In this document: positions 1 to 47,920 of the stretch, one piece after another
Numbering within the stretch: the first letter of the stretch is position 1
How the letters are laid out: every line of letters starts with the position of its first letter
Source of the DNA: an uncultured Geobacter sp.
Lineage (GTDB): Bacteria; Desulfobacterota; Desulfuromonadia; Geobacterales; CAIOGM01
NCBI GenBank assembly: GCA_903857795.1
Contig: CAIOGM010000062.1
Location: 1-47,920, forward strand
Direction: 5' to 3'
Length of the DNA stretch: 47,920 nucleotides
Made by a program: the position numbers and the translations under genes
Notes under the pieces: model-generated
Database searches by the model: none
The model's input: only the letters and a program-made list of their open reading frames with translations
Told to the model about the DNA's origin: nothing

Positions 1-162
1 CCCATGGATGGTTTTGATTTTGATGTGGTAGGTAAGCTTATCAACCTTCCCGAAAGCCATGTCGTCAGCATGATGATTGCAGTAGGCAAGCGCAGCCAGG
101 AATCATTCCCCCGAGTCGGCAAAATTCCTCTGAGTGAGGTACTCTTGGAAAACACGTTTTGA
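1..162 (+). CDS. Nitroreductase family protein, C-terminal fragment (cut by window edge)
   Basis: The frame is open from the first base to a TGA at 160-162 and gives 53 residues. The stretch PMDGFD..VVGKLINLPE followed by a hydrophobic strand and a conserved glycine (AVGK) resembles the C-terminal part of FMN-dependent nitroreductases. In that family a 'GFDP..v...L.lPe.h....liaiG' segment leads into the last strand of the flavin fold. The start and most of the protein lie outside the window, so substrate and completeness cannot be judged. The family call rests on this short motif alone. Confidence 0.6.
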   Translation, partial: PMDGFDFDVVGKLINLPESHVVSMMIAVGKRSQESFPRVGKIPLSEVLLENTF

Positions 163-195
163 GATAGAGTATAAAAGGGGACAAGGGGGACGTTC

Positions 196-384
196 TTAGC
201 AAATTAGCAAAGCTTTCTCGATGCTTGCCTGGATCTCGGTATCACTTTGCAGAATCTCCCGGCCACGGCGAACGGCAAGTGATGCACCCACAGGACCGAG
301 CCCTACTTCTTGCCCGGCCGCTTTTTCGGTATAGCCGTACTTTTGAAAGGCAAGGCAGCAGAAAATTGCCCGTGATCGAGCCAC
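196..384 (-). pseudogene. C-terminal remnant of an IS200/RAYT-type (Y1_Tnp) transposase
   Basis: This 62-codon frame ends in TAA at 198-196. It begins with an SRAIFCCLAF-like helix, followed by a second helix with the pattern GQEVGLGPVGASLAVRRG. That resembles the DnaA-like or helix-turn-helix tail carried by many REP-associated tyrosine transposases (Y1_Tnp). The catalytic N-terminal domain, with its HUH motif and tyrosine, is missing. Reading upstream in the same frame runs into 9-bp tandem repeats (387-412) and then unrelated sequence. I read it as a truncated, inactive remnant. The family identity is inferred from the C-terminal pattern only. Confidence 0.55.
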
Positions 385-386
385 CG

Positions 387-412
387 GGAAACCGCGGAAA
401 CCGCGGAAACCG
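387..412. repeat. Short tandem repeat, about three copies of GGAAACCGC
   Basis: The unit GGAAACCGC occurs almost three times head to tail. It sits at the truncated 5' side of the transposase remnant. It may mark the breakpoint or the edge of a dispersed repeat linked to the element. Confidence 0.7.
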
Positions 413-1105
413 GGACAGATTTGTTTGTTTCTAATTTTGCATTCTAAGCGAGCAGGTAATCAATGGACGGGACCGGAAGAACGAAAACTTGCAGGACCTC
501 CGAACCTCCAGTCTCATGAATAGTTCTCGGATCATAGTGACAACACCTCTCATGAACAACAGAATTCATGGCCGACTCAAAACTACTCACCACCCGCACC
601 GCGCCAGTCCCTCGCACCCAAGCACTGAACCCCTATCAAGTTCCATGCCGAAAACGGTGGCTGCTGTCAACTCTTCGTTTTTATACAGTTTTTTGGTTTT
701 AAATGAGTCAGGACGTGGCCGGAGGGAGAGCAGGAGGCAGGGAGTCAATGTTAATTTTATTAACACAAAATTTTTTATCGTTCAAAAATAGCCAATTACG
801 AGATTTGCCCTTATGTGAGATAAAGTAACAGCAGAGCATAAACTCTCGTTTATTCAGCTTGTTACAGAATCCGTGAAAATGTTAAAAAGTAGCACAGCTC
901 CTGCCACCCCCACTACCCCGAACAACCCACCCCTTCCCCGCCTGCCATCTACATTTTTGCGGGTGTGGGGTCGGACCAACTCAACACACTAAAATATCTG
1001 GAGAATAACCACAATACAAATCAAATCCTGAGCACCTTAAACGGTACCATTTGCGGTCCCTGAGAATATCCGGGGAAACTGGTAGGTACGGGAACAGAGA
1101 GCGAT
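413..1105. other. About 690-bp stretch without a supported gene
   Basis: The only sizeable frame here (489-791, plus strand) has no ribosome binding site. It has low-complexity composition and no recognisable domain, so I did not call it. No tRNA-like fold, strong terminator or repeat array was seen. The left part is probably debris from the transposase. The right part is the 3' flank of the antiporter gene and has no clear hairpin plus T-run. Confidence 0.5.
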
Positions 1106-2623
1106 TCATCCCGCGTGCGGGAGCAGGAGAAAGCAGGCGGACATCACCGCCGTCGGCAGGAGCGCCCCCAACAGGAGCCGTAAGGGGGAGATCCCCTCCT
1201 TGAAATAATCGCCCAGGATCGCCTGGCCTGCCGGATTGGGGGCGTTGGCGATGACGGTCAATCCCCCGCCGATTACCGCGCCCGACATGACGGCAGACTT
1301 CATCCCGTCGGTCATATTCGGCACCAGGGTAGCGAGGAAGGTGATGGCGGCGTTGTCGTTCACGGCGGTGAGCCCCAATGCGCCGAACATTAGGGGGACC
1401 TCGCTCAAACCTCCAAGGAGCGGCGCGATCCACCACTGCTGGAGTCCGCCGTGGATCACCAGCCCGGCCAGAAAGAAGCCAACCAGGATGGGGGGACGGA
1501 GCTGAAAGGGGTCCTGGAACTCTTCGGTCACCTCGAAAAACGCCAGGAAGAAGAGAAAACTCCCCACCAGCAGGGCAGGACGATGCACGTTATAGACCGC
1601 CGAGGCCATGAAGAGAAGGTGGATGACCGTGACCCAGGGGGGGATCGCGTTCCGGTTCCCCTCGGCGGCGACCGCGACCGGAGGGGGTTGGAGCGCCGCG
1701 AATTCCTTCCGGAAGATGAGGAAGTAGAGGCTGTTGCAGAGGACGATGCCCACGACGGCGATCCAGCCGAAATGGGTCAGCATATGAAGGGTGTCCCACC
1801 CCCAGGGGGCGGTCACCATGAGCACCGGCGGGGCCGCGAAGTTGGTAAGAGTCCCCCCCACCGAGATGTTGACGAAGAGGAGCCCCAGGGTGGCATAGGC
1901 AAAACGGGGGGTTGGAGAGAGGAGATAGAAACGCCTCCCCAGAAGCAGCGCCGAGATGGTCATGGCCGCCGGCTCGGTGATGAGTGACCCCAGCAGGGGA
2001 CCCACCGTCAGGATGGAGAACCACCACGCCTGGGGCCGGTCCCCCCCCAGGCGGGCGAATACGGCGAGACACCGTTCGGCCAACTGCAGGATCGGCCGGG
2101 TCGACGAGATGGCCATGATAACCACCACGAAGAGCGCCTCGTCGTAGTTCACCCCCCGCTCCAGGTACTCCAGTGCCGGATTGAGGCCAACGGAAAGTGT
2201 CAGCATGAGGAAGAGGGGGATCACCCAGATCCCGAAGACCGCCTCCACCTCACCCAGGAAGTGGCAGAGACGCGCCTTGCCGCTGGCAAGAACGGTGTCG
2301 ACGGGGATCTCCTCCCCCCTCTCAAGGAGTTCCTTCCGGTGCCGGCGTTCGTACAGGCCGGCCAGGCGATGAAACCGGGCGGTGAAAAAGGTGTGAACCA
2401 CCGCCCCCAGAAAGAGGAGGGAGGCCCAGAGATTCAATGGTTCAACCTGAATTCGGTGGCGGAGGATGTCCAGGAGAGCGGTCATCCCCGCGTCTCCATA
2501 GCTTGCCAGGGAAGGGGGGAACGAGAGGTCGGCGCCGACCTGCCCGGCTTCGGCGCCGGACACGGCAGAGAGGAGCATGAGGAACAGCGATACTACTGTG
2601 AACTGCTTACTGCGGCTTGGCAT
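1106..2623 (-). CDS. Putative Na+/H+ antiporter (Na_H_antiport_2-like)
   Basis: A polytopic inner-membrane protein of about 505 residues resembling the putative Na+/H+ antiporter family, which would exchange sodium for protons. Many hydrophobic segments are visible, with the family-like stretches SSTRPILQLAERCL, ITEPAAMT and LTNFAAPPVLM in the core. GLTAVNDNAAITFL near the C-terminus is typical of ion-transporter (IT) superfamily carriers. The ATG at 2623 is preferred because a GGAGGGAC ribosome site precedes it and a signal-like hydrophobic N-terminus follows. An upstream ATG at 2665 would add 14 residues without a signal. The start lies inside the end of the DUF4410 gene (17-base overlap), suggesting translational coupling. 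Ion specificity is not visible. Confidence 0.8.
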   Translation of the reverse strand: MPSRSKQFTVVSLFLMLLSAVSGAEAGQVGADLSFPPSLASYGDAGMTALLDILRHRIQVEPLNLWASLLFLGAVVHTFFTARFHRLAGLYERRHRKELLERGEEIPVDTVLASGKARLCHFLGEVEAVFGIWVIPLFLMLTLSVGLNPALEYLERGVNYDEALFVVVIMAISSTRPILQLAERCLAVFARLGGDRPQAWWFSILTVGPLLGSLITEPAAMTISALLLGRRFYLLSPTPRFAYATLGLLFVNISVGGTLTNFAAPPVLMVTAPWGWDTLHMLTHFGWIAVVGIVLCNSLYFLIFRKEFAALQPPPVAVAAEGNRNAIPPWVTVIHLLFMASAVYNVHRPALLVGSFLFFLAFFEVTEEFQDPFQLRPPILVGFFLAGLVIHGGLQQWWIAPLLGGLSEVPLMFGALGLTAVNDNAAITFLATLVPNMTDGMKSAVMSGAVIGGGLTVIANAPNPAGQAILGDYFKEGISPLRLLLGALLPTAVMSACFLLLPHAG

Positions 2624-3335
2624 GTCCCTCCACTCCCCCCTTCTTCCCCTGGAGAAAATCGGCAATATCAGCGGCCATCTGGCCGGCGAGCCTCTTCACA
2701 TCTTTCTCCGTGGCCCCCTTGGCCAGGTGATACTTGACCCCCATCACCACCGGATTGAGTGTCACGGCCCCTCCCGGCATCTTACGGTCATGGTTCTTAC
2801 CGCCGAACTGGAGCAGCAGGGTTGGGGGGAGGGTAGCGCCGTCGGTCAGGGCACCGGCGACCTCGACGGCAGGCGCCCCTGTGCCGAACCCCACGGTGGC
2901 CTCCCGTACCGCGTTTCCTTCGTCCACCGTCAGAAACTCTCCCTGCACCAGGAGTGCGCCCTGCATCGGAGCGGTACAGCGTCGGGCCGTCACCCCCCGG
3001 GTGTGGAGTTCCTCTACGAGGGAGTCGCCGTAGAGAGTCACCACCTTGGCGGGAAGCTCCTCGGGGCTCTTCTTCCGTCCGACTCTGTCGGTGATCCTGG
3101 TGGCGCGCTGCAGGGGACCGCCGCGCAGCCCCACCGCCTCTCGCGCCTCTCCCGTGGTTGCGCCGATGGTCCCCAGAGGTCCCTTGTCGGTGGTGATCAG
3201 TGCCGGATCGACCCGGAAGTCGAAGATGCAGAGCTGTCGTTTTGCCAATGGGGGGGCGTCATCGGCCCAAGCAACCGGCCCCCCGGCCCCGAGATCAAGA
3301 GAGATGACGATCAAACCTAAAAGCAGTATGTTCAT
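2607..3335 (-). CDS. DUF4410-like exported protein
   Basis: About 242 residues with an N-terminal signal peptide (MNILLLGLIVISLDLG...) and a body typical of DUF4410. This includes VVTLYGDSLVEELHTRG, then QGEFLTVDEGNAVREATVGFG, where an 'F..vdeGn...R..iGFG' core is the family hallmark. The function of the family is unknown; members are usually exported or lipid-anchored. Here the N-terminus has no convincing lipobox cysteine. I chose the ATG at 3335 because TGAGG lies six bases upstream. A GTG at 3347 is an alternative start four codons earlier. The gene overlaps the following antiporter, so the two are probably co-translated. Confidence 0.7.
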   Translation of the reverse strand: MNILLLGLIVISLDLGAGGPVAWADDAPPLAKRQLCIFDFRVDPALITTDKGPLGTIGATTGEAREAVGLRGGPLQRATRITDRVGRKKSPEELPAKVVTLYGDSLVEELHTRGVTARRCTAPMQGALLVQGEFLTVDEGNAVREATVGFGTGAPAVEVAGALTDGATLPPTLLLQFGGKNHDRKMPGGAVTLNPVVMGVKYHLAKGATEKDVKRLAGQMAADIADFLQGKKGGVEGHAKPQ

Positions 3336-3401
3336 GGCAGGCCTCACGATACGTATCCCCGGCGGGAAGATTCCAGATCTTTCCGGAGCGGCAAGAGTAA
3401 T

Positions 3402-4115
3402 TCAGGAGCGATCAGCCGATTTTCGGCCGGTAATCTCCAGGGAGACGAGGCGAGCCAGCATGGTCGCCGGATAGAGCTGACCCATGAGCGCCTCGATGAT
3501 CACGAACATGCGGGCAGTGGGGTGGGCCGGGGTGATGTCACCGTACCCGAGGGTGGTCAGGGTGACGAAACTGAAGTAGGTCAGGTAGTGCTGAGGATCG
3601 CGCGCCCCCGCAAAGGTGTTCGATGGGGGGAGATTAAAGGAGCCGGGGATCCGGAGTTCGATGAGCTGGTAGAGGAGCGACCAGGTAATGGCGAGGAGGA
3701 GGTAGGCCGCCACGGCCCCTCTGACCCGGTCGGGTGTCACCGGACCGGCCCGAAATGCCCGGTGCAGGACCACCCAGGTCAGCAGCAGGAAGTAAACAAG
3801 CGAGAAGACGAGCAGCCAAGTCGACAGCTCCCGGGTTGGCGCACTGTCCCGCACCCAGTGGAGCACGATGGCCACGCCGGCCACCAGGCCGGAACAGATG
3901 CGGGGGAAGAGGCGTGAGGAGACGTTGGCGACGCCGGAAACCAGCAGCAGGGTGAAGAAGACGCTGACCACGGTCCTGCCGAGCACGGTATCGGTCAGCG
4001 GCTCCAGGAAAAAGCCGAACAAGAGCAGCCCCAGCAACGCGGAGAGCCCCTTGTCCCCCCACCAGAAGGCGTTGAAGCGGGAAAAGTTATCCCTGATCTC
4101 GGTTTCTGTTCCCAT
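3402..4115 (-). CDS. Potassium channel family protein (Ion_trans_2 pore)
   Basis: A membrane protein of 237 residues. Several hydrophobic helices are followed by a pore loop containing TTLGYGDITP (about residues 187-196), the canonical K+ selectivity filter, and then a final membrane helix. It ends shortly after that helix, without the RCK/TrkA_N domain that often gates prokaryotic K+ channels. It therefore looks like a bare channel with extra N-terminal helices. The ribosome site is weak. It lies 24 bases downstream of the PPK2 gene and upstream of the DUF4410/antiporter pair, which fits a small ion-homeostasis group. How it is gated is not visible. Confidence 0.85.
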   Translation of the reverse strand: MGTETEIRDNFSRFNAFWWGDKGLSALLGLLLFGFFLEPLTDTVLGRTVVSVFFTLLLVSGVANVSSRLFPRICSGLVAGVAIVLHWVRDSAPTRELSTWLLVFSLVYFLLLTWVVLHRAFRAGPVTPDRVRGAVAAYLLLAITWSLLYQLIELRIPGSFNLPPSNTFAGARDPQHYLTYFSFVTLTTLGYGDITPAHPTARMFVIIEALMGQLYPATMLARLVSLEITGRKSADRS

Positions 4116-4139
4116 ATCCGTGAACCGCCGGAACGCCCG

Positions 4140-5045
4140 TCAGGCGGCCGGCTTCTTCCCCTCAAGAACGGCTCGGGCCGCATCCAGCTCTTGACGTTTT
4201 TCTTCGTCCACCCGGGGGAACTCCAGCTTCATCTCGTCCAAGGCGTCGTGGATAGCCGCCGCCACCACGAGACGGGTGAACCACTTGTTGTCCGCCGGCA
4301 CCACATACCACGGGGCATGACCGGTGGCGGTATGGCGGATCATCTCCTCATAGGCGACCATATACTCTTTCCAGAATCCTCGCTCCCGAGCGTCGGCCAT
4401 GGAAAATTTCCAGTTCTTGTCTGGATTGTCCAGCCGCTCCAGGAACCGCTTCTTCTGCTCCTCCTCAGAAAGGTGCAGGAAGAACTTCCTGATGGTGATG
4501 CCGTTTCTGGAGGCGTACCGCTCGAAGGCGTTGATGTCCTCGAACCGCTCCTTCCAGATGTTCTTCGTCACCAGCTCCGGCGGGAGTTTCTGCTTCTCCA
4601 GGAACTCCCGGTGAACCCGGACCGCCAAGACCTCCTCATAGTAGGAGCGGTTGAAGATGCCGATCCGCCCTCGTTCAGGGAGGCAGACGGTGGTCCTCCA
4701 GAGAAAATCATGGTCCAGCTCCTGGGGCGTCGGCGTCTTGAAGGAGAAGACCTGACACCCCTGAGGGTTGATACCGGACATGACATGCTTGATGGCGCCG
4801 TCCTTGCCAGCGGCGTCCATGGCTTGGAAGATGAGGAGGAGCGCCCGGCGGTCCTGGGCGTAGAGCTTCTCCTGCATCTTACTCAGCTCCTCAATGCCCC
4901 TCTGGAGTGTCTGTTTGGCAAATTCCTTGGACTTGAAGCCGTCGGTATCGCCGGGATCTATATCCTTCAGTCGAAAAGAGTTCCCGTCATCGACCCGGTA
5001 CGGCTTGGTGAACTCCCTGACCTGTTTTGCGTCGAGCTTGGCCAT
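4140..5045 (-). CDS. ppk2: Polyphosphate kinase 2 family protein
   Basis: A cytoplasmic enzyme of 301 residues that moves phosphate between polyphosphate and nucleotides. A Walker-A-like QAMDAAGKDGAIKHVMSG (about residues 71-88) opens the P-loop kinase core. The family signatures GCQVFSFKTPTPQELDHDFLW and FNRSYYEEVLAVRVH follow, and a lid segment lies in the second half. The length fits a single-domain PPK2 (class I or III). The preference between ADP and AMP cannot be read here. AGGAGAGAG precedes the ATG at 5045. It begins 28 bases after the efflux OMF remnant on the same strand. Confidence 0.9.
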   Translation of the reverse strand: MAKLDAKQVREFTKPYRVDDGNSFRLKDIDPGDTDGFKSKEFAKQTLQRGIEELSKMQEKLYAQDRRALLLIFQAMDAAGKDGAIKHVMSGINPQGCQVFSFKTPTPQELDHDFLWRTTVCLPERGRIGIFNRSYYEEVLAVRVHREFLEKQKLPPELVTKNIWKERFEDINAFERYASRNGITIRKFFLHLSEEEQKKRFLERLDNPDKNWKFSMADARERGFWKEYMVAYEEMIRHTATGHAPWYVVPADNKWFTRLVVAAAIHDALDEMKLEFPRVDEEKRQELDAARAVLEGKKPAA

Positions 5046-5073
5046 GATCTCTCTCCTTTTGGCGTGCGTTGCC

Positions 5074-5521
5074 TTATTGATGAGCCGTTTCAGCGATGTG
5101 GGCTGTCAGCTTTTCGGCCTCGGTTACCCACCCCCCATCGCCTTGTACAGGCTGATCAGCGCCAGGAAGAAGTTCCCCTGCCCCGGGGGATGGGACCGGG
5201 GTTTCACCCCATGAGGAGGTTGAGGCCGTTCTCCTTCGGGGCAATCCCTTCTCGATCTGGGGGATGGTGGCCAGGGCCTGCTCATACTCGGAGCTGTTCT
5301 GGGCCAGCTCCATCTCGGTGAGGGTCAGGGCCACGGCAAGTGCGACGGCATGTGAACCACGGAGACACGGAGGAAATCACCGCGAACTGTCGAGGTCTGA
5401 TTGTAACCCAAAAGGTTCGACCAGAAGCAGAGGCCAATCCTGTGGCGCCACCCGCAGCGATCCCAATTTTGCTCCGTGTCTCCGTGCCTCCGTGGTGAAT
5501 GGTTCTGCTGAGGTCAGGCAT
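5074..5521 (-). pseudogene. Decayed second copy of the RND outer-membrane factor gene
   Basis: This is a collapsed copy of the OMF at 10333-12267, with the same order of segments and near-identical DNA. It starts at an ATG (5521-5519) overlapping the end of the upstream pump gene, just as the intact copy does. It carries the same inverted-repeat element (5357-5495). It then jumps to the middle (coiled-coil TEMELAQNSSEYEQALATIP), jumps again, and ends with GGWVTEAEKLTAHIAETAHQ. Both deletions lie at 6-base direct repeats: CGGTGA (5316-5321) and TGCCCC (5179-5184). An 8-base loss in the element and a 1-base loss elsewhere break the frame. No functional barrel or tunnel could be made. Confidence 0.9.
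5357..5495. repeat. Inverted-repeat element, copy in OMF remnant
   Basis: About 139 bp bounded by inverted arms built from an 8-base unit (CACGGAGA). The left arm is CCACGGAGACACGGAG. The right arm, at 5472-5495, is its complement with one extra unit. The interior matches the element at 12095-12241 closely. It lies where the OMF signal peptide would be encoded. Confidence 0.8.
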
Positions 5522-8500
5522 GGCGATCACCCCCTTCTCCGGCGTCGTCGGGCGGCTCCTCTACCGATGGAGCCGTTTCAGGGAGCAGCTTATCCTTCTT
5601 CCGCTGGGCGAGCCGGTCGAAGAGGTAATAGAAGAGCGGCACGTAGAGCATGGCAAGGGTGGCCTCGCCGATCATCCCCCCCATGATTCCCGTACCGATG
5701 GAGTGCCTGGCATTGGCCCCAGCGCCGGTGGCCACGGCCAGAGGGAGAACCCCGAAGATGAAGGCCAGGGAGGTCATGATGATCGGCCGGAACCGCTCCT
5801 CGCCGGACTGGACCGTGGCATCCATGATGGAGAGCCCCTGCTTGCGCAGTTCCACTGCACAGGTGACCCGCAGGACGGCATTCTTCGCCCCCAGACCGAT
5901 GAGCACCAGGAGGCCGATCTGGAAGTAGACATCGTTATGCAGACCGCGCAGCCAGTTGAACGTCAGGGCGCCGAGAACCCCGAAGGGGACGGCGGTCATG
6001 ACGGCGCCAGGGAGCGCCCACGACTCGAACTGGGCGGCCAGCAGCAGGAAGACGATGATCAGACCGAAGACAAAGGCAATGGCCGAGGTCCCGCCTGACT
6101 TCTTCTCCTCGTAGGCCATCCCGGACCAGGCAAAACTGTACCCAGGAGGGAGGAGCCCGGTCGCCACCTCCTCCATCACCTTGATCGCCTCGCCGGAACT
6201 GAAGCCGGTGGCGGCGCTACCGGTCACCTGTGCCGCCGGGAAGCCGTTGAAATGAGGCATCAGGTCGGGACCGGTGACGTAACGGGTCGTCACCACCGCG
6301 GAGAGCGGCACCATCTGGCCGTTGTTGGATCGGGTATAGAGCCGGGTGATGTCGGCAGGGGAACGGCGGTAGGGGGCCTCGGACTGAAGGACCACGTTCC
6401 AGACACGGCTGTACTGGTTGAACTGGCTCACCTGGATGGAGCCGAACTGGGCCTGCAGGGCGCTGTAGACATCGGCCACCGGCACCCCCAGGAGCACCGC
6501 CTTGTCCCGGTCGACTTCCACCCGCATCTGCTGGGAGGAGGCGCGGAAGGTGGAGTTGAGCCCCGTCAGCTCGGGTCGCTGCCGGGCCTTGGCCAGGAGC
6601 TGCTGGGTAAGCTCATAGAGGCGAGCCGGATCCCCTCCCCCCTTATCCTGAACCCAGAATTCGAAACCTCCCGTAGTGCCGATCCCCGGAATCGCCGGCG
6701 GAGCGATGGGGATGAAGACCCCCTCCCTGATCTCCTGCGATGCGCCTCGCACCCTCCTCAGCACCGCTCCGGCGTTTTCCTTTTGGGCGCTCTCCAGGGT
6801 AGCATAACGCTCCTTGAACTCCTTGAGGGTGACGAAGAAGGTAGCGGCATTGGTTTTATACTGGCCGTCGATGAGGCTGAAGCCGTTGATAACCGTCCGG
6901 TTCTTGACCGCCGGATCCTTGGCAAACAGCTCCTCCACACGGCCGGACGCAGTCACGGTCCGTTTCAGGCTGGCGGCGTCGGGCATGAGCAGCAGCCCCA
7001 TGACGGTCCCCTGATCCTCATTGGGGACGAAACTGGAGGGAATGGTTCGGAACAGCTGTACCAGCGCGGTGATCATCACGATAAGGAGCACGAAGGCGAC
7101 ACTCATCCGTTTGATCATGAGCACCACGGCGTTGCCGAAGGAGAGGGTGATGCGGTCGAACAGCCGGTTAAACCAGGCAAAAGGGCCCTTTTGAGGGGGA
7201 GGTGTGTGCTTCAGCAGGATGGAGCACATGGCAGGAGTCAGAGTAAGCGCCACGAATCCCGAGAGGGAGACGGAGACAACGATGGTGATGGCGAACTGCC
7301 GGTAGAGCTGTCCCGTGGTGCCGGGGAGAAACGCCGCCGGGACGAAGACCGAAGCCATCACCAGCACCACCGCGATGAGGGAGGTGCCGATCTCCTCCAT
7401 GGACCTGATGGTGGCCTCCTTGGGGGGGAGGTGGTTCTTCAGCATGTTCCGCTCCACGTTCTCCACCACGACGATGGCGTCGTCCACCACCATGCCGATG
7501 GCCAGCACGATCCCGAAGAGGGTCAGCAGGTTCACAGAGAAGCCGAGGGCGAGCATGCCGGCGAAGGTGCCGATGAGCGCCACGAAGATCGCCACCGTGC
7601 AGATGATGGTGGCCCGAAAGCTCTGCAGGAAGAGGTAGACCACCAGCACCACCAGCAGGATCGCCTCGAACAGGGTATGAAGAACCTCTTCGATGGAGAG
7701 CCGCACGAAATCGGTGGTATCCATGGCGACGATATACTCTATGCCGTCGGGCATGGTCTTCTTCAACTCCTCCATGGCCTTGCGGACCGCTGTGGAGACA
7801 TCCAGGCCGTTGGCGCCGGGCTGCTGGTAGATGGCGATGGGGGTCGCCGGCGCTCCGTTCAGCTTGTTCTCGTCCACATACTGGCGGCGCCCCATTTCGG
7901 CCCGGGCCACATCCTTGACGCGGACAATGGCGTTGCCGTCCTGGGTTGCGCGAAGGATGATGTTCTCGTACTGGGAGGGGGTGCTGAAGGGGGGCTGGGT
8001 CACCACCGGGAAGGTCAGCTGCACCTTGTCGTCACTGGGCTGCTGCCCCACCTGGCCGGCGCCGAACAGGGCGTTCTGCTGGGATACCGCATTCTGGATG
8101 TCCGAGGTGGTGACCCCCAGGGAGGCCATCCGGTCCGGTTTCATCCAGATCCTCATGGCCTGGTCCGGAACGCCGAAGATCTGGGCCTGGCCGGCGCCGT
8201 TCACCCGCTTGATGGCGTCCAGGACGTAGACGTTGGCGTAGTTTCTGACGTAGTCGGGAGTATACCGGCCATCCTTGTTGAACACCGAGATGATCATGAG
8301 GGTGCTGGCCGACTTTTTCTGCACCGAGACGCCGTACTGGGCCACCGCCTGGGGGAGCTGCGGCATAGCAAGGTTCACCCGGTTCTGCACCTGCACCTGG
8401 GCGATGTCCGGGTCGGTATCCAGGCTGAAATAGACCGTGACGGTAAGCTGCCCGGTATTGGAGCTGGTCGACGTCATGTAGAGCATGTTGTCGACGCCGT

Positions 8501-8711
8501 TGATCTGCGCCTCGATGGGCGCCGCCACAGAGTCCCCCACCGTCTTGGAGTCGGCCCCGGGATAGGTGGTCGTTACCGAAATCTGCACCGGGGTGATGGA
8601 GGGATACTGGGCAACCGGCAGGAGTTTCATGGAAACCAGGCCGGCGATGACGATGATCAGGGCGATGACCGTCGCAAAGATCGGACGCTGGATAAAGAAT
8701 TTGGAGAACAT
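5514..8711 (-). CDS. RND efflux pump, inner-membrane permease (set B, AcrB/MexB-like)
   Basis: A proton-driven multidrug exporter of 1,065 residues, the usual length for the HAE1 (AcrB) family. The N-terminus FFIQRPIFATVIALIIVIAG is the standard first membrane helix. The porter domain shows GVDNMLYM. Membrane helix 4 carries VVDDAIVVVENVER with the paired aspartates used for proton relay. The second half repeats the layout. AGAGGAGG precedes the ATG at 8711. It follows its adaptor by 12 bases and overlaps the OMF remnant. It is clearly diverged from the set A pump, so the two sets are not a recent duplication. Substrates cannot be predicted from the sequence. Confidence 0.95.
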   Translation of the reverse strand: MFSKFFIQRPIFATVIALIIVIAGLVSMKLLPVAQYPSITPVQISVTTTYPGADSKTVGDSVAAPIEAQINGVDNMLYMTSTSSNTGQLTVTVYFSLDTDPDIAQVQVQNRVNLAMPQLPQAVAQYGVSVQKKSASTLMIISVFNKDGRYTPDYVRNYANVYVLDAIKRVNGAGQAQIFGVPDQAMRIWMKPDRMASLGVTTSDIQNAVSQQNALFGAGQVGQQPSDDKVQLTFPVVTQPPFSTPSQYENIILRATQDGNAIVRVKDVARAEMGRRQYVDENKLNGAPATPIAIYQQPGANGLDVSTAVRKAMEELKKTMPDGIEYIVAMDTTDFVRLSIEEVLHTLFEAILLVVLVVYLFLQSFRATIICTVAIFVALIGTFAGMLALGFSVNLLTLFGIVLAIGMVVDDAIVVVENVERNMLKNHLPPKEATIRSMEEIGTSLIAVVLVMASVFVPAAFLPGTTGQLYRQFAITIVVSVSLSGFVALTLTPAMCSILLKHTPPPQKGPFAWFNRLFDRITLSFGNAVVLMIKRMSVAFVLLIVMITALVQLFRTIPSSFVPNEDQGTVMGLLLMPDAASLKRTVTASGRVEELFAKDPAVKNRTVINGFSLIDGQYKTNAATFFVTLKEFKERYATLESAQKENAGAVLRRVRGASQEIREGVFIPIAPPAIPGIGTTGGFEFWVQDKGGGDPARLYELTQQLLAKARQRPELTGLNSTFRASSQQMRVEVDRDKAVLLGVPVADVYSALQAQFGSIQVSQFNQYSRVWNVVLQSEAPYRRSPADITRLYTRSNNGQMVPLSAVVTTRYVTGPDLMPHFNGFPAAQVTGSAATGFSSGEAIKVMEEVATGLLPPGYSFAWSGMAYEEKKSGGTSAIAFVFGLIIVFLLLAAQFESWALPGAVMTAVPFGVLGALTFNWLRGLHNDVYFQIGLLVLIGLGAKNAVLRVTCAVELRKQGLSIMDATVQSGEERFRPIIMTSLAFIFGVLPLAVATGAGANARHSIGTGIMGGMIGEATLAMLYVPLFYYLFDRLAQRKKDKLLPETAPSVEEPPDDAGEGGDRHA

Positions 8712-8723
8712 ATCCGGCCTCCT

Positions 8724-9923
8724 CTAGGGGGTGCTCTTCTGCGGCGCCGGGAGAGGGAGCGGTTGGACCTTGACTGACATATCGGGGCGCAGGGTAAGCC
8801 CGCCATTCACCACCACCTGCTCCCCCCCCTTGAGCCCCTCGGCGATGAACCACTCCTCGCCGCGCCACTCCCCCACCACAACCGGTCGCGGGGCGGCCTT
8901 CCCCTCGCTGGAGATCACCCAGAGGAAGTGCCCCTTGGCCCCCTGCTGAACCGCCTTCTGGGGAACGAGGAATGCATGGGGACGGATGGCCCCCTGCAGC
9001 CGGGCTCGGACATACTGGTTCGGGCGAAGAAGCCCCTGGGGGTTGGCCACATCGACCCGGATGAGGAAGGTTCCGGTCTGGGCGCTGTAGGAGGGGGCGG
9101 CGAAGGTGATCCGGCCGGTATGGGGAAAGAGGGAACCATCCACCTGAACGATTTCAACGGTGTAGTTGCCGTCCCTGGGGGGACGGATCAGACCCGCGGC
9201 GATCTGGTCGCGGTAGCTCTTCATCTCGTTCTCGGAGATGCTGAAGTTTACCCAGATGGGGGAGAGAAGAGCCACGGTGGTGAGGAGACTGTTCTGCGTG
9301 TTGAGGTAGGTCCCTTCCTGCTGCTGGGCCGCACCGGTTATGCCGGCTATGGGGGAGGTGATGGTGCAGTAGGAGAGGTTCAGCTTGGCCGTCTCCAGTT
9401 GGGCCTTGGCCTGCTCAACCGCCGCCGCCGCCGATTCGTAGGTCCCCCTGGAGTCATCCAGGTCCTTCTGGGAAACGGCATTTTTGGCGGCCAGAGGTTT
9501 GATCCGCTCCAGATTCAGACGCGCCGTATCCATGGAGGCCTGTTGCAGGGCAAGGGCCGCGGTCGCGCCGTCCACCTGGACCTGGTACGGTTTTCTGTCC
9601 ATCAGGAACAGGACTTCTCCCGCCTTCACCATTCTCCCTTCAGTATAGACCCGGCGATCAAGGAAACCGTTCACCCGGGCCTGGATGTTCACCTGCTGCG
9701 AGCTCTGAGTCTGGGCGACGTACTCCACGCTCACCGGGACATCCCGGGGGGTAATGGTCGCCACCTCCACCACGGGGATAGGGGGCGCTGCGGCCTCTTT
9801 CTTCTTGTCGCCGCAGCCGTTCAGGGAGAGCACCGCAAGGCAGGCCAGAGCCAGGGAAACCTGCCGGATTCCCGGGGTACGGTATAGTGATGATCTGTGG
9901 TGAGCGCCCGTCGTCATGTCCAT
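8724..9923 (-). CDS. RND periplasmic adaptor lipoprotein (set B, AcrA/MexA-like)
   Basis: A membrane fusion protein of about 399 residues that links pump to outer-membrane channel. The signal ends in LAVLSLNGC, a lipobox, so it is probably lipid-anchored. The order is beta-barrel and lipoyl strands (VNIQARVNGFLDRRVYTEG), an alpha-helical hairpin (LALQQASMDTARLNLERI...KNAVSQKDLDD) and a membrane-proximal domain. ATG at 9923 (or 9917) is favoured: AAGGGGGG lies just upstream, and either start gives a compact lipoprotein signal. A start at 9989 would add 22 residues without one. The nearest upstream gene is the six-cysteine protein. Confidence 0.92.
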   Translation of the reverse strand: MDMTTGAHHRSSLYRTPGIRQVSLALACLAVLSLNGCGDKKKEAAAPPIPVVEVATITPRDVPVSVEYVAQTQSSQQVNIQARVNGFLDRRVYTEGRMVKAGEVLFLMDRKPYQVQVDGATAALALQQASMDTARLNLERIKPLAAKNAVSQKDLDDSRGTYESAAAAVEQAKAQLETAKLNLSYCTITSPIAGITGAAQQQEGTYLNTQNSLLTTVALLSPIWVNFSISENEMKSYRDQIAAGLIRPPRDGNYTVEIVQVDGSLFPHTGRITFAAPSYSAQTGTFLIRVDVANPQGLLRPNQYVRARLQGAIRPHAFLVPQKAVQQGAKGHFLWVISSEGKAAPRPVVVGEWRGEEWFIAEGLKGGEQVVVNGGLTLRPDMSVKVQPLPLPAPQKSTP

Positions 9924-9991
9924 AACCCCCCTTTTTGCGGGACCGGTATGAGAGTTGGTGGTTGGGTAGGATTTCTGAATACGGCCCACCC

Positions 9992-10321
9992 CTACCAGAG
10001 AAACCGTTTACCGCTGTTGTCCACACAGATATCCTGGGAGAGGTCGAAGTCCGAATAACAGCCGAAACAGTTGCCCCGGCAGACATAGAAGATCGAGTTG
10101 CAGGTAGGGCCCGCCGCCGTGGGATTCATGACCATGACATCCCCCAGAGAGTTACGGTCGTTGGGGTTCCCCTGGTAACAGGTCACCGAGAGGTTCTGAT
10201 CCTGCACCGCCTGGCTCGGCGCGGTGTTGATGGAGGAGAGCTGCGGCAGGTCGTCGCCACGGAGCGGAAGCGCCGGCAGGAACAGCAGGAGCGCCAGGAT
10301 GAACAGGGACAGGATCTTCAT
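9992..10321 (-). CDS. Small exported protein with six cysteines, unknown function
   Basis: 109 residues with a clear signal peptide (MKILSLFILALLLFLPALPLRG). The mature part of about 85 residues carries six cysteines, four of them in a cluster with the pattern C-x4-C-x3-C-x2-C (NSIFYVCRGNCFGCYSD). Six cysteines would allow three disulfides in the periplasm. I do not recognise a family. GGAGAG lies five bases before the ATG at 10321, better than the earlier ATG at 10336. It sits between the cysteine-rich OMF and the set B adaptor, so a role beside the efflux system is plausible but only inferred from position. Confidence 0.7.
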   Translation of the reverse strand: MKILSLFILALLLFLPALPLRGDDLPQLSSINTAPSQAVQDQNLSVTCYQGNPNDRNSLGDVMVMNPTAAGPTCNSIFYVCRGNCFGCYSDFDLSQDICVDNSGKRFLW

Positions 10322-10332
10322 GGAATCTCTCC

Positions 10333-12267
10333 TCATTTCCCGGCGCTGGGCGCCACGGCAGGTAACGCAGAATAGCGCTTTGTTTGGACCTTGCAGGCCG
10401 GCGAGAGCTTGTCACCCTGTTTTTTGAGGCACTCCAGCAGACGACCGCCACCTGCTTTGACCCCGGCACAGTAGGTGGCAATATCCCCGGCGCACTCCTG
10501 TTTCGCCTTCTCCAGCTTGACCATGGAGGCGCCGACCTTCTCGCTGCAGAGCGGTGACAGTTCGTCCCGGTGCTCGTTCAAGCAGATGATCATCAGACCG
10601 AGCCCCGGCTTGACGTCAGTACAGAACTGCTCCAGCTCCTGGGCACAGGGGCGTGGAGTCGCGGCTGCTGAGACGCCGGCCTGGGCAGCCAGGCTCTCTG
10701 CCTCGGTTACCCACCCACCCCCCATCGCCTTGTACAGGCTGATCAGCGCCAGGAAGAGGTTCCCCTGCCCCTGGGTGTAGGAGAGTTCCACGTTGAATAG
10801 GCTCCGTTCGGCGTCCAGCACCTCGATGTAGCTGGAGTAACCGTTGTCGAACCGGAGCCGGGCCAGGGTGGCGTAGGTTCTCAAGGCTTCAACCTGCCGT
10901 TTCTGGGCAGCCAGCTGCTCCCGGCTCTTGTTCTGATCCACCAGGGAGTCGTCAACCTCGCGGAAGGCGGTCTGGATGCTCTGCTGATACCGGTAGAGCG
11001 CCTGCTCCTGGGCCGCCTCCGTCGCCTTAACCTGGCTGGAGATCTTGCCGGCGGTGAAGAGCGGGGCGGTCACGGGGGCGCTGTACTGCCAGATCTTGGC
11101 CGGCCCGGTGAAGAGGTTGGAAAAGTCGGAACTGGCGACCCCTAAGAGGCCGGTGAGGGAGATGGCGGGATAGTAGGCGGCCTTGGCCACGCCGATCTGG
11201 GCGTTGACGGAGATGAGGTTCTGCTCCGCCTGCTTGATGTCCGGCCGCCGCTCCAGGAGATCAGAGGGGAGCCCGGCGGGAACTGCCGGCAGCTTCAGGT
11301 CGTCGATCCCCTTGCCCCGGGGGATGGAACCGGGGTTTCGCCCCATGAGGAGGTTGAGGCCGTTCTCCTGCTGGGCAATCCCCTTCTCGATCTGGGGGAT
11401 GGTGGCCAGGGCCTGCTCATACTCGGAGCTGTTCTGGGCCAGCTCCATCTCGGTGATGATCCCGGCGTTGAACCTCAGCTGGAAGAGATCCAGTGACTCC
11501 TTCCGGCTCTGGGCAGTCCGTTGTGAGATCTCCAGCTGCTTGTCCAGGTCCCGGAGATTCACATAGGATCCGGCAACCGAGCTGACCAGGGTCAGGATAA
11601 CCCCCCGCCGCCCCTCCTCACTGGCCAGGAGGTCGGCCCGGGCCGACTCGCTGCTTCTCCTGATCCGTCCCCAGATATCCAGCTCCCAGCTGGCGTTCAG
11701 CACCGCCTGCTGGCCGCCGGTGACGGTCTGGTAGCCGGCGGGGAGGTTGTTGCCCCCCCGCTCGGTGACCCGCTGCTGGCCGAACTGGGCGCTGACGCCC
11801 ACGTGGGGGTAGAGGTCCGCCCGGACCACGCCGTACTGGGCCGCATACTGCTCCACCCGGGCCGTGGCGATGAGGAGATCCTTGTTCTCCCGCAGCGCCC
11901 CGGCGATGAGGTCGTTGAGGACCGGGTCATCCAGCTGACGCCACCAGGCGGTGTTGGCCACCTCTCGGGCGCTCTGCTCCTCAATGCGCCACGCCGGAGG
12001 AGTCGGTGTCGCCGGGCGGCGGTAGTCAGGGCCGACCATGCAGCCGGTGAGGGTCAGCACCGCTGCGAAAAGCACAAGTGCAACGGCATGAGAACCACGG
12101 AGGCACGGAGACACGGAGGAGATCACCGCGAAAAGTCGAGGTCTGGTTGTAACCCAATGGGTTCGACCAGAAGCAGAGGCCAATCCTGTGGCGCCCCCCG
12201 CAGCGATTCCGATTTTGCTCCGTGTCTCCGTGTCTCCGTGGTGAATGATTTTGCTGAGGTTACGCAT
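10333..12267 (-). CDS. RND outer-membrane factor (OprM/NodT-like) with C-terminal cysteine-rich repeats
   Basis: About 644 residues, longer than the usual 450-500. The OMF core starts after the lipobox LTLTGC with MVGPDYRRP, a family hallmark. It has two coiled-coil/barrel repeats (NASWELDIWGRIRR..., then ISLTGLLGVASSDF... and RYQQSIQTAFREVDD). Two features are odd. First, a 147-bp inverted-repeat element lies in frame between the start and the signal hydrophobic stretch, pushing the lipobox cysteine to about residue 75. Second, after GGGWVTEAESLAAQ, the tail (about residues 545-630) holds two four-cysteine repeats of the GLG1 type (CAQELEQFC..., CAGDIATYC...). ATG 12267 overlaps the pump stop by 8 bases and has GGGGGTGAT upstream. 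Confidence 0.9.
   Translation of the reverse strand: MRNLSKIIHHGDTETRSKIGIAAGGATGLASASGRTHWVTTRPRLFAVISSVSPCLRGSHAVALVLFAAVLTLTGCMVGPDYRRPATPTPPAWRIEEQSAREVANTAWWRQLDDPVLNDLIAGALRENKDLLIATARVEQYAAQYGVVRADLYPHVGVSAQFGQQRVTERGGNNLPAGYQTVTGGQQAVLNASWELDIWGRIRRSSESARADLLASEEGRRGVILTLVSSVAGSYVNLRDLDKQLEISQRTAQSRKESLDLFQLRFNAGIITEMELAQNSSEYEQALATIPQIEKGIAQQENGLNLLMGRNPGSIPRGKGIDDLKLPAVPAGLPSDLLERRPDIKQAEQNLISVNAQIGVAKAAYYPAISLTGLLGVASSDFSNLFTGPAKIWQYSAPVTAPLFTAGKISSQVKATEAAQEQALYRYQQSIQTAFREVDDSLVDQNKSREQLAAQKRQVEALRTYATLARLRFDNGYSSYIEVLDAERSLFNVELSYTQGQGNLFLALISLYKAMGGGWVTEAESLAAQAGVSAAATPRPCAQELEQFCTDVKPGLGLMIICLNEHRDELSPLCSEKVGASMVKLEKAKQECAGDIATYCAGVKAGGGRLLECLKKQGDKLSPACKVQTKRYSALPAVAPSAGK
12095..12241. 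repeat. 147-bp inverted-repeat (MITE-like) element inside the OMF gene
   Basis: The 24-base arms at 12095-12118 and 12218-12241 are inverted copies with one mismatch, each built from an 8-base CACGGAGA-like unit. At 147 bp the element is exactly 49 codons and keeps the frame open. It encodes HHGDTETRSKIGIAAGG...SSVSPCLRGS, a low-information peptide. A second copy lies in the OMF remnant at 5357-5495. No transposase is encoded. From general knowledge, similar CACGGAGA-armed repeats are dispersed in related genomes. Confidence 0.8.
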
Positions 12268-15200
12268 GGTGATCACCCCCCTTACCATCGGTCTCCACCG
12301 GTGGCCCGCCCGCGGGGGGTTGGGCGCCGGTGTCTCCCTTATGACTCAGTTTTTCAACCACGAAGTAGGTAACTGGAATGATAAAGATGGCGATGAAGGA
12401 GGCTGCCAGCATCCCGAAGATGACCGTGGTCCCCATGACCTGCCGGGAGATGGCGCCGGCCCCTTTGGCGATGGCCAGGGGAACGCAGCCGAGGATGAAA
12501 GCGAAGGAGGTCATGAGGATCGGTCGCAGGCGCAGGCGCGCCCCGTTGAGGGTCGCGTCCATGAGGCTCTCCCCTTTATCATATTCCAGCTTGGCGAATT
12601 CCACGATGAGGATGGCATTCTTGGCTGCTAGGCCAATGAGCATGACCAAGCCGATCTGGGCGTAGACGTTGTTTTCGAAGTGACGGAACAGCAACCCCGC
12701 AAACGCCCCGGCCACGGCGATGGGGGTGCCGAGAAGAACCGAGAACGGCAGTGACCAGCTTTCGTACTGGGCCGCCAGGATCAGGAACACACAGAAGAAC
12801 GAGAAGGCAAAGACCACCATCGGGGAGACCCCCTGCTGGGCCTTCTTCTCCTGGAACGACATGCCGCTGTAGTCGTACCCCATCTCCCGGGGCATTGTCT
12901 GACTGAAGACCTCTTCCAGCGCCTTCATGACCTGGGCCGAGCTGTAACCGGGGGCCGCCGAGGCGTTGACCTGGGCCGACCGGTAGAGGTTGAACCGCAT
13001 GGTAAACTCGGGCCCCACGATGCTGCGGACGGAGGTGACCGCCGAGAGCGGAACCGTCTTCCCTTCGCTGTTGCGGACGTAGAACTGGCCGATGTTGTCG
13101 ATGTTAGTCCGGTAGTCGCCCTCGGCCTGGATAAACACCTGCCACTGACGCCCGAATTTGTTGAAGTAATTTATAAATCCGCTCCCCATGAAACTCTGGA
13201 GGATCTTGTAGACATCACTGATGTTGACCCCCTGCTTCAGGACCTTGTCCCGGTCAACGTCCACAAAGAGCTGGGGCACGGTGGGGAGGAAGGTGGTGGA
13301 GACAGAGGCCAGTTCAGGGCGCTTTTTGGCCTCTTCGATGAACTTCTTCGTGTTGGCCGCCAGGAAATCAATGTCTTTGCCCGCCCGGTCCTGGAGGATG
13401 AAGGTGGCGCCGCCGGAGGTGCCGACCCCCATGATGGCGGGCGGCGGGAAGGCGAATCCGATTGCGCCGGGGATGCCGCCCATTTTCTGGGAAATCTCCT
13501 TCTTGATCGCCTCATACTGCTCTTCGGGCTTCTTCCGCTTGGACCACTCCTCCAGGGTGATGAAGAAGAAGGCGCTGTAGGTATTCTGAACCTGACTGAG
13601 CATGCTGTAGCCGATGACCGATGAGCAGTACTTGACCCCCGGCGTCTTGGTGATGATCTCTTCGGCCTGCTTGGCCACCGCGCTGGTTCGCTCCAGCGAG
13701 GCGGCGTTGGGGAGCTGGATGCCGGCATAGATGAATCCCTGGTCCTCATCGGGGAGGAACCCGGATGCCAGATGATTCCCCGTGACCCCGGCCAGAACGG
13801 TCATCCCCGCCAGGAAGATCAGGCTGGTCTTGCTCTTCCGGATGGCGGTACCGCAGATGCCAACGTAGCCATCGGTGGCCCGGCCGAACAGCCGGTTGAA
13901 CCAGTCGAAGAACTTCTGGAGCGGCCCGCTCCCCTTGCTCTTCGGCTTGAGGAGGAGGGCGCAGAGGGCCGGCGAGAGCGACAATGCGTTGAAGGCCGAG
14001 AAGATGACCGAGACGGCGATGGTCACGGCGAACTGCTGGTAGAGCTGTCCGGTGATGCCGGGAATGAAGGCGGTGGGAACGAAGACCGCCGTAAGGATGA
14101 TGGCGATGGCGATGACCGGACCGGAAACCTCTTCCATTGCCTTGAAGGAGGCCTCCTTGGGAGTCAACCCGAGATCGATATGGTGCTCCACCGCCTCGAC
14201 CACGACGATGGCGTCATCCACGACGAGGCCGATGGCGAGGACCAGGCCGAAGAGAGAGAGGGTATTGATGGAGAAGCCGAGCATGGGGAAGACGGCGAAG
14301 GTCCCCACCAGCGACACCGGCACCGCCAGGAGCGGAATGAGGGTGGCCCGCCACCCCTGGAGGAAGACGAAGACCACCAGGATGACCAGGATCAGCGCCT
14401 CGACGAGAGTATGCTCTATCTCCTTCATCCCCTCGGAAACCGCGAGTGTGGTATCCAGCGACACCACGTAATCCAGGTCCGGCGGGAAACTCTTCTTCAA
14501 CTCCGCCATCAGGTTCTTGGCGCCCGCCGCGGCGTCCAGGGCATTGGTTCCCGGCATCTGGTAGAGGGCGACGAGGGCGCACGGCTTGCCGTTCAGGCGT
14601 CCTTCCAGGTTGTAGGTCTGGGCGCCCAGCTCGATGCGGGCCACATCCTTGATCCGGACCATGGAGCCATCGTTGGTAGCCCTGAGCACTATATTACCGA
14701 ACTGCTCTTCACTCTGGAGCCGTCCCTGGGCCCGGACCGCATAGGTGAACTCCTGCCCCTTGGGAATCGGGGTCGCTCCCACCTGCCCGGCCGGGTTCAC
14801 CGTGTTCTGGGCGTTGACCGCGTTAATGATCTCGGGGATGGTGATGTTGAGCTTGGCAAGCTGGTCGGGGCGAACCCAGATCCGCATGGCATACTGGCCA
14901 CCCCCGAAGATCGTGACGCTGGCGATCCCCTTGACCCGGGTCATCTGGTCGTTGATGTTGATATAGCAGTAGTTGGCCAGGAAGATGTTGTCGTAGGTCC
15001 CCTTGGGAGAGTAGAGGGCGAACATCACCAGCGGTGAAGAAGTTGACTTTGCCACCGTCACCCCGTAATTGGTGACATCTTTGGGGAGCTGCGACTCGGC
15101 CTGCCCCTCCCGCATCTGGGCTAGAATCTGGTCGGTGTTGGCGTCGGTCTTCAAGTCGAAGTAGGTATAGATGGTCGACTGGCCGTTGTTGGCGTTGATG

Positions 15201-15439
15201 GAGTACATGTAATCCATGTTGTCCACGCCGGACATCTGCTGCTCGATGGGGGTGGCCACCGACTGCTCCAGGGTAAGGGCGTCGGCGCCGGTGTAGGTGG
15301 CGTTCACCTGAACGGCAGGGGGGACGATGTTGGGAAACTGGGCAATGGGGAGCCTCGCCATGGCGACGAGACCCATGACAACCATGAGGATGGCGATGAC
15401 TATCGCCACGATGGGGCGATTAATGAAGAATTTTGACAT
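12260..15439 (-). CDS. RND efflux pump, inner-membrane permease (set A, AcrB/MexB-like)
   Basis: 1,059 residues of HAE1-type RND transporter. The N-terminal membrane helix is FFINRPIVAIVIAILMVVMG. The porter-domain signature MSGVDNMDYMYS follows, and the helix 4 motif VVDDAIVVVEAVEH carries the proton-relay aspartates. The distal repeat ends in a helix followed by a polar tail (GGDHHA). AAGAGG precedes the ATG at 15439, only 6 bases after the adaptor stop. The stop codon overlaps the OMF start, so adaptor, pump and OMF form a tight operon. The protein is well diverged from the set B pump, suggesting different substrates. Confidence 0.95.
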   Translation of the reverse strand: MSKFFINRPIVAIVIAILMVVMGLVAMARLPIAQFPNIVPPAVQVNATYTGADALTLEQSVATPIEQQMSGVDNMDYMYSINANNGQSTIYTYFDLKTDANTDQILAQMREGQAESQLPKDVTNYGVTVAKSTSSPLVMFALYSPKGTYDNIFLANYCYININDQMTRVKGIASVTIFGGGQYAMRIWVRPDQLAKLNITIPEIINAVNAQNTVNPAGQVGATPIPKGQEFTYAVRAQGRLQSEEQFGNIVLRATNDGSMVRIKDVARIELGAQTYNLEGRLNGKPCALVALYQMPGTNALDAAAGAKNLMAELKKSFPPDLDYVVSLDTTLAVSEGMKEIEHTLVEALILVILVVFVFLQGWRATLIPLLAVPVSLVGTFAVFPMLGFSINTLSLFGLVLAIGLVVDDAIVVVEAVEHHIDLGLTPKEASFKAMEEVSGPVIAIAIILTAVFVPTAFIPGITGQLYQQFAVTIAVSVIFSAFNALSLSPALCALLLKPKSKGSGPLQKFFDWFNRLFGRATDGYVGICGTAIRKSKTSLIFLAGMTVLAGVTGNHLASGFLPDEDQGFIYAGIQLPNAASLERTSAVAKQAEEIITKTPGVKYCSSVIGYSMLSQVQNTYSAFFFITLEEWSKRKKPEEQYEAIKKEISQKMGGIPGAIGFAFPPPAIMGVGTSGGATFILQDRAGKDIDFLAANTKKFIEEAKKRPELASVSTTFLPTVPQLFVDVDRDKVLKQGVNISDVYKILQSFMGSGFINYFNKFGRQWQVFIQAEGDYRTNIDNIGQFYVRNSEGKTVPLSAVTSVRSIVGPEFTMRFNLYRSAQVNASAAPGYSSAQVMKALEEVFSQTMPREMGYDYSGMSFQEKKAQQGVSPMVVFAFSFFCVFLILAAQYESWSLPFSVLLGTPIAVAGAFAGLLFRHFENNVYAQIGLVMLIGLAAKNAILIVEFAKLEYDKGESLMDATLNGARLRLRPILMTSFAFILGCVPLAIAKGAGAISRQVMGTTVIFGMLAASFIAIFIIPVTYFVVEKLSHKGDTGAQPPAGGPPVETDGKGGDHHA

Positions 15440-15445
15440 GGCGCG

Positions 15446-16702
15446 CTACCTCTTTCCGGCGGGCGCTGCGGCCGGTTTTACTTCCGGCTTGACCGCGCCT
15501 TCTGCTGCCGGAGCTCCGGGGACGTACGGCCTCGGGCTGACGATGATGTCCGGCCGGACCTTCTGGGTCCCTTCGGCGATCACGCTTTCGCCCGGTTTCA
15601 CCCCACCGCTGATGATCCACTGGGAACCGATCCGCGCTCCTACCGTTACCGGGCGGATCTCCACCTTGTTGTCGCTCCCGACCACGGCCACCATATATTT
15701 CCCCTGGACATCGCTCACGGCCCGCTGGGGAACCAGGAGCGCACCTTTGCGAAGCTCCATCAGCGCCCGGACCAGACTGTAACCGCCGGGGCGCAGGATG
15801 TTGTTGGGGTTGGGGAAGAGGGAGCCGATCTTGAGGGTGCCGGTGGTGGGATCGATCTGTCGGTCGGAGAGGGCCATCTTCCCCTTGTGGGGATAAGTGC
15901 TGCCGTCCGCCAGGATCATCTGCAGAGGGGTCTCGGCGATATTCTGATTGCTATCCCTGACGGTGAGATACTCTCGCTCACTCACGTTGATATATGCCTT
16001 GATGGGGTTGACGCTGGAGACGGTGGTCAGCTCGTTCTGCATATTGGGGCTCACCAGGTTCCCCAGCTGGGCCTTGGCGATGCCGGCGACTCCGTCAACC
16101 GGTGAGGTGATCTTCGTAAAACCCAGATCCAGCATCGCCTTCTCCAGATTGGCTGCCGCGGTGGCGATGCCGGCCCGGGCCGCATCTACCGACGCCCTGG
16201 ACGCCAGTTCCCTACCCGTGGCGTCGTCCAGGTCCTTTTGGGAGACGGCGTTCCTGGCCGCCAGCGGCTTGATCCGCGCCAGATCGGCCTTGGCCGTGGC
16301 ATAGGCTGCCTCCTGGCGGGCCATATCCCCCTTGGCCTGATCCAGTGACCCCTTGGCCTGATCGACGGCGGCCTGGAAAGTCCGGGGATCGATCTCGAAG
16401 AGCGCCTGCCCCTTCTTTACGACCTCACCCTCCCGGTAGTTCTGCCGGGTAAGGTAGCCGGTCACCTGGGGGCGAATGACGGCGTTGACCGATCCGTCCA
16501 GCGCCCCCACCCACTCCTGGTAGATCGGGACATCCCTCTGGACGACAGGCGTCACCTCCACGATGGGGGGAGGCGGAGCAACGGCCTCTTTTTTCTGCTC
16601 GCAGCCGGCGATGGCCAGGCTCGTACAGAGGAGAGCCGCAGCGCTCCATCCCGTCTTCAACAACTTCCGGCCGAGTATCGCACCGCTTTCAGTTCGTGGC
16701 AT
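15446..16702 (-). CDS. RND periplasmic adaptor lipoprotein (set A)
   Basis: About 418 residues. Signal and lipobox LAIAGC are followed by a PPPPIVEV linker and the adaptor core. VTGYLTRQNYREGEVVKKGQ is the first lipoyl half. A helical hairpin runs to about residue 185 and carries the family-typical RNAVSQKDLDDA turn. Barrel and membrane-proximal domains follow, ending in a low-complexity Pro/Ala/Lys tail. The ATG at 16702 has AGGAGG nine bases upstream; an ATG at 16729 lacks a good site. It is the first gene of the long minus-strand run. Its promoter region holds two palindromes that look like regulator sites. No regulator gene is adjacent. Confidence 0.92.
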   Translation of the reverse strand: MPRTESGAILGRKLLKTGWSAAALLCTSLAIAGCEQKKEAVAPPPPIVEVTPVVQRDVPIYQEWVGALDGSVNAVIRPQVTGYLTRQNYREGEVVKKGQALFEIDPRTFQAAVDQAKGSLDQAKGDMARQEAAYATAKADLARIKPLAARNAVSQKDLDDATGRELASRASVDAARAGIATAAANLEKAMLDLGFTKITSPVDGVAGIAKAQLGNLVSPNMQNELTTVSSVNPIKAYINVSEREYLTVRDSNQNIAETPLQMILADGSTYPHKGKMALSDRQIDPTTGTLKIGSLFPNPNNILRPGGYSLVRALMELRKGALLVPQRAVSDVQGKYMVAVVGSDNKVEIRPVTVGARIGSQWIISGGVKPGESVIAEGTQKVRPDIIVSPRPYVPGAPAAEGAVKPEVKPAAAPAGKR

Positions 16703-16736
16703 CGCCGTCTTCCTCCTGTGGCTGATCAATGGTTCG

Positions 16737-16753
16737 TGAAGGATGATCCTTCA
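16737..16753. promoter_or_regulatory. 17-bp palindrome, candidate operator of the efflux operon
   Basis: TGAAGGATGATCCTTCA is a perfect inverted repeat with 8-base arms around a single G. It lies 34 bases upstream of the set A adaptor start. It sits directly downstream of the proposed -10, where a repressor would cover the start of transcription. Confidence 0.55.
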
Positions 16754-16755
16754 AA

Positions 16756-16783
16756 CTATTAGGAAATATTTCAATGAAATCAA
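16756..16783 (-). promoter_or_regulatory. Candidate sigma-70 promoter for the efflux operon, palindromic spacer
   Basis: On the minus strand TTGATT (-35, 16783-16778) and TAATAG (-10, 16761-16756) are 16 bases apart. The spacer contains the perfect 10-bp palindrome GAAATATTTC (16763-16772). A palindromic spacer next to a second palindrome over the start is typical of regulator-controlled efflux promoters. The -10 match is only moderate. Confidence 0.45.
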
Positions 16784-16918
16784 CTATCACAATTTTCGGC
16801 AAGAGTCCATTAATTTCATCCATGAGCAGCGCTTTACACTCATCAGCTGATCAGTGATGCCAATCCGGCCAAACTATGATATACAAATGGCGCGGTCCAT
16901 TACACTGGAGGAACCTCC

Positions 16919-18034
16919 ATGGCTACGACGATTCGTTTCCTGCTCCTTTTGCTTCTCATCTCCCTGCTCACCCTGCCTGCCGTCTTTGCCGATGATCTTA
17001 CCCAGCTCAGAAAACAGGCGGAAGCCGGTGACCCTGCCTCCCAGTATCTCCTGGGAGTCAGGTATGATAACGGTCAGGGGGTTCCCCAGGAGTACGGCGA
17101 GGCGCTGACCTGGTATCTCAAGTCGGCGGAACAGGGGTTCGCCGCAGCCAGAAACAATCTGGGAGTTCTCTATCAGCTCGGCCAGGGGGTGCCTGAGGAT
17201 TACAAGGCGGCTCTCACCTGGTACCGTCTGGCGGCCGAGCAGGGGTTGGCCCTGGCCCAATACAACCTCGCGCTCATGTATGCGGAGGGGGTTGGTGTCA
17301 CCAAGGACAGTGGTGAGGCGCGCAGTTGGTATCAGAAGGCCGCCGACCAGGGGAATAAAGCGGCCGCAAAGAAGCTGACAACGTTTCGCGTCCCGGAACC
17401 TGCGGTGGTTCAGGCTCCCCCTGTGGCGCCTGCTATCCCGGCCCTCCCTGCAGTCGCGGTGGCCGCACCTCCCGCCGTTGCGGTGTCGGCCCCCCCTGCC
17501 GTAGCGGTCATGTCGCCTCCTCCGGCGGCCGAAGCAGGGAGCGCCGAGGCGCAGAACAAGCTTGGGGTCATGTATCTCAACGGCCAGGGGGTTCCGACCG
17601 ATTATCAGGAGGCCCAGAAGTGGTTGCGCCTGGCGGCCGGCCAGGGATACGCCCCGGCTCAGAACGATCTGGGGGTCATCTACTTCAACGGCAAAGGGGT
17701 CACCATCGACTATGTCGAGGCGCTCAAATGGTTCAAGCCGGCGGCAGAGCAGGGGTATTCACTGGCTCAGAATAACCTGGGGGTCATGTATCAGCGGGGA
17801 CTCGGCGGCCTGGGTCAGGATAATGTCAAAGCTGTTTCCTGGTACAAGCTGGCGGTGGAGCAGGGGGTGCGCGGAGCGCAGCGGAATCTGGGGACCATGT
17901 ATTTCAACGGTCAGGGGGTAGCCAGGGATAATGCCGAATCAATCCGACTGCTCACCCTGGCGTCGGCTCAGGGTGATCCTGAGGCGAAGGAGTTGTTAAA
18001 GACAGTCGCGAGGAACATCCCGCAAGGCAGGTGA
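16919..18034 (+). CDS. Exported Sel1-repeat protein with proline/alanine linker
   Basis: 371 residues with a signal peptide (FLLLLLLISLLTLPAVFADD). There are three Sel1-like repeats at about residues 25-150 (pattern G...AQ..LG..Y..G.GV..D...A..W...AA.QG) and about four more at 210-365. A Pro/Ala/Val-rich linker (about 160-205, built from PPAVAV units) separates the two arrays. Sel1 repeats are helical solenoids that bind proteins, often in the envelope, but no partner can be named. The ribosome site GGAGG is part of a small palindrome (GGAGGAACCTCC) ending one base into the ATG. It is divergent from the efflux operon and ends at a strong terminator. Confidence 0.88.
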   Translation: MATTIRFLLLLLLISLLTLPAVFADDLTQLRKQAEAGDPASQYLLGVRYDNGQGVPQEYGEALTWYLKSAEQGFAAARNNLGVLYQLGQGVPEDYKAALTWYRLAAEQGLALAQYNLALMYAEGVGVTKDSGEARSWYQKAADQGNKAAAKKLTTFRVPEPAVVQAPPVAPAIPALPAVAVAAPPAVAVSAPPAVAVMSPPPAAEAGSAEAQNKLGVMYLNGQGVPTDYQEAQKWLRLAAGQGYAPAQNDLGVIYFNGKGVTIDYVEALKWFKPAAEQGYSLAQNNLGVMYQRGLGGLGQDNVKAVSWYKLAVEQGVRGAQRNLGTMYFNGQGVARDNAESIRLLTLASAQGDPEAKELLKTVARNIPQGR

Positions 18035-18042
18035 CCCTGTAG

Positions 18043-18062
18043 GGGCGCGGCATGCCGCGCCC
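18043..18062. repeat. 20-bp perfect palindrome
   Basis: GGGCGCGGCATGCCGCGCCC is fully self-complementary. It lies just after the Sel1 gene stop and before the terminator hairpin. It lacks a loop or T-run and is not a terminator itself. It looks like a short dispersed palindrome of the kind scattered in GC-rich genomes. Confidence 0.65.
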
Positions 18063-18090
18063 GCTCATGACGCAGGATTTGGATAAAGAG

Positions 18091-18129
18091 AAGAGGAGGG
18101 TCAACGGAACAACCGTTGACCCTCCTCTT
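18091..18129. terminator. Bidirectional intrinsic terminator between sel1 and yjbH
   Basis: A perfect 17-bp stem (AAGAGGAGGGTCAACGG and its complement) closes a 5-base loop, AACAA. Plus-strand reading continues into TTTTCTATTG. The minus-strand reading continues into TTTATCC. It separates two convergent genes and can serve both. Confidence 0.9.
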
Positions 18130-18160
18130 TTCTATTGTTCAGCAAGTGGAGATGAAAGAA

Positions 18161-20425
18161 CTACTCCGGGTGAACATACCGGATGTAGGCGTCGCGAACC
18201 CGCAGGAGATGGCTCTTGATGTATTCAGGTGTCAGCCTATCCCGGTCGTAATAGACCTGGGTAACGCTGTTTACCATGGGAGGCGTGTTGCCGATGGCGA
18301 CACTTACATAGTTGTGCCCATCGGGGCTCTTGGTGACCGATTCCTGGCGATACCGCCACTCGTCGGGACCTTTGACCTGGACGGGATACGGCTTCATCCC
18401 CTGACGCGGGGTAAGGGGAAACGAGAATTGCACCCCCCCCATCTGGTAATTCAGGTTGTCGGTAGTCCTGCAGAATTTGTAAAAGACCGACAACGCCGTA
18501 TCTCCGAAGAACCGGGTCAGGTCGGCGCGCGCCCCCCTGTCGTTCTCCCAGAAACTGCCGGCGGTGAGCGTCAAGGAGGTGTCCAGCGGCGTATAGGTGT
18601 ACCGGTAGGATCCGAGGTAAGCCGTATGATCAAAGTTCTTGTAGGTATTGTCCCTTCCGAACCCCTGCTGGAATCCCAGACGGTGCTCTCCTCCCTTGGA
18701 GTACCAGTACGCCTCGTTCAGTGTGCCATAGACATCGTGCTGAATCATCCCCGCTCCCAGAGATATCATGAAATCGGGATGGATTCTGAGGGCCTGGTTC
18801 AGCATGACGGTCTCCACCTGGGGATCATTCCGCGATGCTCGAAACGGGTAATCGTCGTCGAATCCCTTGCTCCAGACAACCGGGATAGTACCGGTTATAT
18901 TCAGGAGGGCCCCTTTCCAAAGATCGACCGTGAGTGTCGGAGCAAACGCGAGGAGATAATCGAGACTGCTTATTTCTGTCGCGAGAAATGTCGTCAATCG
19001 GGGCGCCAGCACCAGTCGGGAACGGAACCAGTTGGCAAAACTCGCCTCTTCCAGAAAAGCCACATCACGCTCCTCGGTTACCGTCGAAGAGATCTCGACC
19101 AAGTCGCCGAGGCTGTCGTTGAACGCGGCATCGCCCAGGAATGTTCTGAGCGGAGCGGACGGCATGGATAGCTGAAGCATCCGAAGCCCTTGGATCTTCA
19201 AGACAAGGCGGACCGTTTGGTAATCAGTGGCAACGGTATCGCTCACCATCCCGAGCACGACCCCAATCCCATCCAGCTGACTCTGGTTATAGCGGGCGTT
19301 TTCATATTCGACCAGGATAAGTTCATGATCCTTGGTTCCGACACGAACGTTCATGAAGCCATCGGCAACCAACCGGTCTCTCAAACCACGCAACGCGCCA
19401 TCCTTGGAGAGAGCAACGGCCACAACTCCCGCCGGGGTCACCTCTGCACCGGCCTTGACCGGAAGAGTCTCCCGACCCGTTGGGGTGGTCTCAACAGAAG
19501 CTCTGGCTACAATCTCGGCACCAGCCCTTACGGGGAGATTATCATCTTCTTTGGATGCGACTTTTTCGGAAACTTTCGTGCCGGTGGCAGGGATCGGCAA
19601 CGCTGCGGTGGTCGTGATCGCTGACAGGGGTGATTGTGACGCGGCATCTTCGGGATGAACTGTCGGAATGATACTGTGCTGTTCGGCGGTCGGCTTCCGG
19701 TGCCAGTCTCGTCCCATGGCAAATTGGAACCCGAGGGTAAAGTCGATGGTTCCGGGGTTATTGCTCACCGCAGACTTTATCATCGACTGAAGATTCACCG
19801 GATAGCCGAAGAGATCCGGGGAGATCACCCTAAGCCCGAGGTTTGTGTCCTTTGCGTCGTACTCGCCGAGCAGGTAGAGCCAATCGAACGCCTTGATCTC
19901 CCCCCCGGCAAACAGCCCCTTCAACCTGCCGGTCTGATTCGATCCGAAGCCATAGCCCAGTGAAAGACGAAACCGGCTGATCTCCTCGGTGGCCACGAGA
20001 TAGGTCGTATTGTAGTGACTCGCTTGACCACCCACATCCTGAGCGCCAACTGCCAAGGTCGGGAACCACGGCCGATCCTTAGGGGTGAACGGCGCCGTCG
20101 TCACCTTGAACTGGGCTGAAAGGTCATTGGCTCCGGCGCTATTTCCCACAGCGACGCGGCCACCGATTTCCAAAAGAGAGAACATCCCGGTGGAGAAGAA
20201 GTAGTTGTCCCCATATTGCGCTTGCGTCCCATCCTTTTGTTTCCCGTACCAGAAGGCCATGGTCCCCTCTTTCTGGACGTTGGCCGTGGGAACGTTCATT
20301 ATCCCGGTGAATCCCTGGAGAGAAGGCCCATTGGAAAAATCACCGGCAACGGCGCCGGTGACTGTCACCGTCAGCACGACGGCAATTAGCAATGTTTGTA
20401 ATCTGCGAATCCTTCGGTCAAGCAT
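18161..20425 (-). CDS. YjbH-domain outer-membrane protein (exopolysaccharide-associated)
   Basis: About 754 residues with a signal peptide (LQTLLIAVVLTVTVTGAVAG). The mature start NGPSLQGFTGIMNVPTANVQKEGTMAFWYG is the hallmark of the YjbH (DUF940) family. These are putative outer-membrane barrels encoded with polysaccharide export genes. The barrel-like first part is followed by a region with short repeats (LPVRAGAEI, LPVKAGAEV), then a second strand-rich part ending in YTPLDTSLTLTAGSFWENDRG and YYDRDRLTPEYIKSHLL. ATG 20425 is preferred: AAGAGG lies six bases upstream and the longer frame would run through a hairpin. It lies 119 bases downstream of a lipoprotein gene, with that hairpin between. 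Confidence 0.8.
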   Translation of the reverse strand: MLDRRIRRLQTLLIAVVLTVTVTGAVAGDFSNGPSLQGFTGIMNVPTANVQKEGTMAFWYGKQKDGTQAQYGDNYFFSTGMFSLLEIGGRVAVGNSAGANDLSAQFKVTTAPFTPKDRPWFPTLAVGAQDVGGQASHYNTTYLVATEEISRFRLSLGYGFGSNQTGRLKGLFAGGEIKAFDWLYLLGEYDAKDTNLGLRVISPDLFGYPVNLQSMIKSAVSNNPGTIDFTLGFQFAMGRDWHRKPTAEQHSIIPTVHPEDAASQSPLSAITTTAALPIPATGTKVSEKVASKEDDNLPVRAGAEIVARASVETTPTGRETLPVKAGAEVTPAGVVAVALSKDGALRGLRDRLVADGFMNVRVGTKDHELILVEYENARYNQSQLDGIGVVLGMVSDTVATDYQTVRLVLKIQGLRMLQLSMPSAPLRTFLGDAAFNDSLGDLVEISSTVTEERDVAFLEEASFANWFRSRLVLAPRLTTFLATEISSLDYLLAFAPTLTVDLWKGALLNITGTIPVVWSKGFDDDYPFRASRNDPQVETVMLNQALRIHPDFMISLGAGMIQHDVYGTLNEAYWYSKGGEHRLGFQQGFGRDNTYKNFDHTAYLGSYRYTYTPLDTSLTLTAGSFWENDRGARADLTRFFGDTALSVFYKFCRTTDNLNYQMGGVQFSFPLTPRQGMKPYPVQVKGPDEWRYRQESVTKSPDGHNYVSVAIGNTPPMVNSVTQVYYDRDRLTPEYIKSHLLRVRDAYIRYVHPE

Positions 20426-20451
20426 CGCAACCTCTTTCATGGCGGCTGGAT

Positions 20452-20490
20452 ACAACAAGAGAGGAAGTACAGGACTTCCTCTCTTGTTGT
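20452..20490. terminator. Long hairpin between the lipoprotein and yjbH genes
   Basis: Perfect 17-bp arms (ACAACAAGAGAGGAAGT and its complement) enclose a 5-base loop, ACAGG. On the minus strand the distal arm ends TCTTGTTGT without a clean T-run. It may be a leaky terminator or an mRNA-processing or stabilising stem that sets yjbH expression apart from the genes above. Confidence 0.6.
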
Positions 20491-20544
20491 GCATTTGGTG
20501 CTGTCAACATATCGATGTAAGTTAGTGAGGAGAATTACAGATGA

Positions 20545-22113
20545 TTAAGGACCGCCGCTCCCACCCGTGGAACCGGTGACATGACAGAATTCCCAGTCAT
20601 TTTTTATGAAATCGACTTCCCCGCTGCCTGTTAAGGATAATGGAGTCAGTGACGGATAATTGTTGCTGGGCCAGAAGAATAGTTTACTGCCTGTCACAGC
20701 CTTGACACCATTCACAGTGCCATCAGGACCAGTCACGCCGACATAGCTGCATGTAGCAAACGAGAGGGAGAGAGCCGCACCAGGGCAAGCATAGATCGGA
20801 ACGTTGGGCAGGAACTGCTTTTCTATGACACCGTTGTACGGGAAAGAACATTGGCGATAGGTGCTGAAATTATAGCTGCTCACTGATTCCGGAAGCGTCA
20901 CTGCAAGAGTAACTGTCGGACACGTCGTACCAGTATACACGCCATCACTTACTCCGACCGTATCCGCCCCGTATTTTGCCGTATAGATCATCGTCGTATT
21001 GACTGGAACATTCGCAATTGTAACTGTTGGGTCTCCCAGCGGTTTGTTCCCGCTGTAGTACGTCCCGGTACCACCGGAAGCGGTGAGGATAAGAGGCGAA
21101 AGAGCGGCAGATCCTGTAAGGGTGAGAGTCTGGGTACAATACTTCTTCCCGAGTTTAGCCCCCAGATTCCAATAGGAGAAATGGTTTGGAGTGAATTCGA
21201 CAAAGAGCCCTTTGGCATCCTGCTGGACGAGAACGTCACCGGGGATCCCGTTATAATTAGAGGCGTCCTTATCCACCTCCCAACTGCCTGATCCCGCCCT
21301 GAACGTATAGACTCGCATGACCTCGTCTTTCGCGACAGGGTTGCCGGTTTCCGGGTTTATGGTCCCCGTTGCGATGTCCATTCGAATCTTCATCGGCTGG
21401 CTGAGAGTCGTCGCTACCGTACCAACTGAATCACGCACCGTCACATCGGTAAAACCAGTGGAGATAAAAACCGAACCATCGCTCGGAGCAAGGGCCAGAG
21501 CCGTCGTCTTCAGGGGGTTGTAGTTGGCTGCGGTCATGGTGAGGTCGCCCGTCAGCACTGTAGCACCGGCGAGTACCTTCACTCCCGCATCGATGATGGC
21601 GGTGGTCACTGACCCCGTTCCGGGGGTGGAGAGCGAGATTCCAACCCCTGCCGGAGTCGGCAGGCTCACGCTTTTTTCAATGCCGCTCAGACTCGAAGAA
21701 ACGGAAGTGGAGACAAGGGCGATCTTACCGAAATCGCAGACCGCATCGCTTGGCTTGATCGTCAGGGGGAGACTATTAGCGTTGTAGCTCTTATTTCTGG
21801 CGGTGATGGTAAAGGTAATATCAGCCGCAGGATGCTGCAGCAGACCGAACGAGACGGAACCGTTGTTCGCCGAAGTAAAGGGCTGCGCAAGCGCTTTACC
21901 TTTGTCATCATAGACCGTGGCAGTGACTCCGTTCACCGTAACCGTTATATCTGCGGGAATGCCCGCCTGAGTTGCGGCATCTACCACGGCACCAGTGACA
22001 ACGACTGCCCTGTCGACCTTATAGCTTACCGTCGAACTGGACGCCCCTCCACCGCATCCGGACACGATTACCGTGAACAGCATCCCGATAATAAGTATGG
22101 TTTTGCGCATCAT
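20545..22113 (-). CDS. Large lipoprotein with Ig/carboxypeptidase-regulatory-like strands, unknown function
   Basis: About 522 residues. The signal ends in the lipobox TVIVSGC followed by a Gly/Ser linker, so it is lipid-anchored. The first 100 mature residues (VVVTGAVVDAATQAGIPADITVTVNG) look like a carboxypeptidase-regulatory or surface Ig-like fold. The rest is rich in Thr, Val and Gly strands, with cysteines concentrated near the C-terminus. No enzyme motif was found. The adjacent ATGs at 22113 and 22110 follow AGGAGC. It lies 51 bases after the PEP-CTERM gene and upstream of yjbH, and may be co-transcribed from the sigma-54 promoter. It has no C-terminal sorting signal. Confidence 0.7.
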   Translation of the reverse strand: MMRKTILIIGMLFTVIVSGCGGGASSSTVSYKVDRAVVVTGAVVDAATQAGIPADITVTVNGVTATVYDDKGKALAQPFTSANNGSVSFGLLQHPAADITFTITARNKSYNANSLPLTIKPSDAVCDFGKIALVSTSVSSSLSGIEKSVSLPTPAGVGISLSTPGTGSVTTAIIDAGVKVLAGATVLTGDLTMTAANYNPLKTTALALAPSDGSVFISTGFTDVTVRDSVGTVATTLSQPMKIRMDIATGTINPETGNPVAKDEVMRVYTFRAGSGSWEVDKDASNYNGIPGDVLVQQDAKGLFVEFTPNHFSYWNLGAKLGKKYCTQTLTLTGSAALSPLILTASGGTGTYYSGNKPLGDPTVTIANVPVNTTMIYTAKYGADTVGVSDGVYTGTTCPTVTLAVTLPESVSSYNFSTYRQCSFPYNGVIEKQFLPNVPIYACPGAALSLSFATCSYVGVTGPDGTVNGVKAVTGSKLFFWPSNNYPSLTPLSLTGSGEVDFIKNDWEFCHVTGSTGGSGGP

Positions 22114-22164
22114 CTTGCTCCTCTTGATTTTAAACAACGTGTTGTAGGTAATTAGCTAACTAGA

Positions 22165-22890
22165 TCAGGGCTTACGGCGACGTCTAAGGAACGCAAGACC
22201 ACTCAATCCGGCGCCGATGAGCACAAACGTCGAAGGCTCCGGAACCGTCGTATAACTTAGGTCCGTCAGCGTATACCATTCATTCCCGGGAATACCGGTA
22301 GTAATTGCCGAGATCTCAACTGACTTGATCTCCTTGTCGTTCGGATCCGCGATGATACCCCACCAGTCCTGGTAAACAGTACTATTTATCGTAAAAGTAG
22401 TTGTACCGTTAAGAATATCGGTGATGAGAATTTTCAACCCTGGGCCAGCTGCTTGAGGACCGAAGATAGCGGTGTTGTTAAGGTCAAAGAAGGCGCCGAA
22501 AGCAATGGCGGGCTTGTTAAAGCTGAACGTACTCTTGGCTCCATTGCTGCTGCTTGGCAGATCGAGCCAATATTGTGCGTTTATGTATCCAAGATTTGTC
22601 GTTACCGAGGAGTTCACTGTATTGAACGGCGGGGCATTGAACGGTGGGGGACTCAAAAGGTCGCGAGGATAAGGCGTCAGCACACCTCCGGGAGGGGTCA
22701 GAGGATTTGTTTGTGAAAAGTCGACGACATTCATATAGGCGACTGAGTAAGGATACTGAGCTGTTACCCAGGAATCCCATCCCCCGCTTGATGCGTCATA
22801 GACCGTGAAAGCGGGCGCTGTTCCGGCAAACAGCATCGTCATCATCGATGTAACAGCTGCAAAAGATAGCATTTTTTTAAGTAATTTCAT
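22165..22890 (-). CDS. PEP-CTERM sorting-domain protein
   Basis: 241 residues with a signal peptide (LSFAAVTSMMTMLFAGTAPAF). The C-terminal signal VPEPSTFVLIGAGLSGLAFL is followed by RRRR. This tripartite PEP motif, membrane helix and basic end is recognised by exosortase. The middle is strand-rich, aromatic and Asn-rich, with no catalytic motif. In other bacteria such proteins are processed and exported with extracellular polysaccharide. AGGAGG lies seven bases before the ATG at 22890; the longer open frame to 22959 has no such site. The upstream region has a sigma-54 promoter and a large inverted repeat. No exosortase gene lies in this window. Confidence 0.9.
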   Translation of the reverse strand: MKLLKKMLSFAAVTSMMTMLFAGTAPAFTVYDASSGGWDSWVTAQYPYSVAYMNVVDFSQTNPLTPPGGVLTPYPRDLLSPPPFNAPPFNTVNSSVTTNLGYINAQYWLDLPSSSNGAKSTFSFNKPAIAFGAFFDLNNTAIFGPQAAGPGLKILITDILNGTTTFTINSTVYQDWWGIIADPNDKEIKSVEISAITTGIPGNEWYTLTDLSYTTVPEPSTFVLIGAGLSGLAFLRRRRKP

Positions 22891-23026
22891 TACCAAGCCT
22901 CCTGTAAGTTGGTTCCAGTTTATACGATGATTTTTTATACAGTCAAAAGAATATAGCACCGCATTGAGTCGTGCCTGCTTCGGTGATACCTGAACGGATC
23001 TCGCCGAACTAGGTCTTGTTCAGTTT

Positions 23027-23042
23027 TGCAATTAGTATGCCA
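23027..23042 (-). promoter_or_regulatory. Sigma-54 (RpoN) promoter of the PEP-CTERM gene
   Basis: The minus strand reads TGGCATACTAATTGCA. It matches the TGGCAC-N5-TTGCA consensus at all but one position, with exact -24/-12 spacing. Transcription would begin near 23017, giving a leader of about 127 bases before the ATG at 22890. Confidence 0.75.
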
Positions 23043-23100
23043 TGATTTCAAAAGCGTTTTTCAGGTAGTTAGCCCCGTTTCGTCCTTACTCCGTGCATAA

Positions 23101-23143
23101 ACTGTAAAGTTTTCCGACACCTCATCACGGAAAACTTTACAGT
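23101..23143. promoter_or_regulatory. Inverted repeat at enhancer distance from the sigma-54 promoter
   Basis: Perfect 16-base arms ACTGTAAAGTTTTCCG (23101-23116) and the complement (23128-23143) enclose 11 bases. The repeat spans about -84 to -127 relative to the predicted start, where sigma-54 activators bind. Neither strand shows a T-run after it, so it is not a terminator. Confidence 0.6.
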
Positions 23144-23273
23144 CGGCGGCGCGAACCAAGACGACTCAGGTGACACTGACGATGACGAACTGTATTCACT
23201 CTGCATCAACCCTATAGCAGAAACGGATAAGAAAATAAACATTCATCTCCGCCCTGTGACCGTCCACTCCAGC
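23144..23273. other. Remaining divergent intergenic sequence, no gene seen
   Basis: Between the enhancer-like repeat and the upstream hairpin of the RCC1 gene I see no frame with a ribosome site, no RNA gene and no riboswitch signature. The whole divergent gap runs from 22891 to 23480. Confidence 0.5.
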
Positions 23274-23329
23274 AAATACGCTTTTTTTCAACCGATTTTT
23301 CCTGAAAACTGAGACGTTGAAGCGTATTT
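23274..23329. promoter_or_regulatory. Spaced 10-bp inverted repeat upstream of the RCC1 gene
   Basis: AAATACGCTT (23274-23283) and AAGCGTATTT (23320-23329) are exact inverted copies. They lie about 60 bases upstream of the -35 of the RCC1 promoter, with CAAC/GTTG near-flanks also complementary. It may be a regulator site or an upstream transcript hairpin. Confidence 0.4.
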
Positions 23330-23388
23330 TCCTTCAGAGGCAACAAAGTGATGGCGAGTGTATTACCACAAAATTTTACTCAAAAAAT

Positions 23389-23417
23389 TTGCATTCACGC
23401 TGCCAACCTTTTATAGT
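23389..23417 (+). promoter_or_regulatory. Sigma-70-type promoter of the RCC1/discoidin gene
   Basis: TTGCAT (23389-23394) and TATAGT (23412-23417) have the ideal 17-base spacing. Transcription would start near 23424, about 57 bases before the ATG. Confidence 0.6.
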
Positions 23418-23480
23418 GGCAGCAAAATCGGGCCAGTCGCACTACCAACCAAAAAAAGCTTCGAATGGAAGGGATTTATT

Positions 23481-26400
23481 ATGAAAAGCAACTCCACTTT
23501 ATCGACGATCCTGACTGCTCTCATGTTATTCATCTGTGTAATTGATGCACAAGCGACTGCCCCGCCCTACAACCAGATCGCCTCCGGTGCATCTCACATC
23601 GTCTCCTTGAAGAGCGACGGAACCGTCTGGAGCTGGGGGGCTAACTATTCGGGACAGCTTGGCAACGGAACGACAGCAGATAGTCCCTTACCGGTAAAGG
23701 TAGCGACGCTTTCGAGTGTCATAATGGTTTCTGCCGGGGGAGACCATACCGTCGCGCTGCAGAGTGACGGTACGCTCTGGGCTTGGGGGGGCAACAGCTC
23801 CGGAGAACTTGGCGATGGCTCCGTTACGAACCGTCTGATGCCTGTGAAAGTTATGACCAATGTAAAAACAATCTCAGCAGGTTTCTTCCACACCGTTGTC
23901 GTTAAAAACGATAACAGCCTCTGGGCCTGGGGGAGCAACGGTAGCGGTCAACTTGGTGTCAGCGCCGTCACCTACAGCACCCTTCCTCAGCAAGTGATCG
24001 GCGTAACCGGGGTTGTCACCGCACTGTCAGCCGGGTTGTACCATACTGTGGCGGTTGCAGGTGGCACCGTCTTTTGCTGGGGGTCAAACGGTTACGGCCA
24101 ACTGGGCAACAATACCACGAACAACAGCAGCGCTCCGGTCATGGTCCCGGGTCTTACAGGGGTTACGGCGGTAGCAGCCGGCTCCTATCACACGGTGGCG
24201 ATGACTGATACTGGCGCTCTCTGGGAATGGGGATCAAATACACGTGGACAACTTGGAGTCGATACGATAACCAACTACAGCACCATCCCCATCCAGCCTA
24301 AAGGAGTAGGATCGGTAAAGGCACTTGCCGCAGGATTTAACCACACTGTAGCCGTGACAGCCGACGGGGCGGTCTGGAGCTGGGGCGCCAACAGCTACGG
24401 TCAGCTCGGTAACGGCACTAAGCATGACAGCAACAGCCCCACTACTCCAGCGGGGCTTTCAATGATCACACTGATCGCCGCCGGGGGCAATCATACATTG
24501 GCGTTGAAAGATGACGGCACGCTTTGGGGGTGCGGTAATAACGACTATGGCCAGGTGGGGAATGGAATAGTGTCATTCAGCACACTCCCTCTGCCGGTGG
24601 CTGGGTTCACGTTAGCCACTGCGCTCGCCGGCGGAGGGAGGCATACCGTGGCCATCGCTGACGGTGGTTTTATCTGGAACTGGGGAGACAACGTGTACGG
24701 TCAGTTGGGCAGCGGTGACTACGCAGACAGACCCGCACCGGTCCGGATAACCTCACTCCTCGGGGCAGAGCACGTAGCTGCCGGAGAAAACCATTCCGTC
24801 GCCGTTGTCACCGGTGGCCAAGTCTGGAGTTGGGGGGACAACTCCCATGGCCAATTGGGTAACGGCACCACAACCACAAGCCCTATCCCGGTTTTGGTCA
24901 ATGGCCTGACCGGGATTACGGCAATAGCCGCCGGCAATTCTCATACCGTCGCCCTGAAAAGCGACCGCACGGTCTGGGCCTGGGGCGATAACTATTACGG
25001 TCAGCTCGGTAACGGGACTCAAGGGGTCAGCGCCGCGCCGGTGCAGTCGGCCATTACCGATGTCGTGGCCATTGCCGCCTCAGATTACAGGACAGTCGCC
25101 TTGAAGAGTAACGGCACTGTCTGGTACTGGGGGAAAAAAGACAATAATGTGAACAGCGGCGACCTGAGCCCTGTGCAAAGTCCCCTTACAGGGATCACGG
25201 CAATTGCCGCCGGGTTTTACCACACCCTTGCATTGAGGGGTGTGGACGGCACCGTCTGGGCATGGGGGCCGAACTATTACGGTGAGCTTGGCGATGGAAC
25301 CATCATTGCAAAAACGACCCCCGTTCAGGTGAGCGGGCTGACCGCCATAACGGCGATAGCTGCTGGAAACGGGCACAGTCTTGCGGTAAAAACCGGCGGG
25401 ACGCTCTGGTCCTGGGGGGATAACGTTTCAGGAGAACTGGGTGACGGGACGTCCATAAACAGACTGAAACCCGTACAGTTGAGCGGAGTAACCGGAATGG
25501 CCACGGTTGCCGCCGGCAATTTCCACTCCTTAGCCTTGAGCGGCTCCGGACAGGTTACGGCCTGGGGTTGGAACGCCTTTGGTCAACTCAACGGCGCCAC
25601 GACGAGCCTCCCGCAACAGGCGCTGCTCAATCTCACGAACACGACGTCTCCGTCCGTCGTCCTGGTGGCCCCGGCCTCAGGTGCGACCTACACTCCTCCC
25701 GCAACCATCACCTTAAAGGCAAACACGGCATCCCCATCGGCTACGATCACCAAGGTGGAGTTCTATAACGGTGCAACCCTGCTCGGCAGCGACACGACCT
25801 CTCCCTACAGCTACTCATGGACCACTGTCTCTGCGGGGATTTACTCCCTGACGGCAAAGGCCTATGACAGCACGGGCGCCGTCACCACCTCGGAAACATC
25901 CACAGTTACTGTCGCTTCCCTGACCTTCTACATTACCACCACTGCCGGGGCACACGGAAGCATCACTCCCACAGCCACTGTCAACTACGGCGCCAGCAGC
26001 AGTGTGACCGTCACACCCGACAGCGGTTATCACATTGCGTCGCTGCTGGTGGACGGTGTCAGCCAAAGCATCACCAATCCGAAGAGTTTCAGCACGACCT
26101 TCAGCAGTGTCGTCGCCGACCACACGGTAAGCGCCACCTTTGCCGCCGATATCTTCACCATCACGACCGTAGCAGGTACCTACGGCAGTATCACCCCGAC
26201 TACAGTGGTGAGCTACGGTACCGGTGTCACTATTATAGTCACTCCCAACAGCGGCTATCATATCGCCACAATATTCGTTGATGGAGTCAGCCAGACCATC
26301 CCCGATCCGATGAGTTTCAGCGTAACCTTCAGCCCCGTCATCACCGGCCACACGGTGAACGCCACCTTTGCCAATGCGCCCCCCACCGTTACCCTGACCA

Positions 26401-28976
26401 CCGGCACAACCTTCACCGCCCCGGCATCCATAATCATGACGGCAACCGCCGCCGACAGCGACGGCACTGTCAGCAGGGTCGAATTCTATAACGGCGCCAC
26501 ACTCCTGGGGTACTCCACAACGGCACCCTACAGCTACACCTGGAGCAATGTAGCAGCCGGCAGCTATCCCCTCACAGCCAAAGCCTATGATAACCTGGGG
26601 GCAGTCACCACCTCCGGGGTGACAACCATAACCGTCGCGCCGGCACTCCGCACCAACGTGGCCCTCCAGGCAAACGGCGGAGTTGCGACAGCCTCCTCCT
26701 ACTACAATACGGTCACCTATCCGGTGGCAGCGGTGAACAACGGCGACCGTAAGGGTGGAAGCCTGGGAGGGGGCGGAGTCTGGAGTGACGCCACGAATAA
26801 TCTCTACCCCGATTGGGTGCAGATAACCTTTAACGGTCAGAAAACCATCGACGAGGTCGATCTCTTCAGCCTGCAAGACCTCCCCGCGGCATCGGTTGAG
26901 CCAACCCCGACCCTCACCTTCACCAAATACGGCATTAACGCCTTCGACGTTCAGTATTGGGATGGGACGACCTGGCTGTCGGCAACAAACAGCGGCATCA
27001 CCGGGAACAATCTGGTCTGGAGGAAGGTCTCCTTCTCGGCGGTCACCACCGACCGGATCCGACTGGTCGTCACTTCCTCCCTCGGCGCCCCATTGCGTTA
27101 CAGCCGGATCGTGGAGATTGAGGCCTACGGCTCAGCCGTTGCCCCTCTGAACAGTCCGCCGACAGTCACCCTGACTACCGGCACAAACTACACGGCTCCG
27201 GCAACGGTCACCCTGGCCGCGACGGCTACAGACAGCGACGGCACCATCAGCAAGGTGGAATTCTACAACGGGTCGACTCTCCTCTGGAGCGGCACAACCG
27301 CGCCCTACAGCTTCAGCTGGACCGATCTGCCCGCCGGCAGCTATACCGTCACGGCCAAGGCCTATGATAACCTGGGGGCCGTTACCACCTCGGCGGCGGC
27401 GACTATCACCGTTGCGGTCGCAGCTCTCCCGGCCCCGACCATCACCTCCATCTCCCCAACCGGCATCACCCTGGGAAACGCAGCCAGCGTCACCATCGAC
27501 GGCGCGAACCTGACCGGCGCCACGGTAACCTTCAGTAACGGTACAGTCGGTACGGCCACCACTACCACCGCCACCCGCATCGTTATTCCGATCACCGGAT
27601 CCACCGTTGGAACAGGGACGGTCACCGTCACCACCGCCGGCGGCAGCGCCACCGGCAACCTCACCGTCACCGCCGCTCCAGGAATCCGGAGCAACGTGGC
27701 CCTGGCGGCCAATGGCGGAGTTGCGACGGCTTCCTCGGTGTACACTAGTGGTATGTTCCCCATCTCGGCGGTGAACGACGGTGGACGGATCGGGAAGAAT
27801 TGGGGTAAAGGGGGCTTTGATTCGGGGTGGAACGACAATACCAGCAATGTCTGGCCTGACTGGGTGCAGATAACCTTCAACGGTTCAAAGAACATTAACG
27901 AGATCGATCTGTACACTCTGGGGGACAACTATGCCACGGCAACCGCAGATCCGACCTTAAGCGATACGTTCACGAAAGAGGGGAATACCTCCTTCGATGT
28001 GCAGTACTGGGATGTCACTACGAACAGTTGGCTGTCGGTGGCGCCCGGGGCACTCCCCGTCACAGGCAACAACAACGTATGGCGGCAGTTCACCTTTGCG
28101 CCGGTGACCACCAACCAGATACGGGTACTGGTGTACGCAACCGCATCTTCCGTATATAAGTACAGCCGGATTGTCGAGTTTGAGGCGTACCAATCGGATG
28201 GAGTTGCACTCGGCCAACCGACGATCACGAACGTTACGCCCGGCAGTGTGGTTCAGGGGATTGCCACCTCTGTCTCTATCACCGGGACAAACCTAGCCGG
28301 CGCAGCCATCGCCTTCAGCAATGCTACCGCTTCCGGCGTCACCGTAACAGATACCCGGATCACCGCCGTGGTCACCGGCACGGTTCCTAACGCCGGCACC
28401 GTTACCGTCAGCACCACCGGCGGCAGCGCTCAGAGCCCCTTCACAGTTGCCGCGACCCCGCTCCGGACCAATGTCGCCCTTGCGGCCAACGGCGGAACAG
28501 CCACGGCCTCATCGGTGTACATTAACGGCATGTTCCCTATTGCGGCAGTTAACGATGGTGGACGGATCGGGAAGAATTGGGGTAAAGGGGGTTTTGATTC
28601 GGGGTGGAACGACAATACCAGCAATGCCTGGCCTGACTGGGTGCAGATAACCTTCAACGGTTCAAAGAACATTAACGAGATCGATCTGTACACCCTGGGG
28701 GACAACTATGCCACGGCAACCGCAGATCCGACCTTAAGCGATACGTTCACGAAAGAGGGGAATACCTCCTTCGATGTGCAGTACTGGGATGTCACTACGA
28801 ACAGTTGGCTGTCGGTGGCGCCCGGGGCACTCCCTGTCACAGGCAACAACAACGTATGGCGGCAGTTCACCTTTGCGCCGGTGACCACCAACCAGATACG
28901 GGTACTGGTGTACGCAACCGCATCTTCCGTATATAAGTACAGCCGGATTGTCGAGATCGAGGTGTACGGATTCTGA
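23481..28976 (+). CDS. Giant secreted protein: 14 RCC1 repeats, Ig-like and three discoidin-like domains
   Basis: 1,831 residues with a signal peptide (residues 1-25). Residues about 30-715 hold 14 RCC1 repeats (pattern H(T/S)(V/L)A...G.(V/L)W.WG.N..GQLG.G), enough for two seven-bladed propellers. Then follow an Ig-like (Big_7-type) domain (730-810), two bacterial 'GSITP...SGYHI...VDG' repeats (815-965), Big_7 (970-1050), F5/8C discoidin-like domain 1 (1055-1215), Big_7 (1225-1310), IPT/TIG-like (1315-1395), discoidin 2 (1400-1570), IPT-like (1575-1655) and discoidin 3 (1658-end). Discoidin 2 and 3 are nearly identical DNA. There is no anchor or PEP-CTERM signal. GGAAGGG precedes the ATG. It is probably a secreted adhesin or matrix protein. 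Confidence 0.88.
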   Translation: MKSNSTLSTILTALMLFICVIDAQATAPPYNQIASGASHIVSLKSDGTVWSWGANYSGQLGNGTTADSPLPVKVATLSSVIMVSAGGDHTVALQSDGTLWAWGGNSSGELGDGSVTNRLMPVKVMTNVKTISAGFFHTVVVKNDNSLWAWGSNGSGQLGVSAVTYSTLPQQVIGVTGVVTALSAGLYHTVAVAGGTVFCWGSNGYGQLGNNTTNNSSAPVMVPGLTGVTAVAAGSYHTVAMTDTGALWEWGSNTRGQLGVDTITNYSTIPIQPKGVGSVKALAAGFNHTVAVTADGAVWSWGANSYGQLGNGTKHDSNSPTTPAGLSMITLIAAGGNHTLALKDDGTLWGCGNNDYGQVGNGIVSFSTLPLPVAGFTLATALAGGGRHTVAIADGGFIWNWGDNVYGQLGSGDYADRPAPVRITSLLGAEHVAAGENHSVAVVTGGQVWSWGDNSHGQLGNGTTTTSPIPVLVNGLTGITAIAAGNSHTVALKSDRTVWAWGDNYYGQLGNGTQGVSAAPVQSAITDVVAIAASDYRTVALKSNGTVWYWGKKDNNVNSGDLSPVQSPLTGITAIAAGFYHTLALRGVDGTVWAWGPNYYGELGDGTIIAKTTPVQVSGLTAITAIAAGNGHSLAVKTGGTLWSWGDNVSGELGDGTSINRLKPVQLSGVTGMATVAAGNFHSLALSGSGQVTAWGWNAFGQLNGATTSLPQQALLNLTNTTSPSVVLVAPASGATYTPPATITLKANTASPSATITKVEFYNGATLLGSDTTSPYSYSWTTVSAGIYSLTAKAYDSTGAVTTSETSTVTVASLTFYITTTAGAHGSITPTATVNYGASSSVTVTPDSGYHIASLLVDGVSQSITNPKSFSTTFSSVVADHTVSATFAADIFTITTVAGTYGSITPTTVVSYGTGVTIIVTPNSGYHIATIFVDGVSQTIPDPMSFSVTFSPVITGHTVNATFANAPPTVTLTTGTTFTAPASIIMTATAADSDGTVSRVEFYNGATLLGYSTTAPYSYTWSNVAAGSYPLTAKAYDNLGAVTTSGVTTITVAPALRTNVALQANGGVATASSYYNTVTYPVAAVNNGDRKGGSLGGGGVWSDATNNLYPDWVQITFNGQKTIDEVDLFSLQDLPAASVEPTPTLTFTKYGINAFDVQYWDGTTWLSATNSGITGNNLVWRKVSFSAVTTDRIRLVVTSSLGAPLRYSRIVEIEAYGSAVAPLNSPPTVTLTTGTNYTAPATVTLAATATDSDGTISKVEFYNGSTLLWSGTTAPYSFSWTDLPAGSYTVTAKAYDNLGAVTTSAAATITVAVAALPAPTITSISPTGITLGNAASVTIDGANLTGATVTFSNGTVGTATTTTATRIVIPITGSTVGTGTVTVTTAGGSATGNLTVTAAPGIRSNVALAANGGVATASSVYTSGMFPISAVNDGGRIGKNWGKGGFDSGWNDNTSNVWPDWVQITFNGSKNINEIDLYTLGDNYATATADPTLSDTFTKEGNTSFDVQYWDVTTNSWLSVAPGALPVTGNNNVWRQFTFAPVTTNQIRVLVYATASSVYKYSRIVEFEAYQSDGVALGQPTITNVTPGSVVQGIATSVSITGTNLAGAAIAFSNATASGVTVTDTRITAVVTGTVPNAGTVTVSTTGGSAQSPFTVAATPLRTNVALAANGGTATASSVYINGMFPIAAVNDGGRIGKNWGKGGFDSGWNDNTSNAWPDWVQITFNGSKNINEIDLYTLGDNYATATADPTLSDTFTKEGNTSFDVQYWDVTTNSWLSVAPGALPVTGNNNVWRQFTFAPVTTNQIRVLVYATASSVYKYSRIVEIEVYGF
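27780..28178 (+). repeat. 399-bp internal direct repeat, first copy (discoidin 2)
   Basis: This copy matches 28557-28955 at a constant offset of 777 bases (259 codons). I count four single-base differences in 399, three of them silent. Flanking parts of the same domains are clearly more diverged, so the match reflects recent duplication or gene conversion. Confidence 0.92.
28557..28955 (+). repeat. 399-bp internal direct repeat, second copy (discoidin 3)
   Basis: Partner of the copy 777 bases upstream. The repeat ends abruptly within the final strand (the sequence after TTGTCGAG differs), 21 bases before the stop codon. Confidence 0.92.
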
Positions 28977-29011
28977 AAGAGCGCTCCTCCGAATCAGTGA
29001 GTTAAGACGGG

Positions 29012-29572
29012 ATGACAGTGACTGAACGACAGAGTACCTGGGAAAAGAAATATAAATTCTCCTCACCACAAACCAACATCGTGCTGATCGGGATGCCGGG
29101 GGCGGGGAAGAGCACGATCGGGGTCATCCTCGCCAAGCTGACGGCCCGCGGCTTCGTCGATACCGACCTCCTCATCCAGCGCTCCCAGCGGCGGACGCTG
29201 CAGGAGATCGTCGATGAAGAGGGGGCACCAGCGCTGCGGCGAATAGAGGAGCAGCTTCTCCTCGGCCTGGAGTGCTCGGGAGAGGTCATCGCCACCGGGG
29301 GGAGCGCCGTCTACAGTCTTTCTGCACTAGAGCACCTGGGTGAGAACGGCGTAATCGTCTTCCTGGACGCCGACCTCCCCACCCTTCAGGCGAGGGTGGG
29401 GAATTTCCGGACCAGAGGGATCGCCCGCTCTCCGGGCCAGACCCTTGCAGACCTCTTCGCGGAGCGGCGGCAACTCTACTCGAACGCCGCCGATCTGGTG
29501 GTCCACTGTTCGGGGCAGAGCCAGGAAGCGCTCTGTGATGCCATCATCGCAGGGATGGCCTCGGATTCATGA
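29012..29572 (+). CDS. Shikimate-kinase-like P-loop kinase
   Basis: 186 residues. The Walker A GMPGAGKST (about residues 27-35) and the DTD strand (50-52) are those of shikimate kinase. LRRIEEQLL carries the substrate-binding arginine position, and an RGIARSPGQTLADLFAERRQLY lid/base-binding segment follows. The usual GGG of AroK reads GGSAV here. It is not next to aroB or other aromatic genes, so it may be a paralogue with another small-molecule substrate. The start has a weak ribosome site (GACGGG). The stop overlaps the next start (ATGA), so the two are translationally coupled. Confidence 0.8.
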   Translation: MTVTERQSTWEKKYKFSSPQTNIVLIGMPGAGKSTIGVILAKLTARGFVDTDLLIQRSQRRTLQEIVDEEGAPALRRIEEQLLLGLECSGEVIATGGSAVYSLSALEHLGENGVIVFLDADLPTLQARVGNFRTRGIARSPGQTLADLFAERRQLYSNAADLVVHCSGQSQEALCDAIIAGMASDS

Positions 29573-31611
29573 AAAACAGCTCCCCGCCATCCAGCAACGT
29601 CTCCCCCTTAAACTCACCCTCATCCTCTCTCCTGGAGCCGGTATTCCGCCGAATGATCGACGGGAAGGAAGATCCGCTCCTCCTGGTCATGGCCCTGGTG
29701 GCGGCGCTACGCCCTGACAGAGCCGCGAAGCAGGGGGAAGCCATCCGCTCCTGGCGCGAGATGAACCGGCTCCTTGCCGCCAACCGGGATTTTCGGGAGG
29801 GGGTACGGAACACCCTGCTGGAGCTCTTTGCCCGCCGGGAGCAGCGCCGGCTCTACACCGAGGCGGGGCTCCTCCCCAACAGCGGCTTCTTCTCCGAACT
29901 CCGCCGACGACTCGGCCAGAAACTCCTCCCCGAAACGGCAGATGAAAACGACCTGCGGGACTGCGTCCATATTATTTTCGCCACCCACCGCGACGCCAGC
30001 TGGCTTCTGGAGATCCCGGTGGAGGAGCGGGTCGCCTTCTGGGAGCGGCTGGAGCTGGGTGAACTACGGGATCACCCCCTCTTCGGCGCACTCCTCTCCC
30101 CGCTGCTGGACAGCGTGGTGATCCTCACTCTCCGGATCGCCGCCATGGGAGTGGAGCCGGAACTCCTCCGGATCCACCCCCGCCTGGCCGGAGGGGAGTC
30201 CCCCTTTATTGCCCTCTCCGTGGAGGCGTCCCGCTTCGTGGGGCGCTATCGCCGCTCCCTTGCAGCGCCGGAACTGGAGGCCGAGGACGAACGGCATCTC
30301 CTGGTCCTCCTAGAGCAGTGCCGTGAGGCGGTGACCCGGGCACACCAGTCGGCCGCCAGCCGGGGGACCAGCATGACGCTGACCTTCCTCGTGGTGCGGC
30401 TCTCCCAACACCTGGAGCGGCTGGAGCTGCTGCTGCGACTCCTGGCGATCCGGTTTACCCCTGAGCCTTGGGATGAGCTGGCCGAACGGTGGAGCGCCTT
30501 CCTCCGCGACGCCCTCATCGGCGAGCGCCGCAGAACCAGCATCCTCTCCCTGGGCTCCGAACTCCTGAGCATCATGGCGCTGAGGGTCACCGAGAACGCC
30601 GGCCGGACCGGGGAGCATTACATCGCCGTGGACCGGAGCGAGTGGCTCTCCCTCTGGCGGGCCGCCGCCGGGGCAGGGCTTCTCATACCGCTCATGGCGC
30701 TGCTCAAGATTGCCTGCGCCTCACTCTCCCTCCCCATCCTGAGCCGGGGTCTGCTCAACGGGCTGATCTACGCCGCAGGCTTCGTGGTTATCCACCTCTG
30801 CCACTTCACCATCGCCACCAAGCAGCCGGCCATGACCGCCGCCACCATCGCCGGGACCATCACCCAGACCAGGGGAAGGCTCCGGGACGTGGAGCGGTTG
30901 ACCCGACTCATGATGGACACCTTCCGGAGCCAGTTTGCCGCAATCGCCGGCAACGTGCTGACTGCCCTATTGGTGGCCACCTCCCTGGCCATGATGGCCC
31001 ATCTGGTATCGGGACACAATCTGCTGGGTGATGAGAAGGCCCGGCATCTCCTCCATGAACTCCACCCTCTGGAGGGGGGGGCGCTCTTCTACGCCGCCGT
31101 GGCCGGGGTATGGCTCTTCGTGGCCGGGCTCGTCTCCGGCTACGTGGACAATTTGGCCGCCTACTCCCGGACCGGCGACCGGGTGGCCCGACTCCCCTGG
31201 CTCTGCCGGATCATCGGCCCCCATCGGGCCAAGGTGGCCGGGAGCTATCTGGACCGGAACCTGGGGGGGCTCACGGGGAACATCTTCTTCGGCTTCATGC
31301 TGGGACTTACCCCCGCCATGGGGATCGCCCTGGGGCTACCGCTGGATATCCGCCACGTCGCCTTTGCCTCGGCCAATCTGGGGTATGCTCTGGTCACCCT
31401 GGGGTTCGGGGATGATGTCATCACCCTCCTCCGCGCCTGCGCCGGTGTGGGAATCATCGGGGCGGTGAACCTGGCGGTGAGCTTCACCCTGGCGCTCTGG
31501 GTGGCCATGCGCTCCCGGGGGGCCAATTTCTCCGGAACGATCCCCCTCCTGCCGGAGCTCTGGCGCCGCTTCCGGGTCAGCCCGAGACGGTTCTTCGTCC
31601 CAGAAAAATGA
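29569..31611 (+). CDS. SpecificRecomb/Gcr family membrane protein ('site-specific recombinase')
   Basis: 680 residues. The N-terminal half (to about residue 360) is helical and charged. The second half has several membrane helices, including SLWRAAAGAGLLIPLMALLKIA and FFGFMLGLTPAMGIALGLPLD. The segment SGYVDNLAAYSRTGDRVARLPWL followed by SYLDRNLGGLTGN is characteristic of the Gcr/SpecificRecomb family. The name comes from an early Neisseria report. The protein lacks a tyrosine- or serine-recombinase active site and looks like an integral membrane protein, so the recombinase label is doubtful. It overlaps the kinase-like gene by four bases. Confidence 0.8.
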   Translation: MKNSSPPSSNVSPLNSPSSSLLEPVFRRMIDGKEDPLLLVMALVAALRPDRAAKQGEAIRSWREMNRLLAANRDFREGVRNTLLELFARREQRRLYTEAGLLPNSGFFSELRRRLGQKLLPETADENDLRDCVHIIFATHRDASWLLEIPVEERVAFWERLELGELRDHPLFGALLSPLLDSVVILTLRIAAMGVEPELLRIHPRLAGGESPFIALSVEASRFVGRYRRSLAAPELEAEDERHLLVLLEQCREAVTRAHQSAASRGTSMTLTFLVVRLSQHLERLELLLRLLAIRFTPEPWDELAERWSAFLRDALIGERRRTSILSLGSELLSIMALRVTENAGRTGEHYIAVDRSEWLSLWRAAAGAGLLIPLMALLKIACASLSLPILSRGLLNGLIYAAGFVVIHLCHFTIATKQPAMTAATIAGTITQTRGRLRDVERLTRLMMDTFRSQFAAIAGNVLTALLVATSLAMMAHLVSGHNLLGDEKARHLLHELHPLEGGALFYAAVAGVWLFVAGLVSGYVDNLAAYSRTGDRVARLPWLCRIIGPHRAKVAGSYLDRNLGGLTGNIFFGFMLGLTPAMGIALGLPLDIRHVAFASANLGYALVTLGFGDDVITLLRACAGVGIIGAVNLAVSFTLALWVAMRSRGANFSGTIPLLPELWRRFRVSPRRFFVPEK

Positions 31612-31669
31612 GAGTGGTGGTGTCGCTTGCGGGAACGGTACTGATAGAAGTAAACGGGGAGGAATACCG

Positions 31670-33304
31670 ATGATGGGAAGAGTGTGTCACTTTCTGCTGC
31701 TGGGCATCGTTCTCTGGGTCACCCCCCTCTGGGCGTCTGCCGCCGAGAGTCCCGGTCCACCCGAGGCAAAGCTCAAGGTGATGAACCGGGAGATCATTAC
31801 CCTGCGCGCCGAGCTGGCCGGAGCGTCACCGGCCACCCGGGTAGAGCGGGCCCGGCAACGGATCTCCCGGATCGACGAGGCGGAGTTGACTCAGCCGATC
31901 AGGATGGAACGGATCATCCTGGGGAACGCCAAGGGGTACCATCTGCTGTTGGGGGACCGGCAACTCTTCAACATCCTCGAAGGGGATCTCGATCCCGATA
32001 GCGAAGAGACGCTGGACGCCGTGGCACAAAAGACCGTGAAGCGGTTGAACGAGCTGCGAGGGGCGTACCTTGAGCAGCGCTACTGGCCGTCAATCCTGGA
32101 GGGAATGGGGCTCTCCCTGGCGGCCTCGCTCTTCCTCGTCCTCCTCCTCTGGCTCCTCTGGCGCAGCACCAGCTTCGTCATTGCCCGGCTGGACCGGCTC
32201 CGCATCCGGTACGAGGAGAGCACCAAGCAGATCGAATGGCAGGAGTACGCGGCTCGGCTGGGGGTCAGGCTCCTCTGGCTCTTGCGCTGGGTGGCGGCGC
32301 TGGCCCTGCTCTACGCCTGGGCAACCTACGTTCTCGGTCGCTTCCCCTATACCCGCCCCATGGGGAGCCGGTTGGGAGCATTCGTGCTGCAGCTGTTGGA
32401 GTGGCTCGGCAACGGCGTCGTTGCCGCAGTGCCGGGGATCGTCACCATCGGGCTCGTCTTCTTCCTGACCCGCGCCGTGGTTGAGCTCCTGGGGCTCTTC
32501 TTCGGCAGGGTGCAGAGCGGCCGGCTGGAAGTCCCCTTCCTCCATGCCGAAACGGTCAGCGCCACCCGCCAGATCGTCACGGTCATCGTCTGGGGGCTGG
32601 GGGTGGCGGTGGCCTATCCGTATATCCCCGGCTCCAGCAGCGACGCCTTCAAGGGGCTGTCGGTGATGTTCGGCCTCATGATCTCCCTGGGCTCCACCGG
32701 TCTCATGACCCAGATGATGAGCGGCTTGGTGGTCATCTACTCACGGGCGCTCCGCAAGGGGGATTTCGTCTCGGTGGGGGGGAACGACGGGGTGGTGGTG
32801 GAGATCGGCGCCCTGGCCACCAAGATCGTCAACCTGCGCAACGAAGAGATCACCATCCCCAACTCGGTCCTCATCGGCAACTCCATCCGTAACTACTCCC
32901 GGCTTGCAGCAACCCGGGGGGCGATGCTCTCCACCAAGGTGACCATCGGCTACGATGCCCCCTGGCGGCAGGTGCATGCCATGTTCCTCATCGCGGCGGA
33001 GCAGACCGCCGGCGTGCTGCAGGAACCGAAACCGTATGTCCTCCAGCGGGCGCTCAGCGATTTCTACGTGGAGTACGAACTGTTCGCCCATATCAACGAC
33101 CCCCTGGGGCGGTTCCTGATCCTCACGGAGCTGCACGCCAACATCCAGGATCAGTTCAACGAATACGGCGTCCAGATCATGTCGCCGAACTTCGAGGATC
33201 AGCCGGATCAGCCGGTGATGGTTGCCAAGGAGAACTGGTACGCGGCCCCGGCCCAGCCCCCGCTCTTCACCCCAGCTCCACCGGCAGCCGCTCCACCAGG
33301 ATGA
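31670..33304 (+). CDS. MscS-family mechanosensitive channel
   Basis: 544 residues. A signal peptide (ending VTPLWASAAES) is followed by a charged periplasmic region to about residue 135, several membrane helices (about 145-330) and the MscS pore and beta domain. The pore helix GSTGLMTQMMSGLVVIYSRA lies at about residues 341-360. The downstream KGDFVSVGGNDGVVVEIGALATKI and ITIPNSVLIGNSIRNYSR are family signatures. It opens on membrane tension to release solutes. GGGGAGG precedes the ATG. The Pro/Ala-rich C-terminus overlaps the convergent sfsA gene by 38 bases. Confidence 0.92.
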   Translation: MMGRVCHFLLLGIVLWVTPLWASAAESPGPPEAKLKVMNREIITLRAELAGASPATRVERARQRISRIDEAELTQPIRMERIILGNAKGYHLLLGDRQLFNILEGDLDPDSEETLDAVAQKTVKRLNELRGAYLEQRYWPSILEGMGLSLAASLFLVLLLWLLWRSTSFVIARLDRLRIRYEESTKQIEWQEYAARLGVRLLWLLRWVAALALLYAWATYVLGRFPYTRPMGSRLGAFVLQLLEWLGNGVVAAVPGIVTIGLVFFLTRAVVELLGLFFGRVQSGRLEVPFLHAETVSATRQIVTVIVWGLGVAVAYPYIPGSSSDAFKGLSVMFGLMISLGSTGLMTQMMSGLVVIYSRALRKGDFVSVGGNDGVVVEIGALATKIVNLRNEEITIPNSVLIGNSIRNYSRLAATRGAMLSTKVTIGYDAPWRQVHAMFLIAAEQTAGVLQEPKPYVLQRALSDFYVEYELFAHINDPLGRFLILTELHANIQDQFNEYGVQIMSPNFEDQPDQPVMVAKENWYAAPAQPPLFTPAPPAAAPPG

Positions 33305-33962
33305 TCCCCTCCGGCGAGACCCTCGCGCGGTAGGCGAGAGCCTCCACGCCGGCGGCTACCGCCTGCCGCAGCAGGAGCCCATAACGGGGGTCGATCCGGT
33401 CGGCAGGCCCCATTGAGTCACAATCCCCCCGCTGCACCACGAAGAAGATCACCCCCCGCTCCCCCTCCTGCACCACCTGCATCAGCTCGTTCAGATGTTT
33501 CTGCCCCCGGGTGGTCACGGCGTCGGGAAAGCGGGCCACCCCCTCCTGGGCCAGGGTGACATTCTTCACCTCCACCCAGCAGCGCCCGTTTGCCCCTGTC
33601 AGGAGGAGGTCGAGACGGCTGGCGCCCCGCTTCACCTCGGGGCGGATGCTCTCGTACCCCTGGAGCTCCGCCACCACACCGGAAGCGATCCCCTCCCGGA
33701 CCAGGGTCGGAGTGATGCCGGTATTGATCCCGATCCAGCACTCCCCGACCTGTACCAGCTCCCAGCCACAGGGGTACTTCCGGCCGGGGCGGTGAGAGCG
33801 GGAGAGGACAACCCGGCTCCCCGGGAGATCGCAGCCAGTCATGCTCCCGGAGTTGGGGCAGTGAACGGTGATCATCTCCCCTGAATCCAGGGTCACATCG
33901 GCCAGAAACCGCTTATAGCGACGGATGAGAGTGCCGGTAAGGAGCTGCTCGGGAAGTTTCAT
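33267..33962 (-). CDS. sfsA: SfsA family DNA/RNA nuclease (sugar fermentation stimulation protein)
   Basis: 231 residues, the normal length. The N-terminal OB-like part (GTLIRRYKRFLADV) leads to HCPNSGSMTGC, the most conserved family motif. The nuclease-like core GASRLDLLLTGANGRCWVEVKNVTL shows D...E.K residues arranged as in PD-(D/E)xK enzymes, and RFPDAVTTRGQKHL follows. SfsA was first described as a maltose-gene regulator in E. coli and later linked to nucleic-acid binding or cleavage. The start overlaps the stop of the upstream gene by four bases. It converges on and overlaps the MscS gene with no room for a terminator. Confidence 0.93.
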   Translation of the reverse strand: MKLPEQLLTGTLIRRYKRFLADVTLDSGEMITVHCPNSGSMTGCDLPGSRVVLSRSHRPGRKYPCGWELVQVGECWIGINTGITPTLVREGIASGVVAELQGYESIRPEVKRGASRLDLLLTGANGRCWVEVKNVTLAQEGVARFPDAVTTRGQKHLNELMQVVQEGERGVIFFVVQRGDCDSMGPADRIDPRYGLLLRQAVAAGVEALAYRARVSPEGIILVERLPVELG

Positions 33963-34495
33963 ATCACGATCTTCACCCTTCCCACCAGGGCGCCCGGTTC
34001 GAAGGCCACCTCCCTCAGGGTCACGAAGTCCAGGGGACGAATCCCCTTCAGCTCCCTCTTGAACAGCGGGGCCAGCTTCGGGACTCTCGTCAGGTCGCAG
34101 GTGATGCTCCCCTCATGCCAGGAGAGGAACGGTGCCCTCCCCACGATCCTGGCGGTCACCCAATCCAGAGAAAAGGGCTTGACCTGGTCGGCCTTGAGCA
34201 CCAAGTATTTCCCCTCCGGCGTAAACTCCACCCGCTGCACCGAGAGCCGGGCAGAAAAGGGGATGTCGAAGGGGAGCGGCTTTTTACGCACTTTCCCGGT
34301 GATCTCTCCATACCCTTCATGGAACCGGACCTCCAGCTCCCGGATATCGTCGTCTTCCCCGCCGGCCGCCAACTCCCGCTGGAAAAACTCCTCGGTGATC
34401 CGAAACTCCCGTTTCATGAAAAGATCCCGCAGGTTCTGGTCCTGCATGAACTGCTTGAGAATCGGATTGGACAGCTTGTTGAAGATCTTCAGCAT
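33959..34495 (-). CDS. Conserved-looking protein of unknown function
   Basis: 178 residues, mixed alpha/beta, with no signal peptide and no membrane helix. An N-terminal amphipathic helical segment (LKIFNKLSNPILKQFMQDQNLRDLF) precedes strand-rich sequence (ITGKVRKKPLPFDIPFSARL, GKYLVLKADQVKPF). I do not recognise a family. GGAGGAG lies eight bases before the ATG, and the stop overlaps the sfsA start (ATGA), so it is a real coupled gene. The alternation of basic and acidic strands could suit a lipid- or nucleic-acid-binding beta protein, but that is only an impression. Confidence 0.7.
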   Translation of the reverse strand: MLKIFNKLSNPILKQFMQDQNLRDLFMKREFRITEEFFQRELAAGGEDDDIRELEVRFHEGYGEITGKVRKKPLPFDIPFSARLSVQRVEFTPEGKYLVLKADQVKPFSLDWVTARIVGRAPFLSWHEGSITCDLTRVPKLAPLFKRELKGIRPLDFVTLREVAFEPGALVGRVKIVI

Positions 34496-34587
34496 CTGCG
34501 CTACTCCTCCAGTATGCTCCCTCTCCCCTCAGTGGGAGGACCCGACTTAGGGCCTTAAAGGGTCGGGGTGAGGGGTGGTTGATGAAT

Positions 34588-35025
34588 TCAGGCCCCGATA
34601 TCCTCATTCCAGAGCCCGGGAGAATGGGCGATGAACTCGGTCATGAGCCCGATGCAGCTTTCATCCTGGAGTAATTCAAGCTGGACCCCCCGGGAACGGA
34701 GGAGCTCCTCATCGCCCTGAAAGGTCCGGTTCTCGCCGACGATAACCCGCGGGATGCCGTAGAGGAGAATGGCGCCGCTGCACATGGAGCAGGGGGAGAG
34801 GGTGGTGTAGAGCACGCTCTCCCGGTAGACCGAAGCCGGCTGCCTTCCTGCACTCTCCAGGGCGTCCATCTCACCGTGCAGGATGACACTCCCCTGCTGG
34901 ACCCGCCGGTTGTGCCCCCGGCCGATGATCCGCCCCTGATAAACGAGCACCGAGCCGATAGGGACTCCCCCCTCCCTTAGCCCCTGCTCCGCCTCCTCGA
35001 TGGCAGACTTCATGAATTCGTCCAT
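34588..35025 (-). CDS. Cytosine-deaminase-like enzyme (yeast Fcy1 type)
   Basis: 145 residues of the zinc-dependent cytidine-deaminase superfamily. The zinc ligands and general base appear as HGE (about residue 50) and PCSMC (about 77-81). The match goes beyond the zinc site: GGVPIGSVLV, IGRGHNRRVQQGS, LYTTLSPCSMCSGAI, YGIPRVIVGEN and the C-terminal LWNEDIG follow the layout of yeast cytosine deaminase. It would convert cytosine to uracil for pyrimidine salvage. GGGAGG precedes the ATG at 35025. It overlaps the upstream deaminase by 16 bases, so the two are probably co-expressed. The E. coli CodA enzyme is unrelated. Confidence 0.85.
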   Translation of the reverse strand: MDEFMKSAIEEAEQGLREGGVPIGSVLVYQGRIIGRGHNRRVQQGSVILHGEMDALESAGRQPASVYRESVLYTTLSPCSMCSGAILLYGIPRVIVGENRTFQGDEELLRSRGVQLELLQDESCIGLMTEFIAHSPGLWNEDIGA

Positions 35026-35609
35026 AGCGCTCCTCCCTGCGGGTTGTAGATCAAGCCGCCTGCGCCAGCATACTCCCGGAGCACGGCGGCCGCCTCGTCG
35101 CGACAGCAGTCGCGAACCACCGCGATCCCCCGCCGTCCCAGCTCCCCCGCCCAGTCGGCCGGTTTGGCCCCCTCATCGAATCCGATGGCCTCGGCATCCT
35201 CTCCCCGGGCAGCGCAGACGAGCCGCCTAACCCCGGACCAAGGGAGTGCTCCGAGACACATGGCACACGGCTCGGTGCTGGTCACCAGCTCACAGGCAGG
35301 GGTATCGGCGTTTCCCAAGTCAAAGCTCCCCAGAGCCTGCTGACCCAGCATGAGGGCGACCATCTCCGCATGGAGGATGGAGCAGCAGCCGGAAGAAACC
35401 AGGTTGACACCGGGAGCAACGAGCCTGCCGCTCTCCGTTTCGAACAGCGCCGCTCCGAAGGGGCCGCCGGTACCGTGGGTCACATTGAGCCGGGAGAGGG
35501 AGATGGCGAACCGCATCCGCTCCTCCATGGAGGGGAGGAAGGTCTCTCCCGTGCCGAGAACAGTTCCGACCCAATGGGGAAGGGTCACGGCAAACGCGTT
35601 CGGTATCAT
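35010..35609 (-). CDS. Nucleoside/base deaminase, guanine-deaminase-like
   Basis: 199 residues of the same zinc deaminase superfamily. The zinc motif reads LHAEMVAL (about residue 80) with TEPCAMCLGA (about 111-120). The following segment RLVCAARGEDAEAIGFDEG resembles GuaD-type guanine deaminases, where 'a..aGFdd' helps form the purine pocket. It is longer than GuaD and has an extra C-terminal helix (CRDEAAAVLREYAG). The start at 35609 has GGGGTGA seven bases upstream and lies four bases after the PhnA-like gene stop. The exact substrate (guanine, a nucleoside or a modified base) is uncertain. Confidence 0.8.
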   Translation of the reverse strand: MIPNAFAVTLPHWVGTVLGTGETFLPSMEERMRFAISLSRLNVTHGTGGPFGAALFETESGRLVAPGVNLVSSGCCSILHAEMVALMLGQQALGSFDLGNADTPACELVTSTEPCAMCLGALPWSGVRRLVCAARGEDAEAIGFDEGAKPADWAGELGRRGIAVVRDCCRDEAAAVLREYAGAGGLIYNPQGGALWTNS

Positions 35610-35613
35610 GCCG

Positions 35614-36006
35614 TCACCCCTGGCGCAATTCCTTGAACAGCTCTTCCTTCAGCGCCTCATCGTAGATGCTCTCCTCGATGGCCTCGCGGGCCCAGGGAAC
35701 CCTGCTCCGGACGAGAACCCTTCCTGCGCCGGCGGCGATGGCCTCGACGTCGCTCCAGAGGGCGTTGCGGAGATAATGCAACTCTCCCGGTTCCGGCGCC
35801 GCCCCGGAAGCAAGGGCGCGGCACCGTTCGCAGAGGAGCAGCAGCAGCTCCAGGGCCGGTTCTTCACCGGGCCGGTACTCCCACGGCCGCAAGCTCTCCT
35901 TGCTCTCACACCATTCGCACCGGAAACCGGCCCGTTTGCCGAGGATCTTGCCGAAGGAGGTCACCAGATCCTGATGCTCCCGGTGGCTATCGTACCCTTT
36001 TGCCAT
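35614..36006 (-). CDS. PhnA/YjdM-like zinc-ribbon protein
   Basis: 130 residues. CEWCESKESL (about residues 30-40) and LCERC (about 60) form a likely four-cysteine zinc ribbon. The C-terminal half (LHYLRNALWSDVEAIAAGAGRVL...WAREAIEESIYDEAL) follows the pattern of PhnA/YjdM proteins, where 'l..s.WSevpaVqv.a.r.L' is conserved. PhnA-type proteins are small, widely distributed and of uncertain role despite the phosphonate name. ATG 36006 is chosen because AGGAGG lies eight bases upstream; the longer frame to 36033 has none. It appears to be the first gene of the run leading to sfsA. Confidence 0.6.
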   Translation of the reverse strand: MAKGYDSHREHQDLVTSFGKILGKRAGFRCEWCESKESLRPWEYRPGEEPALELLLLLCERCRALASGAAPEPGELHYLRNALWSDVEAIAAGAGRVLVRSRVPWAREAIEESIYDEALKEELFKELRQG

Positions 36007-36031
36007 CTGTCGCGCCTCCTCTACTAAGTTC

Positions 36032-36065
36032 AAGGTTCGAGGTTCGAGGTTCGAGGTTCAAGGTT
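36032..36065. repeat. Tandem heptamer repeat (AGGTTCG)
   Basis: AGGTTCG-like heptamers repeat about five times in front of the PhnA-like gene and are followed by degenerate TAATTCC-like units to about 36090. It lies in the gap after the YdbL-like gene and fills most of it. Confidence 0.75.
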
Positions 36066-36094
36066 AATTCTTAATTCCTAATTGCTAATGCCTT

Positions 36095-36754
36095 CTACTT
36101 TTGTATCCACCGGTCGGGGGCGACCAGTAACCACCACCCCGGTTTCGCCTCTTCTTTCCTGGTGGCGGCATAACCGGTAGCCGACTTTGCCAGGAGCTGG
36201 TTCATGGTCTCTTTGCTCTCTTTCTGTTTGGTGATCTTGATAATGGCCCGGGCCATGCCGGTGATGACGCTCTTCCGGTTGCGGTTCTCCGCATCGACGA
36301 TGGGCTGAACCCCTGCACCCCGTGACCGGTCGCGCAGCGTCACAAGCCCCTGAAAGGTCTCCCCCACCACGCCGCTGTCACGCAGGGCGTTCAACTGGGG
36401 CAGCCGACCTCTCATCTCGTCATAGGCCGCCAGCACATCGGGCATCATGGACAGCTCCACGGCCAGGGCGTCGGAGCCGGCGGTCTCTTGGGCGTACGCA
36501 TCCGAAACCAGAGATAAGCTAAACGGTGTCAACGCGGATTGAGGTTTCTCCCCGCCCTTCGGTTCATTCGGTTCAGCGGGCGACTGACCGCCCCCCTCTG
36601 TGGGACTCTCCTGATGAAGGAGCATATCGTCCAGCGACTTGTACGCCTGCTTCACATCCTTCTCGGGAAAGTAGACGTTGACAGTGATGATGGCGCAGGC
36701 GGCCATGACGCCGCAACAGGCGGCGATGAGCCATTTCAGCAGCTTCAGTTTCAT
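36095..36754 (-). CDS. DUF1318/YdbL-like lipoprotein
   Basis: About 219 residues. The signal ends in MAAC (Cys 20), so it is a likely lipoprotein. The mature N-terminus AIITVNVYFPEKDVKQAYKSLDDML is the start usual in long DUF1318 proteins. After a Pro/Glu/Gly linker (about 50-75), the YdbL-like domain runs from ALRDSGVVGETFQGLV to the end, with the terminal 'W' motif APDRWIQK. In E. coli, YdbL and the lipoprotein YnbE act with YdbH in lipid transport to the outer membrane. Here one protein carries both a lipid anchor and the YdbL domain. GAGG precedes the ATG at 36754. It follows the YdbH-like gene by 96 bases. Confidence 0.8.
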   Translation of the reverse strand: MKLKLLKWLIAACCGVMAACAIITVNVYFPEKDVKQAYKSLDDMLLHQESPTEGGGQSPAEPNEPKGGEKPQSALTPFSLSLVSDAYAQETAGSDALAVELSMMPDVLAAYDEMRGRLPQLNALRDSGVVGETFQGLVTLRDRSRGAGVQPIVDAENRNRKSVITGMARAIIKITKQKESKETMNQLLAKSATGYAATRKEEAKPGWWLLVAPDRWIQK

Positions 36755-36850
36755 GGGGGTTCCTCTCATGGCGGTAGTAGATCGGACTGCCGGAGCACGA
36801 TACCACACTCTCTTCAATCGCGCAAACCGGGCGGCAACAGACGGGTGAGA

Positions 36851-39800
36851 CTACTCAAGCCACTTGAACTCGGTCTGGGGAAGAGCACCGGCCGGCACGT
36901 CCCCCTCGTCTCTCGCCGGTTTCCCCCTGCGGGCCGCGGTCCTGATGGCGGTGACAAGATGTTCCAGGGAGATCCGGTTCTGTGTCGGGACAACGGCAAC
37001 CCCCAAGTCCCGAACCCCGAAGAGGTTCGTGTGGGCGATGTCCAGCGCCGTCAGGGTGACATAACCTTGGGAGAGAAAGCCGGTGACTGTGCCGTGATCA
37101 TAGGGGCGGTCATCTCTCAGGAAGAACCCCGGGAGTTTCCTGCCGGCCAGCTTCTGGAGGAACTCTTTGCTTACCAGGAGCTCCTCGTCGATGGCGGCGC
37201 GGGCCCAGAGATCGAAGAAACCGAGGGTTTTGTCGATCCCTCCCCCCTGGCCATGGAGTCCGGCCACACCGTCTACCCGCCCGGAAAGGTAGCCGTTGAT
37301 GGCGGGGATCGTTTCACAGAAGCGGCGTAGACTCAGATCATGAAAGAGCAGCTCCAGATCGTAGCGGGGCGCCCGGTTCCAGGTTACTCCCCCCCGCCCC
37401 AGGAGCTCTCCGCCATAGAGGGTCGTCTCCAGACTGAGCAGTTCGGTCCGGCTTCCGGTGGCCCTGAGGTGGAACCGGCTCTCCCCGCTCTCCAGGCGGC
37501 CCAACCGGAGCCGGCCGATCCGGAGCGTCGGCGCCCCCGGGCTCTGTTGGCCGAGCGCCAGATCCCGAGGGTAGCTCGTGCGGCTGAACCCGCTCTCCCT
37601 GGGTGACTCTGCGCCTTCGGTTAGAGGAAAGTTCAGTGAGAGCGGCACGCTCCCCTCGAGCCCGTCGGCGATGAACTCCCGGGAGGGGAGGGAAATGCTC
37701 CCTTTGGCAATCTGAAGTTCACCCGTCAGGGAGCTCTTTCCCTCCCCCACTACGGCCGTTCCGGTCAGGGAGAGTGTCCCCTCCCCCGTCATCTCCCGGA
37801 GCGCCGGCGGGAGGAGACCGGTGGAGGCGGTTATCACCCCGGCCAGTGGACTCTCCGGCAGGGTGACGGTGACCGTTCCGCTCCGGTTGGCGGCCAACGG
37901 CTCCTTGAGCTCTCCGGTGATGGTGACAGTTACCTGCTCCCCGGCGGTCACTCTCCCCTCCTGAAGGAAAAGCCGTCCCCCAGCATACTCCCCCCTGGCG
38001 GTAACCCCTAATCCGGGAAGGAGAGGAGCGCCGTTTTTCCTGAGGAGCAGACCATTCGCCGCCATGGAAAATGCCAGTTTCACCCCTTTGGTCCGGGTGA
38101 AATCTCCGGTCATCTCGCCGTCAAGGAGTCCTTCGGTAACGGTCACAGGAAGCGGATTTCCCATGAGCGTCATCACCCCTGACGCCGAGACTCTCCGGCT
38201 GCTTACCCGGAACGACACCGGGTTATCGGCTAACGGGAAACTGCTCCGGAGCGATGCGGCCAGCGTCCCTCCCGCTACCGTCCCGGAGACGTCCCCCTGG
38301 ACAGCCGTAGCATCACCCAACAGGTGGGCGGTAAACCCGCTCACCGGCCGGGAGCGCCAGCTAAGTTCTTGTGCGAAGAGGTCGCCGCGCCCCACGAACC
38401 GTCCCTCCGCACCGCGCCGCCACGAGCCGTCCAGAGTCCCCGACACCCCCGCCAAAGAGAGGTCGCGCCACGTCAGGTCGACCCCCTCAATACCGCCCCT
38501 TACCGGAAGGAGTTGACTGGAGTGTCCCGGCAGAGTGGGGAGCTCCCCGTAGAGTCTGACGAAGGTCAGCCGGGAGCCGGCAAGAAGGAGTCGCCCCTGC
38601 TCCAGCCGGAAGCGCCCGGGGGTGAGGTGGAAGGAGAGCTCCGCCTCCGCCGCTCCGGCGGCAACGATCCCGCTCCCTTCCAGCCGTCCCGTAATCTCCG
38701 GGGGGCGCTCCCTGGTAACAGTAATCAGCGCCGTCAGCGCCCCCCCGGCGCCGGTCACCCTCTCATCGCCGGCCAAAACCAGCGTCCCCCGGTCGACTGT
38801 CGCCGTCACCGTGGCGTGAGCTCCCGCCATGTTCCGCTCCGTGGCCGCCACCAGCGTGACTGCGGCGCTCCCCTCCTCGATCCGCCCCGTTCCCGCAAGA
38901 TACTGCGAAAATGCTGCCAGGGGGAGGGTGCCGGTGGTGAGGTTGAGGAGCAGCGGATCGGGTGACTCGGGGAGATAGAGGAGGTGTCCGCTGACTCCGA
39001 ACTCCCGCAGCCGGCAAGAAAGTGGCGCCACCTCAATCCGGAGCGGCCTGAAGCGCGGAGAGAGCCGGGCCGTTACGCCGCCGGAGAGCGACCGGATTTC
39101 ACCTCCGGGACCGGCATCGGAGGTGAACCGCCCCACCACCAGCCACCCGCTCTTTCGCCTCTTCAGGGTACAGCGGACGGAAAGTTCCCGGAGCAGGGGG
39201 CGCCCCTGCCTCATCACCATCCCCTTCTCCAGCATCACCGTTCCCGAACAGGCGGTCACCCCCTGCCGACCGTCACCGGCCAGGGTGAGAGGGGCAACGG
39301 TCACCCTCCCCGTAGCGGTTACCCCGGTCGTCTCCTCCGACGAGAGGAGCCGCTGGAGTCGGGCGAGCGCCACCACTCCGGAGGTCACCGTTGCCGAAAA
39401 CTCCCGGCACCCCGTCACCTGTCTGATCAGGGCCGTGCCTGAAAAGTTGCCGAGAGCTGCCAGGTCCACGCTCCCCCTGATGATGCGGGCCTCGTCGCGA
39501 TCCCTGCTGTACGCGCCGGCCAGCTCCAGTGATCCCGCCAGTGGGATGACCCGCCCCTTCAGGCGGCCGGAGGCGCCGGCAATGGTCAGACGACCGGTCG
39601 CCTCCAGGAGCTCGCCCCGCAGAGTAGCGGTCAGAAGGAGTCCGACGCGCCCCCTGCCAGTATCCAGGAAAGAGGGGAGGGTGACGAACCGACCGATATC
39701 ACCGAGAGCAACCTCCGGTGCGTTGAGGGCAAGAGTCATGGCCGCTGAACTCCCCGGACGGAGCCTGCCGGTGATCGTCACCGGACGCCGCTCCTCGCCA

Positions 39801-40408
39801 GCCAGGTCGACCCTCCAGGAGGCTTCCCGGGAGCCCTTGGTGGCAATCCCGGAGAAGGAAAGCTCTCTCAAGGGAATCGCCCGGTCATTGACCCTCAGGA
39901 TAAGAGCCCTAATCCGGAGGAGGTCGATGAAGAGCTCTCTTCCCCCCGGCCCGCTCCGAAGCCGTTTGAGGAGTATTCCGACATTCCACCCTCCGGTGGA
40001 ATCCTGTTTCAGGTTGAGGGTGACCCCCTTCGCCTCCATGAGTGTCAGCCAGGGGCTCCCCGTCATCGACCGGAGAGAGGGGATCAGGGTGAGGGAGTCG
40101 ATGGTGAGGAGGGTTCCTGAAAGTGGCGGGGGATTGGCGATGCTCACCCCCTGCAGCCGCAGGGAGCCGTCGTGGAGCCGGAGCGTCCCGATGGTAACCG
40201 GGAGCCCCAGCAGTCGGGAGAGTTCGCCAGCGATCCGCCGAGCGCCAAAGGGGGAGGTCACCAGGAGGAGCGCCAGGAAGAGGAAGAGCAGTGGGGTGAC
40301 CAGGAGGAGCGGGATGATCCGGAAGAGGAGGGTGGGCCGCCGCCTCCCCCGTTCAGCGGCCGTCGCCGTCATACCCCTTCGGTTCGGCGCCGCCGATGAA
40401 GTACTCAT
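36851..40408 (-). CDS. YdbH-like AsmA-family protein (intermembrane lipid transport)
   Basis: 1,185 residues. One N-terminal membrane helix (FRIIPLLLVTPLLFLFLALLLV, about 29-50) is followed by AsmA-type sequence (LLGLPVTIGTLRLHDGSLRLQGVSIANPPPL) and a very long run of beta strands. Such proteins form a groove spanning the periplasm. The C-terminal part (LYGGELLGRGGVTWN..., INGYLSGRVDGVAGLHG...KTLGFFDLWARAAIDEELLVSKEFLQKL) matches the YdbH type rather than TamB or YhdP. ATG 40408 has GGGGAG five bases upstream and overlaps the PBP gene by 56 bases. The adjacent YdbL-like lipoprotein supports the assignment. Confidence 0.85.
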   Translation of the reverse strand: MSTSSAAPNRRGMTATAAERGRRRPTLLFRIIPLLLVTPLLFLFLALLLVTSPFGARRIAGELSRLLGLPVTIGTLRLHDGSLRLQGVSIANPPPLSGTLLTIDSLTLIPSLRSMTGSPWLTLMEAKGVTLNLKQDSTGGWNVGILLKRLRSGPGGRELFIDLLRIRALILRVNDRAIPLRELSFSGIATKGSREASWRVDLAGEERRPVTITGRLRPGSSAAMTLALNAPEVALGDIGRFVTLPSFLDTGRGRVGLLLTATLRGELLEATGRLTIAGASGRLKGRVIPLAGSLELAGAYSRDRDEARIIRGSVDLAALGNFSGTALIRQVTGCREFSATVTSGVVALARLQRLLSSEETTGVTATGRVTVAPLTLAGDGRQGVTACSGTVMLEKGMVMRQGRPLLRELSVRCTLKRRKSGWLVVGRFTSDAGPGGEIRSLSGGVTARLSPRFRPLRIEVAPLSCRLREFGVSGHLLYLPESPDPLLLNLTTGTLPLAAFSQYLAGTGRIEEGSAAVTLVAATERNMAGAHATVTATVDRGTLVLAGDERVTGAGGALTALITVTRERPPEITGRLEGSGIVAAGAAEAELSFHLTPGRFRLEQGRLLLAGSRLTFVRLYGELPTLPGHSSQLLPVRGGIEGVDLTWRDLSLAGVSGTLDGSWRRGAEGRFVGRGDLFAQELSWRSRPVSGFTAHLLGDATAVQGDVSGTVAGGTLAASLRSSFPLADNPVSFRVSSRRVSASGVMTLMGNPLPVTVTEGLLDGEMTGDFTRTKGVKLAFSMAANGLLLRKNGAPLLPGLGVTARGEYAGGRLFLQEGRVTAGEQVTVTITGELKEPLAANRSGTVTVTLPESPLAGVITASTGLLPPALREMTGEGTLSLTGTAVVGEGKSSLTGELQIAKGSISLPSREFIADGLEGSVPLSLNFPLTEGAESPRESGFSRTSYPRDLALGQQSPGAPTLRIGRLRLGRLESGESRFHLRATGSRTELLSLETTLYGGELLGRGGVTWNRAPRYDLELLFHDLSLRRFCETIPAINGYLSGRVDGVAGLHGQGGGIDKTLGFFDLWARAAIDEELLVSKEFLQKLAGRKLPGFFLRDDRPYDHGTVTGFLSQGYVTLTALDIAHTNLFGVRDLGVAVVPTQNRISLEHLVTAIRTAARRGKPARDEGDVPAGALPQTEFKWLE

Positions 40409-42857
40409 GGACGCTCCCCGGAGAGCCCTCGGGAGTCAGCCTCCCGGTGACCGGATTGATGGCTGAAGAAGAGACGTTGGCCGGCGGTGTGAACTGCTCC
40501 ACCGGTAACCCGACCACGGCCTTCTTCATGAACTCGGTCCAGATGGGGGCGGCCGCGTGCCCTCCTGAGCCGCCGGAGCCAAGAGATTTCTCCTGATCAT
40601 AGCCGACCCAGACCCCGGCCACGAGCTGCGGGATGAAGCCGACGAACCAGGCGTCCTTCATGTCATTGGTGGTGCCGGTCTTCCCCGCCACCGGGCGCCC
40701 CACGGCCAGGGCACGCCGGCCGGTCCCGCTCTGGACGACACTCTGCATGAGGCTGGTGATGACGAAGGCGGTCTCCGGCGAGATCACCGGCACCGGCAGG
40801 AGGGTCGAGGCGACGGGCTGCTGCGGCGGGCTGCTCTCCGGCCCGGGGGGGAGCGGACTCCCGCCCGTCCGGTCTGGCTGAGGCGGGGTCGTCTCCAATC
40901 CGGCGGCGACGGATTCAGCCGGCGGCGGGGCGATGGTGGCGGAGGTGAGAGGGGTGAAGAGCGGAAGCGACGGCGGCAGGATCTCTTCCAGCACCCGCCC
41001 CTTCCGGTCGGTTACCCTGATGAGGGCGAAGGGGGTCAGCCGGTACCCTCCCGAAGCGAAGGTAGCGTAGGCATTGGTCAACTCAAGAGGAGTTACGCTG
41101 GAGGCGCCCAGCGCCAGGGTCAAATTTTCGGAGAGAGGAGAGGTGATGCCAAGCTTTTGGGCATACTCCACGGCGTACTTCACGCCGATGGTGTCGAGGA
41201 TCTTGACACTGACCATGTTGATGGAGTTGGTCAGCGCCTCCCGCATGGTGACCGGCCCGCGATAGATGCCGTCATAATTCTTGGGGGCCCAGGTCTTGCC
41301 GAGGCCACCGGGGTACTCCACCGGAGTGTCGTCGATGAGGGTCGCCGGAGTCATCCCCTTGTCCAGGGCCGCGCAGTAGATAAGTGGCTTGAAGGCGGAA
41401 CCGGGGTTGCGCCTGGCCTGCACGGCCCGGTTATACTGACTCTTCCGGAAATCGTAGCCACCGATCATCGCCTTGATCGCCCCGGAATGAGGGTCGAGGG
41501 CGATGAGCGCCGCCTGGGCGAGGGGCTCCTGATCCAGGGCGAAGAGGGCGCCCCCCTTGGCGACATCGGGGGTGATCACCGAGACCTCGATCACGGCGCC
41601 AAGGGCGAGGGCCTTGCTCTTTTCCGGATTGCCGAAGGAGTCGATAAGTTCGAGCTTTCCGGCCCAGGCCATGTTCTTCCGCTCCAGGGTTCCGGTCCGC
41701 TCCCCGACCCTCACCGTCACTGCTCCCTGGCGGGGATTCACGGCGGTCACCACACCGCGGTAGGTGGCCCCTCCCTTCAGAGAGGCGCTATCGATCCCCT
41801 CCTCAACCTGACGGCAGAACCCCTCAATCTCCCCCTCCTTGAGATATTTAATCGGACCCCGAAACCCCTGCCCCTTGTCCACGGCCTTCAGCCCGCTGGT
41901 GACGCTCTCCCACGCGGCCCGCTGCATGTCGGCGTTCATGGTGGTATAGATCTTCAGCCCCTGCCGGTAGAGCTGCTCCTCGCCGTATCTGTTCTCCAAC
42001 TGAATTCGGAGGTACTCTAAAAAATAGGCCGACTGTTCACTGTTAACCTTTTTCCGGGACCGGATTATCAGGGGGGTATTCCTCGCCTGCTCCGCCTCGG
42101 CCTCGGTGATGTACCCCTCCTTGACCATTCGCTCCAGCACGTACCGCTGCCGCTCCCTGGCCCGTTCCAGATGCTTGAGGGGAGAGTAGCTGTTGGGCGC
42201 CTTGGGGAGGCCGGCCAACAGGGCCATCTCCCCAAGATTAAGCCGTTCCACATCCTTATCGAAGTAGGTCTCCGCCGCCAGTTGGACGCCGTAGGCCCCA
42301 CCTCCCAGGTAGATCTGGTTCAGATAGATGTAGAGAATCTCGTCCTTGGTGAGCCGCTCCTCCATCCTCTTGGCCAGGATCGCCTCCTTGATCTTCCGGG
42401 AAAAGCTCTTCTCCGGGGTGAGGAGCATGGACTTGGCCACCTGCTGGGTTATGGTGGACGCTCCCTCTTTCTTGCTGAGAGAGATCACGTTCTTGAAGAG
42501 CGCCCTGAGGATGCCGAGGTAGTCGATCCCCTTATGCTGATAGAAGTTGGCATCCTCGGCAGAGACGAAGGCCTGGATCATCTGGCGGGGAACTCTCTCC
42601 ACCGCCACCACGGAGCGCCGCTCCAGATAGAACTCGCCCACGAGCGTACCGTCATCGCCGAAGACCTGGGAGACTATGGGAGGGTTGTAATCGGCCAGGG
42701 TCTCCACCTTAGGGAGCACCGCCATCAGGTAGAGATAGAAACCGGCCAGGGCGCCCAGGAGCAGAGCAGCGCTGATCGCGGCGACAACGCCGAGAATTCT
42801 CATGACGCCCCAGCGGGAGGAGGCTTTTCGTCCGACACGACCTGGAGAGGTTGGCAT
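40353..42857 (-). CDS. Penicillin-binding protein 1A (bifunctional glycosyltransferase/transpeptidase)
   Basis: 834 residues. A membrane helix at about 19-45 is followed by the GT51 domain (QAFVSAEDANFYQHKGID with the catalytic Glu, about 96; EGASTITQQVAKSML; KDEILYIYLNQIYLGGGAYG). A linker/OB region lies at about 330-450. The transpeptidase has the serine motif in GSAFKPLIY (about 490), an SIN motif (NSINMV, about 550) and KTGTTND (about 740). A Pro/Ser/Thr-rich insert (about 640-695) lies within the transpeptidase. It builds and crosslinks peptidoglycan in the periplasm. AGGAT lies eight bases before the ATG at 42857. It overlaps the YdbH-like gene. Confidence 0.95.
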   Translation of the reverse strand: MPTSPGRVGRKASSRWGVMRILGVVAAISAALLLGALAGFYLYLMAVLPKVETLADYNPPIVSQVFGDDGTLVGEFYLERRSVVAVERVPRQMIQAFVSAEDANFYQHKGIDYLGILRALFKNVISLSKKEGASTITQQVAKSMLLTPEKSFSRKIKEAILAKRMEERLTKDEILYIYLNQIYLGGGAYGVQLAAETYFDKDVERLNLGEMALLAGLPKAPNSYSPLKHLERARERQRYVLERMVKEGYITEAEAEQARNTPLIIRSRKKVNSEQSAYFLEYLRIQLENRYGEEQLYRQGLKIYTTMNADMQRAAWESVTSGLKAVDKGQGFRGPIKYLKEGEIEGFCRQVEEGIDSASLKGGATYRGVVTAVNPRQGAVTVRVGERTGTLERKNMAWAGKLELIDSFGNPEKSKALALGAVIEVSVITPDVAKGGALFALDQEPLAQAALIALDPHSGAIKAMIGGYDFRKSQYNRAVQARRNPGSAFKPLIYCAALDKGMTPATLIDDTPVEYPGGLGKTWAPKNYDGIYRGPVTMREALTNSINMVSVKILDTIGVKYAVEYAQKLGITSPLSENLTLALGASSVTPLELTNAYATFASGGYRLTPFALIRVTDRKGRVLEEILPPSLPLFTPLTSATIAPPPAESVAAGLETTPPQPDRTGGSPLPPGPESSPPQQPVASTLLPVPVISPETAFVITSLMQSVVQSGTGRRALAVGRPVAGKTGTTNDMKDAWFVGFIPQLVAGVWVGYDQEKSLGSGGSGGHAAAPIWTEFMKKAVVGLPVEQFTPPANVSSSAINPVTGRLTPEGSPGSVHEYFIGGAEPKGYDGDGR

Positions 42858-42894
42858 TAATGAGATCCTGAACCGTTCACCGAAGATGACCGCC

Positions 42895-42915
42895 CTGCCG
42901 CAAAAAGAACGGCAG
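42895..42915. other. Small hairpin in the PBP1A leader
   Basis: CTGCCG and CGGCAG enclose nine bases between the proposed promoter and the PBP start, so the hairpin would form in the 5' leader. No riboswitch signature was seen. Confidence 0.35.
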
Positions 42916-42925
42916 ACAGCGTGGC

Positions 42926-42954
42926 ATAGTAGCGGGATTCACTCGGGAATGCAA
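42926..42954 (-). promoter_or_regulatory. Candidate sigma-70 promoter of the PBP1A-YdbH-YdbL run
   Basis: Minus strand TTGCAT (42954-42949) and TACTAT (42931-42926) are separated by 17 bases. The predicted leader is about 60 bases. It has the same -35 variant as the RCC1 promoter. Confidence 0.5.
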
Positions 42955-43111
42955 ACGGTATCCACAGCAATCACCCAAGGCACGGCAGGCTTTCACGGAG
43001 CAGAGATGCAGGAGAGAGAGCATGACAGGAGAGGGATCAAGAGGAGAGAAGGATCCATGATAACCTATTTTTTTTGTTGATCATTTTTTACTGAGACGAG
43101 AAGGTTGCGGT

Positions 43112-44344
43112 TTACACGATGGAAAAGTTGGTGTGAATCGTCTTCTGTAACTCTTCGATCCGGAGCAGCGCCTGACGGATACTTTCCCGCTCTTCGGTGG
43201 TGAGCCCATAGGGGTTGAGATGGTAGGAATCCTTCTGGATCCCCTTTATGACCCGGACCTGAAGGAGTATCCGGTGCCGCGTGAGAACCACATAGGCGTT
43301 GATGAGGCCGGCAGCAAACGCCGGTGAAAAACTCTTCTCCTGCTGCAGAAGTTCGATCCGTCGAATGGTGTTGGTTGCAGGTATCCCCTGGTTGATGGCG
43401 AGGATCCGGACGTTCATGATCAGCGGGGCCCACGCCAGGAGCTTGAGATTGAACTCTCCCTTGTGCTCTCCTGATCCCTCGGTCCAGAGGCGCTTGAGAA
43501 ACCCCAGGGCCAGCTTCATCTCCGTGGCAGCCTTGGCCATCCCCCAGAGCGCCTGAAAATAATCCTGTTCAACCCCTCTGATGGTCTCGACCAGCCAATC
43601 GGCCAGCTCCCGGTTGCCGGCCACATACCGGGCGTCAGAGAGGACGATGAGGTTCATCATGTTCTTACCGAAGTCCGCAGGGTCACATTCATATCGGACG
43701 ATGCTGATGAGCCGCCGCCGCCACTGCTGGTAGGAGCCGCGCCAAGTCGGATTGGACGGCATCATGTCGCCGGTGCATCGAGCGAACCCCAGTTCATCCA
43801 GCCGTTCCACCAGAAGCAGCGAGAATTCGGTAAACCAGGCGTCAGCCTCGGCCCCCCCATCGTCCCCGTAGACAAGCAGATGATCCTGATCGGTGATGAG
43901 GGTCTGTTCATCCCTGCCGTCGCTGCCGGTGCTGAGCAGCGCATAGGGAACAGGGGGTTCTCCCCTCCCCGCGGCGCGGAGTTCTTCTTCAACCAGCTGC
44001 ACCGCCCGCCCAGCCAGGAGATCCCGGTATTCGGTACAGTTGTGATGGAGAGCGATGACCGACTGGACCTTGAGAAACTCCTCCATCTCCAGTTCGTTAA
44101 GCTCGCGATGGAGTTCGCCGAGGTGGGGATAGTCGCTACAGGTGGCGATCCCGGCGAGGAGTTGACTGCGACGGTCGGTAAACTGCTCTATCTGACTGAT
44201 TTCACCGGAGAGCTGTTCCCTAAACGCCGTCAGGAGCTGGAGGATTTCACCGCTCTCCAGGGAGCGCGCCTGCTCCAGAAGACGCCTGAGAAGCTCCGCG
44301 ACGATCAGCTTGCAGGATGATTGAGAGACGGGGCCGGAGGTCAT
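43112..44344 (-). CDS. DUF294 putative nucleotidyltransferase protein
   Basis: 410 residues. The core motif LLSTGSDGRDEQTLITDQDH (about residues 152-171) is the DUF294 nucleotidyltransferase signature, related to GlnD uridylyltransferases, with the 'GS..R.EQ' and 'D.D' metal-binding residues. A helical C-terminal domain follows (about 230-400). The CBS and cyclic-nucleotide-binding domains often found in this family are absent; the N-terminus is helical instead. The substrate is unknown. Related proteins are often encoded beside acetate or sodium:solute symporters, as here, where a signalling role is suspected. The ribosome site is weak. It lies 130 bases beyond the actP terminator. Confidence 0.85.
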   Translation of the reverse strand: MTSGPVSQSSCKLIVAELLRRLLEQARSLESGEILQLLTAFREQLSGEISQIEQFTDRRSQLLAGIATCSDYPHLGELHRELNELEMEEFLKVQSVIALHHNCTEYRDLLAGRAVQLVEEELRAAGRGEPPVPYALLSTGSDGRDEQTLITDQDHLLVYGDDGGAEADAWFTEFSLLLVERLDELGFARCTGDMMPSNPTWRGSYQQWRRRLISIVRYECDPADFGKNMMNLIVLSDARYVAGNRELADWLVETIRGVEQDYFQALWGMAKAATEMKLALGFLKRLWTEGSGEHKGEFNLKLLAWAPLIMNVRILAINQGIPATNTIRRIELLQQEKSFSPAFAAGLINAYVVLTRHRILLQVRVIKGIQKDSYHLNPYGLTTEERESIRQALLRIEELQKTIHTNFSIV

Positions 44345-44424
44345 GACCGGTACGTTGATCCGTTCGATTGTGAGTGGTCCATTCTGACTCCTCCTTGAAG
44401 CTTCCAGTGGGGTGCAGATACTAA

Positions 44425-44453
44425 AACGGGGAAGGCATGACGCCTTCCCCGTT
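44425..44453 (-). terminator. Intrinsic terminator after actP
   Basis: A perfect 12-bp stem (AACGGGGAAGGC and complement) closes the loop ATGAC. On the minus strand it is followed by TTTAG. It lies 21 bases after the actP stop and separates the acetate operon from the DUF294 gene. Confidence 0.88.
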
Positions 44454-44474
44454 CTTGTTCAGACGATGCGTCTG

Positions 44475-46478
44475 TCAGTGATCAATGGCCTTGGCCATGC
44501 CGATACCGGTGTTCTGGCGGACATAGATTTCGTCCCACATCTCTTCAGACTTGCGGCTCGGGAAGGCCAGCGCCCCGAAGATGGCAGCCAGGAAGCCGAG
44601 GGGGATAGAGATGATCCCGGGGTTTTTCAGTTTAAGGATCGGCTCACTGAGCCCCATCATGGACTTGCCGTCCTTGTTAGCCACATCCTTCTGGGCCTTT
44701 TCGAGAGCCTTCAGGTCCTTGGCTTCGAGGAGTGCGCCGGGGGCCAGAGCCGCCTGTTTCTTCTCCAGGGCAGTAATGACCTTCTGTGCCTTGACGGCCT
44801 CAAGCTTGGGATAGGTCATGTTGGGGGAGACCATGACCAGGCCGATGGAGGCGATGGTGCCGACCACCAGTCCGGAGATGACGCCGGCGGTGCTGAACTT
44901 CTTCCAGAAGAGCGACAGTACGACCACCGGCAGGTTGCCGGAGGAGGCCACGGCGAAGGCCAGAGCCACCAGGTGGGCGACGTTCTGTTTTTCGGCGGCG
45001 ATCCCGATGATGATCCCGACCACGCCGACGGCGAAGGAGGTGATCCGAGCGGCCAAGACCTGCTCGTGCTGGTCGGCATGACCGTCCTTGATGACGTTCA
45101 CGTAGATGTCGTGAGCAATGGCGGCGGAGGCGGCCAGAACCAGCCCGGAGACAACGGCCAGGATGGTGGCAAAGGCGACCGAGCAGAGGAACGCCAGGAA
45201 GATATCCCCGAAGATCGGGGCGATATCGGCGCCCAATTGCTGCGACAGGAGCAGGGTAGCCATGTTGCCGCCGGCGTCAACCTGTTGGATGCCCAAAGGA
45301 GTGACGTTGATGGCCGCACCGAAGCCGAGAAGAGTGGTCAGTACGTAGAAGAGGCCGATGATCCACATGGCGATGATGACCGACTTGCGGGCCGCCTGGG
45401 CGGTGGGGACGGTGAAGAAGCGCATGAGGATGTGGGGCATACCGGCGGTGCCGAACACCAGGGCCATCCCCAGGGAGATCTGATCCAGCGGATTTTTCAG
45501 GAAAAGCCCCGGCTCCAGGAACCGCTGGCCGGCATCCACTCCGCTTAACAGGTCGGCACCCGTCTTGCCGTCCTTCAGCAGGAGGTTGTGCACATGCTCC
45601 TGAATCTCGGGGCTGTTGACGATCATGTCGAAGAAGCGCAGCGGGTTGAAGCCGGCTTTCGCCATGACCAGGACGGAGAGGAGCGCCGCGCCGGACATGA
45701 GCAGGCCGGCCTTGATGATCTGAACCCAGGTGGTGGCGGTCATGCCGCCGAAGACAACATAGCCGACCATGAGGATGCCGACGCCGATGATGGCCGTCTG
45801 ATAGGGAACCCCCACCAGGAGCGCCATGAGCTTCCCGGCGCCAACCATCTGGGCGGTCAGGTAGAACGTGGTGACACATACCGTAGCGATGGCGGCCACG
45901 GCGCGTACCGGTTTGGGATCGGTACGGAAGGAGAGGATATCGCCCAGGGTGTACTTGCCGGCGTTACGGCAGGGCTCTGCCACGATCAAGAGCACGGTGA
46001 TGTAGGCGACCAGCCAGCCCACCGAGTACATGAACCCGTCATAACCATAGAGCGAGATCATCCCGGAAATACCCAGGAAGGAGGCGGCTGACATATAGTC
46101 GCCGGCAATGGCCCAGCCATTCTGGGTGCCGGTGATGCCACCGCCTGCGGCGTAGAAGTCGGCAGCGGTCTTGGTCTTGCTGGCTGCCTTGATGACGACC
46201 GCCAGGGTGATGCCGATGATGACTGCAAACATGGAGAGGGTGATGACCTTGTTGGCCTTCAGCTCTTTCTTCGGTTTTGTCGGTACGGGTGCGGCTGCGG
46301 CGGGAACAGGGGCGACCGCGCCGGGTGCGGCGACCGCTGCAGGAGCGGCCGCATCGGCAGCGGTTGCAGAGACTGCGGCAGGGGCGCCGGGTGCGGCCGG
46401 GACACTCTTAGGCTCTTCAGCAAACGCCAATGATCCCAACGAGAGGGCTAAAGCTAATCCGGTAAACAGCTTTTTCAT
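44475..46478 (-). CDS. actP: Cation/acetate symporter ActP (sodium:solute symporter family)
   Basis: 667 residues, about 100 more than usual. It starts with a signal-like helix and an Ala/Pro/Val-rich stretch (about residues 20-72). The symporter core begins at KVITLSMFAVIIGITLAVV. Family features are TAADFYAAGGGITGTQNGWAIAGDYMSAASFLG, GYDGFMYSVGWLVAY and GTAGMPHILMRFFTV, with about 13 membrane helices. A charged Ala/Lys-rich insert (about 550-620) precedes the last helix. It imports acetate with a cation. AAGGAGGAG precedes the ATG, 15 bases after the DUF485 gene. The order DUF485 then ActP is the standard acetate-uptake pair. Confidence 0.93.
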   Translation of the reverse strand: MKKLFTGLALALSLGSLAFAEEPKSVPAAPGAPAAVSATAADAAAPAAVAAPGAVAPVPAAAAPVPTKPKKELKANKVITLSMFAVIIGITLAVVIKAASKTKTAADFYAAGGGITGTQNGWAIAGDYMSAASFLGISGMISLYGYDGFMYSVGWLVAYITVLLIVAEPCRNAGKYTLGDILSFRTDPKPVRAVAAIATVCVTTFYLTAQMVGAGKLMALLVGVPYQTAIIGVGILMVGYVVFGGMTATTWVQIIKAGLLMSGAALLSVLVMAKAGFNPLRFFDMIVNSPEIQEHVHNLLLKDGKTGADLLSGVDAGQRFLEPGLFLKNPLDQISLGMALVFGTAGMPHILMRFFTVPTAQAARKSVIIAMWIIGLFYVLTTLLGFGAAINVTPLGIQQVDAGGNMATLLLSQQLGADIAPIFGDIFLAFLCSVAFATILAVVSGLVLAASAAIAHDIYVNVIKDGHADQHEQVLAARITSFAVGVVGIIIGIAAEKQNVAHLVALAFAVASSGNLPVVVLSLFWKKFSTAGVISGLVVGTIASIGLVMVSPNMTYPKLEAVKAQKVITALEKKQAALAPGALLEAKDLKALEKAQKDVANKDGKSMMGLSEPILKLKNPGIISIPLGFLAAIFGALAFPSRKSEEMWDEIYVRQNTGIGMAKAIDH

Positions 46479-46493
46479 CTTTATACTCCTCCT

Positions 46494-46802
46494 TTACTTG
46501 AGTTCATCGACGAGCTCACGGGTGAGCCGATCGAAATCCTTGTTAGCAACATGGGCATAATAATGGGCCAGGCCCCAGGAGACGAAGAACTGGGAAAGAG
46601 CGAAGACATAGCCAAAGTTGACGACGCCGATGACCTTGATCTTGAAGAGTCCCGGCGCATAGGCGGCGCCGACGGGGAGCAGAAAGTAATAGAGAGTAGA
46701 AAATATCCACCATCCAAAGAGGAAGGCGGACTTCTTCTGGTGAAGCTCCTTGAATTTTGGGTTGCGCGCGATAGCCGCCCAGTCGTACTTTTTTTCTGCC
46801 AT
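46494..46802 (-). CDS. DUF485 membrane protein (ActP partner)
   Basis: 102 residues with two membrane helices (FLFGWWIFSTLYYFLLPVGAAYAP and GVVNFGYVFALSQFFVSWGLAHYYA), the usual length and topology of DUF485 (YjcH in E. coli). The N-terminus DWAAIARNPKFKELHQKKSAF is typical. These proteins are almost always encoded directly before ActP and are thought to help the symporter; the mechanism is unknown. AAAGGAG lies eight bases before the ATG. A promoter candidate lies just upstream. Confidence 0.92.
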   Translation of the reverse strand: MAEKKYDWAAIARNPKFKELHQKKSAFLFGWWIFSTLYYFLLPVGAAYAPGLFKIKVIGVVNFGYVFALSQFFVSWGLAHYYAHVANKDFDRLTRELVDELK

Positions 46803-46823
46803 GGTAGTTACTCCTTTCGTAAG

Positions 46824-46851
46824 AGATTACATGGTAAGCCTTAGGTTTCAA
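46824..46851 (-). promoter_or_regulatory. Candidate promoter of the DUF485-actP operon
   Basis: Minus strand TTGAAA (46851-46846) and TAATCT (46829-46824) are 16 bases apart, just upstream of the DUF485 ribosome site. The leader would be short, about 15 bases. Confidence 0.4.
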
Positions 46852-46907
46852 TGTGCTGACACTGCTCGTTTACTCCCTCCTTTCGCGGTTATCTGAACTC
46901 ACGCCGG

Positions 46908-47678
46908 TCAGATCTTGGCATAGCCGAATTTGAAAGACAATATTTCTGCTCCTTCCACCAGGGAAGGGATAATTTCTGTTTCCAGCCGCTCGGTCAACAT
47001 CCTGAAAGAGGGGCCCAGCATGGTCAAGGCGCCGACCACCTTGCCGGCGTAATCCCGCACGGCAACCGCAACGGTTATGATCCCCTCGCCCAGTCCGCCG
47101 GTATCCACGGCGACACCACGATTTCGAATCTGGTTGAGCTCCTCTTCCAGCAGCCTGACCTCCACCGCCGACTGGCGGCGGGGCCGCTTCCTGAAGAACC
47201 GCTCCAGGATGTCCCGTGACTCCAGCGCCCGGATCGCCTTACCGGCGGCATTGGTGAAAAAGGGGAATCGTTCGCCCACCAGAGGCGCCGCCTTGATCTG
47301 CTGGCCGGAATCGACCATGTCGAGGAAGAGCACCTCATCACCGGAAAGCACGGTCATGTACACCGCCTCGTCATGTTTTCGTGCGAGGCTCTCCATGACA
47401 GGGTGAGCGATCTGGATCAGGCTGACGCTCTTCAACACCTTCTGCGCCAACTCTGCCGCAGGGAATCCAAGCCGATAGCAACCGCTGCTCTCCTCTTTTT
47501 CAACGAGTCCCCGCTCTTCGAGGGTCACCAGCAACCGGAAGACCTTGTTGCGCGACAACCCCATGGTCTCGGCGATGTAGGGGAGAGTCGGGGCAAGATG
47601 CTCCTCGGTCAGCAACTGGAGGAGAGCCACCGCACTTCCAACCGCCTGAACAGAGTAGGGGGATTTCTCACGTTGCAT
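46908..47678 (-). CDS. IclR-family transcriptional regulator
   Basis: 256 residues. A winged helix-turn-helix occupies about residues 8-70 (LLTEEHLAPTLPYIAETMGLSRNKVFRLLVTLEERGLV). The IclR effector domain follows (AHPVMESLARKHDEAVYMTVLSGDEVLFLD, FFTNAAGKAIRAL, RNRGVAVDTGGLGEGIITVAVAV). It probably controls the acetate-uptake genes directly downstream on the same strand. The start at 47678 places the DNA-binding domain at the usual distance from the N-terminus. An open frame to 47771 adds 31 residues of atypical sequence. No strong ribosome site is seen at either start. It ends 106 bases before the DUF485 gene. Confidence 0.88.
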   Translation of the reverse strand: MQREKSPYSVQAVGSAVALLQLLTEEHLAPTLPYIAETMGLSRNKVFRLLVTLEERGLVEKEESSGCYRLGFPAAELAQKVLKSVSLIQIAHPVMESLARKHDEAVYMTVLSGDEVLFLDMVDSGQQIKAAPLVGERFPFFTNAAGKAIRALESRDILERFFRKRPRRQSAVEVRLLEEELNQIRNRGVAVDTGGLGEGIITVAVAVRDYAGKVVGALTMLGPSFRMLTERLETEIIPSLVEGAEILSFKFGYAKI

Positions 47679-47920
47679 TGCGCTGTCCGATGACTGTTGA
47701 GGCAAACCGCCGTTTATAAAATGCCACCCAGAGTTTTCTAAATTTCTAGCACGATGTTTTAATAGAGTCAAGAATAATTTTTGGTGTTTTTTTATGTATA
47801 CGGATTTTTTCCATAAAAACGGGCTGATACCTCGTATATAGGCAACATGAAAAAACTGGTTTTTTGGTTTTTTTGAAAATTAGAACAAAAGTTTACAGTT
47901 TGCCGCGAGTACCGCAGCGG
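47679..47920. other. AT-rich upstream region of the IclR gene
   Basis: This stretch is much richer in A and T than the rest of the window, with T-runs and an inverted repeat TTTTTATG (47789-47796) / CATAAAAA (47812-47819). It probably holds the iclR promoter and perhaps an autoregulatory site. No gene was seen to the window edge. Confidence 0.4.

Follow-up and report, generated by a model that had tools for sequence, protein, structure and literature searches.

Paired PEP-CTERM boxes at a predicted PrsR-dependent sigma-54 promoter of an exopolysaccharide operon in an uncultured Geobacter

At promoters of the NtrC, NifA and XylR type, IHF is found between the enhancer and the promoter. Upstream of most PEP-CTERM genes of proteobacteria, Haft et al. 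(2006; PMC1569441) found a 17-nt motif (motif 1) that ends in TTTACA and is "sometimes repeated", and this motif is followed by a spacer of 62.8 +/- 10.6 nt and then by a sigma-54 site (motif 2). The same account predicts PrsR as the binder of motif 1, and the phylogenetic profile of the motif given there matches PrsR, PrsK and PrsT exactly. In D. vulgaris, all five predicted PEP-CTERM targets of DVUA0057, the PrsR orthologue, were enriched by DAP-chip, an in vitro pull-down that came without validation of any motif (Rajeev 2011, PMC3333781), and a predicted motif common to DVUA0057 and DVU0110 was reconstructed in the sigma-54 regulome paper (PMC4641369). In Aquincola tertiaricarbonis, the transcription of pepA needs RpoN1, its -24/-12 start is mapped, and the enhancer that had previously been predicted is present upstream (PMC9850573). 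For Geobacter, the IHF consensus in use is WATCARNNNNTTR, and IHF commonly acts there between the enhancer and the sigma-54 promoter.

Here, we examine the element at positions 23027-23143 of a 47,920-nt stretch of DNA from an uncultured Geobacter sp., which as a whole is called the window. By its sequence features, the assignment of this element to the known PrsR / PEP-CTERM box class is strongly supported. To this class, the present analysis adds the inverted arrangement of the boxes together with its conservation throughout the genus, a helical phase shared between box pairs, a likely site for IHF and, as the predicted target, an exopolysaccharide operon.

The promoter, its boxes and the downstream operon

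The sequence TGGCATACTAATTGCA is the only exact match of the window to TGGCAYN5TTGCW, and it has the highest sigma-54 score of all window positions on both strands (Table 1). Its GG and GC lie 10 nt apart, which bears out the exact -24/-12 spacing that an earlier note on this DNA had claimed, and this -24 GG / -12 GC layout is also the one that defines motif 2 of Haft et al. The -24/-12 element is identical in one congener (G001), near-identical in two others (G002 and G003), and found at the same position. Another sigma-54-like site, TGGCAGCGTGAATGCA (23390-23405, minus strand), has the third best score of the window (13.2). It lies some 250 nt upstream of the repeat and is directed towards it, and no box was detected with it.

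Upstream of the promoter, the perfect 16-base inverted repeat that the earlier note had placed at about -84 to -127 is indeed present, and its span computes to about -85 to -127 when counted by the -24/-12 convention from the predicted +1. In 60 first-order-Markov windows of equal length, perfect 16-nt repeats with a gap of up to 40 were absent; the real window has three of them, namely the 23101-23143 pair and two hairpins that lie within a transcription unit or at its end. The promoter-proximal 17-mer agrees with motif 1 as characterized in the text of Haft et al., to which the comparison refers, in its length of 17 nt, in its 3'-terminal TTTACA, in the spacing and in the sigma-54 site, and its 60-nt spacer to the promoter falls within their range. 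The centre of the distal box is 22 bp away from that of the proximal one, and its outer ACA half-site is degenerate. On this sequence evidence, we read the 16-bp inverted repeat as two oppositely oriented 17-nt copies of motif 1, that is, of the PEP-CTERM box, rather than as one operator. The proposal that the repeat is a candidate activator site is thus supported, in the form of a predicted PrsR box, but this kind of site had already been published (Haft 2006, PMC1569441), and the single site that was envisaged gives way to two 17-bp boxes in opposite orientation.

Table 1. Coordinates of the predicted features in the window
Feature	Position	Strand	Remarks
Predicted sigma-54 (RpoN) -24/-12 promoter, TGGCATACTAATTGCA	23042-23027	minus	predicted +1 about 23016-23017
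Candidate IHF bend site, TAACTACCTG	23062..23071	minus	between box and promoter; fits YAANNNNYTG
Inverted repeat arms, ACTGTAAAGTTTTCCG / CGGAAAACTTTACAGT	23101-23116 / 23128-23143		16/16 complementary, gap 11 nt
Predicted promoter-proximal PrsR box (Haft motif 1), TGTCGGAAAACTTTACA	23103..23119	minus	ends 60 nt before -24 element
Predicted distal PrsR box, inverted; TGTAAAGTTTTCCGTGA on minus strand	23125..23141	plus	TGTAAAGTTTTCC kept in four species
PEP-CTERM surface protein, operon gene 1	22165..22893	minus	242 aa with signal peptide; TIGR02595, PF07589
Predicted lipoprotein, operon gene 2	20545..22137	minus	about 520-530 aa; ORF with lipoprotein-type signal
YjbH-family exopolysaccharide protein, operon gene 3	18161..20494	minus	PF06082, E 8.4e-22

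The product of the first gene of the operon scores 29.8 bits against TIGR02595 (cut-off 16) and 28.3 bits against PF07589 (cut-off 20.7). The order of the PEP-CTERM, lipoprotein and YjbH genes is syntenic in all three congeners that were compared (G001, G002 and G003), which are Geobacteraceae and Desulfuromonadales metagenome assemblies. The YjbH proteins of these congeners are 57-61% identical to that of the window and their syntenic PEP-CTERM proteins 28-32%; when the genome contigs were searched, the window PEP-CTERM protein found no relative, and the YjbH alignment search gave matches only in the same three congeners. The four species of the genus share the proximal 17-mer without a single difference, the box stands 60 nt from the promoter in the window and 62, 60 and 60 nt from it in G001 to G003, and in the four-species promoter alignment the invariant letters are almost confined to the two boxes and the -24/-12 element. 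We read this pattern of upstream conservation as a clear footprint of selection on what would be protein sites.

Other hairpins accompany the operon. A perfect 17-bp hairpin without a T-run (20452-20490, minus strand; -27 kcal/mol, z -7.3) separates the lipoprotein gene from the likely YjbH start, and it may influence the processing or translation of the YjbH mRNA. Another one (18091-18129; -39.7 kcal/mol), found between the convergent Sel1-repeat and YjbH genes, is probably a bidirectional terminator. On the other side of the repeat, the divergent gene (23481-28976, plus strand) encodes about 1830 residues with many RCC1 repeats and Ig-like domains.

PrsR, its predicted targets and rival readings

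The genome encodes PrsR (TIGR02915, 668.5 bits for a cut-off of 502.6) on contig C65, where it adjoins PrsK (TIGR02916, 565.9 bits for a cut-off of 300). There are 43 PEP-CTERM matches in this genome, and pattern searches, on which the genome-wide counts are based, place a box and a sigma-54 site upstream of at least 12 of these 43 genes at strict thresholds; one further probable PEP-CTERM promoter has a box and a weak sigma-54 site. At most of the box promoters of PEP-CTERM genes in this genome, there are two boxes in direct orientation, an arrangement that is commoner here than the inverted one. A genome search for elements resembling the repeat, which had been suggested as a check, gave the expected outcome, with the half TGTAAANTTTTCCG recurring upstream of other PEP-CTERM genes and the composite pattern of box and sigma-54 site occurring 6 times in the genome against 0 in the backward control. 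About 30 of the 43 genes have no recognised box and sigma-54 site, so that PrsR is apparently not required for all PEP-CTERM genes.

A HAMP-repeat, chemoreceptor-like gene, named from its sequence (L198:2271-4001; G000:C87 from 34570, plus strand), has an inverted PrsR box pair upstream, with a sigma-54 site 61 nt after it, and it is a candidate for a PrsR target outside the PEP-CTERM genes. As the predicted targets comprise the YjbH operon, this chemoreceptor-like gene and single PEP-CTERM genes, the PrsR regulon may bring together matrix proteins, polysaccharide and sensing. The prsR homologue of another genome (G055) is itself followed, about 75 nt past its 3' end, by an inverted box pair (C1:3434199-3434236).

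The repeat could in principle act as an RNA or DNA hairpin (a terminator or an attenuator) instead of a protein site, and a 55-nt stretch does fold at -23.8 kcal/mol (z -6.2). However, the repeat is upstream of both flanking starts, no T-run follows it on either strand, one of its arms is changed in G003 without any compensating change, and at other promoters the same boxes form direct repeats or inverted pairs too imperfect for this stem; we consider this reading extremely unlikely. If a protein site it is, the box pair might also be a shared operator that controls the divergent RCC1-repeat gene as well, given that it sits between divergent genes with a symmetric box arrangement, and that the RCC1 gene is divergent in G003 too. 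Against such a double role, no sigma-54-like site faces the RCC1 gene in the window, G002 or G003, where the best scores in that direction are 5.0, -0.9 and 4.7, respectively, compared to 12.9-15.4 for the PEP-CTERM promoters, and it is to the PEP-CTERM side that the most consensus-like box and the conserved 60-nt spacing belong. Shared control is accordingly judged very unlikely.

The identity of the activator calls for the same weighing, since another NtrC-family regulator of the same specificity could be the main one in place of PrsR. The genome has many NtrC-family matches, and in D. vulgaris DVU0110 and DVUA0057 have a predicted motif in common; but a single protein of this genome passes the PrsR cut-off, and the exact correspondence of the motif profile with PrsR, PrsK and PrsT, as given in Haft et al. 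(PMC1569441), points to PrsR itself, which makes another main activator very unlikely. We thus retain PrsR acting through paired boxes as the preferred reading.

Box geometry and the IHF-like element across the order

In 141 genomes of the order, inverted box pairs were found in 25 places against 0 in the control, and direct pairs in 30 places against 3. Two inverted pairs (G010 and G011) that are GC-rich, terminator-like hairpins were excluded from the spacing test. The 17-mer centres lie 19-23 or 32-33 bp apart in the inverted pairs, and 20-23, 29-34 or 43-45 bp apart in the direct ones. At a period of 10.5 bp, the mean phase is 0.42 bp for the inverted and 0.47 bp for the direct pairs (Rayleigh R of 0.83 and 0.81), and 0 of 100,000 uniform draws were as concentrated for either orientation. 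Direct and inverted pairs have one common helical phase across the order. The two phases agree best if the dyad is centred in the 17-mer, consistent with a dimer site of the form TGT-N11-ACA. Furthermore, the distances from box to promoter (45 promoters) cluster near 51, 61, 71, 81 and 93 nt, which are whole turns (R 0.58, with 0 of 20,000 draws as strong), and the exact probabilities of this phasing and of that of the pairs are not to be taken literally because the promoters are partly related by descent.

The spacer of the window promoter contains TAACTACCTG, in which the core fits the consensus and the flanking ATW of WATCARNNNNTTR is present in part. The pattern TAA-N4-CTG, which matches the reverse complement of the IHF consensus, is found in the spacers of 14 of the 47 box promoters of the order and is missing from most of them; in most of the 14, it lies 30-32 nt after a box, and its distance to the -24 element downstream is 29-30 or 40-41 nt. 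This pattern was noticed first and then tested on the same promoters: once related promoters were removed by identity in register, it was present in 11 of 39 spacers for a shuffle mean of 0.56, and any gapped 3+3 pattern reached 11 spacers in 1 of 1000 shuffles. With a laxer deduplication by gapped alignment (17 of 47 kept), TAA-N4-CTG was not significant, 30 of 500 shuffles being as good; this procedure also grouped unrelated promoters, and identity in register was preferred to it. Outside the order, the element was not seen again in the few strict matches of box and sigma-54 site, which are on Desulfovibrio and Vibrionaceae plasmids. One sigma-54 promoter of the D. vulgaris plasmid has TAACTAGCTG 30 nt upstream. 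A role of TAAC-N3-CTG as a third PrsR box was considered and rejected, its CTG being out of line with the CCG of the box. As it stands, the TAAC-N3-CTG element is likely a putative IHF site. A literature search found no paper combining PEP-CTERM and IHF, nor any report of box phasing or of an IHF-like element at PEP-CTERM box promoters. Both the helical phasing and the IHF-like element add modestly to a known system.

From this geometry, we lean slightly towards a PrsR code of the Geobacter order in which boxes would pair only at two, three or four turns, with a free orientation and a fixed phase, and would stand at whole-turn steps from the sigma-54 site, with an IHF-like site locked about 31 nt after the box in some promoters and with each box as the dyad of a PrsR dimer.

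Proposed mechanism and comparison with known systems

We hold with high confidence that the element is a predicted PrsR-dependent sigma-54 promoter, which would drive the operon of the PEP-CTERM, lipoprotein and YjbH exopolysaccharide genes. PrsK would phosphorylate PrsR, and two PrsR dimers would then occupy the two 17-bp boxes, whose spacing puts them on the same helix face, two turns apart. PrsR would assemble an ATPase ring, as is known for the NtrC family. The short 60-bp spacer would be bent, probably by IHF at TAACTACCTG, and because of this bend PrsR could contact the sigma-54 polymerase at TGGCATACTAATTGCA, so that the promoter would be opened. The prediction that motif 1 is the site of PrsR action dates back two decades, and it is here linked to a concrete promoter, one that is strongly conserved among relatives of Geobacter. 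The promoter also supplies a simple sequence criterion with which targets of PrsR can be listed, and the mutations expected to disrupt activation can be predicted from the spacing rule.

This locus resembles the PEP-CTERM box system of Haft et al. in having a box, a spacer of about 63 nt (60 here), a -24/-12 site and a PEP-CTERM gene, with PrsR and PrsK encoded in the genome, whereas the account of the motifs that we draw on (PMC1569441) says nothing of a head-to-head pair, of a shared helical phase or of an IHF-like element. The DVUA0057 regulon of D. vulgaris, for which the comparison was made with the plasmid of strain RCH1, is close as well: the PrsR of this plasmid shares 55% identity with that of the Geobacter genome studied here, the helix-turn-helix being almost identical in both, and TGTCGG-type boxes are found upstream of its PEP-CTERM genes. 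The regulator of D. vulgaris has pull-down data, whereas the box pairs of the Geobacter order are known from sequence. The Aquincola pepA gene is likewise a PEP-CTERM gene behind a -24/-12 promoter with a predicted enhancer upstream, but it belongs to a distant organism and is a single gene followed by prsT, and what was shown there is the dependence on RpoN. Finally, paired activator sites, a putative bend site and a sigma-54 promoter are the same components as in the promoters of the NtrC, NifA and XylR type, from which this one differs by the sequence of its boxes and by an enhancer that is nearer, at 60 nt.
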